This document shows positions 1-47,357 of a DNA stretch of 47,357 bases, one piece after another. Within the stretch, counting starts at the first letter, position 1, and every line of letters begins with the position of its first letter. The position numbers were made by a program, and so were the translations under genes. The notes beneath the pieces were generated by a model. That model was not told where the DNA came from and did no database searches. It was given only the letters and a program-made list of their open reading frames with translations. Source of the stretch: an uncultured Clostridia bacterium (GTDB taxonomy: Bacteria; Bacillota; Clostridia; Oscillospirales; CAG-272); NCBI GenBank assembly GCA_947631245.1, contig CANRKP010000012.1:1-47357 (forward strand), given 5' to 3'.

Positions 1-25
1 TTCCGCTCTCGCCGACAGCTTTGTT

Positions 26-55
26 AGTATACCACTTTCCACCCCTCCATGTCAA
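26..55 (-). promoter_or_regulatory. Strong sigma-A type promoter firing leftward out of the window
   Basis: On the minus strand a perfect -35 TTGACA (50-55) is followed after 18 bases by -10 TATACT (26-31), which is preceded by an extended -10 TG. Transcription would start near base 19 and run out of the window, so the gene it serves is not visible. It lies downstream of the exopolysaccharide module, so the next gene to the left probably forms a separate transcription unit. Confidence 0.75.
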
Positions 56-259
56 CACTTTTTTCGAAATAATTTTGATTTGTGAAAAATGTCCTTTGCG
101 GCACCCCTATTTTATCTCAGCCGTCAACGATTTGCACAACTATTTTATATAAAAAACGGTCCGGGAATAAATACCTCGCCTGCATCCGATCATATCCGAC
201 ACACACCCTTTTTGTTTTTCTTTTTTCGTGCTGTGCCGATATCGGGCGAAAAATAACCG
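56..259. other. AT-rich intergenic stretch without a gene
   Basis: No reading frame here has a convincing start, ribosome site or family resemblance. The stretch is much richer in A and T than the flanking genes. It separates the end of the exopolysaccharide module from the leftward promoter at 26-55 and probably carries upstream elements of that promoter. Confidence 0.5.
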
Positions 260-308
260 CACACTTCATAATCTGTCGTGCACGGTAAATTGATTTATTT
301 GAAGTGTG
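260..308 (-). terminator. Candidate terminator after cpsB
   Basis: Directly after the cpsB stop codon, read on the minus strand, CACACTTCA pairs perfectly with TGAAGTGTG (300-308 with 260-268). The 31-base loop contains the small palindrome CGTGCACG. A T-rich stretch follows after a few bases, but the T run does not touch the stem and the loop is large. It may be a weak terminator or a 3' stability element. Confidence 0.35.
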
Positions 309-1064
309 TCAGACCCAGCCTCCGAAGCGGTGTTTCGGCTTCTCCGGATCCCTCGCGTCGACGTCCTTCCCGAGAAATACGGCGACAGCGTTCTTTTTAA
401 ACTCATCGGCAACATCGTCCGGCAAAAGCGCATACCCCTCGCCGAGATTGGCAGGTCTTGCATGCGGCGAATGCGCGTCGCTGCAAAGAAAATGGACAAT
501 TCCCCATTCGATATATTTTTTTATCGTCGCAGCAGTTTTTCCGCGGCGAATCAGGGATGTCGAATTCACATGGGCGAGCGCGCCCTCCGAGACCCAGTCG
601 TAAAGCATCGTCGGATCGTCGGCAACGTATTTATATCTCTCGACATGCGCGATTATAGGCGTCAGACCGAGGCAGCGGATATCGTAAAGCACATCGGCGA
701 CATTCGGCGGCATATGGAGCGTCGGAAGCTCTATCAAAATATAGTCCGTCCCCTCAAAAGCCAATGAGCGAAGATCAAGAGACGGCAGAGCGGTCGAAAA
801 ATGGACCTCCGCTCCGAGCTTTCCCGCTATCCTGAGACCTTTCTCCTTTACGGCGGCGACTGTTTTTTTGTAGGCAGCATCTCGCCGTGCGGTGAATTTT
901 TCGAGCGTGTCCCGCTCGTAGTAAAAATGCGGGGTGAACATTACCGCGGCGGCACCGCTTGATATCTCTTGCTCGAGGAGCGCGACTGTCACGTCCGTAT
1001 CCTTTGCGCCGTCGTCTATGCCGGGCAGGATATGGCAGTGCAGATCGACAAGCGGTGCGCTCAT
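309..1064 (-). CDS. cpsB: CpsB/CapC-type PHP-domain protein-tyrosine phosphatase
   Basis: This 251-residue protein opens with the metal-binding PHP signature DLHCHILPGIDDG (residues 7-19). Further His and Asp ligands fit the CpsB/CapC/YwqE family: TPHF near 45, IAHVERY near 140 and CSDAHS near 195. These are manganese-dependent phosphatases that remove phosphate from the tyrosine cluster of the partner BY-kinase and so set polymer length or export of capsule or exopolysaccharide. Its ATG overlaps the stop of the kinase gene (ATGA), so translation is probably coupled and it is the last gene of the three-gene module. No strong ribosome site is visible, which fits coupling. The family call is firm; the polymer controlled is unknown. 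Confidence 0.93.
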   Translation of the reverse strand: MSAPLVDLHCHILPGIDDGAKDTDVTVALLEQEISSGAAAVMFTPHFYYERDTLEKFTARRDAAYKKTVAAVKEKGLRIAGKLGAEVHFSTALPSLDLRSLAFEGTDYILIELPTLHMPPNVADVLYDIRCLGLTPIIAHVERYKYVADDPTMLYDWVSEGALAHVNSTSLIRRGKTAATIKKYIEWGIVHFLCSDAHSPHARPANLGEGYALLPDDVADEFKKNAVAVFLGKDVDARDPEKPKHRFGGWV

Positions 1065-1810
1065 TTGTCGCTGCTCGATTTGCGCCTGCCGGTGTCGTAA
1101 TACTCGTAGGAGTACGAGTAGTAATATCCGTCCTTGCGGCTGCTCTTCTTTGTGTTGTAACCGTTTATAACGACACCGAGCAGGCGTGCGTTCACGGCTT
1201 CGAGGTTCTTTTTCGAGAGCTGCGCGCCCTGTATAGTCGTAACGCCGGGGCGCACGACGATGAGCACGCCGTCCACAAAGCGACTGAGGACCGCGGCGTC
1301 TGTAACGACGGTAACAGGAGGAGTGTCGACTATTATGCAGTCAGCATATTTTCCGAGCATGTCCATCAGCGACTTCATCTTAGGTGAAGCCAGCATTTCG
1401 GCGGGGTTCGGAGGAATGGGACCCGCGGGAAGCAGCACAAGGTTAGGCTGCGGGAGCGGAATCAGAGCGTCCTTCCATTCGGCGGAGCCTGTGAGAAGGC
1501 TCGTGACGCCGGCATGGTTCTTCGACCTGTGCGTATGGAGATAGCGGGACAGAGTTCCCTTTCTGAGGTCGGCGTCGACAAGGATGACCTTTTTCCCTGC
1601 CGCGGCCATGGTGATGCCGAGGTTTATCGCGACGTTGCTCTTCCCTTCGTTAGGTACGGAAGAAGTTATCATTATAGACTTGCACTCCGACGTCGCCGAC
1701 ATAAACTCAAGGTTCGTCCTCAACGACTTGTACGACTCCGTAAACTGGAAAGGCGCGTTGTCGCCTACCTGCAGAAGCTCGCGGTGGGAGCTGTGATGCT
1801 TATTTGCCAT
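1061..1810 (-). CDS. cpsD: BY-family tyrosine kinase (CpsD/CapB/YwqD type)
   Basis: This is a 249-residue cytoplasmic ATPase-like tyrosine kinase. It shows Walker A SSVPNEGKS (50-58), Walker A' ILVDADLR near 76 and Walker B IIVDTPPV near 138, the three motifs of bacterial BY-kinases. The C-terminal tail carries seven tyrosines within ten residues (about 228-237), the usual autophosphorylation cluster removed by CpsB. The kinase domain is separate from the membrane activator, which is the preceding gene, as in Gram-positive bacteria; proteobacterial Wzc is fused. A clean AAGGAG site lies 10 bases before the ATG. The start overlaps the end of the chain-length gene by 11 bases, so the genes are co-translated. 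Confidence 0.95.
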   Translation of the reverse strand: MANKHHSSHRELLQVGDNAPFQFTESYKSLRTNLEFMSATSECKSIMITSSVPNEGKSNVAINLGITMAAAGKKVILVDADLRKGTLSRYLHTHRSKNHAGVTSLLTGSAEWKDALIPLPQPNLVLLPAGPIPPNPAEMLASPKMKSLMDMLGKYADCIIVDTPPVTVVTDAAVLSRFVDGVLIVVRPGVTTIQGAQLSKKNLEAVNARLLGVVINGYNTKKSSRKDGYYYSYSYEYYDTGRRKSSSDK

Positions 1811-2537
1811 TTGTCGTCTCCTTCTCGAAATAAGGAATTACGCCTATAACGGTCATCCCGAGGTACTTTTCGACATCGCTTTCGGAATTTATTTTGTTGT
1901 CAAAGAGATGTGTCACAACGATTATGCCGATGGAAAGAACAACACCCAAAATCCCCATTATCGCCGTATCGCGCATGACATGAGGCGAAACGGCATTCTC
2001 GTTCGGACGGGATTCGGACACGACTTTTACCGAGCCCGCTTCAACCGCGTCTTTGATTTTATCGGGGGCAATTTTGATTATGCTCGCGCATATCTCCCTT
2101 GAAACATTGACGTCTTCCGTCGTCACTGTAACGCGCATTATCTGCGTATCGTTAACGGAGGATACGGAGACGAGCTGCTGGAGCTCCTCAAACGTATAGT
2201 CAAGGTCGAGATCCTCTCTCACCTCGTCAAGGACCTTGTCGCTCTTGATAATAACGCTGTAAGTATCGACGAGCCTTGCCGCCGAATTCAGCATATCGTT
2301 ATTAGCGTCGTAAGTTCCGCTGGGGTTTGAGGCGTTGCTGCTCGCGCGCGCGTTTACGATAAGCATTCCCGACGCCTCATACATGGGCGTCGCGAAAAAT
2401 CTCGTCGCGACAAAGCCTGCGACGGCGGCGATGACGGCAGAGAGTAAGATTATCACCCAATTCTGCTTCAGAAGCTCGAATATCTCAAGAAGATCTATCG
2501 AGTCTTCCTCTTCCTGGACCATTCTGTTATTGTCCAT
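1800..2537 (-). CDS. Wzz-type chain-length determinant / kinase activator membrane protein (CapA/YveK type)
   Basis: This 245-residue membrane protein has two membrane segments, about residues 25-47 and 200-222, flanking an extracytoplasmic loop. That is the layout of polysaccharide co-polymerases of the Wzz family. In Gram-positives this protein activates the separate BY-kinase, whose gene overlaps its 3' end. I chose the ATG at 2537 rather than an in-frame start 30 codons upstream. AAAGGA lies 10 bases ahead of it, the protein then opens with the usual acidic cytoplasmic stretch (EEEDSIDLLEIFELLKQ), and the upstream part looks like leader DNA. First gene of the module, behind the promoter at 2641-2669. 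Confidence 0.9.
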   Translation of the reverse strand: MDNNRMVQEEEDSIDLLEIFELLKQNWVIILLSAVIAAVAGFVATRFFATPMYEASGMLIVNARASSNASNPSGTYDANNDMLNSAARLVDTYSVIIKSDKVLDEVREDLDLDYTFEELQQLVSVSSVNDTQIMRVTVTTEDVNVSREICASIIKIAPDKIKDAVEAGSVKVVSESRPNENAVSPHVMRDTAIMGILGVVLSIGIIVVTHLFDNKINSESDVEKYLGMTVIGVIPYFEKETTNGK

Positions 2538-2640
2538 ACGACAAACATCCTTTGGTTTTTTTACTTTTTTAAAGCGCGGCGCCGTATCGCAATTTTGCAA
2601 AAAAGCAAGAAAAGCGTCATAAGGCACTCACACACGGAGC

Positions 2641-2669
2641 AGTATAACACATTTTTATGTCTTTTGCAA
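2641..2669 (-). promoter_or_regulatory. Promoter of the exopolysaccharide control module
   Basis: On the minus strand, -35 TTGCAA (2664-2669) and -10 TATACT (2641-2646) are separated by exactly 17 bases. This leaves a leader of about 100 bases before the chain-length gene. The 260-base gap up to the next gene is otherwise AT-rich with no reading frame I can support. Confidence 0.75.
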
Positions 2670-2801
2670 CACTTTTTTTTGAGCATTATCCCAAAATGCT
2701 CCGCAGAAGGACCGCCGCATTATATTTAAATTAACTTAATCTTCCTTAAAATATAAAGAAAAATGACCCGCAACGCACGGCGGAAAAATGCCGAAAAATT
2801 T

Positions 2802-4373
2802 TTATTTGCCGGAATATCTGAGCCTGAACGTCAGCTTTTCTTTTCCTGATACAAATTCAAAAACGTTTGTGCCGTCGGCGAGCTTCACCGTAAGGTAAAA
2901 ATCTCCGTCCCGCCTGCGGCAGAGCTTCTTTCCTTCAAAGATGACAGGCGTCCCGGGCGCGCTTTTCCCGTGGAGCACGACCGTGTCGGACGATGCCCTG
3001 GACCCGTTTTCGGGATCTTCGATCTTCACGAAAGCGTCGTTTTCATATTTGTCGGGATAGAGCATCCGCTCGGAGAAGCAGAGCTTCGCTTCGCTTCCGA
3101 CGCCGTCCGTGTCCGATGACAGCTCGGAAAAGCCGTAAAGTATGCTCCCCCTGTAAGTCAGAAGCTCGCGCGAATACGAAAGCTGCTCCGTCAGCTCGCC
3201 GACAGTCCCCGCAAAGCTCCATTCGTCCGTCCCGTACTTATACGCGGCGTGGCTTATCAGCAGGTCGACACCCGTTCCGTCAAGGGCTGCGTTCCACCAT
3301 TCGGCGATCACTCCGTATGGCGCGCTCTTGTGGCTGAAGCTCCAGTATATCTGAGGCGCGATGTAGTCGACGTAACCGCCCTCCGCCCATGCCAAAGTGT
3401 CGCAGAAAAGCGAGGTATATGACTCAAGCCCGTGCGTGTCGCTGCCGCCGTTTTTACCGTCGTTGTTCTGCCATATGCCGAACGGCGCGATCCCGAAGAG
3501 GCAGTCCCCGTCTTCCGACTTTATCGCCTCGTAGCACTCCTTTACCATCTTGTTTATATTATCCCGCCTGAAGTCTCCTATATCCGCACCGCCGCCGTAT
3601 TTTTCGTATGTGCTCCCGTCCGGCACCTCGAGACCTGTTTTAGGGTACGGATAAAAATAATCGTCAAACAGAACGCCGTCTATATCATAGCCGTGAACGA
3701 TCTCACGCACGCCGTCCGCGACGAGCCGCCTCGTCTCAGGTATTCCCGGATCCAAATATAGCTCGCCCGCGTATGCGAGCGTGAGCTCCGGCGACTTTCT
3801 CGCAGGGCTCCCTTCGGGCAGAAGAGAGACGTCCGTTTTCGGGGCGTCAACAGTCCCTCCGCGCGTCACCCGCAGCGGATTGACCCACGCGTGAACGGCT
3901 ATTCCCCTCGCATGCGCCGCGCCGACAAGATATGAAAGCGGGTCAAATCCGTCGGGCAGCTCGCCGTCCTTTTTGCCGGTAAGAAATTCCGACACGGGGA
4001 AAATATCCGAGTCGTACATGGCGTCAGACGCGCCGCGGACCTGAAAATATATCGCGTTGCAGCCGAACGACGACGTCATCTCCACGATCCCGTCGAGCTC
4101 GGACGCGAGCGTCTTTGCGTCGAGCCCTTTTTTGCTGGGAAAGTCGATATTGTATACGGTCGCTATGTAGACGCCGCGCACCTCTTCCGACATCGGGACC
4201 TCGGGGACAGCCCCTGCCTCCCCGGCAACACCGGTTGCATCAGACGCGCCGGTCTCGGTTCCGGCGCCTCTGACGCCGCATGAAGAAAGGAGCCCGGCAA
4301 GGACGGCTGCTGACGCCGCAAGGATAATAAAAAGCGGGATGAATTTTCGTTTAATACTTTTTATTCGTTTCAT
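2802..4373 (-). CDS. Lipoprotein with glycosyl-hydrolase-like 10 (GHL10, DUF187) domain
   Basis: This 523-residue exported lipoprotein starts with a basic stretch, a hydrophobic helix and the lipobox LLSSC (Cys near 32), then a short Ala/Gly/Thr-rich linker. From about residue 62 it matches the GHL10/DUF187 (YngK-type) family: VRGVYIATVYNIDF, AIYFQVRGASDAMY, IAVHAWVNPLRVT and DGVLFDDYFYPYP. These are TIM-barrel folds presumed to act on cell-surface glycans; the exact reaction is not established. The C-terminal 90 residues look like a small beta-rich accessory domain. AAAGGAGG precedes the ATG at a somewhat long spacing of 12. It lies between rplS and the exopolysaccharide module, so a role in envelope glycan metabolism is plausible but inferred. 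Confidence 0.85.
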   Translation of the reverse strand: MKRIKSIKRKFIPLFIILAASAAVLAGLLSSCGVRGAGTETGASDATGVAGEAGAVPEVPMSEEVRGVYIATVYNIDFPSKKGLDAKTLASELDGIVEMTSSFGCNAIYFQVRGASDAMYDSDIFPVSEFLTGKKDGELPDGFDPLSYLVGAAHARGIAVHAWVNPLRVTRGGTVDAPKTDVSLLPEGSPARKSPELTLAYAGELYLDPGIPETRRLVADGVREIVHGYDIDGVLFDDYFYPYPKTGLEVPDGSTYEKYGGGADIGDFRRDNINKMVKECYEAIKSEDGDCLFGIAPFGIWQNNDGKNGGSDTHGLESYTSLFCDTLAWAEGGYVDYIAPQIYWSFSHKSAPYGVIAEWWNAALDGTGVDLLISHAAYKYGTDEWSFAGTVGELTEQLSYSRELLTYRGSILYGFSELSSDTDGVGSEAKLCFSERMLYPDKYENDAFVKIEDPENGSRASSDTVVLHGKSAPGTPVIFEGKKLCRRRDGDFYLTVKLADGTNVFEFVSGKEKLTFRLRYSGK

Positions 4374-4503
4374 CGGCGCTGTCTGCCTCCTTTATGTACT
4401 TTTGTTCCATAACCTATGTTTATTACATTTACGTCCGTCTTATCCGTATAATATAATACTACAAACAAAAGCGCCGTGCAACGAAAAAAGTCGAAAAAGG
4501 CAG

Positions 4504-4532
4504 AAAAAAGCCGAAGCCCGAGGCTCCGGCTT
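4504..4532 (-). terminator. Rho-independent terminator of rplS
   Basis: Read on the minus strand, an 11-bp stem (one G-U pair) with a 3-base loop, AAGCCGGAGCC against GGCTTCGGCTT, runs directly into a T tract. It begins about 20 bases after the rplS stop and separates rplS from the lipoprotein gene downstream. Confidence 0.9.
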
Positions 4533-4551
4533 TCTTTTCGATTTGCTCGCG

Positions 4552-4896
4552 TCAGATAAGTTCCTTGACCTTGGAGCTCTTTCCGACTCTGTCGCGGAGG
4601 TAATAGAGCTTCGCGCGGCGGACTTTACCGCGTCTGATAACCTCTACCTTCTCGACGTTGGGAGAATGGATCGGGAATGTCTTTTCGACGCCGCATCCGT
4701 ATGCGACGCGGCGGACCTTGAAGGTCTCCGAAATACCGCCTCCGCGGCGGCCGATAACGGTACCCTCGAAAATCTGAGTACGGACCCTCTGACCTTCCTT
4801 TATCCTGTTGTAGACCCTTACCGTGTCCCCTATTCTGAACTGGGGGATCTGCTCCTTGAGCTGCTCATTTACAAGCATGTCGATCTTGCTGTTCAT
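4552..4896 (-). CDS. rplS: 50S ribosomal protein L19
   Basis: This is the 114-residue ribosomal protein L19, which sits at the 30S-50S interface. Family hallmarks are [52 protein letters not shown], and a basic C-terminus with [16 protein letters not shown] chose the ATG at 4896. It gives the normal family length, and an upstream in-frame ATG at 4935 falls in a structured leader without a ribosome site. The gene is monocistronic: own promoter (4986-5014), structured leader and terminator (4504-4532). In many Bacillota rplS lies close to ylqF and rnhB; here those genes start divergently across the shared intergenic region. Confidence 0.97.
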
Positions 4897-4979
4897 GTTT
4901 GTGACCTGTCCTTTTTCTGATATCGAGACGTTCATGCAGAGCGGCAGCGGACCGTCTCGGCGTGCGATTGCCGCATACG
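4897..4979 (-). ncRNA. Candidate L19 autoregulatory leader
   Basis: The rplS transcript has about 80 untranslated bases. CGAGACG pairs with CGTCTCG (4953-4959 with 4924-4930), closing a 22-base loop that contains GGTCCGCTGC and GCATGAAC. Ribosomal protein L19 leaders are known in Bacillota as candidate autoregulatory structures. The position directly before rplS and the closed stem fit that class, but I cannot run a covariance model, so membership is an inference. The stem also makes initiation at the upstream ATG (4935) unlikely. Confidence 0.45.
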
Positions 4980-4985
4980 AATGGG

Positions 4986-5014
4986 ATTATATCACAAAAA
5001 AGCGTCTTTGGCAA
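4986..5014 (-). promoter_or_regulatory. rplS promoter
   Basis: On the minus strand, -35 TTGCCA (5009-5014) and perfect -10 TATAAT (4986-4991) have a 17-base spacer, and an extended -10 TG precedes the -10. The strength suits a ribosomal protein gene. From here to the lepB promoter (5015-5116) I see no gene, only AT-rich DNA. Confidence 0.85.
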
Positions 5015-5116
5015 TAGGGAGCGAAAAATTTTTTCAAAAAAAGCGTGATTTCCGTCCCGAAACAAAAAACGGCGCAACAAGCAGGGCGCTTTCTGAGGAA
5101 GTTTGCGGAAAAACGA

Positions 5117-5145
5117 TTGTTTTTTTTCGCATCTTATGGTAAAAT
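5117..5145 (+). promoter_or_regulatory. Promoter of the lepB-ylqF-rnhB-yraN operon
   Basis: -35 TTGTTT (5117-5122), 17-base spacer, -10 TAAAAT (5140-5145) with extended TGG before it. It lies about 45 bases upstream of the lepB start and is divergent from the rplS promoter. Confidence 0.7.
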
Positions 5146-5188
5146 AATATGTATGCATCAGAATGCTTTTTAAGGAGTGACGTCTATT

Positions 5189-5884
5189 ATGAATAATAAT
5201 GACCGCATGAATAATAACGACATCAGCAGAACATACGGCTCCGCCGGGGAGCCCGCGGCAGAGGCGGCGCGCGAAAATGCGCCCGAACCCGTAAAAACCC
5301 GCCCGGCGAGAGGCCCCCGTAAAGAGGAGGAGAGCATAAACATAGTCTCCCTTCTCTTCGACATAGTCGAAACGCTCGCGGTCGCGACGTGCGCGATCGT
5401 GCTCGTCTTCGTCTCGCTCTTCCGCATAGCGATGGTATCGGGAGACTCGATGAACAACACGCTCTTCAACCGCGACATTCTCGTAGTGTCGGCGCTCGGT
5501 TTTGAGCCGAAGCGCGGCGACATCGTCGTTTTCCAGAAGCTCGACAGCTCCCTCGGCGAGGAGGCCGTCGTAAAGCGCGTCATTGCGACCGGCGGACAGA
5601 CGATAGACATCGATTTTGACACATGGACCGTCACGGTCGACGGCGTCGAGCTCGACGAATCCGAATACAGGTATCTTGCCGCCGACAACACGATAACGTC
5701 TGACTACAAATTTCCGATAACGCTTAAAGAGGGCGAGCTCTTCGTCATGGGCGACAACAGGAACCATTCGTCCGACAGCAGGAGCAGCAGAATCGGCATT
5801 GTCGACGAACGGACAGTCTTCGGGCGCGTCATAATGCGGATATCTCCCATCACTGACTTCCGCATTTTCGGAAGAGAAAGCTGA
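5189..5884 (+). CDS. lepB: Type I signal peptidase
   Basis: This 231-residue membrane serine protease removes signal peptides from exported proteins at the outer face of the membrane. A Pro/Glu-rich cytoplasmic N-terminus of about 50 residues precedes one membrane helix (about 58-78). Then come box B SGDSMNNTL with catalytic Ser87, box D with catalytic Lys129 in VVKRVIATGGQ, and box E GDNRNHSSDSR. I chose the ATG at 5189 because AAGGAG ends 11 bases before it, whereas a GTG 12 bases upstream overlaps that site. The gene ends in TGATG, sharing a base with the ylqF start, so the two are translationally coupled. The order lepB-ylqF-rnhB is common in Bacillota. Confidence 0.95.
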   Translation: MNNNDRMNNNDISRTYGSAGEPAAEAARENAPEPVKTRPARGPRKEEESINIVSLLFDIVETLAVATCAIVLVFVSLFRIAMVSGDSMNNTLFNRDILVVSALGFEPKRGDIVVFQKLDSSLGEEAVVKRVIATGGQTIDIDFDTWTVTVDGVELDESEYRYLAADNTITSDYKFPITLKEGELFVMGDNRNHSSDSRSSRIGIVDERTVFGRVIMRISPITDFRIFGRES

Positions 5885-6765
5885 TGCCGGGAGAAAACAT
5901 ACAGTGGTTCCCGGGCCACATGGCGAAAACGCGGAAGCAGATAGCCGCCGACATGAAGGAGGTCGACGCCTGCCTTGAGCTGCTTGACGCCCGCATTCCC
6001 GCCTCTTCCCGGAACCCCGAAATAATAAAGCTGCTCTCCGGCAAACCGACGGTGACGCTCTTAAACAAGGCGTCGCTCGCAGACCCCGAGGCAAACGCCG
6101 AATGGATCGCATATTTCAAAAAGAGAGGACAGACAACGCCGCTGCTCATCGATTCGGTCACGGGAGAGGGCACCGGCAGGATCACACCGGCGCTGCGTGA
6201 GCTCCTTTCTGATAAGCTCGCCCGCTGGCAGGAGCGCGGCATGAAGGGGCGCCGCATAAAGGTCATGATACTAGGCATACCTAACGTCGGCAAATCGACT
6301 CTAATCAACAGGCTCGTCGGCGCGCGCAAAGCGAAGGCGGAGGACCGCCCCGGGGTGACGCGCGAAAAGCAGTGGGTGCTCACCTCGACGGGGCTGATGC
6401 TTCTCGACACGCCCGGCGTTCTTTGGCCGAAGTTCGAGGACAGAAAAACGGGCGAGGCGCTCGCGTTCACCGGCGCGATAAAGGATCAGATACTCGACAC
6501 CGAGACGCTCGCGGCGTCGCTCGCGGGAAGGCTGCGCGAACTTTACCCCGCCCTCCTTTCGGCAAGATATAAGCTGACGCTGCCCGATGACGTCATGTCC
6601 TCCGACATGTCCGATTTTGACCTTCTCTTCGAGATCGGCAGAAAGCGCGGATTTCTCATCTCAGGCGGAGACGTCGACACGGAGAGAACGGCTCTGATGC
6701 TGCTCGACGAGTTCCGATCCGCAAAGATAGGGCGCATTTCGCTCGAACGCCCAAGCGAGGTCTGA
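5884..6765 (+). CDS. ylqF: Ribosome biogenesis GTPase YlqF/RbgA
   Basis: This 293-residue, circularly permuted GTPase acts in late 50S subunit assembly. N-terminal IQWFPGHMAKTRKQI is the family signature. The G motifs come in permuted order: G4-like LLNKASLAD (about 60), G5-like near 85, G1 GIPNVGKSTLINRL (about 131), G3 LLDTPGVLWPKF (about 176). A C-terminal helical RNA-binding part follows. The G4 motif reads NKAS rather than the textbook NKxD, so the residue that usually contacts the guanine base is Ser; all other motifs are intact. It overlaps lepB by one base and is followed after 7 bases by rnhB. Confidence 0.95.
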   Translation: MPGENIQWFPGHMAKTRKQIAADMKEVDACLELLDARIPASSRNPEIIKLLSGKPTVTLLNKASLADPEANAEWIAYFKKRGQTTPLLIDSVTGEGTGRITPALRELLSDKLARWQERGMKGRRIKVMILGIPNVGKSTLINRLVGARKAKAEDRPGVTREKQWVLTSTGLMLLDTPGVLWPKFEDRKTGEALAFTGAIKDQILDTETLAASLAGRLRELYPALLSARYKLTLPDDVMSSDMSDFDLLFEIGRKRGFLISGGDVDTERTALMLLDEFRSAKIGRISLERPSEV

Positions 6766-6772
6766 CTGAAGC

Positions 6773-7420
6773 ATGAAAAAGCAAACCGTTCCTCTTTCAT
6801 ATACGCTCGAAGATCAATATGCCGCGGAAGGATATTCCGCAATATGCGGAACCGATGAGGCGGGGCGCGGATGCCTCGCCGGTCCCGTCGTCGCTGCGGC
6901 GTGCATGCTGCCGCGCGGTCTTGTCATAGACGGGCTCAACGACTCAAAGAAGCTGTCCCCAGCCCGCCGCGAGGCGCTTTTTGACGTTATATGCGCCTCC
7001 GCCTTATCATACGGGATCGCGGAGGCGTCGGTAGAGGAGATAGACTCGACGGATATTCTCTCCGCGTCCCAGCTCGCGATGCGGCGCGCCGTGTCGCAGC
7101 TCTCCCCCGTCCCGGACCTTGTCCTCGTTGACGGAAACGTCGCGCGCGGCTTTCCGATGCGCGCCGTGACCGTCGTTCACGGAGACTCCGTCTCCCCCTC
7201 GATCGCCGCGGCGTCGATCCTTGCAAAGGTCTACCGTGACAGGCTCATGGTTGCGCTTGACGCGCAGTATCCCGAATACGGCTTTGCGAAGCACAAGGCG
7301 TACTGCACCGCCGAGCACGAGGCGGCGATACGCGCCCACGGTATTTCCCCGTGCCACAGAAAGACCTTCATGTCGTTTCTCGGCAGAGAACGCGGCTCGG
7401 GCACAAAGCGCCGCGGGTAA
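6773..7420 (+). CDS. rnhB: Ribonuclease HII
   Basis: This 215-residue nuclease cuts the RNA strand of RNA-DNA hybrids and removes single misincorporated ribonucleotides. It shows GTDEAGRGCLAGPVVAAA, with catalytic Asp28 and Glu29, then LNDSKKLSPARRE, LVDGN with the third acidic residue, and a fourth Asp in ILAKVYRDRLM. The length is normal for the family. The ribosome site is weak (GAGG 12 bases before the ATG), which fits coupling to ylqF only 7 bases upstream. yraN follows in the same operon after 40 bases. Confidence 0.95.
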   Translation: MKKQTVPLSYTLEDQYAAEGYSAICGTDEAGRGCLAGPVVAAACMLPRGLVIDGLNDSKKLSPARREALFDVICASALSYGIAEASVEEIDSTDILSASQLAMRRAVSQLSPVPDLVLVDGNVARGFPMRAVTVVHGDSVSPSIAAASILAKVYRDRLMVALDAQYPEYGFAKHKAYCTAEHEAAIRAHGISPCHRKTFMSFLGRERGSGTKRRG

Positions 7421-7460
7421 AAGCGGCTTTTTGCCTTATCACAAAGCGAGGTGAGCGCCC

Positions 7461-7865
7461 ATGCCCAAAACCACAAGGGAAAAAGGAAACTACGGCGAAA
7501 ACATCGCCGTTTCGTTTCTTAAAAGCAAGGGTTACAGGATAATAGAGCGCAACCACTATACGAGCCACACCGAGCTTGACATAATCGCGCTGTCCCCGGA
7601 GGGAGACACCGTCGTTTTCGTCGAGGTCAAGGCGCGCTCGGAAGCCGTCGCCGAACATCACGGGCGACCTGCGTTCGCGGTCGGAAAAGTAAAACAGAGA
7701 AACCTTATTTTCGCCGCGGAGGGGTATATGAAAACGCACCCGCAGCTGTTTTCCGGACGCCGCACCCGCATAGACGTCATCGAGGTCTATATGAGGTACG
7801 ACGCGCTGCCGCAGGTACGCCACATCCGCTCGGCTGTCACCGTCCGACCCGGATACAATAAATGA
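7461..7865 (+). CDS. yraN: YraN/UPF0102 family endonuclease-fold protein
   Basis: This is a 134-residue member of the UPF0102/YraN family, which has a restriction-endonuclease-like fold. GNYGENIAVSFLKSKGYRI, ELDIIALSPEGDTVVFVEVKAR (the D...ExK nuclease core) and a following helical half are visible. The ExK signature suggests DNA binding or cleavage in recombination or repair, but the cellular reaction of the family is not settled. GAGGTGA precedes the ATG by six bases. It is the last gene of the operon after rnhB, an order often kept in other bacteria. No clear terminator follows on the plus strand. Confidence 0.9.
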   Translation: MPKTTREKGNYGENIAVSFLKSKGYRIIERNHYTSHTELDIIALSPEGDTVVFVEVKARSEAVAEHHGRPAFAVGKVKQRNLIFAAEGYMKTHPQLFSGRRTRIDVIEVYMRYDALPQVRHIRSAVTVRPGYNK

Positions 7866-7921
7866 CGTTCATACATATGCGCCGCATAAAACAGGCGCGG
7901 CGTGTGAACTGCGATCTTCCT

Positions 7922-7975
7922 CTGCGCTCTTTTGCGCTCTTTTGCGCTCTTTCGCGCTCTTTCGCGCTCTTTCGC
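7922..7975. repeat. Five tandem copies of a 10-bp unit plus a partial copy
   Basis: Between the convergent ends of yraN and the DUF1540 gene, units of the form TTGCGCTCTT or TCGCGCTCTT repeat five times without a gap, then a partial copy. The first copy starts with C, and the third base changes from G-side TTG to TCG after three copies. It is not in a supported gene, and the frames that cross it are low-complexity artefacts. Such minisatellites can change copy number by slippage. Confidence 0.9.
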
Positions 7976-7988
7976 ACATATACCGCAC

Positions 7989-8022
7989 AAAAAATGTCCG
8001 GCGGAGATGTGCTCCCCGCCGG
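7989..8022 (-). terminator. Terminator of the DUF1540 gene
   Basis: On the minus strand, just after the stop codon, CCGGCGGGGA pairs with TCTCCGCCGG (10 bp, one G-U pair) around a 5-base loop. A run of T follows after three bases. Confidence 0.85.
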
Positions 8023-8034
8023 TCTCTTGCATGA

Positions 8035-8247
8035 TCAAAGATTTTTCGGCTTGAACGTCGCGCATGCCGTCTGCCCCGAACTGTTTGCGAAGCTCGGTCC
8101 CACCTCGATGCGCCTTGCGGTGCAGAAGCTGTCGCCGTCGTGATACGCGCAGTTTTTGACGTCGCAGACGATGCCGCGGATGTGGTCGGGGAGCTTTCCC
8201 TCCCCCATTTCGACGTTGAAGTATTCATTCGGTCCGAAAATTGCCAT
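8035..8247 (-). CDS. DUF1540 domain protein
   Basis: This small 70-residue protein has a DUF1540-like core: CDVKNCAYHDGDSFCTARRIEVG followed by SGQTACATF, so four cysteines are spaced as in a small metal-binding knuckle. Copies of this domain are common in Clostridia and are often expressed during sporulation or stress, but the molecular function is unknown. Start choice is supported by GAGAGGAAAG just before the ATG. It is monocistronic, with a terminator directly after it and a divergent neighbour (the phosphoesterase) across an 86-base region containing a 16-base palindrome. Confidence 0.8.
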   Translation of the reverse strand: MAIFGPNEYFNVEMGEGKLPDHIRGIVCDVKNCAYHDGDSFCTARRIEVGPSFANSSGQTACATFKPKNL

Positions 8248-8291
8248 TTTTCTTTCCTCTCTTTCTTTTTTCGATACAAAATTAGTTTTCG

Positions 8292-8313
8292 CCGCGATAT
8301 GTCGCGGTATACA
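8292..8313 (+). promoter_or_regulatory. Palindrome and candidate -10 between divergent genes
   Basis: CCGCGA-TATG-TCGCGG (8292-8307) is a 6+6 inverted repeat, directly followed by TATACA (8308-8313), a usable -10 for the phosphoesterase gene. The expected -35 position (about 8285-8290) is poor (GTTTTC). A palindrome placed between -35 and -10 is a classical operator position, so a repressor or activator may bind here; this is inferred. Confidence 0.4.
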
Positions 8314-8333
8314 TTAAAGGGAAAGGAGCCGCC

Positions 8334-9059
8334 GTGTCAGTATTTGCTATATCAGACCTTCATCTTCCCGGCGGCGGGAACATACACAAAACAATGGACG
8401 TGTTCGGCGAGACGTGGCGCGGTCATGTCTCGCGTATCGAACGCGAGTGGCGCGCCGTCGTCGGTGAAAACGACGCCGTTGTCGTCGGCGGGGACATATC
8501 GTGGGCAATGACGCTCGACGACGCCCGCGACGACATCCGCTTTCTCGACGCGCTGCCGGGAGAAAAATACATATTGGAGGGCAATCACGATTTTTGGTGG
8601 CCCTCCGCCTCAAAGCTCAAGGCGTTTTTCAAGGCTGAAAACATAACGACCGTTCACCCGCTCTCGGGAGGAGCCGTCCTCGTCGACGGGCTCGCGATAT
8701 GCGGCACGCGCGGCTGGTTCTCCTCCGAGGAGGCTCAGAAAAAATCCCTGCCGGCGGCGGAATACGACCGCGTCTGCCTTCGCGAGGCGCGCCGCCTCTC
8801 GACCGGGATTGAGGCGGCGCTCGGGCTTTGCGGCGGCGACGCCGGGGCGGTGCGCGTGTTCCTCCACTTCCCCGCCGTATTCGGGGACGAATGCTGCCTG
8901 CCGATAGTCGATGTGCTCCGCCGGTACGGTGTGCGCCGCGTCTATTTCGGGCACGTCCACGGAAAGGGCGCGTTCCCGCTCACTTTTGAGGCGTGCGGCA
9001 TCGAGCACTGCGCGACCTCCGCCGACCGTCTCGGTTTTCTGCCGCGGCTCGTATCGTAA
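8334..9059 (+). CDS. Metallophosphoesterase (calcineurin-like)
   Basis: This 241-residue calcineurin-like phosphoesterase has the two-metal site in order: AISDLHL (D-x-H, residues 5-11), VVGGDISWAM (GD, near 50), LEGNHDFWW (GNHD, near 82), LHFP with a metal-site His near 179, and YFGHVHG (GHxH, near 212). The substrate cannot be told from sequence; the family includes phosphomonoesterases and phosphodiesterases acting on nucleotides, lipids or proteins. No signal peptide is present, so it is cytoplasmic. The start is a GTG with AAAGGAG five bases before it. It appears to be a single-gene unit between the DUF1540 gene and the tig promoter. Confidence 0.88.
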   Translation: MSVFAISDLHLPGGGNIHKTMDVFGETWRGHVSRIEREWRAVVGENDAVVVGGDISWAMTLDDARDDIRFLDALPGEKYILEGNHDFWWPSASKLKAFFKAENITTVHPLSGGAVLVDGLAICGTRGWFSSEEAQKKSLPAAEYDRVCLREARRLSTGIEAALGLCGGDAGAVRVFLHFPAVFGDECCLPIVDVLRRYGVRRVYFGHVHGKGAFPLTFEACGIEHCATSADRLGFLPRLVS

Positions 9060-9130
9060 ATTCTGCCTCTCAATCGTCATAATGCAATATGCTTTTTTTA
9101 TTTTTTTATGTTATTTACGCACCTTTGCGG

Positions 9131-9159
9131 TTGACAAAGAGGGAAAAACATACTATAAT
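9131..9159 (+). promoter_or_regulatory. Perfect consensus promoter of tig
   Basis: TTGACA (9131-9136), a 17-base spacer and TATAAT (9154-9159) match the sigma-A consensus at every position. A leader of about 48 bases follows, ending in GGAGGA ten bases before the ATG. No operator or riboswitch is evident. Confidence 0.93.
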
Positions 9160-9214
9160 ATGCGCGGTGTGATGCGACTTTATTATGTTGACCATTTTGG
9201 AGGATTAATATAGA

Positions 9215-10639
9215 ATGGAACTTATCAAGAACGAAAAGATCGGCACAAATCAGCACGAGCTCCACATCAAGCTCGACCGCGAAGCGTTTGAGGCGGCTTG
9301 CAGCCGTGCTTATGTCCGTGAGCGCTCGAAAATCAACGTCCCCGGCTTCCGCCGCGGAAAGGCTCCCCGCGCCATCATCGAAAAGATGTACGGCAAGGGA
9401 ATCTTCTATGAAGACGCGTTGAACGAGCTCATCCCCGACAATTACGACGCGGCTGTCAAAGAAGCCGGCATCGAGATCGTCGGTCAGCCCGAGTTCGACG
9501 TTGTTTCGATAGACGACGATGGAGTCGTGATAAAGGCTGTGACATACGTTACGCCCGACGTAAAGATAGAGGGATACCGCGGCATCGAGGCGACGAAGAC
9601 GACGTTCACCGTTACCGACGAGGAAGTCGACCACGAGATAGATCACGTCCGCGAGCACAACGCGCGCGAGCTCGACATCACGGACCGCCCCGCCGAGATC
9701 GGCGACACGGCAAATATAAACTACGAGGGCTTCTGCGACGGCAATGCGTTTGACGGCGGCAAGGGCGAGGGCGTCGACCTCAAGCTCGGCTCCGGCAGCT
9801 TCATTCCCGGATTTGAAGAGCAGGTCGCGGGTCACAGCGTCGGCGACGAGTTCGACGTGAACGTCACCTTCCCGACCGAATACCACGCAAAGGAGCTCGC
9901 GGGCAAAGAGGCCGTATTCAAGTGCAAGATCAATTCCATAAAGCATGAGGAGCTCCCCGAGGCAGACGACGAGTTTGCGAAGGACGTTTCGGACTTTGAC
10001 ACGTTCGCCGAGTACCGCGAGGACATGAAGAAGAAGATAGGCGAGCGCAAGGAAAAAGCCGCCGACGCAGAGGTCGAGGAGCAGATAATAGACTACCTTG
10101 TCTCTCACGTTGAGGCGGACATCCCCGCCCCGATGATAGACGCCGAGGCGGAGAACATCGTCCGCGACTACGACATGAGGCTCCGCAGTCAGGGACTCGA
10201 CCTTTCGACATACATGAAATACACGGGTCAGACGCTTGACAAGCTCCGCGAGCAGGTCAGACCGCAGGCAGAGCGTCAGGTCAAGACGCGGCTTGCCCTT
10301 TCCGAGATAGCGAAGCTCGAGAACATCGAAGTCACCGACGAGCAGATCGACGCCGAGTTCGCCCGCTTGGCGGACGTATACTCGATGGAAGTTGAAAAGG
10401 TCAAGGAAGCTATCGCCCGCGAGGATATCGCCGCCGACCTTCGCCTCAAGGCAGCCGTCGACCTCGTAAAGTCCGCCGCCAAGGTGACGGAAAAGGCTCC
10501 GGAAGCGCCCGAATCTTCCGAAAAAGCTCCGGCGAAAAAGCCCGCAGCCAAGAAGACGACCCGCAAGAAGGCTCCTAAGGAGCCCGCTCCCGAAGCGGCA
10601 GCTGAAGAAGCCCCCGCGACCGACAGTGCGGCGGAATAA
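9215..10639 (+). CDS. tig: Trigger factor chaperone
   Basis: This 474-residue ribosome-bound chaperone and peptidyl-prolyl isomerase meets nascent chains at the exit tunnel. The N-terminal domain has the ribosome-docking motif GFRRGKAPR (44-52). The FKBP-type domain spans about 155-240 (GDTANINYEGFCDG, GSGSFIPGFEEQV), followed by the helical arm domain to about 425. The last 48 residues (427-474) are almost only Lys, Ala, Pro and Glu, with AKKPAAKKTTRKKAPK, a disordered histone-H1-like tail that standard trigger factors lack. Its own perfect promoter and a terminator make it monocistronic; clpP and clpX follow, a frequent order in bacteria. Confidence 0.96.
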   Translation: MELIKNEKIGTNQHELHIKLDREAFEAACSRAYVRERSKINVPGFRRGKAPRAIIEKMYGKGIFYEDALNELIPDNYDAAVKEAGIEIVGQPEFDVVSIDDDGVVIKAVTYVTPDVKIEGYRGIEATKTTFTVTDEEVDHEIDHVREHNARELDITDRPAEIGDTANINYEGFCDGNAFDGGKGEGVDLKLGSGSFIPGFEEQVAGHSVGDEFDVNVTFPTEYHAKELAGKEAVFKCKINSIKHEELPEADDEFAKDVSDFDTFAEYREDMKKKIGERKEKAADAEVEEQIIDYLVSHVEADIPAPMIDAEAENIVRDYDMRLRSQGLDLSTYMKYTGQTLDKLREQVRPQAERQVKTRLALSEIAKLENIEVTDEQIDAEFARLADVYSMEVEKVKEAIAREDIAADLRLKAAVDLVKSAAKVTEKAPEAPESSEKAPAKKPAAKKTTRKKAPKEPAPEAAAEEAPATDSAAE

Positions 10640-10660
10640 TCGGACAAATACCCGAAAACG

Positions 10661-10695
10661 ACCGTCGCTTACAAAAGCGGCGGTTCTTTTCACTT
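10661..10695 (+). terminator. Terminator of tig
   Basis: ACCGTCGCTT pairs with AAGCGGCGGT (10 bp, one G-U pair) around ACAA, followed by TCTTTTCACTTT. It starts about 20 bases after the tig stop. Confidence 0.85.
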
Positions 10696-10714
10696 TAATT
10701 CGCGCGCGGGACGC

Positions 10715-10743
10715 GATTATCCGACCCACCCGCGGTATATAAT
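10715..10743 (+). promoter_or_regulatory. Possible clpP-clpX promoter
   Basis: A perfect TATAAT (10738-10743) lies about 40 bases before clpP, after the tig terminator. No good -35 is found at 16-18 bases (best is GATTAT), which suggests an activator-dependent or weak promoter. I looked for CtsR heptad repeats and the HrcA inverted repeat and saw neither. Confidence 0.4.
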
Positions 10744-10785
10744 ACTGTGTACCATACAAACATATAAATACGGAGGTATAAAAAA

Positions 10786-11370
10786 ATGGCACTCGTTCCG
10801 ACCGTTATCGAACAGACAAACAGAGGCGAACGCGCGTATGACATTTACTCGCGGCTCTTAAACGACAGGATCGTTTTCCTCTCCGATGAGGTAAACGACG
10901 TTACGGCGTCCCTCGTCGTGGCGCAGCTTCTCTTCCTTGAGGCTCAGGATCCCGACAAGGACATCTCGCTCTATATCAATTCCCCCGGCGGCTCCGTTTC
11001 CGCGGGCTTCGCCATCTATGACACGATGAATTTCATCAAGTGCGACGTATCAACGATCTGCGTCGGCATGGCGGCAAGCATGGGAGCATTCCTGCTTTCG
11101 TCCGGCGCGAAGGGCAAGCGCATAGCGCTGCCCAACAGCGAGATAATGATCCATCAGCCGCTCGGCGGCATGCAGGGTCAGGCGTCCGACATAAAGATAC
11201 ACGCGGACCACATTCTCCGCACGCGCGAACGCTTAAACTCGATTCTTTCAAAGAACACAGGCAGGTCGCTTGAAGAAATCGCCGTCGCCACCGAGCGCGA
11301 CAACTTCCTCACAGCAGAGGAGGCGAAGGAGTTCGGCCTTATAGACAAGGTCTACGACAAGCGCGCATAA
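10786..11370 (+). CDS. clpP: ATP-dependent Clp protease proteolytic subunit
   Basis: This 194-residue serine protease forms the tetradecameric barrel that degrades proteins fed by ClpX or other Clp ATPases. The catalytic triad is complete: Ser98 in VGMAASMGA, His123 in MIHQPLGG and Asp172 in [14 protein letters not shown] (63-71) forms the oxyanion region. The N-terminus is short, so any propeptide is minimal. GGAGG precedes the ATG at good spacing. clpX begins 40 bases downstream, so protease and unfoldase are co-expressed. Confidence 0.97.
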
Positions 11371-11381
11371 AAAAACTTAGT

Positions 11382-11397
11382 GCCGCAATTTTGCGGC
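11382..11397 (+). other. Small hairpin between clpP and clpX
   Basis: GCCGCAATTTTGCGGC is a perfect inverted repeat just before the clpX ribosome site. No T run follows on the plus strand, so it is not a terminator; it may tune clpX translation or mRNA processing. Confidence 0.4.
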
Positions 11398-11410
11398 GGG
11401 AGCTGATGAT

Positions 11411-12667
11411 ATGCCACAGAACAACAACGAATCAAGGCGCGGCGAGCGCAGATGCGCCTTCTGCGGGCGCACCGAGCATCAGGTGCTGTACCTTATCCCC
11501 TCCCCCACAGGGATCTATATATGTGACAGCTGCGTCGAGGTCTGCAATGAGATAATCGACGAGCACATAGAAAAAAATCCGGCGGGCGCGGGGCTGTCAT
11601 TTGACACTTTGCCGAAGCCGAGGGAGATAAAGGCCTCGCTCGACGAATACGTCATAGGACAGGACGCCGCAAAGCGCGCGCTCTCCGTTGCCGTCTACAA
11701 CCACTACAAGCGTGTCCTTAACCGCGAGGCGAAGTCAAAGTCCGACGACGACTACGTCGAGATACAGAAGTCCAACGTGCTCCTGCTCGGACCGACCGGC
11801 GTCGGCAAGACATACCTCGCGCAGACGCTCGCAAAGACGCTTCAGGTGCCGTTTGCGATCGCGGACGCGACGACGCTCACGGAAGCCGGATACGTCGGCG
11901 AGGACGTCGAAAACATCCTCCTGCGCCTCATTCAGGCTGCCGACTACGATATCGAGCGCGCCGAGCACGGCATAATCTATATCGACGAGCTCGACAAGAT
12001 ATCGCGCCGCAGCGAGAACCGCTCGATAACGCGCGACGTCTCGGGAGAGGGCGTGCAGCAGGCGCTTTTGAAGATACTCGAAGGCACAGTCTCGAACGTG
12101 CCGCCTCAGGGCGGGCGCAAGCACCCCAATCAGGAGTTCATAGAGATAAACACCGAGAATATCCTCTTTATCTGCGGCGGCGCCTTCGACGGTCTTGCCG
12201 AAATAATCGAAAAGCGCAAGGGCGGCGGCTCGATAGGCTTTGACGGCGAGGTCAAAAGCAAGAAGGAACGCCACGACCTCGGCATCTTCCGCGACGTGAC
12301 GCCGCATGACATCGTCAAATACGGTCTCATTCCCGAGCTTGTTGGTCGCATCCCCGTTATGGTCGCGCTCGACGAGCTCGACGAAGACGCGCTCGTCCGC
12401 ATCCTCTCGGAGCCGAAAAACTGCCTCTCAAAGCAGTACAGGAAGCTGCTCGAGCTCGACGGCATAGAGCTGCGGTTTGAGGAAAGCGCGCTGCGCGCGG
12501 CGGCGTCGCTCGCGCTTGAGCGCAACATAGGCGCGCGCGGTCTGCGCTCGATACTCGAGGGCGCGATGGAGCCGATCATGTACGACGCGCCGTCCCGAGA
12601 AGGCTTAAAGACGATTACCGTCACCGAGGACGTCATAAGAAATCACGCCGAACCTATATACGCGTGA
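11411..12667 (+). CDS. clpX: ClpX unfoldase subunit
   Basis: This 418-residue AAA+ unfoldase recognises tagged substrates and threads them into ClpP. The N-terminal zinc domain uses Cys15, Cys18, Cys38 and Cys41 (CAFCG and CDSC). Walker A GPTGVGKT is at 127-134, Walker [11 protein letters not shown] near 195, the pore loop GYVGED near 160, and a [10 protein letters not shown] sensor-2 region sits near the C-terminus. A ClpP-docking IGF-like loop is expected near 275, where the sequence has [15 protein letters not shown] precedes the ATG by 8 bases. Second gene of the clpP operon, closed by the hairpin at 12690-12733. Confidence 0.97.
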
Positions 12668-12689
12668 CGGTGTGATTTTAAAAAACAAT

Positions 12690-12733
12690 ACGGGAGGGAA
12701 AGCATTCACAGGCGCTTCCCCTCCCGTGTTTTT
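12690..12733. terminator. Bidirectional terminator between clpX and the zinc-ribbon gene
   Basis: ACGGGAGGGAAAGC pairs, with small bulges, with GCGCTTCCCCTCCCGT (12712-12727). T runs flank it on both strands (GTTTTT on plus; GTTTTTT on minus). It sits between convergent genes and can serve both. Confidence 0.88.
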
Positions 12734-12737
12734 AGGG

Positions 12738-13373
12738 TTATAAGAAGAACCAAACCGCGATAACCGCCGCGATCATCCCAAACGCGAAAAGGCCGTACTT
12801 TAAAATACGCGCCGCGAGCAGCCACAGCGGCGACGGGGCGATATCCCCGTCAACAATGAAAGCCCGTATGCGTATGCCGAGCGACTCAAACCGCCAGAAG
12901 AGCTTCGGGATAAGCAGATACGCCGCCGACAAGAGGAGTGGCGGAAGCGCAATTATTGCGAAAGCCGAGGATCTGTGCAGATCATACGGAACCGAGCCCG
13001 GGGTGTTGACGAGTATGCTGTACTTGTCGTCCGCGGCGTGAGTGAAAAGCTCGCCGACCGATGTAAACGACGGCGGCGCGTCGTCAGGCGTTTGATACTG
13101 CTCTGCCGTTTTTTGAAGCCGCACCTCGCCCGCGATCATGAGAAACAGCATTGCCGCCGCAGCGAAAAGCGCCAATGCGCCGAGAACTTTGTCTACGACG
13201 GAAACATAAAACGGCTCCCCGCGTTCGTAGAGTTCCTCCGTCTTTTTTGACTCCTTCTCAAGATATGAGGCTTCTTCCTCATCAGTCATGGGACTGCCCA
13301 ATCTCTCTCCGCAGTCGATACAGAAAAATCGGCTGTCGTCCTGCACCGTGCCGCACTTTTCGCATTTTTTCAT
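12738..13373 (-). CDS. Zinc-ribbon membrane protein of unknown function
   Basis: This 211-residue protein begins with a zinc ribbon of two Cys pairs (CEKCG and CIDCG, residues 3-22), then an acidic helical linker and three predicted membrane segments (about 60-85, 140-162 and 180-210). Such zinc-ribbon-plus-membrane proteins are common in Clostridia, usually annotated only as hypothetical. I set the start at the ATG at 13373. The longer frame to 13499 would run through the promoter, and GGGAGG lies just before this ATG, although only four bases away. Single gene with its own promoter and the shared terminator at 12690-12733. The function is unknown. Confidence 0.75.
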   Translation of the reverse strand: MKKCEKCGTVQDDSRFFCIDCGERLGSPMTDEEEASYLEKESKKTEELYERGEPFYVSVVDKVLGALALFAAAAMLFLMIAGEVRLQKTAEQYQTPDDAPPSFTSVGELFTHAADDKYSILVNTPGSVPYDLHRSSAFAIIALPPLLLSAAYLLIPKLFWRFESLGIRIRAFIVDGDIAPSPLWLLAARILKYGLFAFGMIAAVIAVWFFL

Positions 13374-13401
13374 ATTGCCTCCCACCCTTCCGACATAGTT
13401 C

Positions 13402-13449
13402 GACCGTGATTTTTTAAAGACCGTATTTTTTATATAATCATAAGACCGT
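13402..13449 (-). repeat. Three direct copies of GACCGT in the leader of the zinc-ribbon gene
   Basis: GACCGT occurs at 13402-13407, 13419-13424 and 13444-13449, between the promoter and the start codon of the zinc-ribbon gene. The neighbouring bases are partly shared (AGACCGTAT, AGACCGTGT, CGACCGTGA). The short direct repeats could be a regulator binding array. Confidence 0.45.
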
Positions 13450-13470
13450 GTCACGAATTTATCTGTTATT

Positions 13471-13499
13471 ATAATATCATAGTGAGACATGAATGTCAA
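13471..13499 (-). promoter_or_regulatory. Promoter of the zinc-ribbon gene
   Basis: On the minus strand, perfect TTGACA (13494-13499), a 17-base spacer and TATTAT (13471-13476) with extended TGA. The leader of about 90 bases carries the GACCGT repeats. The promoter supports the shorter reading frame for the gene. Confidence 0.8.
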
Positions 13500-13530
13500 T
13501 ATGCTTTATAAAAATAATTTGAGTTTTTAC

Positions 13531-13559
13531 AAAAAAAGAAGGCGGTGTATTCCGCCCTC
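13531..13559 (-). terminator. Terminator of the glgA-glgP-amylase-methyltransferase unit
   Basis: On the minus strand, GAGGGCGG pairs with CCGCCTTC around a 6-base loop, followed by a run of seven T. It touches the stop codon of the methyltransferase gene, ending the second glycogen transcription unit. Confidence 0.85.
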
Positions 13560-13560
13560 C

Positions 13561-14211
13561 TCATTTTACTCCGACAACGATTATTCTGTCGCTGCCCTCC
13601 TCCGTGTGAAGTACAATATCACTGAAGCCCGCGTCCGTCAGCATATCCTTGAATTCATCCGCAGTCGGAGCGAACAGCCCGTATTCTTCGACCGAACTTC
13701 GCGACGCCTCTGACATTTTCTCATGCGTATAGACATCTGAAGCTATCACAAACCGCCCGCCGCGCCTGAGCACGCGGCAGACCTCGCGGAGATTTTCCGC
13801 CGGGTGCGGCCAAAAATAGAAGCTCTCGACCGTCAAAATCCTGTCAAACGTCCCGTCCGCGAACGGGAGCGCCTCGATGGACGCCTCGATTATCTCCGTT
13901 TTCCCCGCCGCAATGTCGCCCGAGTTGTTTTCCCTCGAAAGCGCAACGGAGACGTCGGAATAGTCAACTCCCGTCAGATGCCCGGACTTTATAAGACCCG
14001 ACATACGGCGGAGTGCCCCGCCTCCTCCGCAGCCTATGTCGAGCACACTGTCGCCGTCTTTAATGTCGAGCAGCTCGACCGCCCTAGCGGTCAGCTCCGC
14101 GTGACTTTCGTTCATGCGCTCGAGCATCATGCGCCCGGCGTCAGATTCCGGCTTTCTCGGGTTGCCGAGCTTCGTTATCTTTTTCTGCTCTTTGATGTTT
14201 TTCGTATCCAA
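13561..14211 (-). CDS. Class I SAM-dependent methyltransferase
   Basis: This 216-residue Rossmann-fold methyltransferase has motif I SVLDIGCGGGGAL (about 53-65), an acidic residue after beta-2 (TGVDYS), motif IV in FDRILTVESFYFWP and LRRGGRFVIAS. It resembles the UbiE/Methyltransf_11 group; the substrate cannot be read from sequence. The start appears to be TTG at 14211, four bases after the amylase stop, with only AAGG before it, so translation probably depends on coupling. It is the last gene of a glycogen unit, where no methylation step is known, so the link may be only transcriptional. Confidence 0.8.
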   Translation of the reverse strand: MDTKNIKEQKKITKLGNPRKPESDAGRMMLERMNESHAELTARAVELLDIKDGDSVLDIGCGGGGALRRMSGLIKSGHLTGVDYSDVSVALSRENNSGDIAAGKTEIIEASIEALPFADGTFDRILTVESFYFWPHPAENLREVCRVLRRGGRFVIASDVYTHEKMSEASRSSVEEYGLFAPTADEFKDMLTDAGFSDIVLHTEEGSDRIIVVGVK

Positions 14212-14215
14212 AGCC

Positions 14216-16219
14216 TTACACCGCCGAACTCTCAGCTGTCTCCGCGCTCACTCTCGCGCCGTGCTCCGTTTTTATGACTGTGCCCGACATCGGCGGGAGT
14301 AAAATGCGCCCGTCTTCGTCATTCGTCACGTCTCCGCACTCGATCAAAAGCTCGCACGCCTTTCCGTAAAAATCAAGCGTCACGACGCCGTCGCCCCTGT
14401 TCACCGCGGTATACAGCGTGACCTCGCCGTCGCCTCTGCCGAACATGAAAAATCCGTCTATATCAAAGCGGCAGAGGTAGAGCTCGCCTTCCCTGTATAC
14501 ATTGTTTTCGCGGCGGACCGCTCCCATCTCACGGAAGAATGAGACCATATCGGCGTCCTCCCTTCCCCACGGGAACGGGAGCCTGTTGAACGGGTCCGAA
14601 TACCCCTCGACGCCCGCCTCGTCACCGTAATATATCGACGGGATGCCCGGTATCGTCGCGTTTATCATATACCCGAGCTTGACGAGACGTGAACCCCTCG
14701 CGTACTGCTCGGGCGTCATGCGCTTTTTCGCAAGCTCTGCGTTTGTGTACCATTCGCGGGGATCGCCGGCGAGCACCGTTATTATGCGTATTGTGTCGTG
14801 CGTGCCGAGCAGGTTCATGACGGCATGGACGACCTCGCGCGGATAGTGCTCCCAAATGGTAAAGAGCGCGAGCGTCAGCCCTCTTGCGTCCCCCTGCATC
14901 AGAAATTCGATAAGGGCGGAACGGATGGGATAATTCATGACGGAGTCGAGCTGCGCGCCCGTAAAATACCTGCGGCGGCGTCCGTATGCGATCTTGCACG
15001 ACGCGTCCTCCCAAACCTCGCCTATAACGAGCGGCACCTCCCCGCCCCTATTTTCGGCGGCGATGTGAACGCGCTCGACGAGCGCGTCTACAAATTCGTC
15101 GGAGAGCTCGTCGACAACGTCGAGCCTCCAGCCTGAGACACCCTCCTCCGTGTATGTGTCCACTATCCCGCCTTCGCCGGAAATGTATTTTATATATGAA
15201 GGGTCGCGGCTGTTGACGCGCGGCAGTATCTTTATCCCCCACCAGGACTCGTATTCGTCGGGATAGTTAGAGAACGAGAACCAGCGGTAATACTTCGATT
15301 TCTCGGAGCGGTAAGCGCCGAGCCCCTCGTAGCTGCCCTCGCGGTTGAAATATTTGCTGTCGCTGCCGGTGTGGTTGAACACCCCGTCGAACACGACCTT
15401 GATGCCCCGCTTTTCCGCGGCGCGCAAAAGAGAGTCGAGCGCGCGCTTTCCGCCGAACATCGAGTCTATGCGCTCATAATCGCCCGTGTCGTACTTGTGG
15501 TTTGAATGAGCGTCGAACACGGGAGACAGATAAATCGTCGTCACGCCTAAAGACGCGATATAATCGAGCTTGTCGCGGATGCCGTAAAGGTCGCCGCCGA
15601 AAAAAGTCTCGTTTGCGAGCGGCGCGCCGGGATATTCCGGAAACTCCGTTATGCCCCCGTTCCAGTCCGCCATTTTGGCATACGGCTTCGGCGTCGTTTT
15701 GCCCGATGACGCGAACCTGTCGACGAAAATATGATATATTATCCCCCCGTACCAGTTCTTCGGCGCGGGATATTTTCTTTCGTATATAGTGAGCGCAAAC
15801 GCGCCGTCCGCAAAATCGTCCCACCTGAGCTCCGGCAGCCCGTCGCGTCCCGACTGGCGGACACCGACCTTTCCATCGTCGCGGGAGAGGAAATCAAAGC
15901 CGTAATAAAAGAGACCCACCCTCTGCGAAAACGCGCCCGCGACGTCCGCCATATCGAGCGTCACCGAAAACAGGTCAGCTCCTCTTTCGAGGCACACGCG
16001 CGTCATCTCATACTGTACTGCCTCGCTGCCGGACTCGTGCCAAATATACATCGTCACGCCGTGCGGCATCAGCGAATGCGGAAGCCTCAGCTCGTATCTG
16101 ACGACCGAGTCGTGCGAAAAAGCGCCGTGCGCCGTAAATTTCGGTTCTTCGCCCCCGACGCTTACATACCTTTCGAGCGTGGGCCTGATGTAAGGCGGGA
16201 TGATACTGAATTCACTCAT
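14216..16219 (-). CDS. GH13 alpha-amylase family enzyme (neopullulanase/maltogenic type)
   Basis: This 667-residue cytoplasmic glycoside hydrolase has an N-terminal beta domain (about 1-150) followed by a GH13 barrel. [16 protein letters not shown] begins the barrel; [20 protein letters not shown] and [10 protein letters not shown] follow. The catalytic residues lie in [11 protein letters not shown] (nucleophile Asp), VIGEVWE (acid/base Glu) and [10 protein letters not shown] (transition-state Asp), all present. A small C-terminal beta domain ends the protein. There is no signal peptide, so it acts on internal glycogen or imported maltodextrins. I chose the ATG at 16219; the frame extends upstream through a perfect hairpin, which makes the longer form unlikely. 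It follows glgP in the same unit. Confidence 0.9.
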
Positions 16220-16230
16220 AAACCTGATTT

Positions 16231-16265
16231 GCGGGAACGGCTTTGCGAGCAAAAGCCGTTCCCGC
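16231..16265 (-). other. Perfect 14-bp hairpin between glgP and the amylase gene
   Basis: GCGGGAACGGCTTT pairs perfectly with its complement at 16252-16265 around a 7-base loop. No T run follows on either strand, so it does not look like a terminator. A stable hairpin between co-transcribed genes often protects the upstream mRNA from 3' exonucleases, giving more GlgP than amylase; that role is inferred. Confidence 0.7.
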
Positions 16266-16286
16266 ATTCCCCTGTCGGAAGTATGA

Positions 16287-18713
16287 TCAATAAATGCTCT
16301 TCATATGCCAAATGTTTTCGGCATATTCCTTTATGCTGCGGTCGGCGGAGAAAAATCCCGCGCCGGCGATATTGTAAACCGACTTGCGGTACCACTCGTC
16401 GCTCTTTTTGTAATCGGCGAGCGCATGACCGTATGCGGTGAGGTAGGAATCGTAATCCGCAAGGCACATATAGGGGTCGGCAACGCCGGGAGCATGGAGC
16501 AGATACTGCGCGATGTTGGAGAACGACTTGCCGTTGAAGCCGACGTTGAGCCTGTCGACGGCGGCGCGGAGCTTGTCGTTCGCCTCATAGAACTTCGTAG
16601 AATGGTATCCGTCGCGCCAAAGGGCGTCGACCTCGTCAGTGTGCAGACCGAAGATATATATGTTGTCGTCTCCGACTGCCTGCGCCATCTCGACGTTCGC
16701 GCCGTCGAGCGTGCCGACGGTCAAAGCGCCGTTTATCATGAACTTCATGCAGCCTGTACCGCTCGCCTCTTTTCCGGCAAGCGATATCTGCTCGCTTATG
16801 TCGGACGCGGGCATGAGCACCTCGGCGGCGGAGACCTTGTAGTCCTCGAGGAACGCGACGCGTATTCTCTCGCGCAGACGCGGGTCAGCCTCGATGTCGG
16901 CGCCTATGTTCCAAATGAGGTCTATTATGTTCTTCGCCATGTAGTAACCGGGCGCGGCCTTGCCGCCAAAAATGAACGTCTGCGGCGGGAGGTCGGAGTT
17001 CGGGTTCTCCTTGAGCTCGTTATAGAACGTCACTATCTTAAGCACGTTTAAAAGCTGGCGCTTGTACTCGTGCATGCGCTTCGCCTGTATGTCGAAGATG
17101 CTGTCCGTGTCGAGCGAGATGCCCGTCAGCCCCTTATAATACTTCGCAAAGCGCTCCTTGTTCTCGTGCTTTATCGCCTCGAGCTTCAGATGTATGTCGT
17201 GACTGTCGGCGTAATCGGAAAATTCCGAGAGCGCGAGCGAATTATGCCTGTACTCGGTGCCGATCGTCTCGTCGAGAAGTCCCGCAAGCCCCGGGTTCGA
17301 GTAGCAGAGCCAGCGCCTGTGCGCGATGCCGTTCGTGACGTTCGTGAATTTGTCGGGCGTATACTTGTAGTAGTCGTGGAAAATAGTGTCCTTGAGTATC
17401 TCGGAATGGAGCGCGGAGACGCCGTTCACCTTATGCGACGCGACGACGCTCAGGTTCGCCATCCTCACCTGTCCGTAGCCGATGATGCTCATGCGCGATA
17501 TTCTGCCCCAGTCTCCCGGATACGCCTCCCAAAGGTCGGCGCAGAAGCGGCGGTTTATCTCGCAGATTATGGTGTATATCCTCGGCAGCTTGATGCGGAA
17601 GAGATCCTCTCCCCACGTTTCGAGCGCCTCGGGCATGACAGTGTGGTTCGTGTAGGAGATGCACCTGCGGACAACGTCCCAAGCGTCTTCCCAGTTGTAG
17701 TTGTACTCGTCGAGCAGTATCCTCATCAGTTCGGGAACAACGAGCGCCGGGTGAGTGTCGTTTATATGTATCGCGACCTTGTCGGCGAAGTTGTTGAGCG
17801 TCCCGTACATCGAGAGGTGGTCAAGGAAAACGGACTGGAGCGACGCCGACACGAGGAAGTACTGCTGCGTCAGGCGCAAAAGCTTGCCTTCCGTATGCTC
17901 GTCTGACGGATAGAGCACCTTCGTGATTATCTCCGCCGCCGTGTTCTCCTGCATCGCGCGGATGTAATCGCCCTGCGAGAAGAGGTTCATGTTGAACGTC
18001 TGATTCATACCACGGGCGCGCCACAGGCGAAGCGTATTGACGGCGCGGCTGTCTGCGCCCGAGATCATGAGGTCGTAGGGGATAGCCTGCACCTCGGTGT
18101 AATTCTCAAGCACCGAGTCGCAGTGACCGTCGTGCCATGTCTCGTTCACATGACCGTCGAACTTGACGGTGATGTGCTTGTCGGTACGCGGAACGAGCCA
18201 GCATTCCCCGCCGGGGAGCCAAACGTCCGGCAGCTCGACCTGCTGTCCGTCAACTATTTTCTGCTTGAAAAGACCGTATTCGTAGCAGAGAGAATACCCA
18301 TTCGCACAGTATCCGAGGGATGAGAGCGAATCCATAAAGCAGGCTGCGAGCCTGCCAAGGCCTCCGTTTCCGAGCGAGGGATCGGGTTCGAGCTCGTAGA
18401 GCTCGTCGAGCGACACGCCGATATCGGCAAGAGCTTTCCTGTAATCTTCTGCGATACCGAGGTTGCAGAGATTGTTCTTGAGCTGACGTCCGAGGAGAAA
18501 CTCCATACAGAGGTATACGATGCGCTTGCCGCGCACCTTCTTTATGTCCTTCTTGTACTCCGCCCTCATCGAGGTGAGTCTGTCCTTGACGGTCATGACG
18601 GTCGCCTTGTAGATCTGATCCTTCGTCGCCGTTTCTACCGTTGTGTTGAAATACTGAGACAGCTTGCGCTCAAGCTCCTCCCTTATCACACGTTCGCTTG
18701 CTTTCTTGCTCAT
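16287..18713 (-). CDS. glgP: Glycogen/alpha-glucan phosphorylase
   Basis: This 808-residue enzyme releases glucose-1-phosphate from the non-reducing ends of glycogen. It is a full-length GT35 phosphorylase. Near the N-terminus it has [13 protein letters not shown] and [14 protein letters not shown]. Near the C-terminus it has the pyridoxal-phosphate region [20 protein letters not shown], whose Lys binds the cofactor. The N-terminus lacks the long regulatory extension of eukaryotic enzymes. AAAGGA precedes the ATG by about six bases. It lies 31 bases after glgA and ends 67 bases before the amylase, with the 14-bp hairpin in that gap. Working with the amylase and GlgB, it recycles the stored polymer. 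Confidence 0.97.
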
Positions 18714-18744
18714 GGGTATCCTTTTTGTCCTTTTTTAGAATGAA

Positions 18745-20169
18745 TTATAGTCTCTCATAAAGCGCCATATAGCCCTCTGCCGACTTCGCCCACGAGAAAT
18801 CGCACTTCATCGCGCGGCGCATGAGGGAAACCCAGCGCTTCTTGTCGCGGTAAATGCTCGTGGCGTAACGCAGCGTGTAAAGCATATCGTGCGCGTTATA
18901 ATTCGTAAATGTGAAGCCGTTGCCCTCGTTTGTATACTCGTTGTACGGCTTTATCGTGTCGTAAAGTCCTCCGGTCTCGCGGACGACGGGAACCGCCCCG
19001 TAGCGGGACGCTATCATCTGCGAGAGACCGCACGGCTCGCTCTGCGACGGCATAAGGAATATGTCAGCACCCGCGTAAATCCTGTGCGACAGGTCCTTGT
19101 TGAACTGAAGGAGCGTGCGTACCTTGTCGGGATAGCGGCGCGCAAGATACGAGAAGTAGCTCTCGTATTCGGAGTCGCCCGTGCCGAGAAGCACGAACTG
19201 CACGTTGTCGGCAAGGTATTCCTCGATAACGCGGCGAACGAGGTCGAGCCCCTTGTGCTTTGCGAGGCGGGATATCATTGCGACGAGCGGTACGTCTGCC
19301 GAAACGGGAAGCCCGAGGTCCGCCTGGAGCTGCTCCTTGCAGGCGCGCTTTCCCGAATACGCGCGCGCGCTGTAATTCTTCGCGATTACGGGGTCAGTCT
19401 CCGGGTCGTAGAGCTTTGTATCTATGCCGTTTATAATGCCCGAGAGCTTGTCGCGGTAGAGGCGGAGCACATGGTAGAGCCCGTGAGAATAGAACTCGCC
19501 CTGAAGCTCCTCCGCGTACTTCGGCGATACCGTCGTCACCGCGTTCGCGCAGACGATGGCGCCCTTTGTAAGGTTGATGTCGCCGTCGTATTCCACGATG
19601 CCGCGCACAGTCGACGGAAGACCGAACACGTCCCCGAGTATCTCCGTGCCGAAAACGCCCTGATACTCGATATTATGTATCGTGTAGACAGCCTTCACGC
19701 GGCGGTAGCGCTCGTCTCCGGAATAAAGCGTCCGCAGATAGAGCACCGACGCGGCGGCCTGCCAGTCGTTGGCGTGGAGCACGTCAGGGAAATAATCAAG
19801 ACAGCCCATGAGGTCGAGGACCGCCTTGCCGAAGAAGGCAAACCTCTCCCCGTCGTCATAGCTGCCGTAAAGAGACGGACGCTTGAAGTAATACTCATTG
19901 TCGATAAAATAAAACGTCACGCCGTCTTTATCATACTGATATATCCCGCAGTACTGGTCGCGCCATGCGAGCTTGACATACGTCTCATAGACGCGCGTCA
20001 TGCCGTCTCTGTACTCCTGCGAGACCGAACCGTAAAGCGGCATTACAACGCGGATGTCGCTTTCGGGATACGCCGCCTTCAGCGCCGTCGGGAGTGAACC
20101 CAAAACGTCGCCGAGACCGCCGGTGGATGCGAACGGAACTGCTTCAGAACCTGCGAATAAAACTTTCAT
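18745..20169 (-). CDS. glgA: Glycogen synthase (ADP-glucose dependent)
   Basis: This 474-residue GT5 enzyme adds glucose from ADP-glucose to growing alpha-1,4-glucan. The N-terminal Rossmann half begins MKVLFAGSEAVPFASTGGLGDVLG. The C-terminal half has MISRLAKHKGLDL and the conserved PSQSEPCGLSQMIASRYG and RETGGLYDT motifs. In the N-terminal motif the usual KTGGL reads STGGL, so the Lys that contacts ADP-glucose in well-studied enzymes is replaced by Ser; the rest is intact. An excellent AAGGAGG site precedes the ATG. It is the first gene of the second glycogen unit, behind the promoter at 20232-20260. Confidence 0.95.
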   Translation of the reverse strand: MKVLFAGSEAVPFASTGGLGDVLGSLPTALKAAYPESDIRVVMPLYGSVSQEYRDGMTRVYETYVKLAWRDQYCGIYQYDKDGVTFYFIDNEYYFKRPSLYGSYDDGERFAFFGKAVLDLMGCLDYFPDVLHANDWQAAASVLYLRTLYSGDERYRRVKAVYTIHNIEYQGVFGTEILGDVFGLPSTVRGIVEYDGDINLTKGAIVCANAVTTVSPKYAEELQGEFYSHGLYHVLRLYRDKLSGIINGIDTKLYDPETDPVIAKNYSARAYSGKRACKEQLQADLGLPVSADVPLVAMISRLAKHKGLDLVRRVIEEYLADNVQFVLLGTGDSEYESYFSYLARRYPDKVRTLLQFNKDLSHRIYAGADIFLMPSQSEPCGLSQMIASRYGAVPVVRETGGLYDTIKPYNEYTNEGNGFTFTNYNAHDMLYTLRYATSIYRDKKRWVSLMRRAMKCDFSWAKSAEGYMALYERL

Positions 20170-20231
20170 GTCTGTCCCTCCTTAATTTTTTGAGTATCCG
20201 GATATTTATTTACGTCCGTTACTAAAGGAAT

Positions 20232-20260
20232 AGTATAGCACAATTCCGCATCGAATGCAA
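20232..20260 (-). promoter_or_regulatory. Promoter of glgA-glgP-amylase-methyltransferase
   Basis: On the minus strand, -35 TTGCAT (20255-20260), 17-base spacer, -10 TATACT (20232-20237) with extended TGC. It lies about 60 bases before glgA, so the second half of the glycogen locus can be expressed separately from glgBCD. Confidence 0.8.
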
Positions 20261-20303
20261 CCGTAAATTCATGTAACAAAATGAAGAAATACGGCGCATT
20301 TTC

Positions 20304-20379
20304 AACGGTTAGTACCGTTATTATGACGGGAAGCGGCACCCATACAGGCGCACGTTTCGGGCGCCTCGGCTGCCGCTTC
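20304..20379 (-). other. Paired hairpins in the glgD-glgA interval
   Basis: Just after glgD, GAAGCGGCA (20330-20338) pairs with TGCCGCTTC (20371-20379) and encloses a second stem, AGGCGC (20346-20351) with GCGCCT (20361-20366). Further on, AACGGT-TAGT-ACCGTT (20304-20319) forms a third small stem. No T tract follows on the minus strand, so the group may be a weak terminator, an mRNA 3' protector or a regulator site upstream of the glgA promoter. Confidence 0.55.
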
Positions 20380-20389
20380 GCTTCTTTTG

Positions 20390-21523
20390 TCAGATCATCT
20401 TGCCCTTTGCGACATATATCGGCATCGAAGTGGCGCCCGAAAGCGTCACGCCGTCGCGAATGACGACGTCCTTATCCGTCAGAACGCAGTTGAGCGAGAC
20501 GGAATCTCCCGTGAACGTGTCCTGGAAGAGTATCGAGTTTTTGACGACGGTCTTCTTCCCTATCTTGACGCCGCGGAAGAGTATGCTGTTCTCGACCTGC
20601 CCTTCTATCACGCAGCCGTCAGCGATGAGGGAATTTTTCACCTTTGCGCCGTCTGCATACTTCGCGGGCGCGGAATTGCGGACCTTCGTGTAGATCGGGC
20701 GGTTCTTCGTCTCAAAGAGCTCGCGCCTGACGCCCGCGTCGCGGATGAGCTCCATCGAATGGGCGAAATATTCCGCCATCGACGAGATGACCGCGAAGTA
20801 GCCGTCGTATCTGTATATGCGGAAGTTCGCGTGACCGATGTTGCGTCCTATAACGTCGCGGTTCATGCTGACGTAGTTGTGCGCTATCGCGTCGAGCACT
20901 ATCGTCTTAAGATAGCTGCTGCTCATGACGAGAATGTTGAGCGATACGTCCGCCTCGCCCGAAAAATCGGTCGGATACGACATTATGTCCGTTATCTCGC
21001 CGTTCTCGTTCGAAGTGAACATCGTCGTGTTCCTCGCCTGCTCGGGCGTCAGATTGACGTGCTTGACCGCTATCGTCATGTCCGCGCCGTGCTCGATATG
21101 GTCGTTTATGATATCGTTTAAGTCGATATTGCATATGACGTCGCAGTCCGACATGACGACGTAGTCGTCCTGGATATGGGTCACGGCGTCGTTTATGCTC
21201 TTGAGCGCCTCAAGGCGCGTCTCGTAGAGCGCGTTCCTGTTGTTCGCAAAAGCGGAGACGAACGGAGGCAGGAGCTTTATGCCTCCGCGCGTGCGCGCGA
21301 GATCCCAGTCCTTGCCGCTGCCGAGGTGGTCCATCAGCGAGTGGTAGTTGTAGTGGGTGATGACGTTCACGTTCGTTATGCCCGAGTTGACCATGTTCGA
21401 AAGCGTGAAGTCTATCAGCCTGTACCTGCATCCGAACGGGACGGAGGCAAGCGTACGCATACGCGTCAGATCCGCGATATTGGCGTCATGTATGTTCGAG
21501 AAAATTATTCCTGCTGCTGACAT
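20390..21523 (-). CDS. glgD: GlgD, regulatory-type subunit of ADP-glucose pyrophosphorylase
   Basis: This 377-residue paralogue of GlgC is typical of Bacillota. It keeps the nucleotidyltransferase fold (FGCRYRLIDFTLSNMVNSGI, YVVMSDCDVICNIDL) and the C-terminal left-handed beta-helix repeats (KNSLIADGCVIEGQVENSILF). It lacks the N-terminal GGxGxRL loop, which here reads ...IFSNIHDANIADLTRMR. GlgD proteins have little activity alone but form a heterotetramer with GlgC and raise its activity; that role is inferred from the family. AAAGGAA precedes the ATG by 8 bases, and glgC ends 38 bases upstream in the same transcript. Confidence 0.94.
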   Translation of the reverse strand: MSAAGIIFSNIHDANIADLTRMRTLASVPFGCRYRLIDFTLSNMVNSGITNVNVITHYNYHSLMDHLGSGKDWDLARTRGGIKLLPPFVSAFANNRNALYETRLEALKSINDAVTHIQDDYVVMSDCDVICNIDLNDIINDHIEHGADMTIAVKHVNLTPEQARNTTMFTSNENGEITDIMSYPTDFSGEADVSLNILVMSSSYLKTIVLDAIAHNYVSMNRDVIGRNIGHANFRIYRYDGYFAVISSMAEYFAHSMELIRDAGVRRELFETKNRPIYTKVRNSAPAKYADGAKVKNSLIADGCVIEGQVENSILFRGVKIGKKTVVKNSILFQDTFTGDSVSLNCVLTDKDVVIRDGVTLSGATSMPIYVAKGKMI

Positions 21524-21561
21524 TTCGCAATTTCCTTTCTTTGCGGCTCAAATCCCGCGTC

Positions 21562-22755
21562 TCACTTCGTGCCCGACGCGTTGAGCATCGTCCCGTCGGG
21601 AACGACTGTGCCCGACGCGAGCGTAAGCCCGGGAGCTACGAGCGTGATGCCCTCGGCGGCGCTCTTCGGTCTGCCGACAGAGCTTTCGGCGCCTATCTCG
21701 GTGCCGCTGCCGACGATGCTGTAATTGACCTGCGAGCCGCGCCCGACGCGGACGCCGCTCATTATGACGGAGTCGCAGACGTACGCGCCCTCCTCTATGA
21801 CGACGCCGTCGGAAAGGACGCTGTTTTCAACGACGCCCCAGATCTTGCAGCCCTCGGTGACGATCGAGTTGCTTATCTCCGCGTTCTCGCCGACGAAGTG
21901 CGGCGGTTCCGCGTTGTTCCTCGAATATATACGCCAGTCGCGGTCATGGAGCACGAACTTAGGCTCCGAGCCGAGCAGGTCCATGTTCGCCTCCCACAGA
22001 GACGAGAGCGTGCCGACGTCCTTCCAATAGCCGCGGAACGGGAATGTATACATTCTGAGCCCGTCCGCGAGCATCGCGGGGATGATATCCTTGCCGAAGT
22101 CGTTCGACGAATTCGGGTTCAGTTCGTCGCGGCGGAGATAATCCGCGAGCGTCTTTCTGTTGAATATGTATATTCCCATCGAGGCCTTCGTGCTCTTCGG
22201 ATGCTTCGGCTTTTCCTCAAACTCGTAGATGCGCCCTTCCTCGTCGGTATTCATGATGCCGAAGCGGGACGCCTCCTCGAGCGGGACCTCGAGCACCGCG
22301 ATCGTCGCGTCCGCCCCGTTCTTTTTGTGCTCGGCGAGCATCTCGGAATAGTCCATCTTGTAGATGTGGTCGCCCGAGAGGATGAGAACATAGTCGGGGT
22401 CATACCTTTCGATGAACGCGAGGTTCTGATATATCGCGTTCGCCGTGCCGCGGTACCAGTCCGAGGACGTCTTGCCCTGATACGGCGGCAGCACCATGAC
22501 GCCGCCGGTGTTCCTGTCAAGGTCCCACGGCTGACCGTTGCCAATATATTCGTTGAGGACGAGCGGCTGATACTGCGTCAGGACGCCGACTGTGTCGATG
22601 CCGGAGTTGACGCAGTTCGACATGGGAAAGTCTATTATCCTGTACTTTCCGCCGAACTCGACGGCAGGCTTTGCCGTCGTCTCCGTCAGGCTGTAAAGTC
22701 TGCTGCCCTGGCCGCCCGCGAGCAGCATCGCAACGCACTCTTTTTTCTTATACAT
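21562..22755 (-). CDS. glgC: Glucose-1-phosphate adenylyltransferase, catalytic subunit
   Basis: This 397-residue enzyme makes ADP-glucose and pyrophosphate from ATP and glucose-1-phosphate, the committed step of bacterial glycogen synthesis. The nucleotide loop [15 protein letters not shown] (10-24), [24 protein letters not shown], the catalytic-site region [16 protein letters not shown] and [13 protein letters not shown] are all present. They are followed by the beta-helix domain with hexapeptide-like repeats to the C-terminus. AGGAGG lies four bases before the ATG. It is paired with glgD immediately downstream and separated from glgB upstream by a 173-base interval. Confidence 0.96.
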
Positions 22756-22928
22756 ACTTCCTCCTGCCTCTTATTTTGAGCAATGTTTATATACGCCCGC
22801 GGCTTGCCGCCGGGCAAAATGTTCTATAGACTTGGGTTTGTCCGTTCAAAAGACAAAGGCAATGCAAAAACCGCTTAGGTCCCGTACTGCGCGCCCCGCC
22901 GCAAAACCGTATCCCTATATTGATATTA
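22756..22928 (-). other. 173-base interval between glgB and glgC with a hairpin
   Basis: There is no reading frame I can support. Read on the minus strand, GCCCGGCGGC pairs with GCCGCGGGC (about 22796-22817, one bulged base) about 40 bases before the glgC start. TATAGA further upstream has only a poor -35 at suitable distance, so an internal promoter is possible but not convincing. The gap is unusually long for this operon and may hold an mRNA processing or translation-control element. Confidence 0.4.
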
Positions 22929-24878
22929 TTATTTCTTCTCGAATATGATGCCGGAGAACGGCGGGATGTCGAGCTTCGCCCTGACCTCGTGCGTCTGACG
23001 GCTGCGGCTCGCCGAGAGCGTCTCCGCGCGGAGACCTCCGCCGAATCGCTGCCACTCGGTGTTGAGCAGCACGCGGTATGTGCCCGAATACGGCAGCGGA
23101 AGCTCGTAATTCTTCCATTCCGCGCCGGAGAAATTGATGAGCACGAAGACCTCGCCGCCGTGCGTATCGCGCCGCTTGTATGCAAGGACGTTGTGCGCGT
23201 CGTCGTCGACCTTTATCCATTCAAAGCCGTCCCAGCCGTCGTCTATTTCCCAAAGCGCCGGGGTGGCAAGATAAAGGTGATTTATTGCCGCCGTGAAGTC
23301 GCAGAGCTTTCTGTGCTTCTCATAGTCGAGCATGAACCATTCAAGCTGGTTCTGATAGTCCCATTCGCGGAACTGACCGTATTCCTGCCCCATGAACATG
23401 AGCTTTTTGCCCGGCAGCGTCATCATGTATACGAGGAACGCGCGCATCTCGGCGAATTTGTCCTCATACGGACCGAACATCTTGTCGATCAGCGACTTTT
23501 TTCCGTGGACGACCTCGTCATGCGACACGGGGAGGATGTAATTCTCCGAATAAGCGTACATCATCGGGAACGTCAGCTTGCCGTGACAGCCTCCGCGGAA
23601 CGCGGGGTCGCACTGGATATAGTCGAACATATCGTTCGCCCAGCCCATGTTCCACTTGAAATTGAAGCCGAGTCCGCCGACTGCGGGCGATTTCGTGACG
23701 CCGTACCAGGCGGTCGACTCCTCCGCTATCATCATCACGTCCGAAAATTCGGCGTGTATCGTGTCGTTCAGCTTGCGGAGGAACGCTATCGCCTCAAGCG
23801 ACTTGTTCTCGCCGTACACGTTCGGCGTCCACTCGCCGGGCCGCCTGTCGTAGTCGAGGTACAGCATAGACGCGACGGCGTCGACGCGCAGTCCGTCTAT
23901 GTGGTAGTGGCGCAGCCAGTAAAGGGCGTTTGAAATGAGGAAGCACTGGACCTCGTTTCTGCCAAGGTCGAAGCAGCGCGTGCCCCACGCCTTGTGCTCC
24001 ATCCTGTCTTTCCCCTGATATTCGTATGTGGGGTGCCCGTCAAATTCGTAAAGCCCGTGCTCGTCCTTCGGGAAGTGCGCCGGTACCCAGTCCATAATGA
24101 CGCCTATTCCCGAGGCGTGGAGCTTGTCCACAAAATACATGAAGTCCTCGGGACGTCCGAAGCGGGACGACGGCGCGAAATATCCGCAGATCTGATAGCC
24201 CCATGAGCCGTCGTAAGGATGCTCCGCCACGGGCAGGAGCTCGACGTGCGTGTACCCCATCTCGCAGATATATGGCACGAGCTGGTCTGCGATCTCGCGG
24301 TAGTTGAGATACGCGTTTTCGTTCCCATACGTCGTCTCGCCGTTTTTCGTCCGCCATGAGCCGAGATGCATTTCATATACGTTCATCGGCGACGAGTAAA
24401 ATCTTCCGTCGTGCCATACGTTGTTCATCCGCTCCGACATCCACGCGCCGTCGTTCCATTTGAACGAAGGAAGCGGATACACCTTTGACGCGGTGTGAAC
24501 GAGCGTTTCGTCATAGACCGCGTACGGGTCGCTCTTGTACGCTTCCCTGCCGCCGCCGATGACGAGGTATTTATAATTCTTTTCCGCTATCTCGCCGTCG
24601 CAAATAACGTGCGCCTCCCAGACGCCGCCGTCGCTTATTTTTTTCATAGGGTCGATGCGTTCCCAGCCGTTCCAGTCGCCGACGACGTATATCTCATCCG
24701 CCCTCGGCGCCCATGTGCGGAAAACATATCCGCCGGGCTCGCGGTGAACGCCTAAAAACTCGTACGCGCGGTAATCGGTCCCCTGATGAAAATAATATAT
24801 GTGAGAGGAGAGCTCGTCTACAGCCTCCGGGGCGCGCTCGGCGTCCTGTTTTTTTGTCTTTTTCTTTTTTTCAGCCAT
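22929..24878 (-). CDS. glgB: 1,4-alpha-glucan branching enzyme
   Basis: This 649-residue enzyme makes alpha-1,6 branches in glycogen. After a Lys-rich N-terminus, a CBM48 domain (about 40-130, with YVFRTWAPRADEIYVVGDWNGW) precedes a GH13 barrel. The catalytic residues are in DGLRVDAVASMLYLDY (nucleophile Asp), MIAEESTAW (acid/base Glu) and LPVSHDEVVHGKKS (Asp). The C-terminal beta domain ends with FSGIIFEKK. I chose the ATG at 24878 because GAAGGAG lies nine bases before the adjacent sequence and the upstream frame falls in the leader. First gene of the glgBCD unit, about 70 bases from its promoter. Confidence 0.96.
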   Translation of the reverse strand: MAEKKKKTKKQDAERAPEAVDELSSHIYYFHQGTDYRAYEFLGVHREPGGYVFRTWAPRADEIYVVGDWNGWERIDPMKKISDGGVWEAHVICDGEIAEKNYKYLVIGGGREAYKSDPYAVYDETLVHTASKVYPLPSFKWNDGAWMSERMNNVWHDGRFYSSPMNVYEMHLGSWRTKNGETTYGNENAYLNYREIADQLVPYICEMGYTHVELLPVAEHPYDGSWGYQICGYFAPSSRFGRPEDFMYFVDKLHASGIGVIMDWVPAHFPKDEHGLYEFDGHPTYEYQGKDRMEHKAWGTRCFDLGRNEVQCFLISNALYWLRHYHIDGLRVDAVASMLYLDYDRRPGEWTPNVYGENKSLEAIAFLRKLNDTIHAEFSDVMMIAEESTAWYGVTKSPAVGGLGFNFKWNMGWANDMFDYIQCDPAFRGGCHGKLTFPMMYAYSENYILPVSHDEVVHGKKSLIDKMFGPYEDKFAEMRAFLVYMMTLPGKKLMFMGQEYGQFREWDYQNQLEWFMLDYEKHRKLCDFTAAINHLYLATPALWEIDDGWDGFEWIKVDDDAHNVLAYKRRDTHGGEVFVLINFSGAEWKNYELPLPYSGTYRVLLNTEWQRFGGGLRAETLSASRSRQTHEVRAKLDIPPFSGIIFEKK

Positions 24879-24952
24879 TAGAGTCCTCTCCTTCGGTGAT
24901 GCGTGTTTAAGGACGCCCGCACTCACAGTGAGCGTATTTTACCTTTACACTT

Positions 24953-24981
24953 ATTATACAATGCCGCGGCGCAAAATTCAA
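24953..24981 (-). promoter_or_regulatory. Promoter of glgB-glgC-glgD
   Basis: On the minus strand, -35 TTGAAT (24976-24981), 17-base spacer, perfect -10 TATAAT (24953-24958). An 11-base palindrome CTCACAGTGAG (24922-24932) lies shortly after the expected start of transcription and could be an operator or a leader hairpin. Confidence 0.8.
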
Positions 24982-25038
24982 TAGTTTTTTCGCATTTTAC
25001 CCAAACTAAAAGTGCTTTTTACCCATTCTTTTCTTTTT

Positions 25039-25054
25039 TGACGCCGCGGCGTCA
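25039..25054. other. Perfect 16-base palindrome upstream of the glgB promoter
   Basis: TGACGCCGCGGCGTCA reads the same on both strands. It lies between the 3' end of leuS and the glgB promoter (about 60 bases upstream of the -35). No T run follows on the minus strand. It could be a dimeric regulator site for the glycogen genes or part of the leuS 3' end structure. Confidence 0.5.
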
Positions 25055-25072
25055 TGATTTTCTTATTAACGC

Positions 25073-25101
25073 TGTCGGGAGAGCGTTTCGCCCTCCCGAC
25101 A
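25073..25101 (-). terminator. Hairpin at the 3' end of leuS
   Basis: On the minus strand, TGTCGGGAGGGCG pairs with CGCTCTCCCGACA (13 bp, one G-U pair) around AAA, about 28 bases after the leuS stop. The bases after it are AT-rich but contain no clean T run, so it may be a terminator of reduced efficiency that ends the long gene run. Confidence 0.6.
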
Positions 25102-25128
25102 TTTCATGCAGATTGCTTTTTGCCGCCG

Positions 25129-27531
25129 TCATTTTACGACGATATTGACTATCCTTCCGGGGACGTAGATCTCCTTGACAATGGTCTTCCCCTCCGTCTG
25201 CGAGAGTACGCGCGCGTCCGCCTTCGCGAGCGCGAGGACGTCCTCCTTAGAGGCGTTCTTGTCGACCGTCAGCGTGCCTCTCAGCTTGCCGTTGACCTGG
25301 AGCGCGAGCTCCACCGTCGCGTCGACCGTCTTTGCCTCGTCATGCTCGGGCCATGCTGCGAGCGAGAGCAGGCTCTTTTCTCCGAGCGTCTCCGCTATCT
25401 CCTCCGAGATATGGGGCGCGAACGGGCAGAGCAGCTTCACGAACGTCAGAAGCTCGTCGCGCGTCAGCGAGCCGTTGTCATATATCTCGTTGAGCAGAGA
25501 CATAAGCGCCGCTATCGCGGTGTTGAACTTCAGCTCCTCGATGTCTGCCGAGACCTTCTTTATCGTCTTGTGGAACGAGCTTTCGAGTTCGGGAGTGACG
25601 CCTTTGCCGCGCACAAGCTCCGTGAGCCCCGCGACGCGGTCGAGGAAGCGTTTTGCGCCCTTGACGCCCGTATCCGACCACGGTGACGCCACGCCGTAAT
25701 CGCCCATGAAGCAGACGTATGTACGCAGCGTATCGGCGCCGTAAGCGCTGACTATGTCGAGCGGGTCGACGACGTTGCCGAGTGACTTTGACATCTTCTG
25801 CCCGTCCGAACCGAGCACGAGACCGACTGCCGACCGCTTCATATACGGCTCGATGTAAGGCACCTCGCCGAGGTCATAGAGGAAGCGGTACCAAAACCGC
25901 GAGTATATCATATGGCGCGTGACATGCTCCATGCCGCCGTTGTACCAGTCGACGGGCATCCAGTATTTGAGCGCGTCCATCCCCGCGAATGCGCTCTCGT
26001 TCTTCGGGTCGCAGTAGCGGAGGAAGTACCACGAGCTGCCCGCCCACTGGGGCATCGTGTCAGTCTCGCGCTTTGCGTCGCCGCCGCACTTCGGGCACTT
26101 GCAGTTGACGAAGGACTCCACCTTTGCGAGCGGGCTCTCCCCGCCCTCTCCAGGCTCGAAATCCTCGACCTCCGGCAGACGCAGCGGCAGCTCGTCATAC
26201 GGCACGGGGACCATGCCGCAGTGCGGGCAGTGTACTATCGGTATGGGCTCGCCCCAGTAGCGCTGGCGGTTGAACGCCCAGTCCTTCATTTTGTATGTGA
26301 CGCCGCCTTCTCCTATGCCGCGTTCGGTCAGAACCTCGATCACGCGGGCGATCGAATCCTTCTTGTTGTCGTAACCGTTCAGGAAGTCGGAGTTTACCAT
26401 CTCGCCGTCGCCCGTGTAGGCCTCCTTTGAGATGTCGCCTCCCTTTATGACCTCGATTATGTCTATGCCGAACTTCTTCGCAAATTCGTAGTCGCGCTCG
26501 TCATGCGCCGGAACTGCCATTATCGCGCCCGTTCCGTATCCCATCATGACGTAATCGGCTATGTAGACGGGTATCTTTTTGCCCGAAAGCGGGTTAATCG
26601 CCGTCAGCCCGTCTATTTTTACGCCCGTCTTGTCCTTTTGGAGCTGCGTGCGCTCAAATTCCGTCTTTTTCGCGCACGCCTCGCGGTACGCCTTCACCTC
26701 GTCCATATTGGCGATTTTGTCGGCGTATTTGTCTATTATCGGATGCTCCGGCGCTATGACCATGAACGTCACGCCGAAGAGCGTGTCGGGCCGCGTCGTG
26801 TATATCCTGAGCTTATCCTCTATGCCGTCAAGCTCGAAATTGACAAACGCGCCGGTCGACTTGCCTATCCAGTTTATCTGCTGCTGCTTGATGTTCGCCG
26901 GATAATCGACGAGGTCGAGACCCGAGAGGAGCTTGTCCGCGTATTCCGTGATGCGAAGGTACCAAACCTCCTTCGATTTCTGAACGACGTCGGAATGGCA
27001 GATGTCGCATTTGCCGCCCTGCGAGTCCTCATTTGAAAGGACGACCTTGCATGACGGGCAGTAGTTGACGAGCGTCTTGTCGCGGAAAACGAGCCCGTGC
27101 TCGAACATTTTGAGGAATATCCACTGCGTCCACTTGTAGTAGTCCTCGTCCGTCGTATCGACGACGCGCGACCAGTCAAACGAATAACCCACGCTCTTGA
27201 GCTGGCGCGTGAAGTTTGCTATATTCCGATCGGTGACGATGCGCGGATGCGTCTTCGTCTTTATGGCGTAGTTCTCGGTATTGAGACCGAACGCGTCGAA
27301 CCCTATCGGGAACAAGACGTTGTAGCCCTGCATACGGCGCTTTCGCGAGAGGACCTCCATGCTTATGAACGCCTTGATGTGACCGACGTGGAGCCCCGCT
27401 CCGCTCGGATACGGGAACTCTATGAGCCCGTAGAATTTCGGGAGCGTGTGGTCGTCCTTCGCCTCAAAGGCGTGCTCCGCCTCCCAGCGGTCCTGCCATT
27501 TCTTGTCACCGACCGTAAAATCGTACTTCAT
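25129..27531 (-). CDS. leuS: Leucyl-tRNA synthetase
   Basis: This 800-residue class I aminoacyl-tRNA synthetase charges tRNA-Leu. It shows the HIGH-type signature YPSGAGLHVGHIKAF (about 37-51), a zinc-binding CPSCKVVLSNE region, the CP1 editing domain (about 220-410, with TRPDTLFG and GYGTGAIMAVPAHDERD) and the KMSKS loop GSDGQKMSKSLGNV (near 570). The length matches the Bacillus-type enzyme. I see no T-box element: only 28 bases separate it from the gene upstream, so it is transcribed as the last gene of the long run and not from a T-box-controlled promoter of its own. Confidence 0.97.
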   Translation of the reverse strand: MKYDFTVGDKKWQDRWEAEHAFEAKDDHTLPKFYGLIEFPYPSGAGLHVGHIKAFISMEVLSRKRRMQGYNVLFPIGFDAFGLNTENYAIKTKTHPRIVTDRNIANFTRQLKSVGYSFDWSRVVDTTDEDYYKWTQWIFLKMFEHGLVFRDKTLVNYCPSCKVVLSNEDSQGGKCDICHSDVVQKSKEVWYLRITEYADKLLSGLDLVDYPANIKQQQINWIGKSTGAFVNFELDGIEDKLRIYTTRPDTLFGVTFMVIAPEHPIIDKYADKIANMDEVKAYREACAKKTEFERTQLQKDKTGVKIDGLTAINPLSGKKIPVYIADYVMMGYGTGAIMAVPAHDERDYEFAKKFGIDIIEVIKGGDISKEAYTGDGEMVNSDFLNGYDNKKDSIARVIEVLTERGIGEGGVTYKMKDWAFNRQRYWGEPIPIVHCPHCGMVPVPYDELPLRLPEVEDFEPGEGGESPLAKVESFVNCKCPKCGGDAKRETDTMPQWAGSSWYFLRYCDPKNESAFAGMDALKYWMPVDWYNGGMEHVTRHMIYSRFWYRFLYDLGEVPYIEPYMKRSAVGLVLGSDGQKMSKSLGNVVDPLDIVSAYGADTLRTYVCFMGDYGVASPWSDTGVKGAKRFLDRVAGLTELVRGKGVTPELESSFHKTIKKVSADIEELKFNTAIAALMSLLNEIYDNGSLTRDELLTFVKLLCPFAPHISEEIAETLGEKSLLSLAAWPEHDEAKTVDATVELALQVNGKLRGTLTVDKNASKEDVLALAKADARVLSQTEGKTIVKEIYVPGRIVNIVVK

Positions 27532-27559
27532 GTAAAGTGTTTCTTCCTTTCAGGTAAAC

Positions 27560-28522
27560 TCATTTTATTCGTGCGTAACCCACAGCCTCTATAAGCTCCT
27601 GCCCTTCGTCCGAGAGCAGCCAGTCAAGGAGGCGGCGGACGTTTTCATCTTCATTGTCTTTTCGACACACGGCGTAAAACTCCGTTACGAGCGGATATTT
27701 GCCGTTCTTTATATTCTCCGCCGTCGGCGAAACGCCGTCGACGGCGAGCATTTTAACGGTGTGCTCGCGCGGCACCGCCTCGACGTAGAAACGGAACGAA
27801 TAGCCGATCGACACGCCGAGAAAGCCGAACGCGCGTCCCGTTATCATCGGCTCGCCGTTCATGAAATGCTCCATCACCGTTTGGCTTCCGCTGCCCGCTA
27901 GCCGCGTTTTCGGGTCTATCATCCTGTCGGGCCCGCCAAGCTCGCTCCAGTTTTTGTATTTTCCCGTGTATATCCCGCGAAGCTGTTCCGCCGTGAGCCC
28001 GTTTACGGGGTTGTTCTCGTTCACAATAAAGACGAACCCCTCGCGCCCTATCGGTATGAGCTCGAGCTCCGCCCCGACAGAGGCGGCGTATTCCCTCTGT
28101 TCCTTCGACGGCGCGGCGCAGAACACGATGTCCGCGTCCCCGTCGGCGACCGCGCGGTACGCGCGCAGCGTGTTGCGGAACTGCACGGCGCTACCATCGG
28201 CGAACGCGCCGTTCTCGAAGGTCACGCTGCCCTCCGGGTAAACGGACGCGGCAACGGACGCGTATATGGGATAGAGAGCCGATGCGCCGTCGAGCACAGG
28301 CAGCCTGTCCCCGTCGGAAAACCTGAGGCTCGACTTGACCGTGACGGCGCGCGTCCCGTCCGCAAACGGGAGATAATCCTCAAGCGAGATCGCGTTTTTC
28401 CGCTCCTCCACCGTCATCTCGTCGACGGCGCGCCGCGTGAACAGCGCGTAGATCGAGACGTTCAGCGAAAGAAATATCGCGGCGACAAGAAATAATACTG
28501 CAATTGCGGCGCTTTTTTTCAT
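27560..28522 (-). CDS. PstS-like periplasmic-binding-fold protein, membrane-anchored
   Basis: This 320-residue protein has an N-terminal hydrophobic helix (about 5-27) with no lipobox Cys, so it is probably held at the membrane by an uncleaved anchor. The rest matches the PBP-like/PstS family: LDGASALYPIYASVAASVYP, DGDADIVFCAAPS, GREGFVFIVNENNPV, LTAEQLRGIYTGKYKNW, RLAGSGSQTVMEHFM and DWLLSDEGQELI. No transporter permease or ATPase is nearby, so it is an orphan binding protein; phosphate is the family ligand but unproven here. It starts four bases after a 46-residue membrane-protein gene and is likely coupled to it. Confidence 0.85.
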   Translation of the reverse strand: MKKSAAIAVLFLVAAIFLSLNVSIYALFTRRAVDEMTVEERKNAISLEDYLPFADGTRAVTVKSSLRFSDGDRLPVLDGASALYPIYASVAASVYPEGSVTFENGAFADGSAVQFRNTLRAYRAVADGDADIVFCAAPSKEQREYAASVGAELELIPIGREGFVFIVNENNPVNGLTAEQLRGIYTGKYKNWSELGGPDRMIDPKTRLAGSGSQTVMEHFMNGEPMITGRAFGFLGVSIGYSFRFYVEAVPREHTVKMLAVDGVSPTAENIKNGKYPLVTEFYAVCRKDNEDENVRRLLDWLLSDEGQELIEAVGYARIK

Positions 28523-28526
28523 TCCG

Positions 28527-28667
28527 TTACCAAAGCTCCGTCGCGATATAAGTTATTATCGAGCAGTTCTCGTATTCGTAAGCCGTGTACGCCGCAAGCG
28601 CCGCCGTCACCGTGACGCCGAGCGCGACGACCGCCGCCAAAAGAATATAAAATGTGCGCTCCCTCAT
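28527..28667 (-). CDS. 46-residue single-span membrane protein
   Basis: Direct translation gives a 46-residue protein: basic MRERT, one membrane helix (about 6-27) and an outer tail rich in Tyr with one Cys (YTAYEYENCSIITY). GAGG lies seven bases before the ATG, the upstream gene ends nine bases before, and the binding-protein gene begins four bases after its stop, so it fits tightly into the operon. A longer frame that overlaps here (28519-28779) reads as basic low-complexity and is a shadow. I do not recognise a family; a small partner of the binding protein is a reasonable guess. Confidence 0.65.
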   Translation of the reverse strand: MRERTFYILLAAVVALGVTVTAALAAYTAYEYENCSIITYIATELW

Positions 28668-28676
28668 CTTCCCGCC

Positions 28677-28928
28677 TCACATAAAGAAAATGGCGGCAAT
28701 GTATATGACTGTCAGCCACAGAACGCCGAGCACGGTGACGGCAAGGCAGACGGACGAAACGATGAGAAGTGCTAACCATATGCGCTTTTTTCTCGCAAGC
28801 GCGCCGTCAGCTTCCCCTGCTGCACACGCCTTTGACGCGCGGCGGAAAAAAATGAGACTGACGGCGAAAAACGCGGCGGATGCGACAGCCGGCATCAAAT
28901 ATAAGAAAAATATCAGAAAATCCGCCAT
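28677..28928 (-). CDS. Small membrane protein with two to three predicted spans
   Basis: This 83-residue protein is almost wholly hydrophobic. One span is at about 3-27, a short charged loop follows (FRRASKACAAGEADGALARKKR), and a long hydrophobic stretch from 50 to 83 can hold one or two spans. No family is recognised. It starts six bases after rsfS and is followed after nine bases by the 46-residue membrane protein and then the PstS-like protein, so the three may work together in the membrane. Confidence 0.7.
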   Translation of the reverse strand: MADFLIFFLYLMPAVASAAFFAVSLIFFRRASKACAAGEADGALARKKRIWLALLIVSSVCLAVTVLGVLWLTVIYIAAIFFM

Positions 28929-28934
28929 GATATT

Positions 28935-29330
28935 TTATCTTGCCGTCAGAGAATCCTTTATGTCGACCTCCTCCGCGTCCTCCCAGAGCTTTTCGAGCCT
29001 GTACGCGGCGCGGTTCTCCTCATTGAATATGTGCACGATCACAGAGTGATAGTCCATGCATATCCAGTTCGCCTCGGGGAGCCCCTCGATGTGTCCGGGC
29101 TGAAGCCCCGACTCGCCGATGAGGTACTCGACCTCGCCCGAGAGCGCGCGGATCTGCGTTGTGCTTGAGCCGGTGCAGATGACGAAATAGTCTGCGATTA
29201 TGGTCTTTTCCGTAACGTGGAGCAGCCGGATGTCTCCGGCGAGCTTGTCGTCGAGGATCCTTACTATCGAGTGCGCGAGCGCCTCGGGCGTTGATACGTC
29301 ATAAGTCTTTTTTGCTTCGTTGTTTTCCAT
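28935..29330 (-). CDS. rsfS: Ribosomal silencing factor RsfS (Iojap family)
   Basis: This 131-residue protein binds ribosomal protein L14 and blocks joining of the subunits when nutrients are short. Visible family marks are ALAHSIVRILDDKLAGDI, DYFVICTGSSTTQIRALSGEVE, GHIEGLPEANWICMDYHSVIVHIF and the C-terminal YRLEKLWEDA. The first 15 residues are polar and not conserved. In Bacillota rsfS usually follows nadD and yqeK; here an LCP gene stands between yqeK and rsfS, an arrangement also seen in Clostridia. Confidence 0.95.
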   Translation of the reverse strand: MENNEAKKTYDVSTPEALAHSIVRILDDKLAGDIRLLHVTEKTIIADYFVICTGSSTTQIRALSGEVEYLIGESGLQPGHIEGLPEANWICMDYHSVIVHIFNEENRAAYRLEKLWEDAEEVDIKDSLTAR

Positions 29331-29355
29331 TTCCGTGACCTTTTCCTTTCGTTTT

Positions 29356-30552
29356 TTATTTTCTCGGTATATCTATCGGATCGTCGCTGACGTCCGACGC
29401 ATCGTAGATCTTGTTTCCCGCCGTGCCGAGCGGGCTTTCGTATATTTTTTTGCTTGCCTCGCTGTCTGCCCTGTACATGCATTCGTCGGGGTCGAAGCTC
29501 TCTTTATCGATCTGTACTTCAAACACGTTCAGATATTCGTTTAGCATCGCTATCGTGTCGTCGCGGTACAGCACATAGACCGACGCGCCGCCGACCGAGG
29601 CTGACTCACCCGGCAGCGTCATCATGTGCACCTGCGAAAGGTCGACCGAAAGCGCGGACCTCCCGAAATAGAGGAAATCGGAGGCGCCTATGTTGGACGT
29701 CAGATTTTCCGTTACGGTGCCCGCTATTTCCGCGAGCATCTTTATGCTCATCCTCTCCTTCATCTGCGACATCAGCGCAGACATGAAGTTCTTGAGCGCG
29801 TTCTGCCTGCCGAGATCCTGCTGGACGTATCCTTTTCTGTATCTGACGAACTGCATCGCGTGCTCGCCGTCAAGGTGCTGATACCCCGCCTTTAAGTCTA
29901 TATAGAGATCCTGATACGGATCCTCGTAAAACATATCCTCCGGTATCATAAGGTCGACGCCGCCGACGGCGTCTATTATCTTCACAAACCCGTCGAGGTC
30001 GACGACGGCGGAATAATTTATCCTTACGCGGAAGTTCCGCTCGATAAGCGCCGCGAGGTTTGATACCGCCAAGAGCTCGGGCGTGTCGGAGCCGCTTTTC
30101 TTTGCCGAATTATAATAGACCGCGTAATACGCGTTTATCCTTCCGACTGATTTTATGTCGTCTGTCTTTATATATGTGTCCCGCGGGATCTGTACGATGT
30201 TTATCTTCCCGTCGACGACATTATAGGAGACGATCATCATTATGTCGGTGCTGTTCGACGCGCGGTCAAGCCCGACAATGAGGAAATTATACCGTCCGCG
30301 CTCCTGCTTCATGCCTGAAAAGGCGTCGCCGCCGTATTCGGGCAGCCCGGGCAATGCGTCGCCGTAAGCGCCCTCCATGCCGGGGAAAAGGGGGTTTTTG
30401 TTCGCGTCAGGGTCGGGGGAATACGTTTTCAAATAGAGTATCGCCAAAAAGGCACACGCTGCGACAAGAATCAGGAGGACAAAAAGCAGCTTTCCGTTAC
30501 CCGACTTCTTTTTCGGTCTCTCTCCGCCGTAAGTATCCCATTCTCGACGCAT
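29356..30552 (-). CDS. LytR-CpsA-Psr (LCP) family protein
   Basis: This 398-residue membrane-anchored protein has a basic cytoplasmic N-terminus, one membrane helix (about 22-42), a Pro/Gly-rich stalk and the LCP domain (about 88-270). Domain marks include NFLIVGLDRASNSTDIMMI, IVQIPRDTYI, NYSAVVDLDGFVKIIDAVGGVD, HLDGEHAMQFVRYRK and RQNALKNFM, with the Arg and Asp residues used to bind the polyprenyl pyrophosphate head. LCP enzymes attach wall teichoic acids, capsule or other glycopolymers to peptidoglycan. A possible functional link to the exopolysaccharide module at the window's left end is inferred only. Starts 17 bases after yqeK. Confidence 0.94.
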   Translation of the reverse strand: MRREWDTYGGERPKKKSGNGKLLFVLLILVAACAFLAILYLKTYSPDPDANKNPLFPGMEGAYGDALPGLPEYGGDAFSGMKQERGRYNFLIVGLDRASNSTDIMMIVSYNVVDGKINIVQIPRDTYIKTDDIKSVGRINAYYAVYYNSAKKSGSDTPELLAVSNLAALIERNFRVRINYSAVVDLDGFVKIIDAVGGVDLMIPEDMFYEDPYQDLYIDLKAGYQHLDGEHAMQFVRYRKGYVQQDLGRQNALKNFMSALMSQMKERMSIKMLAEIAGTVTENLTSNIGASDFLYFGRSALSVDLSQVHMMTLPGESASVGGASVYVLYRDDTIAMLNEYLNVFEVQIDKESFDPDECMYRADSEASKKIYESPLGTAGNKIYDASDVSDDPIDIPRK

Positions 30553-30569
30553 AAAACGCTTACCGCCCG

Positions 30570-31229
30570 TCAGAGTCTCCCTTCCCCGAACGTCCCGCCG
30601 CCTTCAAAATACGAAAGCGCCTCCGCCGTCTCGACCTCGAGCTTTCCGCCGCGCTCTTTGACATACGATACCGTGTCGGAAAGCGCCTTGCAGACGGCAC
30701 GCCGCAGCGCCTCAAGCCTGCCGTCATTGTCGGCGGCGCGCTCGAGCTCGGCGTGAGTCGAGGCGCGGAGCGAGAGGCACTTGTCATATGTCCGCGTCGG
30801 CTCGATATAGTCGGCGAGGAACACGACCGCTTCAAGCACCGTCATTCCGGCGCGACCCGTCGTATGATATTTTATCGCGGACAAGAGCTCTTCGTCGGCA
30901 GCATATTCCGGGAAAAACGCCATCGTCACGGCCGCTCCCGCGGCGGCGTGCGCCACCGCCGGAAGAGGCGGGTCGGGAAATTTATTACAGTCTATTATAC
31001 CAAATTCACGAATATAATTCAACTGCTTTTCGTAACATAAATTTTTCGCTATGTCGTGCAAAATCGATGCGGCGCGAGCTTCTTTTACATGCTCGGGGCA
31101 TACGAAGGACGCAAGATAATCCGCCTCCCGCTCGACCGCGAGCGCGTGCGCGAACCGCTTTTCGGTATAAAACGGGCGCGCCTTCTCCCGCAGCAAAGAA
31201 AGCTCCTCTTCAGTCGGTTCAACCCTCAC
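30570..31229 (-). CDS. yqeK: YqeK family HD-domain nucleotide hydrolase
   Basis: This 219-residue HD-superfamily protein has metal-site residues in order: KRFAHALAVE (His), EARAASILHDIAKN (HD), HAAAGA (His) and IKYHTTGRAGMT (His). Members of the family hydrolyse diadenosine tetraphosphate symmetrically. The last 35 residues are extra compared with the shortest relatives. I chose the GTG at 31229 because AGGAAGG lies eight bases before it; a TTG further upstream has no site. Its start overlaps the end of nadD by 11 bases. The nadD-yqeK pair is conserved across Bacillota. Confidence 0.92.
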   Translation of the reverse strand: MRVEPTEEELSLLREKARPFYTEKRFAHALAVEREADYLASFVCPEHVKEARAASILHDIAKNLCYEKQLNYIREFGIIDCNKFPDPPLPAVAHAAAGAAVTMAFFPEYAADEELLSAIKYHTTGRAGMTVLEAVVFLADYIEPTRTYDKCLSLRASTHAELERAADNDGRLEALRRAVCKALSDTVSYVKERGGKLEVETAEALSYFEGGGTFGEGRL

Positions 31230-31857
31230 GGTAAAGCCCTTCCTTTTTGATATATTCAAGCACTTCCGGCAAAAGCAGCCCCGCTGTGTCCCGTCCTTCC
31301 GCTATCGCCCGGCGCAGCTCGGTCGACGATACAGGGAGCGGCTCAATATCGAGCCTGTCGACCACGGCGCCGAAGCGCGCCTCATACTCCGCGCGCTTCA
31401 AAAGGCACAGCTCCTCGCTGCCGCCGCGGCTGACATATACGATGTGCGCGCGGTCGAATATCTCCTCCGGACGCCGCCATGTGTCAAGCGTCGTAAACAT
31501 ATCGTCGCCCGTGAGCATGTATATTCCGTGCCGCCCCTTTATGCCGCAGAGCCCGTACAGCTCCGCGAGCGTGTCCGCCGTGTAGCTCTTCCCCTGCCGC
31601 GATATCTCAAGCTCGGAGACGACGGCGTTCCCGCCGTCCGTCAGGGCGCGGAACGCGATGCGCGCCATATTGAGCCTGTGCGCGGGGATGTCTCCGTTTG
31701 AAATCGCCTTGTGCGGGGGGACGTATGCCGGCATGATATAGAGCATGTCGAGCCGAAACCGGGACAAAAACGCCTCCGCCGCCCGGACGTGCCCCATATG
31801 CGGCGGCGAGAACGTCCCGCCGTAAAGCCCTATCCTTTTTTCGCTCACATTTTTCAC
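31219..31857 (-). CDS. nadD: Nicotinate-nucleotide adenylyltransferase
   Basis: This 212-residue enzyme joins nicotinate mononucleotide and ATP to deamido-NAD in NAD synthesis. Near the N-terminus it has GLYGGTFSPPHMGHVRAAEA (nucleotidyltransferase HxGH motif), and then PPHK, MLTGDDMFTTLDTWRRPEEI and the C-terminal SSTELRRAI (ISSTxIR motif). The long upstream reading frame is a shadow of yhbY. I set the start at the GTG at 31857, which overlaps the yhbY stop in GTGA; a second GTG three codons on is also possible. Overlaps yqeK at its 3' end. Confidence 0.94.
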   Translation of the reverse strand: MKNVSEKRIGLYGGTFSPPHMGHVRAAEAFLSRFRLDMLYIMPAYVPPHKAISNGDIPAHRLNMARIAFRALTDGGNAVVSELEISRQGKSYTADTLAELYGLCGIKGRHGIYMLTGDDMFTTLDTWRRPEEIFDRAHIVYVSRGGSEELCLLKRAEYEARFGAVVDRLDIEPLPVSSTELRRAIAEGRDTAGLLLPEVLEYIKKEGLYREG

Positions 31858-32153
31858 AGCTCTATTTTGTCTTTTTTTGTCTTGCTCGGGCGGTAGAGCA
31901 CAAAGCGCGAGCCGACGACAGACACGACGGCAGCGTCCGAGCGCTCGGCTATGACCTCCGCTGCCTCGCGGCTCGTATACGGGCATGTGTCGAGCACTCT
32001 CAGCTTTATAAGCTCGCGCGCCTCGAGCGCAAAGCATACCTGACGGACAGTCTCGTCCGAGATGCCGTCCTTGCCTATCTGAAATATAGTGTCAAAATCG
32101 TTCGCCATAGAGCGCAGGCGCGCCCTCTGTTTTCCCGTAAGCTCGAGCTTCAT
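31854..32153 (-). CDS. yhbY: YhbY family ribosome assembly RNA-binding protein
   Basis: This 99-residue CRS1-YhbY domain protein binds pre-50S particles. Family marks are LTGKQRARLRSMA, FQIGKDGISDETVRQV, ALEARELIKLRVL and AAVVSVVGSRFVLYR. It is full length. The ATG overlaps the rdgB stop (ATGA) and its own stop overlaps the nadD start, so three genes are coupled in a row. The order yhbY-nadD-yqeK-rsfS is a conserved ribosome and NAD cluster of Bacillota. Confidence 0.94.
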   Translation of the reverse strand: MKLELTGKQRARLRSMANDFDTIFQIGKDGISDETVRQVCFALEARELIKLRVLDTCPYTSREAAEVIAERSDAAVVSVVGSRFVLYRPSKTKKDKIEL

Positions 32154-32788
32154 CTTTTCTCTTCTCCGTCGGTTTTCTCGAGCGCCTCAACGATAGGCGC
32201 CATTTTTTCCGCAAACTCGCGAAGTGCCGCCCCTCTGTGGCTCACTCTGTCCTTTGCCTCGGGTGAAAGCTCGCCGAATGTGCACCCCTCCTCGTCCCTG
32301 TAAAAGAGCGGGTCGTAGCCGAAGCCGCCCTCGCCTCTGTACTCGCGAAGAATGCGCCCGCGGCATTCGCCGTATGCCTCGACCGGCGGGATGCCGTATT
32401 TTTCAGGGAAAACGGCTGCGATCGCGCACGCGTAGTGCGCGCCGCGCTCCCCGTCGGGAACGCTTTCCAGTTCGGAGAGCAGCTTTTCGTTGTTCTCCCC
32501 GTCGCCGCCGCCCGAATATCTCGCGGAATAAATGCCCGGCGCGCCTCCGAGCGCGTCGACGCAGAGACCGGAATCGTCCGCGATCCCTATATAGCCGAGA
32601 GATGCCGGGACGGACGCCTTTATCCTTGCGTTCTCCGCAAAGCTCTCCCCGTCCTCGACGATGTCGCCCTCAAATCCGATGTCGGAGAGCGAAAGCAGCT
32701 CGGCGTCCGGCGAGAGCACGGCGAGGATGCGCTTCATCTCCGCCTTCTTCTTTTCGTTGTTGCTCGCAAGCACGAATTTGATGCCCAA
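32150..32788 (-). CDS. rdgB: RdgB/HAM1 family dITP/XTP pyrophosphatase
   Basis: This 212-residue enzyme hydrolyses non-canonical purine nucleoside triphosphates (dITP, XTP) to monophosphates and keeps them out of DNA and RNA. It shows LASNNEKKKAEMKRIL (SxN-K substrate site), ADDSGLCVDALGGAPGIYSARY (catalytic Asp), GFGYDPLFYRDE and VSHRGAALREF. It starts with TTG, supported by AGAGG eight bases before, which lies inside the last codons of ftsY; translation is coupled. No alternative ATG is available near the start of the fold. Confidence 0.95.
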   Translation of the reverse strand: MGIKFVLASNNEKKKAEMKRILAVLSPDAELLSLSDIGFEGDIVEDGESFAENARIKASVPASLGYIGIADDSGLCVDALGGAPGIYSARYSGGGDGENNEKLLSELESVPDGERGAHYACAIAAVFPEKYGIPPVEAYGECRGRILREYRGEGGFGYDPLFYRDEEGCTFGELSPEAKDRVSHRGAALREFAEKMAPIVEALEKTDGEEKR

Positions 32789-32793
32789 ATCTC

Positions 32794-33711
32794 TTACCTC
32801 TCAAAAAGCGCGCGCGCGAAATCGCGGCTGTTGAAGGGCTCCATGTCGTCGATTCCCTCTCCGACGCCGATGTATTTTACGGGAATGCCGAGCTCTCCCT
32901 TTATGGAGATGACGATGCCTCCCTTCGCCGTGCCGTCGAGCTTTGTCAGGATAAGTCCTGTGATGTTCGCCGCGTTCTTGAATTCCTTAGCCTGAACGAC
33001 TGCGTTCTGACCCGTCGTCGCGTCGAGCACGAGCAGCGTCTCGCGGGCGGCGTCCGGCAGCTCGCGCGTTATGACGCGGTCTATTTTCGAAAGCTCGTCC
33101 ATGAGATTTTTCTTGTTGTGGAGCCTCCCCGCCGTGTCCACGATGAGGACGTCGGCTCCGCGCTTCTTCGCCGCGGCGGCGGCGTCGAAAACTACGGCGG
33201 CGGGGTCGCTGCCCTCGTTCTGCCTTATGAGAGATGCCCCCGACCTTTCGCACCACACGGCAAGCTGATCCGCCGCCGCCGCGCGGAACGTGTCCGCCGC
33301 GGCAACGATAACGCGCTTGCCTCGCCGTGTGAGGTCCGCCGCTATCTTTCCGATGGACGTCGTTTTGCCGACGCCGTTGACGCCGATGACGAGTATGACG
33401 GACGGCGTCGTAGACAGGTCGAGCTCGCCGCCCTCGCCGCCGTCGCTTATCATGCCCGTGATTATGTCCTCGAGCGCCGCTTTGGCGTCGTCGGCGTCTG
33501 TCAGCCTCTCCGCCTTGATGCGCGCCCTCAGCTCGTCGAGTATCGCCTCAGTCGTCTCAACTCCGACGTCCGCCGTTATCAGCGTCTCCTCGAGCTCGTC
33601 GAGCATGTCCTCGTCTATTTTGACGAAGTGCTGCATCACGCGGTCGATATTGCCCATTATCGCGGACTTCGTTTTTCCTATGCCCGCCTTAAGTTTTTCG
33701 TAAAAGCCCAT
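32794..33711 (-). CDS. ftsY: Signal recognition particle receptor FtsY
   Basis: This 305-residue SRP GTPase delivers ribosomes making membrane proteins to the translocon. The helical N domain covers about 1-90. The G domain has G1 GVNGVGKTTSIGK (about 110), the insertion-box DTFRAAAADQL, G3 VDTAGR, G4 TKLDG and a C-terminal GVGEGIDDMEPF. The acidic A domain of Escherichia coli is absent, as in most Bacillota. It starts 15 bases after smc, in the usual rnc-smc-ftsY order. Confidence 0.96.
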   Translation of the reverse strand: MGFYEKLKAGIGKTKSAIMGNIDRVMQHFVKIDEDMLDELEETLITADVGVETTEAILDELRARIKAERLTDADDAKAALEDIITGMISDGGEGGELDLSTTPSVILVIGVNGVGKTTSIGKIAADLTRRGKRVIVAAADTFRAAAADQLAVWCERSGASLIRQNEGSDPAAVVFDAAAAAKKRGADVLIVDTAGRLHNKKNLMDELSKIDRVITRELPDAARETLLVLDATTGQNAVVQAKEFKNAANITGLILTKLDGTAKGGIVISIKGELGIPVKYIGVGEGIDDMEPFNSRDFARALFER

Positions 33712-33726
33712 TTTTCGTAACCTCTT

Positions 33727-36700
33727 TTATTCTGCCGCGGCGCTCTTTCCGCTCTCTTCCGACGTGTATTTCAGCTTCGCCTCCATGTCGCCGGGGTCGA
33801 GCGTCAGCACGCGCGATATGCCGTGACGCGGCATCGTGATGCCGTAGAGCGAGTCCGCCGTCTCCATTGTCCCGCGCCTGTGAGTTATGATAACGAACTG
33901 CATCTTTTCCGAGTATCTCTTGACGTATGCCGCGAACCTGTCGACGTTGACCTCGTCGAGCGCCGACTCGATCTCGTCGAAGATGCAGAACGGCGTCGGA
34001 TTGACGTGTATCATCGCGAAGAGCAGCGCGATTGCCACAAACGCCTGCTCGCCGCCCGAAAGCAGGGAGAGATTCTTTATGACCTTGCCGGGAGGCGCGG
34101 CCTTTATCTCGATGCCGCTCGTGAGGACGTTTTCCGGATCGACGAGGTAGAGCTCCGCCTCGCCTCCGCCGAACAGCTCGCGGAATACCTCGCCGAAGCG
34201 CTCGTTTATCCTCACGAACGCCTCCGAAAAGCTCTTTTCCATGTCGCGTTCGAGGTCCGCTATTATGCCCTCGAGTTCGTCTGCGGCGGCTCTCAGATCC
34301 TCCATCTGCCGCGAAAGATACTCGTACCGCTCGCTGACCTCCTTATATTCGTCGATGGCGCCGACATTGACGGAGCCGAGCGCGCGCAGCTTGTTTTTGC
34401 ATTCGTTGAGCTCCGTCCTGACGGAGGCTCTCGTCTCGTCCGTGACCGGCGGATAGTCGAGCTGCTCCGCCGCCGTGAGCGTCAGCTCGTACTCGTCCCA
34501 AAGGTGGGTGATGGTCTTTTCAAGCTCTGAGGCGAGCCTGTCGCGGCGCTGCTCGTTTTTGTGGTGCGCGTTCATGACGCGCTCCTTCTCGTCCGTCTTC
34601 TCTCTTATCTTGCGGCGCAGCTCCGTCTGCCGCGCCTCGAACTCCATGCCGCCCGCCTCGAGCTTTTGCCTCTCGGTCTCGGCATCTTTCAGCTCCTCCT
34701 CGCAGGACTTCTGCTCCGCTCTGTTGCAGTCGGCGCGTGCCGATATCTCCGCCTTGTGTGTGGCGAGTTCGTTTATACGCTCCTCGTATCCGCGCCGGAG
34801 CTCCTCGTATTCCTCGCGGCGGCGCGTCTTTTCTGCGCCGAGCTGACGGGAGAGCTCTATCTTTTCCGCCGCCCTCGTCACATCTATCATAGCGTCGGCG
34901 ACGGCGTTTGACGCGGCGTTCTTTTCGTCCTCGACGCCGTGGCGCAGTATGTCGAATTCCTCGCGCCCGCGCCGCTTGCTCTCGACAGCGGCTTCCGCCT
35001 CGCGGCAGCGATCTTCGAGCGCCTTTATGTCCGTCTCGTACTGTCCCTTGAGCTCCTGTCTCGCCTCGAAATCGGCGCGAAGCTGCGATATGAGCGAGAC
35101 CGTCGCATCATACTGAGACTGCGCCGTGTCGCGCGAAGTCATCGCGGCGCGCATCATAGCGTCCATTATGCCGACGCGCTCGCGCAGACCGTCAAGCCCG
35201 CTCTTGTGAGACGCGCGGCTGCGCGACGCCTCCGATATCTCGCCGTCGAGCCGTTCGCACTCGCGGACGCGGAGCGCAAGCTCGGCTCTGAGCGATTTTA
35301 TCTCCTCGGAGCGCGTCAGCATCCCGCTTTCTTTTCTCGACGAACCACCCGTGAAGGAGCCGCCCGCGTTTATCTGCTGCCCGTCAAGCGTGACGGCGCG
35401 TATTTTGTATCCGCTCGCCTTCGCGGCGTCCGCCGCGTGATCGAGATTGTCGAAAACACACGTCCTGCCGAGAAGATATCTGACGACGCCGTCGTACATC
35501 TTATCATACCCGACAAGCTCGGACGCGATGCCTATATATCCGGGGCGTCCCGCCGCCTCCCTTATCTCGCGTCCCGGCTCCTGCGGTCTCATCGCGGACA
35601 CGGGATAGAACGTCGCCCTCCCCGCGCCTCCGCGCTGAAGATATCTTATCGCCTCCTTAGCCGTAGCCTCGCTGTCGACGACGATGTTCTGAAGGTTTGC
35701 GCCGAGCGCCGTTTCCGTCGCCGTGACGTACTCCTTCGGCACCGTTATGATCCGCGAGACGGGACCGTATACCTTGCCCGTGAACGCGCCGGACGATACG
35801 CCGTCCATCACATATTTTACGCTTTTCCCGTATCCCTCGAAATTCTCCTCGAGCCTGACGAGCGCGTCTATCCTGTGCGTCAGCGCCTCGGACGCCGCGC
35901 GCACCGTGTTCCTCTCTTCATTTTTTGCGGCAAGCAGCTCGTCGTCGGCTGACAGCTTCGCCTCCGCCGCCTCGACTTCCGCCTTTGCCTTGGCAATGCC
36001 CGCCTCAAAGTCGGAAACGGTTTTCCCGTCCTCGTCCGCCTTCTTTTTGTATTCGGCGGCGGACGCCTCGTATTTCGCTATCTCGTCGCCGACGGAGGCA
36101 TTTTTCTCGGCGTCGCTCTCAGCCGTGCCGCGCAGCACGTTCAGCCTGACCTTGAGGTCGACCGCCTCCTCCTCGGCGTGACGCTGTTCGACGAGCATCC
36201 GCTCGAGCTCATCGCTCATCTCGGAGAGTTTACTCTCGAGCGCCTCGAGGGCGGCGCGCTTCTCCGCGAGCGCAGAGGCTGCCGCCTCGTGCTCCGCCTT
36301 TGCGGAATTAAGCGACTCCGCAACTTCGGTCTCTTCTGCCGCCGCAGTCTTTATCATCGCCTCGGTCTCCCCGACGCGGCGCGCGTATTCCTCGGACTGA
36401 GCGTCGCTCTTTGAAATGTCCGTCATAAGCGAGCCGTATTCGCCGTCGAGCTTTGAAAGGCGGGACGTGAGCGCGCGTATTTTTTCGTACGCCCTCTCCG
36501 ACGAGAGCTTGTTTGCCTGCGACGACTCGGAGAGGCGCTCGCTCTGCGCTTCGAGCGAATCGACGGTCTCCGTTATCATTTCGAGCTCGTGCTCCGAGAG
36601 CTTGTAATCGTCCTCGGCGCGGCGGTGCTCCTCTCGCGTCTCGCGGCTCTCGTATATCGAGAGCGTTATGTCCGCGCGGCGGCGGCGCTCGTAAAGATCG

Positions 36701-37353
36701 AGATACTTTTTCGCGCGGTCCGCCTCGCGCCGCAGGGGCTCAACGCGCCCCTCGAGTTCGGCAACAATGTCGCCAACTCTCTGCATATTGTCGGCGGCGG
36801 CGGCGAGCTGCCGCTCCGCATCCGCCCGCTTGTGGCGGTATTTGGAGATACCCGCAGCCTCGTCGAAAACGCCGCGGCGCTCCTCGCTCTTGCGCGAGAT
36901 TATCTCCGCTATCCTGCCCTGTCCTATGACTGAATACCCCTCGCGCCCGATGCCGGTATTCATGAAAAGCTCGTTTATGTCGCGCAGGCGCACGGGGCGC
37001 TTGTTTATAAAATATTCGCTGTCGCCCGCCTTATAGTAGCGGCGCGTGACGGTCACCTCGTCGTAGGGCAGATCTATTTTTCCGTTCTCGTCCGTATTTT
37101 CAAACGTGACGGAGACCTCGGCATATCCCATCGGGTTTCTGCCGTCCGCTCCCGCGAAGATGACGTCCTCCATCTTCGTGCCGCGTATGTTCTTGCTCGA
37201 TATCTCGCCGAGCACCCAGCGCATGGCGTCCGTTATATTCGATTTTCCGCTTCCGTTCGGTCCGACGATGACGGTCGACCCGTGGTCGAAGTCTATCTTC
37301 GTCCTGTCGGGGAACGACTTGAAGCCCTGCATTTCAAGAGATTTTAAGTACAC
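33727..37353 (-). CDS. smc: Chromosome segregation protein SMC
   Basis: This 1208-residue ATPase of the condensin complex is complete. The head has Walker A VIVGPNGSGKSNI (about 30-42). A first long coiled coil (about 170-500) leads to the hinge (about 510-660, with Gly-rich AGGSFTGGSS at its end), and a second coiled coil runs to about 1030. The C-terminal head carries the signature LSLLSGGEQAFVA and Walker B PFCIFDEIESALDEVN. SMC works with ScpA and ScpB, which are not in this window. Starts 31 bases after the radical SAM gene. Confidence 0.97.
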   Translation of the reverse strand: MYLKSLEMQGFKSFPDRTKIDFDHGSTVIVGPNGSGKSNITDAMRWVLGEISSKNIRGTKMEDVIFAGADGRNPMGYAEVSVTFENTDENGKIDLPYDEVTVTRRYYKAGDSEYFINKRPVRLRDINELFMNTGIGREGYSVIGQGRIAEIISRKSEERRGVFDEAAGISKYRHKRADAERQLAAAADNMQRVGDIVAELEGRVEPLRREADRAKKYLDLYERRRRADITLSIYESRETREEHRRAEDDYKLSEHELEMITETVDSLEAQSERLSESSQANKLSSERAYEKIRALTSRLSKLDGEYGSLMTDISKSDAQSEEYARRVGETEAMIKTAAAEETEVAESLNSAKAEHEAAASALAEKRAALEALESKLSEMSDELERMLVEQRHAEEEAVDLKVRLNVLRGTAESDAEKNASVGDEIAKYEASAAEYKKKADEDGKTVSDFEAGIAKAKAEVEAAEAKLSADDELLAAKNEERNTVRAASEALTHRIDALVRLEENFEGYGKSVKYVMDGVSSGAFTGKVYGPVSRIITVPKEYVTATETALGANLQNIVVDSEATAKEAIRYLQRGGAGRATFYPVSAMRPQEPGREIREAAGRPGYIGIASELVGYDKMYDGVVRYLLGRTCVFDNLDHAADAAKASGYKIRAVTLDGQQINAGGSFTGGSSRKESGMLTRSEEIKSLRAELALRVRECERLDGEISEASRSRASHKSGLDGLRERVGIMDAMMRAAMTSRDTAQSQYDATVSLISQLRADFEARQELKGQYETDIKALEDRCREAEAAVESKRRGREEFDILRHGVEDEKNAASNAVADAMIDVTRAAEKIELSRQLGAEKTRRREEYEELRRGYEERINELATHKAEISARADCNRAEQKSCEEELKDAETERQKLEAGGMEFEARQTELRRKIREKTDEKERVMNAHHKNEQRRDRLASELEKTITHLWDEYELTLTAAEQLDYPPVTDETRASVRTELNECKNKLRALGSVNVGAIDEYKEVSERYEYLSRQMEDLRAAADELEGIIADLERDMEKSFSEAFVRINERFGEVFRELFGGGEAELYLVDPENVLTSGIEIKAAPPGKVIKNLSLLSGGEQAFVAIALLFAMIHVNPTPFCIFDEIESALDEVNVDRFAAYVKRYSEKMQFVIITHRRGTMETADSLYGITMPRHGISRVLTLDPGDMEAKLKYTSEESGKSAAAE

Positions 37354-37384
37354 GTTTTTGTTCTTCCAGTCAGTTTTTGTTATT

Positions 37385-38392
37385 TCATTCCGCCTCGGCT
37401 CTTACCGAAAAGCCCGAGAGCCCGCAGTCCTCGCGGAAGGTGATGCTCTTTGGTGACAAAAGACGGCAAAGCATATCTCGGTTCGCGCCCCTCTGTCCCA
37501 CGGCCTTTGACACCGCCCCGCGCGGGACGTAAACCGTGACGCGGCGCCCCGCGACGTCCTTTTTGTCGAGCGCCGACAGTATCCTTTTTAAAAAAACGCG
37601 CGACGAGGAGAGCTCTCCTATCGCCGGGTGATTAGGTCCCGCCTCATACTCGCCGCCGTGCAGATTTTCGCTGTCGCACAGACCGACCCGCAGAACGCGG
37701 ACGCCCGCCACGTCGAATATCTCGAGCACGCGCGCACTCCTTTCGACGGCATCTTCAAGCGACAGAGGCGTGTATTCCCCGCGCCTTGTCATATCACAGA
37801 GCGCGGTATTTTTGAAAACCACGGTCGGATAGACCCGCGCCTCGCAGCATCCCGCGTCCGCAATAAAGCGCGCGCACTCATCCTCGTCCTCGGGCGTCGA
37901 CCCCGGCAGCCCTATCATCATCTGCCCGCCGACGGCAATGCCGTGCTCCCTTAAGATGCGGCACGCGCGCGCGGAGCTCTCCCTGCCGTGTCCGCGCTCC
38001 GAGAGCGAGAGCACGCGCTCCGACACGGACTGGATGCCGAGCTCCACAGTCCCCATCGTGTAGCGCGAAAGGATGTCCGCGATCTCCTCGTCTATGTAGT
38101 CGGGTCGGGTCGAGCAGCGGATGCGGCTCACTTCCCCGCGCATAACGTAACCTTCGGCAAGGTCTAGGAGCCTTATCATGAGCCCCCTGTCTATCCCTGT
38201 GAACGAGCCGCCGAAAAACGCGATTTCGACGTCGTCGTCCGGCGACGTCGTCGCAAGCGCCGTTTTTATCGTCCCGTCGGCGTCGTCGGGCACGAACGCG
38301 CCCGCGCCCGATATCGCGTGCTGGTCGCAGAAGACGCACTTGTGCGGGCAGCCGAGATGCGGTATAAATACGGGTATGTTGACGTGCCTCAC
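37385..38392 (-). CDS. Elp3-like radical SAM protein
   Basis: This 335-residue radical SAM enzyme has the cluster motif GCPHKCVFCDQHAISG (C-x3-C-x2-C, about 14-29), then EIAFFGGSFTGID and YIDEEIADILSRY. TVELGIQSVSERVL and GGQMMIGLPGSTPEDE fit the barrel of the Elp3/COG1243-type group found between rnc and smc in many Clostridia. The C-terminal Elp3 acetyltransferase domain is absent. The substrate is unknown; tRNA modification is suggested by the group. I chose the GTG at 38392, which overlaps the rnc stop (GTGA); the long upstream frame is a shadow of rnc. Confidence 0.88.
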   Translation of the reverse strand: MRHVNIPVFIPHLGCPHKCVFCDQHAISGAGAFVPDDADGTIKTALATTSPDDDVEIAFFGGSFTGIDRGLMIRLLDLAEGYVMRGEVSRIRCSTRPDYIDEEIADILSRYTMGTVELGIQSVSERVLSLSERGHGRESSARACRILREHGIAVGGQMMIGLPGSTPEDEDECARFIADAGCCEARVYPTVVFKNTALCDMTRRGEYTPLSLEDAVERSARVLEIFDVAGVRVLRVGLCDSENLHGGEYEAGPNHPAIGELSSSRVFLKRILSALDKKDVAGRRVTVYVPRGAVSKAVGQRGANRDMLCRLLSPKSITFREDCGLSGFSVRAEAE

Positions 38393-39129
38393 GGCTCCTT
38401 TACCCCGAAAAGCGCGACGGCTTCCTTTGCCGCCGCCTGCTCCGCCGAGCGCTTCGAGCGTCCGACGCCGTGACCTATGACGTTGCTGTTGAGCCTCGCC
38501 TCGACCGTGAACACCTTGTCGTGGTCGGGTCCGCTCTCGCCTGTGACGACATATTCGAGCCGCTCGCCGTTCACCTGCTGTATTATCTGCTGCAAAAGGG
38601 TCTTGAAATCGAAAAAGTCCGTCTTGTCGCCGAGCGTCTCGAGCTCCGCCTTCACATAAGGGAGAATGAAGCGCGAAACGGCTCCCTTCCCGTCGCCGCC
38701 GGACGCCTCGTCGTCTATATATATAGCCGCTATGAGCGCCTCGCACGCATCCGACACTATCGACTTGCGCGAGCGCCCGTTCGCCTTTTCCTCTCCGTGC
38801 CCGAGATATAAAAACTCGCCGAGCCCGAATTTTGCCGCGTATCCGGCGAGCGCGCCCTCACAGACGAGGGAGGCGCGTATTCTCGTGAGCTCGCCCTCCT
38901 GCTTGCTTTTGTAGCTTCCGAAAAGGTATTCGCTGACGACGAGGGAGAGTATCGAATCCCCGAAAAATTCAAGCCTTTCGTTGCATTCTCCGCGCTCCCC
39001 TCTGTCGTGTCCCTCGTTCGAGTACGACGAGTGCGTCAGCGCGCGCAAAGCGAGCGCTTTGTCATGAAAGCTGTATCCTATCCTCTCCTCAAGGAGCTCT
39101 AACGGCAGCGGATAATCGGTCGTTTTCAC
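38389..39129 (-). CDS. rnc: Ribonuclease III
   Basis: This 246-residue endonuclease cuts double-stranded RNA in rRNA and mRNA processing. The catalytic domain holds the signature NERLEFFGDSILSLVVSEYL (about 48-67) and VSDACEALIAAIY with the second acidic cluster. The C-terminal double-stranded RNA-binding domain (about 168-240) ends in RSKRSAEQAAAKEAVALF. The start is a GTG at 39129, with AGGGGGC nine bases before. Its stop overlaps the start of the radical SAM gene. Confidence 0.96.
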   Translation of the reverse strand: MKTTDYPLPLELLEERIGYSFHDKALALRALTHSSYSNEGHDRGERGECNERLEFFGDSILSLVVSEYLFGSYKSKQEGELTRIRASLVCEGALAGYAAKFGLGEFLYLGHGEEKANGRSRKSIVSDACEALIAAIYIDDEASGGDGKGAVSRFILPYVKAELETLGDKTDFFDFKTLLQQIIQQVNGERLEYVVTGESGPDHDKVFTVEARLNSNVIGHGVGRSKRSAEQAAAKEAVALFGVKEP

Positions 39130-39171
39130 CGCGTCGACGCCCCCTTTCCTTGTTTGTTTTTCGTTTTTATT

Positions 39172-40236
39172 TTATCCGTTTTCCTCGGTCGAAGCGGACG
39201 CCGACGGCAACGGCGTCGGCGCATTTTCAAGCTCCGCCTTCATTTTGCCTATGATGTCGAGCTCGACGCATTTCTTTGCCTGGAGTATCGCGTTGCATAT
39301 CGCCTTGCCGTCCGAGCTGCCGTGCGCCTTTATGACGGGTCTGTCGAGCCCGAGCAGCGGCGCGCCGCCGTGTTCGGACGCGTCAAACGACTTTTTGAGC
39401 CCGCGCAGCTTTGATTTTATCATGAGGTAAGACAGCCCCGCGAGCGTGCCGGAGGAAAAAACCTCCTTCAGCTTGCCGAACATGAATTTTCCCATGCCCT
39501 CGGTCAGCTTGAGTATAACGTTGCCCGTGAAGCCGTCGCAGACGATGACGTCGCACGGTCCGAACGGGATCTCTTTCGCCTCGACGTTGCCGATGAAATT
39601 GAGCGGGCTGTCCGAGAGGAGCTTGTACGCCTCAACGCTCATCTCGTTGCCCTTGCATTCCTCGGTGCCGTTGTTTATAAGTCCGACGCGCGGATCATCC
39701 ACGCCCATGACGGACTTCATGTAGACGGAGCCGAGTGTCGCCCACTGGTAGAGGTACTCGGGCTTCGCCGTCGGGTTCGCGCCGGAATCCATAAGGAGCA
39801 GCGGCGGGTCGAACGGCATAAGCACCGCGATGCCGGAGCGGCGGACGCCCGGCAGCCTCCCGACGAAGAGCGAGCTGCCCATGTGGAGCGCGCCCGTGCT
39901 TCCGGCGGAGACGAACGCGTCGCCGACCGCCCCGTACACGTTGCGCTTGCCCTCTGTGAGCATTTTGAGCCCTATCGCCATCGAGCATTCCTTTTTGCTC
40001 TTCGAGATTAGAATCGGCGGGTCCTCCATGCTTATGGCGGAGTCGGTATGTACGATACCGATCCCCGCGCCGTCTACGGATAGACCGCGTGCTTCCGCCT
40101 CGGACCTGATCTTTGCCTCGTCGCCCACGAGCAGAAGCTCAACTTCCGCGCCTAGCCTTTCCTTTGCCGCAAAGACGCCCTCGACTACGGCGCCCGGCGC
40201 GTTGTCTCCGCCCATCGCGTCAACGATTATCCTCAT
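39172..40236 (-). CDS. plsX: Phosphate acyltransferase PlsX
   Basis: This 354-residue enzyme makes acyl-phosphate from acyl-carrier protein for phospholipid synthesis. It opens with MRIIVDAMGGDNAPGAVVEG; SAGSTGALHMGS, MDSGANPTAKPEYL, LINNGTEECKGNE and VCDGFTGNVILKLTEG are family marks. The last 15 residues form a Ser/Pro-rich tail. The ATG at 40236 has GGGGAGG seven bases before it, so a longer frame reaching into trmFO is rejected. Unusually, no acpP gene lies between plsX and rnc, only 42 bases. Confidence 0.96.
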   Translation of the reverse strand: MRIIVDAMGGDNAPGAVVEGVFAAKERLGAEVELLLVGDEAKIRSEAEARGLSVDGAGIGIVHTDSAISMEDPPILISKSKKECSMAIGLKMLTEGKRNVYGAVGDAFVSAGSTGALHMGSSLFVGRLPGVRRSGIAVLMPFDPPLLLMDSGANPTAKPEYLYQWATLGSVYMKSVMGVDDPRVGLINNGTEECKGNEMSVEAYKLLSDSPLNFIGNVEAKEIPFGPCDVIVCDGFTGNVILKLTEGMGKFMFGKLKEVFSSGTLAGLSYLMIKSKLRGLKKSFDASEHGGAPLLGLDRPVIKAHGSSDGKAICNAILQAKKCVELDIIGKMKAELENAPTPLPSASASTEENG

Positions 40237-40285
40237 AAGCTCGCCTCCCCGCCCGCCGCCGTCTTTCCGGCGCGGCGAATTTTCT

Positions 40286-41638
40286 TTATTTTTCGGGCGC
40301 GCAAATTTCCGCGCCACCTGCCATTTTTTCGATAATTTCAAGCGAACGCCGCGCGTATTCCTCGTTCCGCCGCTTTTTTCCGCCGCGGACGCGCACGGAA
40401 AGCGGCGCTATTATGCCGAAATTCGCGTTCATAGGCTGAAAATTGCCCGACATCGGTCCCGTTGAAACGTAGCTGCCCATAGCGCCTATCATCGTCTCGT
40501 CCGGGAAAACGGGTCCGTCCTCTCCCTTCGCGCGTGCGGCGGCAGAGAGCCCGGCGTAAAGTCCCGAAGCCGCGCTCTCGACATAACCCTCGACTCCCGT
40601 CATCTGACCGGCAAAATATATCTCCGGTCGGGACAGGAGCGAATATGTGCGCGAAAGCGCGCCGGGTGAATTAATGTATGTGTTTCTGTGCATGACGCCG
40701 TAACGCAGAAATTCCGCGTTTTCAAGCCCCGGTATCATGCCGAAAACGCGCCTTTGCTCCGGGAACGCGAGATGCGTCTGAAAGCCGACGAGGTTGTACA
40801 TCGTCCCCTCCGCGTTTTCGCGGCGCAGCTGGAGCACCGCATACGGCTCGCGCCCCGTTCTCGGGTCGGGCAGCCCCACCGGCTTCATCGGACCGTATCT
40901 GAGCGTGTCGCGTCCGCGCGCCGCCATTACCTCGACGGGCATACAGCCCTCGAACACGTCGAGCGCCTCCCCGTCGGCGCCGTGAACGTCCGCGCATCGC
41001 GCGCCGAGCAGCGCGTCGTAAAACGCGTCGTATTCCTCGCGGGTGAGCGGGCAGTTCAGATAATCGGAAGCGTCTCCCTTCCCGTATCGCGACGCAAAAT
41101 ACGCGCGGCTCATGTCGACGGTCGCGCCGTCCACTATCGGGGCGGCGGCGTCAAAGAAATGAAGTCCCGATAGACACATCCCGTCCCTTATGAATTCCGA
41201 GAGCGCGTCGGTCGTGAGCGGTCCCGTCGCGATGACGGTCACAACGCCGTCGTCGGGAATATTTGTCACCTCACGCTCAATAACGCGGATGTTTTCCGAC
41301 GAGCGGATCTTATCCGTGACGTAGGCTGAAAACGCGTGCCTGTCGACGGCGAGCGCCGACCCTGCCGGCACGCGCGTTTTGTCCGCCGCCTCCATTATGA
41401 GGGAGGACAAGAGCCTCATCTCCGCCTTAAGCAGCCCGACGGCGTTTCCGACATCGTCGGAGCGGAGCGAATTTGAGCAGACGAGCTCCGCCATTCCGTC
41501 CGAGGCGTGCGCCGGCGTCTTTTTTCCCGGCTTCATTTCGTAAAGCTCGACGAAAGCTCCGCTCTTTGCCGCCTGCCACGCCGCCTCGGCGCCCGCGAGA
41601 CCCGCGCCTATGACGCGGACGGTCGGTTTTCCGCTCAC
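40286..41638 (-). CDS. trmFO: TrmFO, folate-dependent tRNA (uracil-54) methyltransferase
   Basis: This 450-residue flavoprotein methylates U54 in the T loop of tRNA using methylenetetrahydrofolate and FAD, the Bacillota way to make ribothymidine. It shows the dinucleotide fold VRVIGAGLAGAEAAW at the N-terminus, ASDGMAELVCSNSLRSDD, ALAVDRHAF, and IYFAGQMTGVEGYVESAASG near the C-terminus. The start is a GTG at 41638 that overlaps the topA stop, with GGAGGAC eight bases before. The dprA-topA-trmFO order is a well-known Bacillota arrangement. Confidence 0.96.
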   Translation of the reverse strand: MSGKPTVRVIGAGLAGAEAAWQAAKSGAFVELYEMKPGKKTPAHASDGMAELVCSNSLRSDDVGNAVGLLKAEMRLLSSLIMEAADKTRVPAGSALAVDRHAFSAYVTDKIRSSENIRVIEREVTNIPDDGVVTVIATGPLTTDALSEFIRDGMCLSGLHFFDAAAPIVDGATVDMSRAYFASRYGKGDASDYLNCPLTREEYDAFYDALLGARCADVHGADGEALDVFEGCMPVEVMAARGRDTLRYGPMKPVGLPDPRTGREPYAVLQLRRENAEGTMYNLVGFQTHLAFPEQRRVFGMIPGLENAEFLRYGVMHRNTYINSPGALSRTYSLLSRPEIYFAGQMTGVEGYVESAASGLYAGLSAAARAKGEDGPVFPDETMIGAMGSYVSTGPMSGNFQPMNANFGIIAPLSVRVRGGKKRRNEEYARRSLEIIEKMAGGAEICAPEK

Positions 41639-43893
41639 TTTCCGGCGTCCTCCGCGTCCTCGGCGTCGCGCTTGTAGCCGCAGCCCTCCGTTTTGCAGAA
41701 GAGATACGGCTTGCCCTTCTTGTGGTACAGCATCGCACCGCATTTCGGGCAGAGCTCATTCGTCGGTCTGTCCCATGAGGAAAAGTCGCACTCGGGATAC
41801 CTGACGCAGCTGTAGAACATCGACTTGTTTCGTCCCCACTTGGTCAGTATGTCGGACCCGCACTTCGGGCACTTGACGTCTATCTTCTGCCCGAAGGGGC
41901 GCGTGAATTTGCATTTCGGGTAATTCGTGCAGGCGTAGAAATTGCCGTACCGCCCGTGGCGGAGCACCATGTCGCCGCCGCATAGCTCGCACTTCATGTC
42001 TGCCGCAGCGGCTGCCGCCTCCTCGACGGCGGGCGTCGTCTCGCGCTTGTTTAGCGGCTTCGTGTTCTTGCACTCGGGGTAGTTCGGGCAGGCGGCGAAT
42101 TTGCCGTATCTGCCGTTTTTGACTATCATCTTGGCGCCGCACTTCTCGCAGATGAGGTCGGTCTCCTCCGGGGGGACCTCAGCCCTGACCGCATTTTTGC
42201 CCGCTGCCTCGAGCTCCTTTGAGAAGCCGGAATAAAAGTCTCCGAGGACCTCTTCCATCGTGAGCCCGCCCTCCTCGATCTCGTCGAGGCGCGTCTCCAT
42301 CGTCGCCGTGAACTGGCAGTCAACGATGTCGGGGAAGCTCTCCTTCATGAGCTTCGTCGTCGTTTCGCCGAGCGGCGTCGGGCACAGCGATTTGCCGGAC
42401 CTGTCGACATATCCGCGCTGCGTTATCGTCGGAACTATCATCGGGAACGTGCTCGGACGTCCTATGCCGAGCTCCTCGAGATATTTTATAAGGGATGCCT
42501 CCGTATACCTTGCCGGCGGCTCCGTGTAGTGCTGCTCGGGCACGACGTCGTCGACTCCCATGCGGTCGCCCTCCGACATCGGCGGGAGCGTCCTCTCGTC
42601 CCCCTCGTCGTTGGCGTCGTCCGTCGACTCCTCGTATACGGCGAGAAATCCCGGGAACTTCACTGTGCTCCCGCTCGCGCGGTAGACGTATCTGCCGGCG
42701 TCGAAGCTGACGTTTACCGCCGCTATTTCCGCCGACGCCATTTGGCTTGCGACATAGCGGTTCCATATGAGCCTATAGAGCCTGTACTGGTCGACTGAGA
42801 GCATGCGGCGGATCTTTGACGGCTCAATGTTGACGTTCGCGGGGCGTATTGCCTCGTGCGCGTCCTGAGCGCCCGCCTTCGTGCGGTATTTGCGCGGCGT
42901 CTCGGGGACGTATCTGTCTCCGTACTTTCCGCCTATAAACGCGAGCGCCTCGCCCTGCGCCTCCTCGGAAACGCGGACGGAGTCCGTTCTCATGTATGTG
43001 ATAAGACCTTGCACGCCGCCGAACTCCGGTCCGAGGTCGACGCCCTCGTAGAGCTCCTGAGCCGCGCGCATCGTGCGCGTCGACTGGAAATTCAGCTTTC
43101 GAGACGCCTCCTGCTGGAGCGTGGAGGTCGTGAACGGCGGGGACGGGCTCTTCTGCTTCGTCGTGTGCCTGACCTCGGAGACGGTGAAGCCCGCGGCAAG
43201 CGATTCTTTTGCGACGCGGCGCGCGTCTTCCTCGCAGGAGAGCGGCAGCTTTCCGTCCTTGTCGCCGAAGAAGCGTGCCTTTACCTCCTCGCCGTCCGGC
43301 GTTTTCAGATGAGCGTCGACGGTCCAGTATTCCTGCGGGACAAAGGCGCGTATCTCTTCCTCGCGGTCGACTATTATCCTAGTCGCGACAGACTGGACGC
43401 GCCCGGCGGAAAGTCCGCTGCGGACGGTGCTCCAAAGGAACGGGCTGAGCTTGTATCCCACTATCCTGTCAAGGATGCGGCGGCACTGCTGCGCGTTCAC
43501 AAGACCCATGTCAAGCTCTCTCGGGTGCTTGACGGCGTCCTTTACGACCTTCTTCGTTATTTCGTTGAAGGTGACGCGCTGCTTTCCGTCCATCGGTATT
43601 CCGAGCGTCACGGAAAGGTGCCACGCGATCGCCTCGCCCTCGCGGTCGGGGTCCGTTGCGAGAAGCACGCGGTCGGCTTCCTTCACCTGACGGCGCAGGT
43701 CGTTTATAAGCTCTCCCTTGCCCCTGATATTGATATATTTCGGCTTGAAATCGTGCTCGATGTCGACGCCGAGCGTGCTCTTCGGCAGGTCGCGGACGTG
43801 TCCCTTCGACGCGACGACGCGGTACCCGCTGCCGAGATATCCTTTGACCGTCGCCGCTTTCGTCGGCGACTCCATGATTATCAGTGTTGTCAT
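41635..43893 (-). CDS. topA: DNA topoisomerase I
   Basis: This 752-residue type IA topoisomerase relaxes negative supercoils. The Toprim domain has IIMESPTKAATV (catalytic Glu) and LLATDPDREGEAIAWH. The active-site Tyr is in GLITYMRTDSVR (near 300). The C-terminus holds four C4 zinc ribbons (about 570-745): CEKCG...CPNYPEC, CELCG...CTNYPKC, CPKCG...CVRYPEC and CPKCG...CKTEGC. Four ribbons is a full set for the Bacillota enzyme. It lies 39 bases after dprA and overlaps trmFO. Confidence 0.97.
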   Translation of the reverse strand: MTTLIIMESPTKAATVKGYLGSGYRVVASKGHVRDLPKSTLGVDIEHDFKPKYINIRGKGELINDLRRQVKEADRVLLATDPDREGEAIAWHLSVTLGIPMDGKQRVTFNEITKKVVKDAVKHPRELDMGLVNAQQCRRILDRIVGYKLSPFLWSTVRSGLSAGRVQSVATRIIVDREEEIRAFVPQEYWTVDAHLKTPDGEEVKARFFGDKDGKLPLSCEEDARRVAKESLAAGFTVSEVRHTTKQKSPSPPFTTSTLQQEASRKLNFQSTRTMRAAQELYEGVDLGPEFGGVQGLITYMRTDSVRVSEEAQGEALAFIGGKYGDRYVPETPRKYRTKAGAQDAHEAIRPANVNIEPSKIRRMLSVDQYRLYRLIWNRYVASQMASAEIAAVNVSFDAGRYVYRASGSTVKFPGFLAVYEESTDDANDEGDERTLPPMSEGDRMGVDDVVPEQHYTEPPARYTEASLIKYLEELGIGRPSTFPMIVPTITQRGYVDRSGKSLCPTPLGETTTKLMKESFPDIVDCQFTATMETRLDEIEEGGLTMEEVLGDFYSGFSKELEAAGKNAVRAEVPPEETDLICEKCGAKMIVKNGRYGKFAACPNYPECKNTKPLNKRETTPAVEEAAAAAADMKCELCGGDMVLRHGRYGNFYACTNYPKCKFTRPFGQKIDVKCPKCGSDILTKWGRNKSMFYSCVRYPECDFSSWDRPTNELCPKCGAMLYHKKGKPYLFCKTEGCGYKRDAEDAEDAGK

Positions 43894-43932
43894 ATCCGTC
43901 CTTACTTTTTTAAGTGTGATTTATGTGAAATA

Positions 43933-45237
43933 TCATTTTGTCGGGGTATGTCTTTTTCCGCTGCCCGCCCTGTATCTGCCTCCGGGCAGGGCCTCAGCAA
44001 GCCCGTCGAGCTCGAGCATCGTTATCTCCGTCATGACGACGGAGATGTCAAATCCGGCGGCGGAGATCTCCTCCGGCGTCCGGTCTCCCTTCTTGAGCTC
44101 GCGGTATATCACCCCGCGGACGCCCTCGGGCTCGGGGACGCTCTCCTCCGGCGCAAACGCGAACGAGCCGCCCGTATCGGGCTCCTCTGCCGCCGCCTTT
44201 TTCTTTTCCGCCTTTGGAAACGCCGCGGGCGGCGCGCCGTCACGCTTCGAGAATGCGCCCGACGTCCTTTTCGCTATGCTGCGAAGAGAAGCCGTCAGCC
44301 TGCCGGTCCTCGATGACGCGTCGCGCTCCGCGCGCAGCGCCGCCTCGACATTTATCCTATGCGGGTAGATGAATTCATATACTCTCAGTATGTCATAAGC
44401 GGAGGTGACCGGCAAGGCGCCGTCCTTTATGAGGTCGTTGCAGCCGCGGCTGCTTTCGCTGTCAGCCTCGCCGGGGACGGCGAAAACGTCCCTGCCCTGC
44501 GTCAGCGCGATATTCGCCGTTATCAATGCTCCGCTGTGCTGCGGCGCTTCAACGACGAGCGTTCCCTGCGAAAGCCCGCTTATAATACGGTTTCGCACGG
44601 GAAAATGCCTGCCCTCGGGCGGAGAACCCGGCGGATACTCCGTTATTATCATGCCGTTTTTCTCGATGTGGTCCGAAAGGGTCTTATGCTGCCGCGGATA
44701 GATTATGTCGAGCCCGCAGCCGAGGACCGCGACAGTCGGCGCTCCCGCGTCGAGAGCTCCGTTTGCCGCCATCGCGTCGCACCCGAGCGCCATGCCCGAT
44801 ACGATGACGGCACCTCCCGCCGCCATAGAGAACGCAAGCCTGTACGCCTGTCTCTCTCCGTATTCCGACATCGTTCTTGTCCCGACGACCGCGATGCACA
44901 CGCTGTCGTTGAGGTCGAGTATCCCGCCCCTGACGTAGAGCACGACGGGCGGATCGTCGAGCGTCCTGAGCCGCGCGGGATACGCGCGGTCCCCGTATGT
45001 GAGGACCTCCCAGCCGCGTGAACGGCAAAGCGCCAGTATCTCCTCCGCGCGCGAGGTGTCCTTATCCGCGAGGGCTGCCGCGCACCGGCGGTCTATCCCC
45101 TCGGTCGAAAGCAGCACCTCCAGCGGCGCGTCGTATATCTCGCGGAGCGTCGCGAACGAAGAGAAGAGCCTGCCGTATCCGCGGTATCCGGGGCCGCACG
45201 CAAGCGACAGCCATATCCAAAGTATGCGGTCAGACAT
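43933..45237 (-). CDS. dprA: DNA-processing protein DprA
   Basis: This 434-residue protein loads RecA on single-stranded DNA taken up by transformation. A SAM-like N-terminal helical part precedes the Rossmann-like DprA core: CIAVVGTRTMSEYG, GGAVIVSGMALGCDAMA, AVLGCGLDIIYP, GRHFPVRNRIISGLS and VVEAPQHSGALITA. A charged, Ala/Lys-rich linker of about 80 residues leads to a C-terminal winged-helix domain. I chose the ATG at 45237 because GGAGG lies five bases before; the ATG four codons upstream has no site. The rest of the competence genes are not in this window. Confidence 0.94.
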   Translation of the reverse strand: MSDRILWIWLSLACGPGYRGYGRLFSSFATLREIYDAPLEVLLSTEGIDRRCAAALADKDTSRAEEILALCRSRGWEVLTYGDRAYPARLRTLDDPPVVLYVRGGILDLNDSVCIAVVGTRTMSEYGERQAYRLAFSMAAGGAVIVSGMALGCDAMAANGALDAGAPTVAVLGCGLDIIYPRQHKTLSDHIEKNGMIITEYPPGSPPEGRHFPVRNRIISGLSQGTLVVEAPQHSGALITANIALTQGRDVFAVPGEADSESSRGCNDLIKDGALPVTSAYDILRVYEFIYPHRINVEAALRAERDASSRTGRLTASLRSIAKRTSGAFSKRDGAPPAAFPKAEKKKAAAEEPDTGGSFAFAPEESVPEPEGVRGVIYRELKKGDRTPEEISAAGFDISVVMTEITMLELDGLAEALPGGRYRAGSGKRHTPTK

Positions 45238-45270
45238 CCGTGCCTCCATCCCGGGCGTTTTTCCACGTCC

Positions 45271-46119
45271 TTATTTTTTCGCGCCGCGTCTTGCCTCCCA
45301 CAAAAGCACCGCCGCGGCGCAGGCAGCGTTAAGCGATTCCTGTCCCTTTTCCATCGGAATGCGGACGAACACGTCCGCCTCGTCAGCCGTTTCTTTTGAT
45401 ATCCCGTGACCTTCGTTGCCGATCACGAGGCAGTCTCCGGGCATAAACCGAAATTCTCCGAGCTCCTGCGCCCCCTCCGCCGGTACGGCGGCGACGATGC
45501 GGTGCCCGTTTTCGGAAAATGCGCGGCACGCGCCGGCGGCGCTGTCGGATACGAGCGTGCCGACATGCAGCGCCGCGCCCATCGACGATCTCATTACGCG
45601 GCGACCGTAAACGTCGGCGCAGCCGGGGCCGCACACAACTCCCTTAAAGCCGAACGCCCGCGCGGAGCGGAGTATCGCCCCGAAATTGTCTGGGCTCTGT
45701 ATTCCGTCGAGGATCAGCCTGCCCTCTTCTGCCTCTGCGTCCTCCGGCAGAAGCGCGCGCCTCACGCAGTCGTTATACGCGGCGACCGTGACGACGCCTT
45801 CGGGCGAACGCTCGTCCGTCAGTCTTGAAAACGCCGCCTCCGAAAGGATGTATACGGAGGCGTCGTCGCCGAGGCGGTCAAGTTCTTCCGCATGCCTTTC
45901 GGCGGCGGTTTTCGTCAGAAAAACGCGTTTTACTTCCGCCCCGGAGGCAGAAGCTTCGAGCGCGAGCTTTATTCCGTCGAGCAGAAACAGCCCCGCGGCG
46001 TCGCGCCGTTTTTTGTCTCCGAGAGCCGCCGTTTCCGAAACGGTCGGGTTCTGACGGCTCGTCAGCGTGACGGCGCGCGCGAGGATGCCGCCCGAGGCGT
46101 TTTCCGTGATTCCGTTCAT
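45271..46119 (-). CDS. SpoU/TrmH family rRNA 2'-O-methyltransferase
   Basis: This 282-residue RNA methyltransferase has an N-terminal substrate-binding domain (LTSRQNPTVSETAAL, AAGLFLLDGIKLALEA) and a C-terminal SPOUT knot. The three knot motifs are DGIQSPDNFGAILRSARAFG, VIGNEGHGIS and PMEKGQESLNAACAAAVLLWE. Such proteins methylate the ribose of a 23S rRNA nucleotide (RlmB-like) or tRNA; the exact target is open. The start at 46119 has a weak ribosome site, and the rplT terminator lies just upstream. A poor promoter with TATATA may sit between them. First gene of the long co-directional run. Confidence 0.88.
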   Translation of the reverse strand: MNGITENASGGILARAVTLTSRQNPTVSETAALGDKKRRDAAGLFLLDGIKLALEASASGAEVKRVFLTKTAAERHAEELDRLGDDASVYILSEAAFSRLTDERSPEGVVTVAAYNDCVRRALLPEDAEAEEGRLILDGIQSPDNFGAILRSARAFGFKGVVCGPGCADVYGRRVMRSSMGAALHVGTLVSDSAAGACRAFSENGHRIVAAVPAEGAQELGEFRFMPGDCLVIGNEGHGISKETADEADVFVRIPMEKGQESLNAACAAAVLLWEARRGAKK

Positions 46120-46141
46120 TTTTCAAGCGTCTTATATAGCA

Positions 46142-46168
46142 CAAAAAACCGGGGTGACCGGTTTTTTG
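46142..46168 (-). terminator. Terminator of infC-rpmI-rplT
   Basis: CAAAAAACCGG pairs perfectly with CCGGTTTTTTG around a 5-base loop, with T runs on both strands, 15 bases after the rplT stop. It separates the translation operon from the methyltransferase gene; some read-through would supply the long run downstream. Confidence 0.9.
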
Positions 46169-46182
46169 ATGCGATATTCATT

Positions 46183-46536
46183 TTAAAGCGCTGCCTTTGC
46201 GCGCTCAACGACCGCCGCAAACGCGTCCTTGTCCGATACTGCGAGCTCAGAGAGCATCTTGCGATTGAGGTCGACGCCCGCGAGCTTCAGTCCGTGCATG
46301 AACGTCGAATAATTCATGCCGTAGGGTCTGACTGCCGCCGATATGCGCGTTATCCAAAGCGAACGGAAGTCGCGTTTCTTCTGCTTTCTTCCGATGAAGG
46401 CGTAGTTGCCGCTCTTCATCACGGCCTCTTTTGCCATCTTGAAATGCTTGCTCTTCGCGCCCCAGTAGCCCTTCGCGCTCTTTAATACCTTATTTCTTCT
46501 CTTGCGCGTCATCATCGCGCCTTTTACTCTTGCCAT
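46183..46536 (-). CDS. rplT: 50S ribosomal protein L20
   Basis: This 117-residue L20 is required for early 50S assembly. It matches the family from [19 protein letters not shown] through [40 protein letters not shown] and [20 protein letters not shown]. It is the third gene of the infC-rpmI-rplT operon, closed by the hairpin at 46142-46168. Basic and full length. Confidence 0.98.
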
Positions 46537-46575
46537 CTTAATTTTCCTCCGTTAGTCTACCGTCTGCCGCCCGGC

Positions 46576-46770
46576 TCACTTTATTATCATGCGTCTCACG
46601 TTGCGCGCCTGTGCTTCCTGCATTATCGCGCCGGAACGGAGATGTCTCTTGCGCTTGGTGTCCTTCTTTCCGAGCTTGTGGCGGTGGTCGCTGTGGTTCA
46701 TTTTAACCTTGCCTGTGCCGGTAAGCGAAAATCTCTTGGCTGATGCCTTATGCGTCTTGATCTTTCCCAT
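46576..46770 (-). CDS. rpmI: 50S ribosomal protein L35
   Basis: This 64-residue basic L35 has MGKIKTHKASAKRFSLTGTG at the N-terminus and HRHKLGKKDTKRKRHLR in the middle, the family signatures. It lies 39 bases before rplT and 57 bases after infC. A normal-length member of the operon. Confidence 0.98.
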   Translation of the reverse strand: MGKIKTHKASAKRFSLTGTGKVKMNHSDHRHKLGKKDTKRKRHLRSGAIMQEAQARNVRRMIIK

Positions 46771-46827
46771 TTTTCGGTACTCCTCTGTTTAATAATAAAC
46801 GTTTTTTTGTTGTGACGGGCTCCCCCG

Positions 46828-47357
46828 TTATTCCTCCGTGTCCTCGACGGGTGCTTCCTTCTTCTCGGCAGCTGCCTTTTCGGGCTTCTCCGCCTTCTGC
46901 TTTACGGGATTTATCATCATGGTCATCTGACGTCCCTCAAGCACGGGGCGCTTGTCGACGGTGCCGAGCTCGCGGCAGTATTCCTCAAATCTCGTGAGGA
47001 CGTCGCGGCCTATCTGCTGGTGCGCCATCTCGCGTCCGCGGAAGCGCAGAACGACCTTGACCTTGTTTCCGTCGGAAAGAAAGCCGAGCGCGCGCTTTGC
47101 CTTCGTCTCGAAATCGTGGGTGTCTATCTTGCATGAGAGCTGCACCTCTTTGATCTCGACTACCTGCTGCTTGCGCTTCGCCTCCTTCTCCTTCTTCTCG
47201 CGTTCGTAGCAGAATTTGCCGTAATCCATTATCCTGCATACGGGCGGATCCGAATTGGGAGACATGAGGACGAGGTCGAGCCCGCGGTCGTATGCGAGCT
47301 CCTTCGCCTTCGCGACGGGAATGATGCCGAGCTGCTCCGAGCCGTCCACGACGCGGA
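46828..47357 (-). CDS. infC: Translation initiation factor IF-3, 5' end outside the window
   Basis: The visible 176 codons hold most of IF-3, which keeps the subunits apart and checks initiation. The codons before GTG at 47349 continue in frame (R-V-V-D-G-S-E-Q-L-G), so the true start lies beyond the window edge. Visible marks are DLVLMSPNSDPPVCRIMDYGKF, then the linker helix REKKEKEAKRKQ, and the C-terminal domain with IKEVQLSCKIDTHDFETK and GREMAHQQIGRDVL. The C-terminus is extended by a Lys/Glu/Ala-rich tail of about 25 residues. The L20-type leader expected upstream is outside the window. Confidence 0.97.
   Translation of the reverse strand, partial: RVVDGSEQLGIIPVAKAKELAYDRGLDLVLMSPNSDPPVCRIMDYGKFCYEREKKEKEAKRKQQVVEIKEVQLSCKIDTHDFETKAKRALGFLSDGNKVKVVLRFRGREMAHQQIGRDVLTRFEEYCRELGTVDKRPVLEGRQMTMMINPVKQKAEKPEKAAAEKKEAPVEDTEE

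Follow-up and report, generated by a model that had tools for sequence, protein, structure and literature searches.

Organization of the locus

The window analysed here is the whole stretch of 47,357 nucleotides from an uncultured Clostridia bacterium. On its minus strand, three tightly spaced genes lie between rsfS (28935..29330; PF02410, 107.9 bits) and leuS (25129..27531; PF13603 and PF00133), the upstream and downstream flanks, both outside the unit. The order on this strand is rsfS, s83, s46, the gene of a PstS-like binding protein and leuS, and the gaps between successive genes are 6, 9, 4 and 28 bases. The s83 gene (28677..28928, minus strand) starts with ATG and encodes 83 amino acids, with two transmembrane helices joined by a basic loop and a methionine at the C-terminus. 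The s46 gene (28527..28667, minus strand) encodes 46 amino acids from an ATG, with one transmembrane helix and a conserved tail, CSIIxFIAxELW. The PstS-fold binding protein (27560..28522, minus strand, ATG start) has 320 amino acids. We found no ABC permease or ATPase gene among the immediate neighbours of this trio in the window. Residues 1-35 of the PstS-like protein include no cysteine, and it therefore has no lipobox. The layout of small membrane frames tightly spaced with a PstS-like gene, the missing lipobox and the absence of a nearby ABC permease or ATPase had all been proposed in an earlier note made from the letters of the window, and all three hold, the last for the immediate neighbours.

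Fold and pocket of the binding protein

The binding protein matched PF12849 (PBP_like_2) at 85.2 bits, over the cut-off of 27, while its score against the PstS subfamily TIGR02136 (95.8 bits) was far under the cut-off of 206.6. A single transmembrane helix was predicted at its N-terminus. The AlphaFold2 model (pLDDT 90.4) consists of an anchor helix (residues 3-35) and a binding domain (about 73-320), and its best match among solved structures was the phosphate-binding protein of C. perfringens 4gd5 (Z 22.7, rmsd 3.1 over 224 residues).

As described in excerpts of two papers (PMC12421899; PMC5439949), PstS contacts phosphate in the N-lobe through a Ser-Ser-Thr loop and a further threonine and serine, and in the C-lobe through Gly-Thr plus, in most branches, an arginine. 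We located the pocket positions by aligning 81 sequences of the trio type, and not on structural coordinates. In these 81 sequences the first N-lobe loop reads D-G-A-(A/T/S)-A. Ala80 and Ala82 were present in 81/81 and Ala136 in 79/81, at positions occupied by serine in four true PstS proteins from relatives. Thr118 was kept in 79/81, while Arg207 and S211-G212-S213 of the C-lobe were kept in all 81. Gln214, Phe243 and Arg244 were likewise invariant in the 81 sequences and were absent from the four true PstS. As judged from the alignment, the pocket should still be able to hold an anion, while the geometry for plain phosphate appears to be lost because the serines of the N-lobe that contact phosphate are replaced by alanines.

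The anchor helix is also conserved along one face, with a spacing of four residues: F17 in 77/81 sequences, asparagine or aspartate at position 21 in 79/81, tyrosine or phenylalanine at position 25 in 81/81 and T29 in 80/81. This conserved face exceeds the needs of a passive anchor.

Some distant PstS-like homologues (L023, L025, L026, L029 and L030) lie beside long extracellular regions or are joined to them. Several of these homologues have a lipoprotein-type start; the extracellular region at L026 gave a weak match to a WG repeat and the other regions matched no Pfam family.

Conservation of the small proteins

Comparison of the window with three congeners (G004, G005 and G008) gave dN/dS values of 0.10-0.27 for s46, 0.21-0.42 for s83 and 0.12-0.18 for the PstS-like gene. 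Because of these low values and of the recurrence of the trio at unrelated sites, the two small frames are more than chance frames; they are real and under purifying selection. The s46 tail was conserved across the 78 sequences aligned, and 79/81 collected copies of s83 ended with methionine. The model of s83 consists of two helices (pLDDT 74.5).

No family, and no transporter family among them, was matched over its cut-off by the 17 members of s83 that were searched. CrgA was rejected as an assignment of s83 (16.7 bits against a cut-off of 24.8, with one helix only being matched and 1/17 members giving a match), as was TctB, to which one member gave a sub-threshold match (E 0.038).

Linkage of the three genes

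A search of named genomes returned at least 560 relatives of the binding protein, the best 80 of which were checked for the trio; these are the relatives most similar to the query, so that the linkage counts favour close relatives. In 78 of these 80 loci from named Clostridia, s46 was located upstream of the binding protein gene, and s83 was detected in 73 of the 78 s46-bearing loci (profile E < 0.05). One copy of s83 was present in 57 of the 73 loci, two in 13 and three in 3, with some copies in tandem. The five s46-bearing loci that gave no match to the s83 profile at this threshold (L058, L086, L090, L103 and L108) were inspected by eye and have a short hydrophobic frame ending with methionine at the place of s83. 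The two loci without s46 are L083, which begins at a contig edge, and L072, where s83 is also missing. The same order of the trio was found in 14 further loci of about 50% identity (L005-L018), where s83 was more divergent and, in some, was identified from its position, its size and its C-terminal methionine. The stop codon of s83 often overlaps the ribosome site of s46, and the gap between s46 and the PstS-like gene was 0-4 bases where measured.

We then compared the surroundings of the 80 loci. Among the 569 neighbouring frames, the largest recurrent cluster was found at 7/80 loci, with changing distances, and no recurrent functional neighbour or linked permease of a known family was found. 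Since the neighbours differ between loci, the trio is an autonomous unit. The upstream neighbour is on the opposite strand in 25/74 loci, so that the unit must often need its own promoter. No fusion between the genes of the trio was found in the 80 loci. Rfam elements were sought as a clue to the ligand in 14 loci, and none of the three matches adjoined the trio. In Butyrivibrio sp. LB2008 the trio had a match on either side: a c-di-GMP-I riboswitch lay upstream at a distance of about 2 kb (L065:2899-2977), and a Clostridiales-1 RNA lay downstream (L065, 7341-7556). The literature matches listed on orphan PstS proteins, the fold, permuted PstS and small partners included no report of the trio, although one may exist.

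Relation to the Pst importer

The presence of a Pst importer was scored by a PstC match over the cut-off. The genome of the window, which is 95.5% complete, contained no PstC over the cut-off and no other match to the PstS family. Comparison of the genomes of the family sample showed that PstC was present in 8/31 genomes with the trio and in 28/115 of the others (Fisher p = 1), leaving 23/31 trio genomes without a PstC over the cut-off. The trio and PstC are independent across the family, and a role of the trio as an accessory or a replacement of Pst was rejected, since there was no association in either direction. The earlier note had made its proposal depend on the small frames being conserved and on the PstS-like protein not being found elsewhere always with a PstCAB transporter; the linkage counts and dN/dS values showed the former, and the protein was mostly found without PstC in the same sample.

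Four PstS proteins adjoining pstC had their two halves in swapped order (L115:619-1485 in G096, L116:3482-4378 in G040, L117:483-1352 in G022 and L118:550-1395 in G032). The match of PF12849 to each of them was broken into two stretches, and the C-terminal half of the protein aligned with the N-terminal half of the profile, whereas four canonical PstS (L111-L114) had the normal order. Judging from their sequences, the former look like natural circular permutants in working Pst operons; no report of PstS circular permutants was seen among the literature matches listed, as far as their excerpts extend.

Distribution, insertion and loss

The hosts in named records were mostly gut and rumen Clostridia, including Butyrivibrio, Oribacterium, Roseburia and Ruminococcus. 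Across the class, 5/148 evenly sampled genomes contained s46. It was found in 31/146 genomes of the family of the window, this number being reduced from 32/146 by leaving out G023, which had a partial s46 match (E 2.4e-4).

Among the 11 genomes of the genus (G000-G010), the trio lies between rsfS and leuS in four (G000, G004, G005 and G008), while rsfS is directly adjacent to leuS, without the trio, in three (G002, G003 and G010). These empty sites support the earlier proposal that the trio was inserted between the two genes. Remnants only were found in three others: in G001, the start of s83 is joined in one frame to the end of the PstS-like gene, and in G006 and G009 a good match is limited to the final 39-44 residues of the PstS-like protein. 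The remaining genome, G007, is 61% complete and gave no rsfS match. The empty sites and remnants in congeners mean that the unit is dispensable, and internal deletions have probably removed it on more than one occasion, these genomes being drafts in which assembly errors are possible. In another lineage, three loci (L043, L063 and L099) have the trio shortly downstream of nadD-like and rsfS-like genes, a site of the type seen in the window.

A binding protein 51% identical to that of the window was found on plasmid pTS1 of Treponema saccharophilum (L197:3637-4831). It is preceded by an s83-like protein of 71 residues, with two helices and a final methionine, and no s46 lies between the two; the annotated start of the binding protein omits its transmembrane helix. 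This spirochaete copy suggests a transfer between phyla. Carriage of the trio by mobile elements was otherwise rejected: no relative was confirmed on a viral contig in the 45 stretches examined, the 17 matches in phage records were weak, and the 28 matches in plasmid records were all below 60% identity, one of them, in Treponema, being close. A relative 39.6% identical was located in an unannotated stretch of NZ_OL790696.1 (L198), a record of 4.8 Mb that bears the label of an E. coli plasmid and looks mislabelled or contaminated. An open frame of 23,262 residues at G475:C3 was not reproduced in its DNA and was discarded as an artefact.

Membrane segments and multi-helix relatives

The predicted transmembrane segments of the trio, two in s83, one in s46 and one in the PstS-like protein, amount to four. 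We searched 197 genomes of the order and examined the best loci together with those of the earlier searches. Binding proteins with one helix had s46 and s83 upstream in 18/18 cases, whereas neither small gene accompanied the 14 relatives whose single chain is predicted to contain 2-6 helices (L183-L194, L022 and L126). The number of helices is exactly four in five of the 14; another relative, L195, lacks helices and small genes alike. Within the order, these multi-helix proteins are the nearest relatives that the binding domain has outside the trio, and share with it the loops DGA(A/T/E) and SGSQ. No sequence similarity was detected between s83 and their transmembrane part, so that the parallel with the trio would be one of layout and need not imply homology of the transmembrane parts.

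An apparent covariation between position 24 of s46 and position 21 of the anchor (59 H/N and 14 L/D pairs of 78) was rejected; because the tree leaves only 1-2 independent changes, the pairing reflects clade structure.

Discussion

Directly established are the genes and their linkage, the fold as predicted, the changes of the pocket at the level of sequence and the failure to find PstC or a true PstS in the genome of the window; from these we infer the existence of a complex, the class of its ligand and a receptor rather than a transporter role. The explanation that we tentatively prefer, while giving it somewhat less than an even chance, is that of a dedicated membrane receptor complex of three proteins, whose ligand would be an anion but not free phosphate. 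The assembly of the three proteins into one complex is likely; a receptor rather than a transporter is our best guess. The membrane complex put forward in the earlier note is made likelier by the strict linkage, the translational overlap, the conserved anchor face and the multi-helix relatives; the pTS1 copy without s46, the L072 locus without either small gene, the lack of similarity between s83 and the transmembrane part of the multi-helix relatives, and the clade structure behind the s46-anchor pairing count against our preferred explanation. The same note had the binding fold sensing or presenting a ligand. This stays a conjecture, as no ligand or downstream partner was found and no cytoplasmic signalling domain or linked signalling gene was seen across the 80 loci.

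In the proposed mechanism, s83, in one to three copies, would assemble with s46 and the anchor helix into a bundle of about four transmembrane segments, which would hold the binding domain at the outer face of the membrane. The domain would close on an anionic ligand carrying a phosphoryl-like group, through Arg207 and the 211-SGS-213 loop; it would not simply scavenge phosphate, since the N-lobe has lost the hydroxyls that hold free phosphate. The anchor helix would transmit this closure to the small proteins, and these would either pass it on or deliver the ligand to a partner whose gene lies elsewhere. Binding proteins that act on receptors are known, according to excerpts of one source (PMC9602780).

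The main rival is a minimal importer or channel, in which s83 and s46 would oligomerise as the permeation path and the tethered protein would deliver the substrate without an ATPase. The presence of up to three s83 copies would fit a helical pore, single-chain relatives with several helices exist, and the excerpts on TAXI-GltS, which was found through coupling and fusion, offer a precedent in logic (PMC12344293). We nevertheless consider this importer unlikely, since a unit provides only about four helices, the alignments show no conserved charge within the s83 and s46 helices for ion coupling, and no transporter family is matched. Still less probable is a surface complex without a transport function, in which the binding domain would serve as a scaffold or adhesin for another protein or for a phosphorylated polymer of the envelope, and closure on a small ligand would not be its task. 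Such a function would agree with the lost phosphate contacts, with a unit that is dispensable and often lost, and with the distant PstS-like lipoproteins that adjoin or are joined to other extracellular regions, but the anion loop of the C-lobe and many cleft residues are invariant in the 81 sequences, as expected for ligand binding. The PstS fold and the presence of Pst in some of the trio genomes (PstC in 8/31) could also point to an accessory or spare binding protein for a Pst importer encoded elsewhere. This last possibility is very improbable given the lack of PstC over the cut-off in the window's genome and in most trio genomes of the family, the lack of association with Pst, the loss of the phosphate-contact serines and the conserved partners that the protein has of its own.

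The receptor complex that we prefer can be set against known systems. The trio protein has in common with PstS (TIGR02136; C. perfringens 4gd5/4q8r) the fold and the C-lobe arginine and Ser-Gly-(Ser/Thr) anion loop, but it scores under the TIGR02136 cut-off, has a transmembrane anchor in place of a lipobox and alanines for the N-lobe phosphate-contact serines, and is linked to two conserved small membrane partners instead of PstCAB. TRAP (DctPQM), TTT (TctCBA) and TAXI-GltS also combine a binding protein with membrane proteins without an ATPase; these systems have a large permease, whereas the membrane partners in the trio are all small, with one or two helices, and no permease lies nearby. 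KdpF, AcrZ and MgtS are examples of very small membrane proteins that act on a larger partner or are encoded with it; that partner is a known transporter or pump, and none was seen for the trio. The coupling in TAXI-GltS was, as stated in excerpts, also deduced from gene linkage and fusions (PMC12344293). With more reserve than for the receptor complex itself, we suggest that the trio may represent an undescribed class, a tethered PstS-fold receptor on a bundle split between s83 and s46, in place of which relatives have one chain with helices of its own. Such a system would sense a phosphorylated metabolite, or move it, with no ATPase, symporter or kinase from any known family.

Solute-binding proteins are usually classified according to the transporter that they serve, and an annotator would assign this PstS-fold protein to a phosphate importer. 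Instead, it is part of a separate conserved unit that many Clostridia genomes carry, as seen in the best 80 of at least 560 relatives. The trio is open to experiment since some of its hosts are cultured strains (Butyrivibrio sp. NC2007, LB2008 and XPD2006, and Oribacterium sp. C9). If the trio is indeed a receptor or a minimal transporter, the binding fold would gain a new kind of output, and two families of very small membrane proteins would acquire a role.
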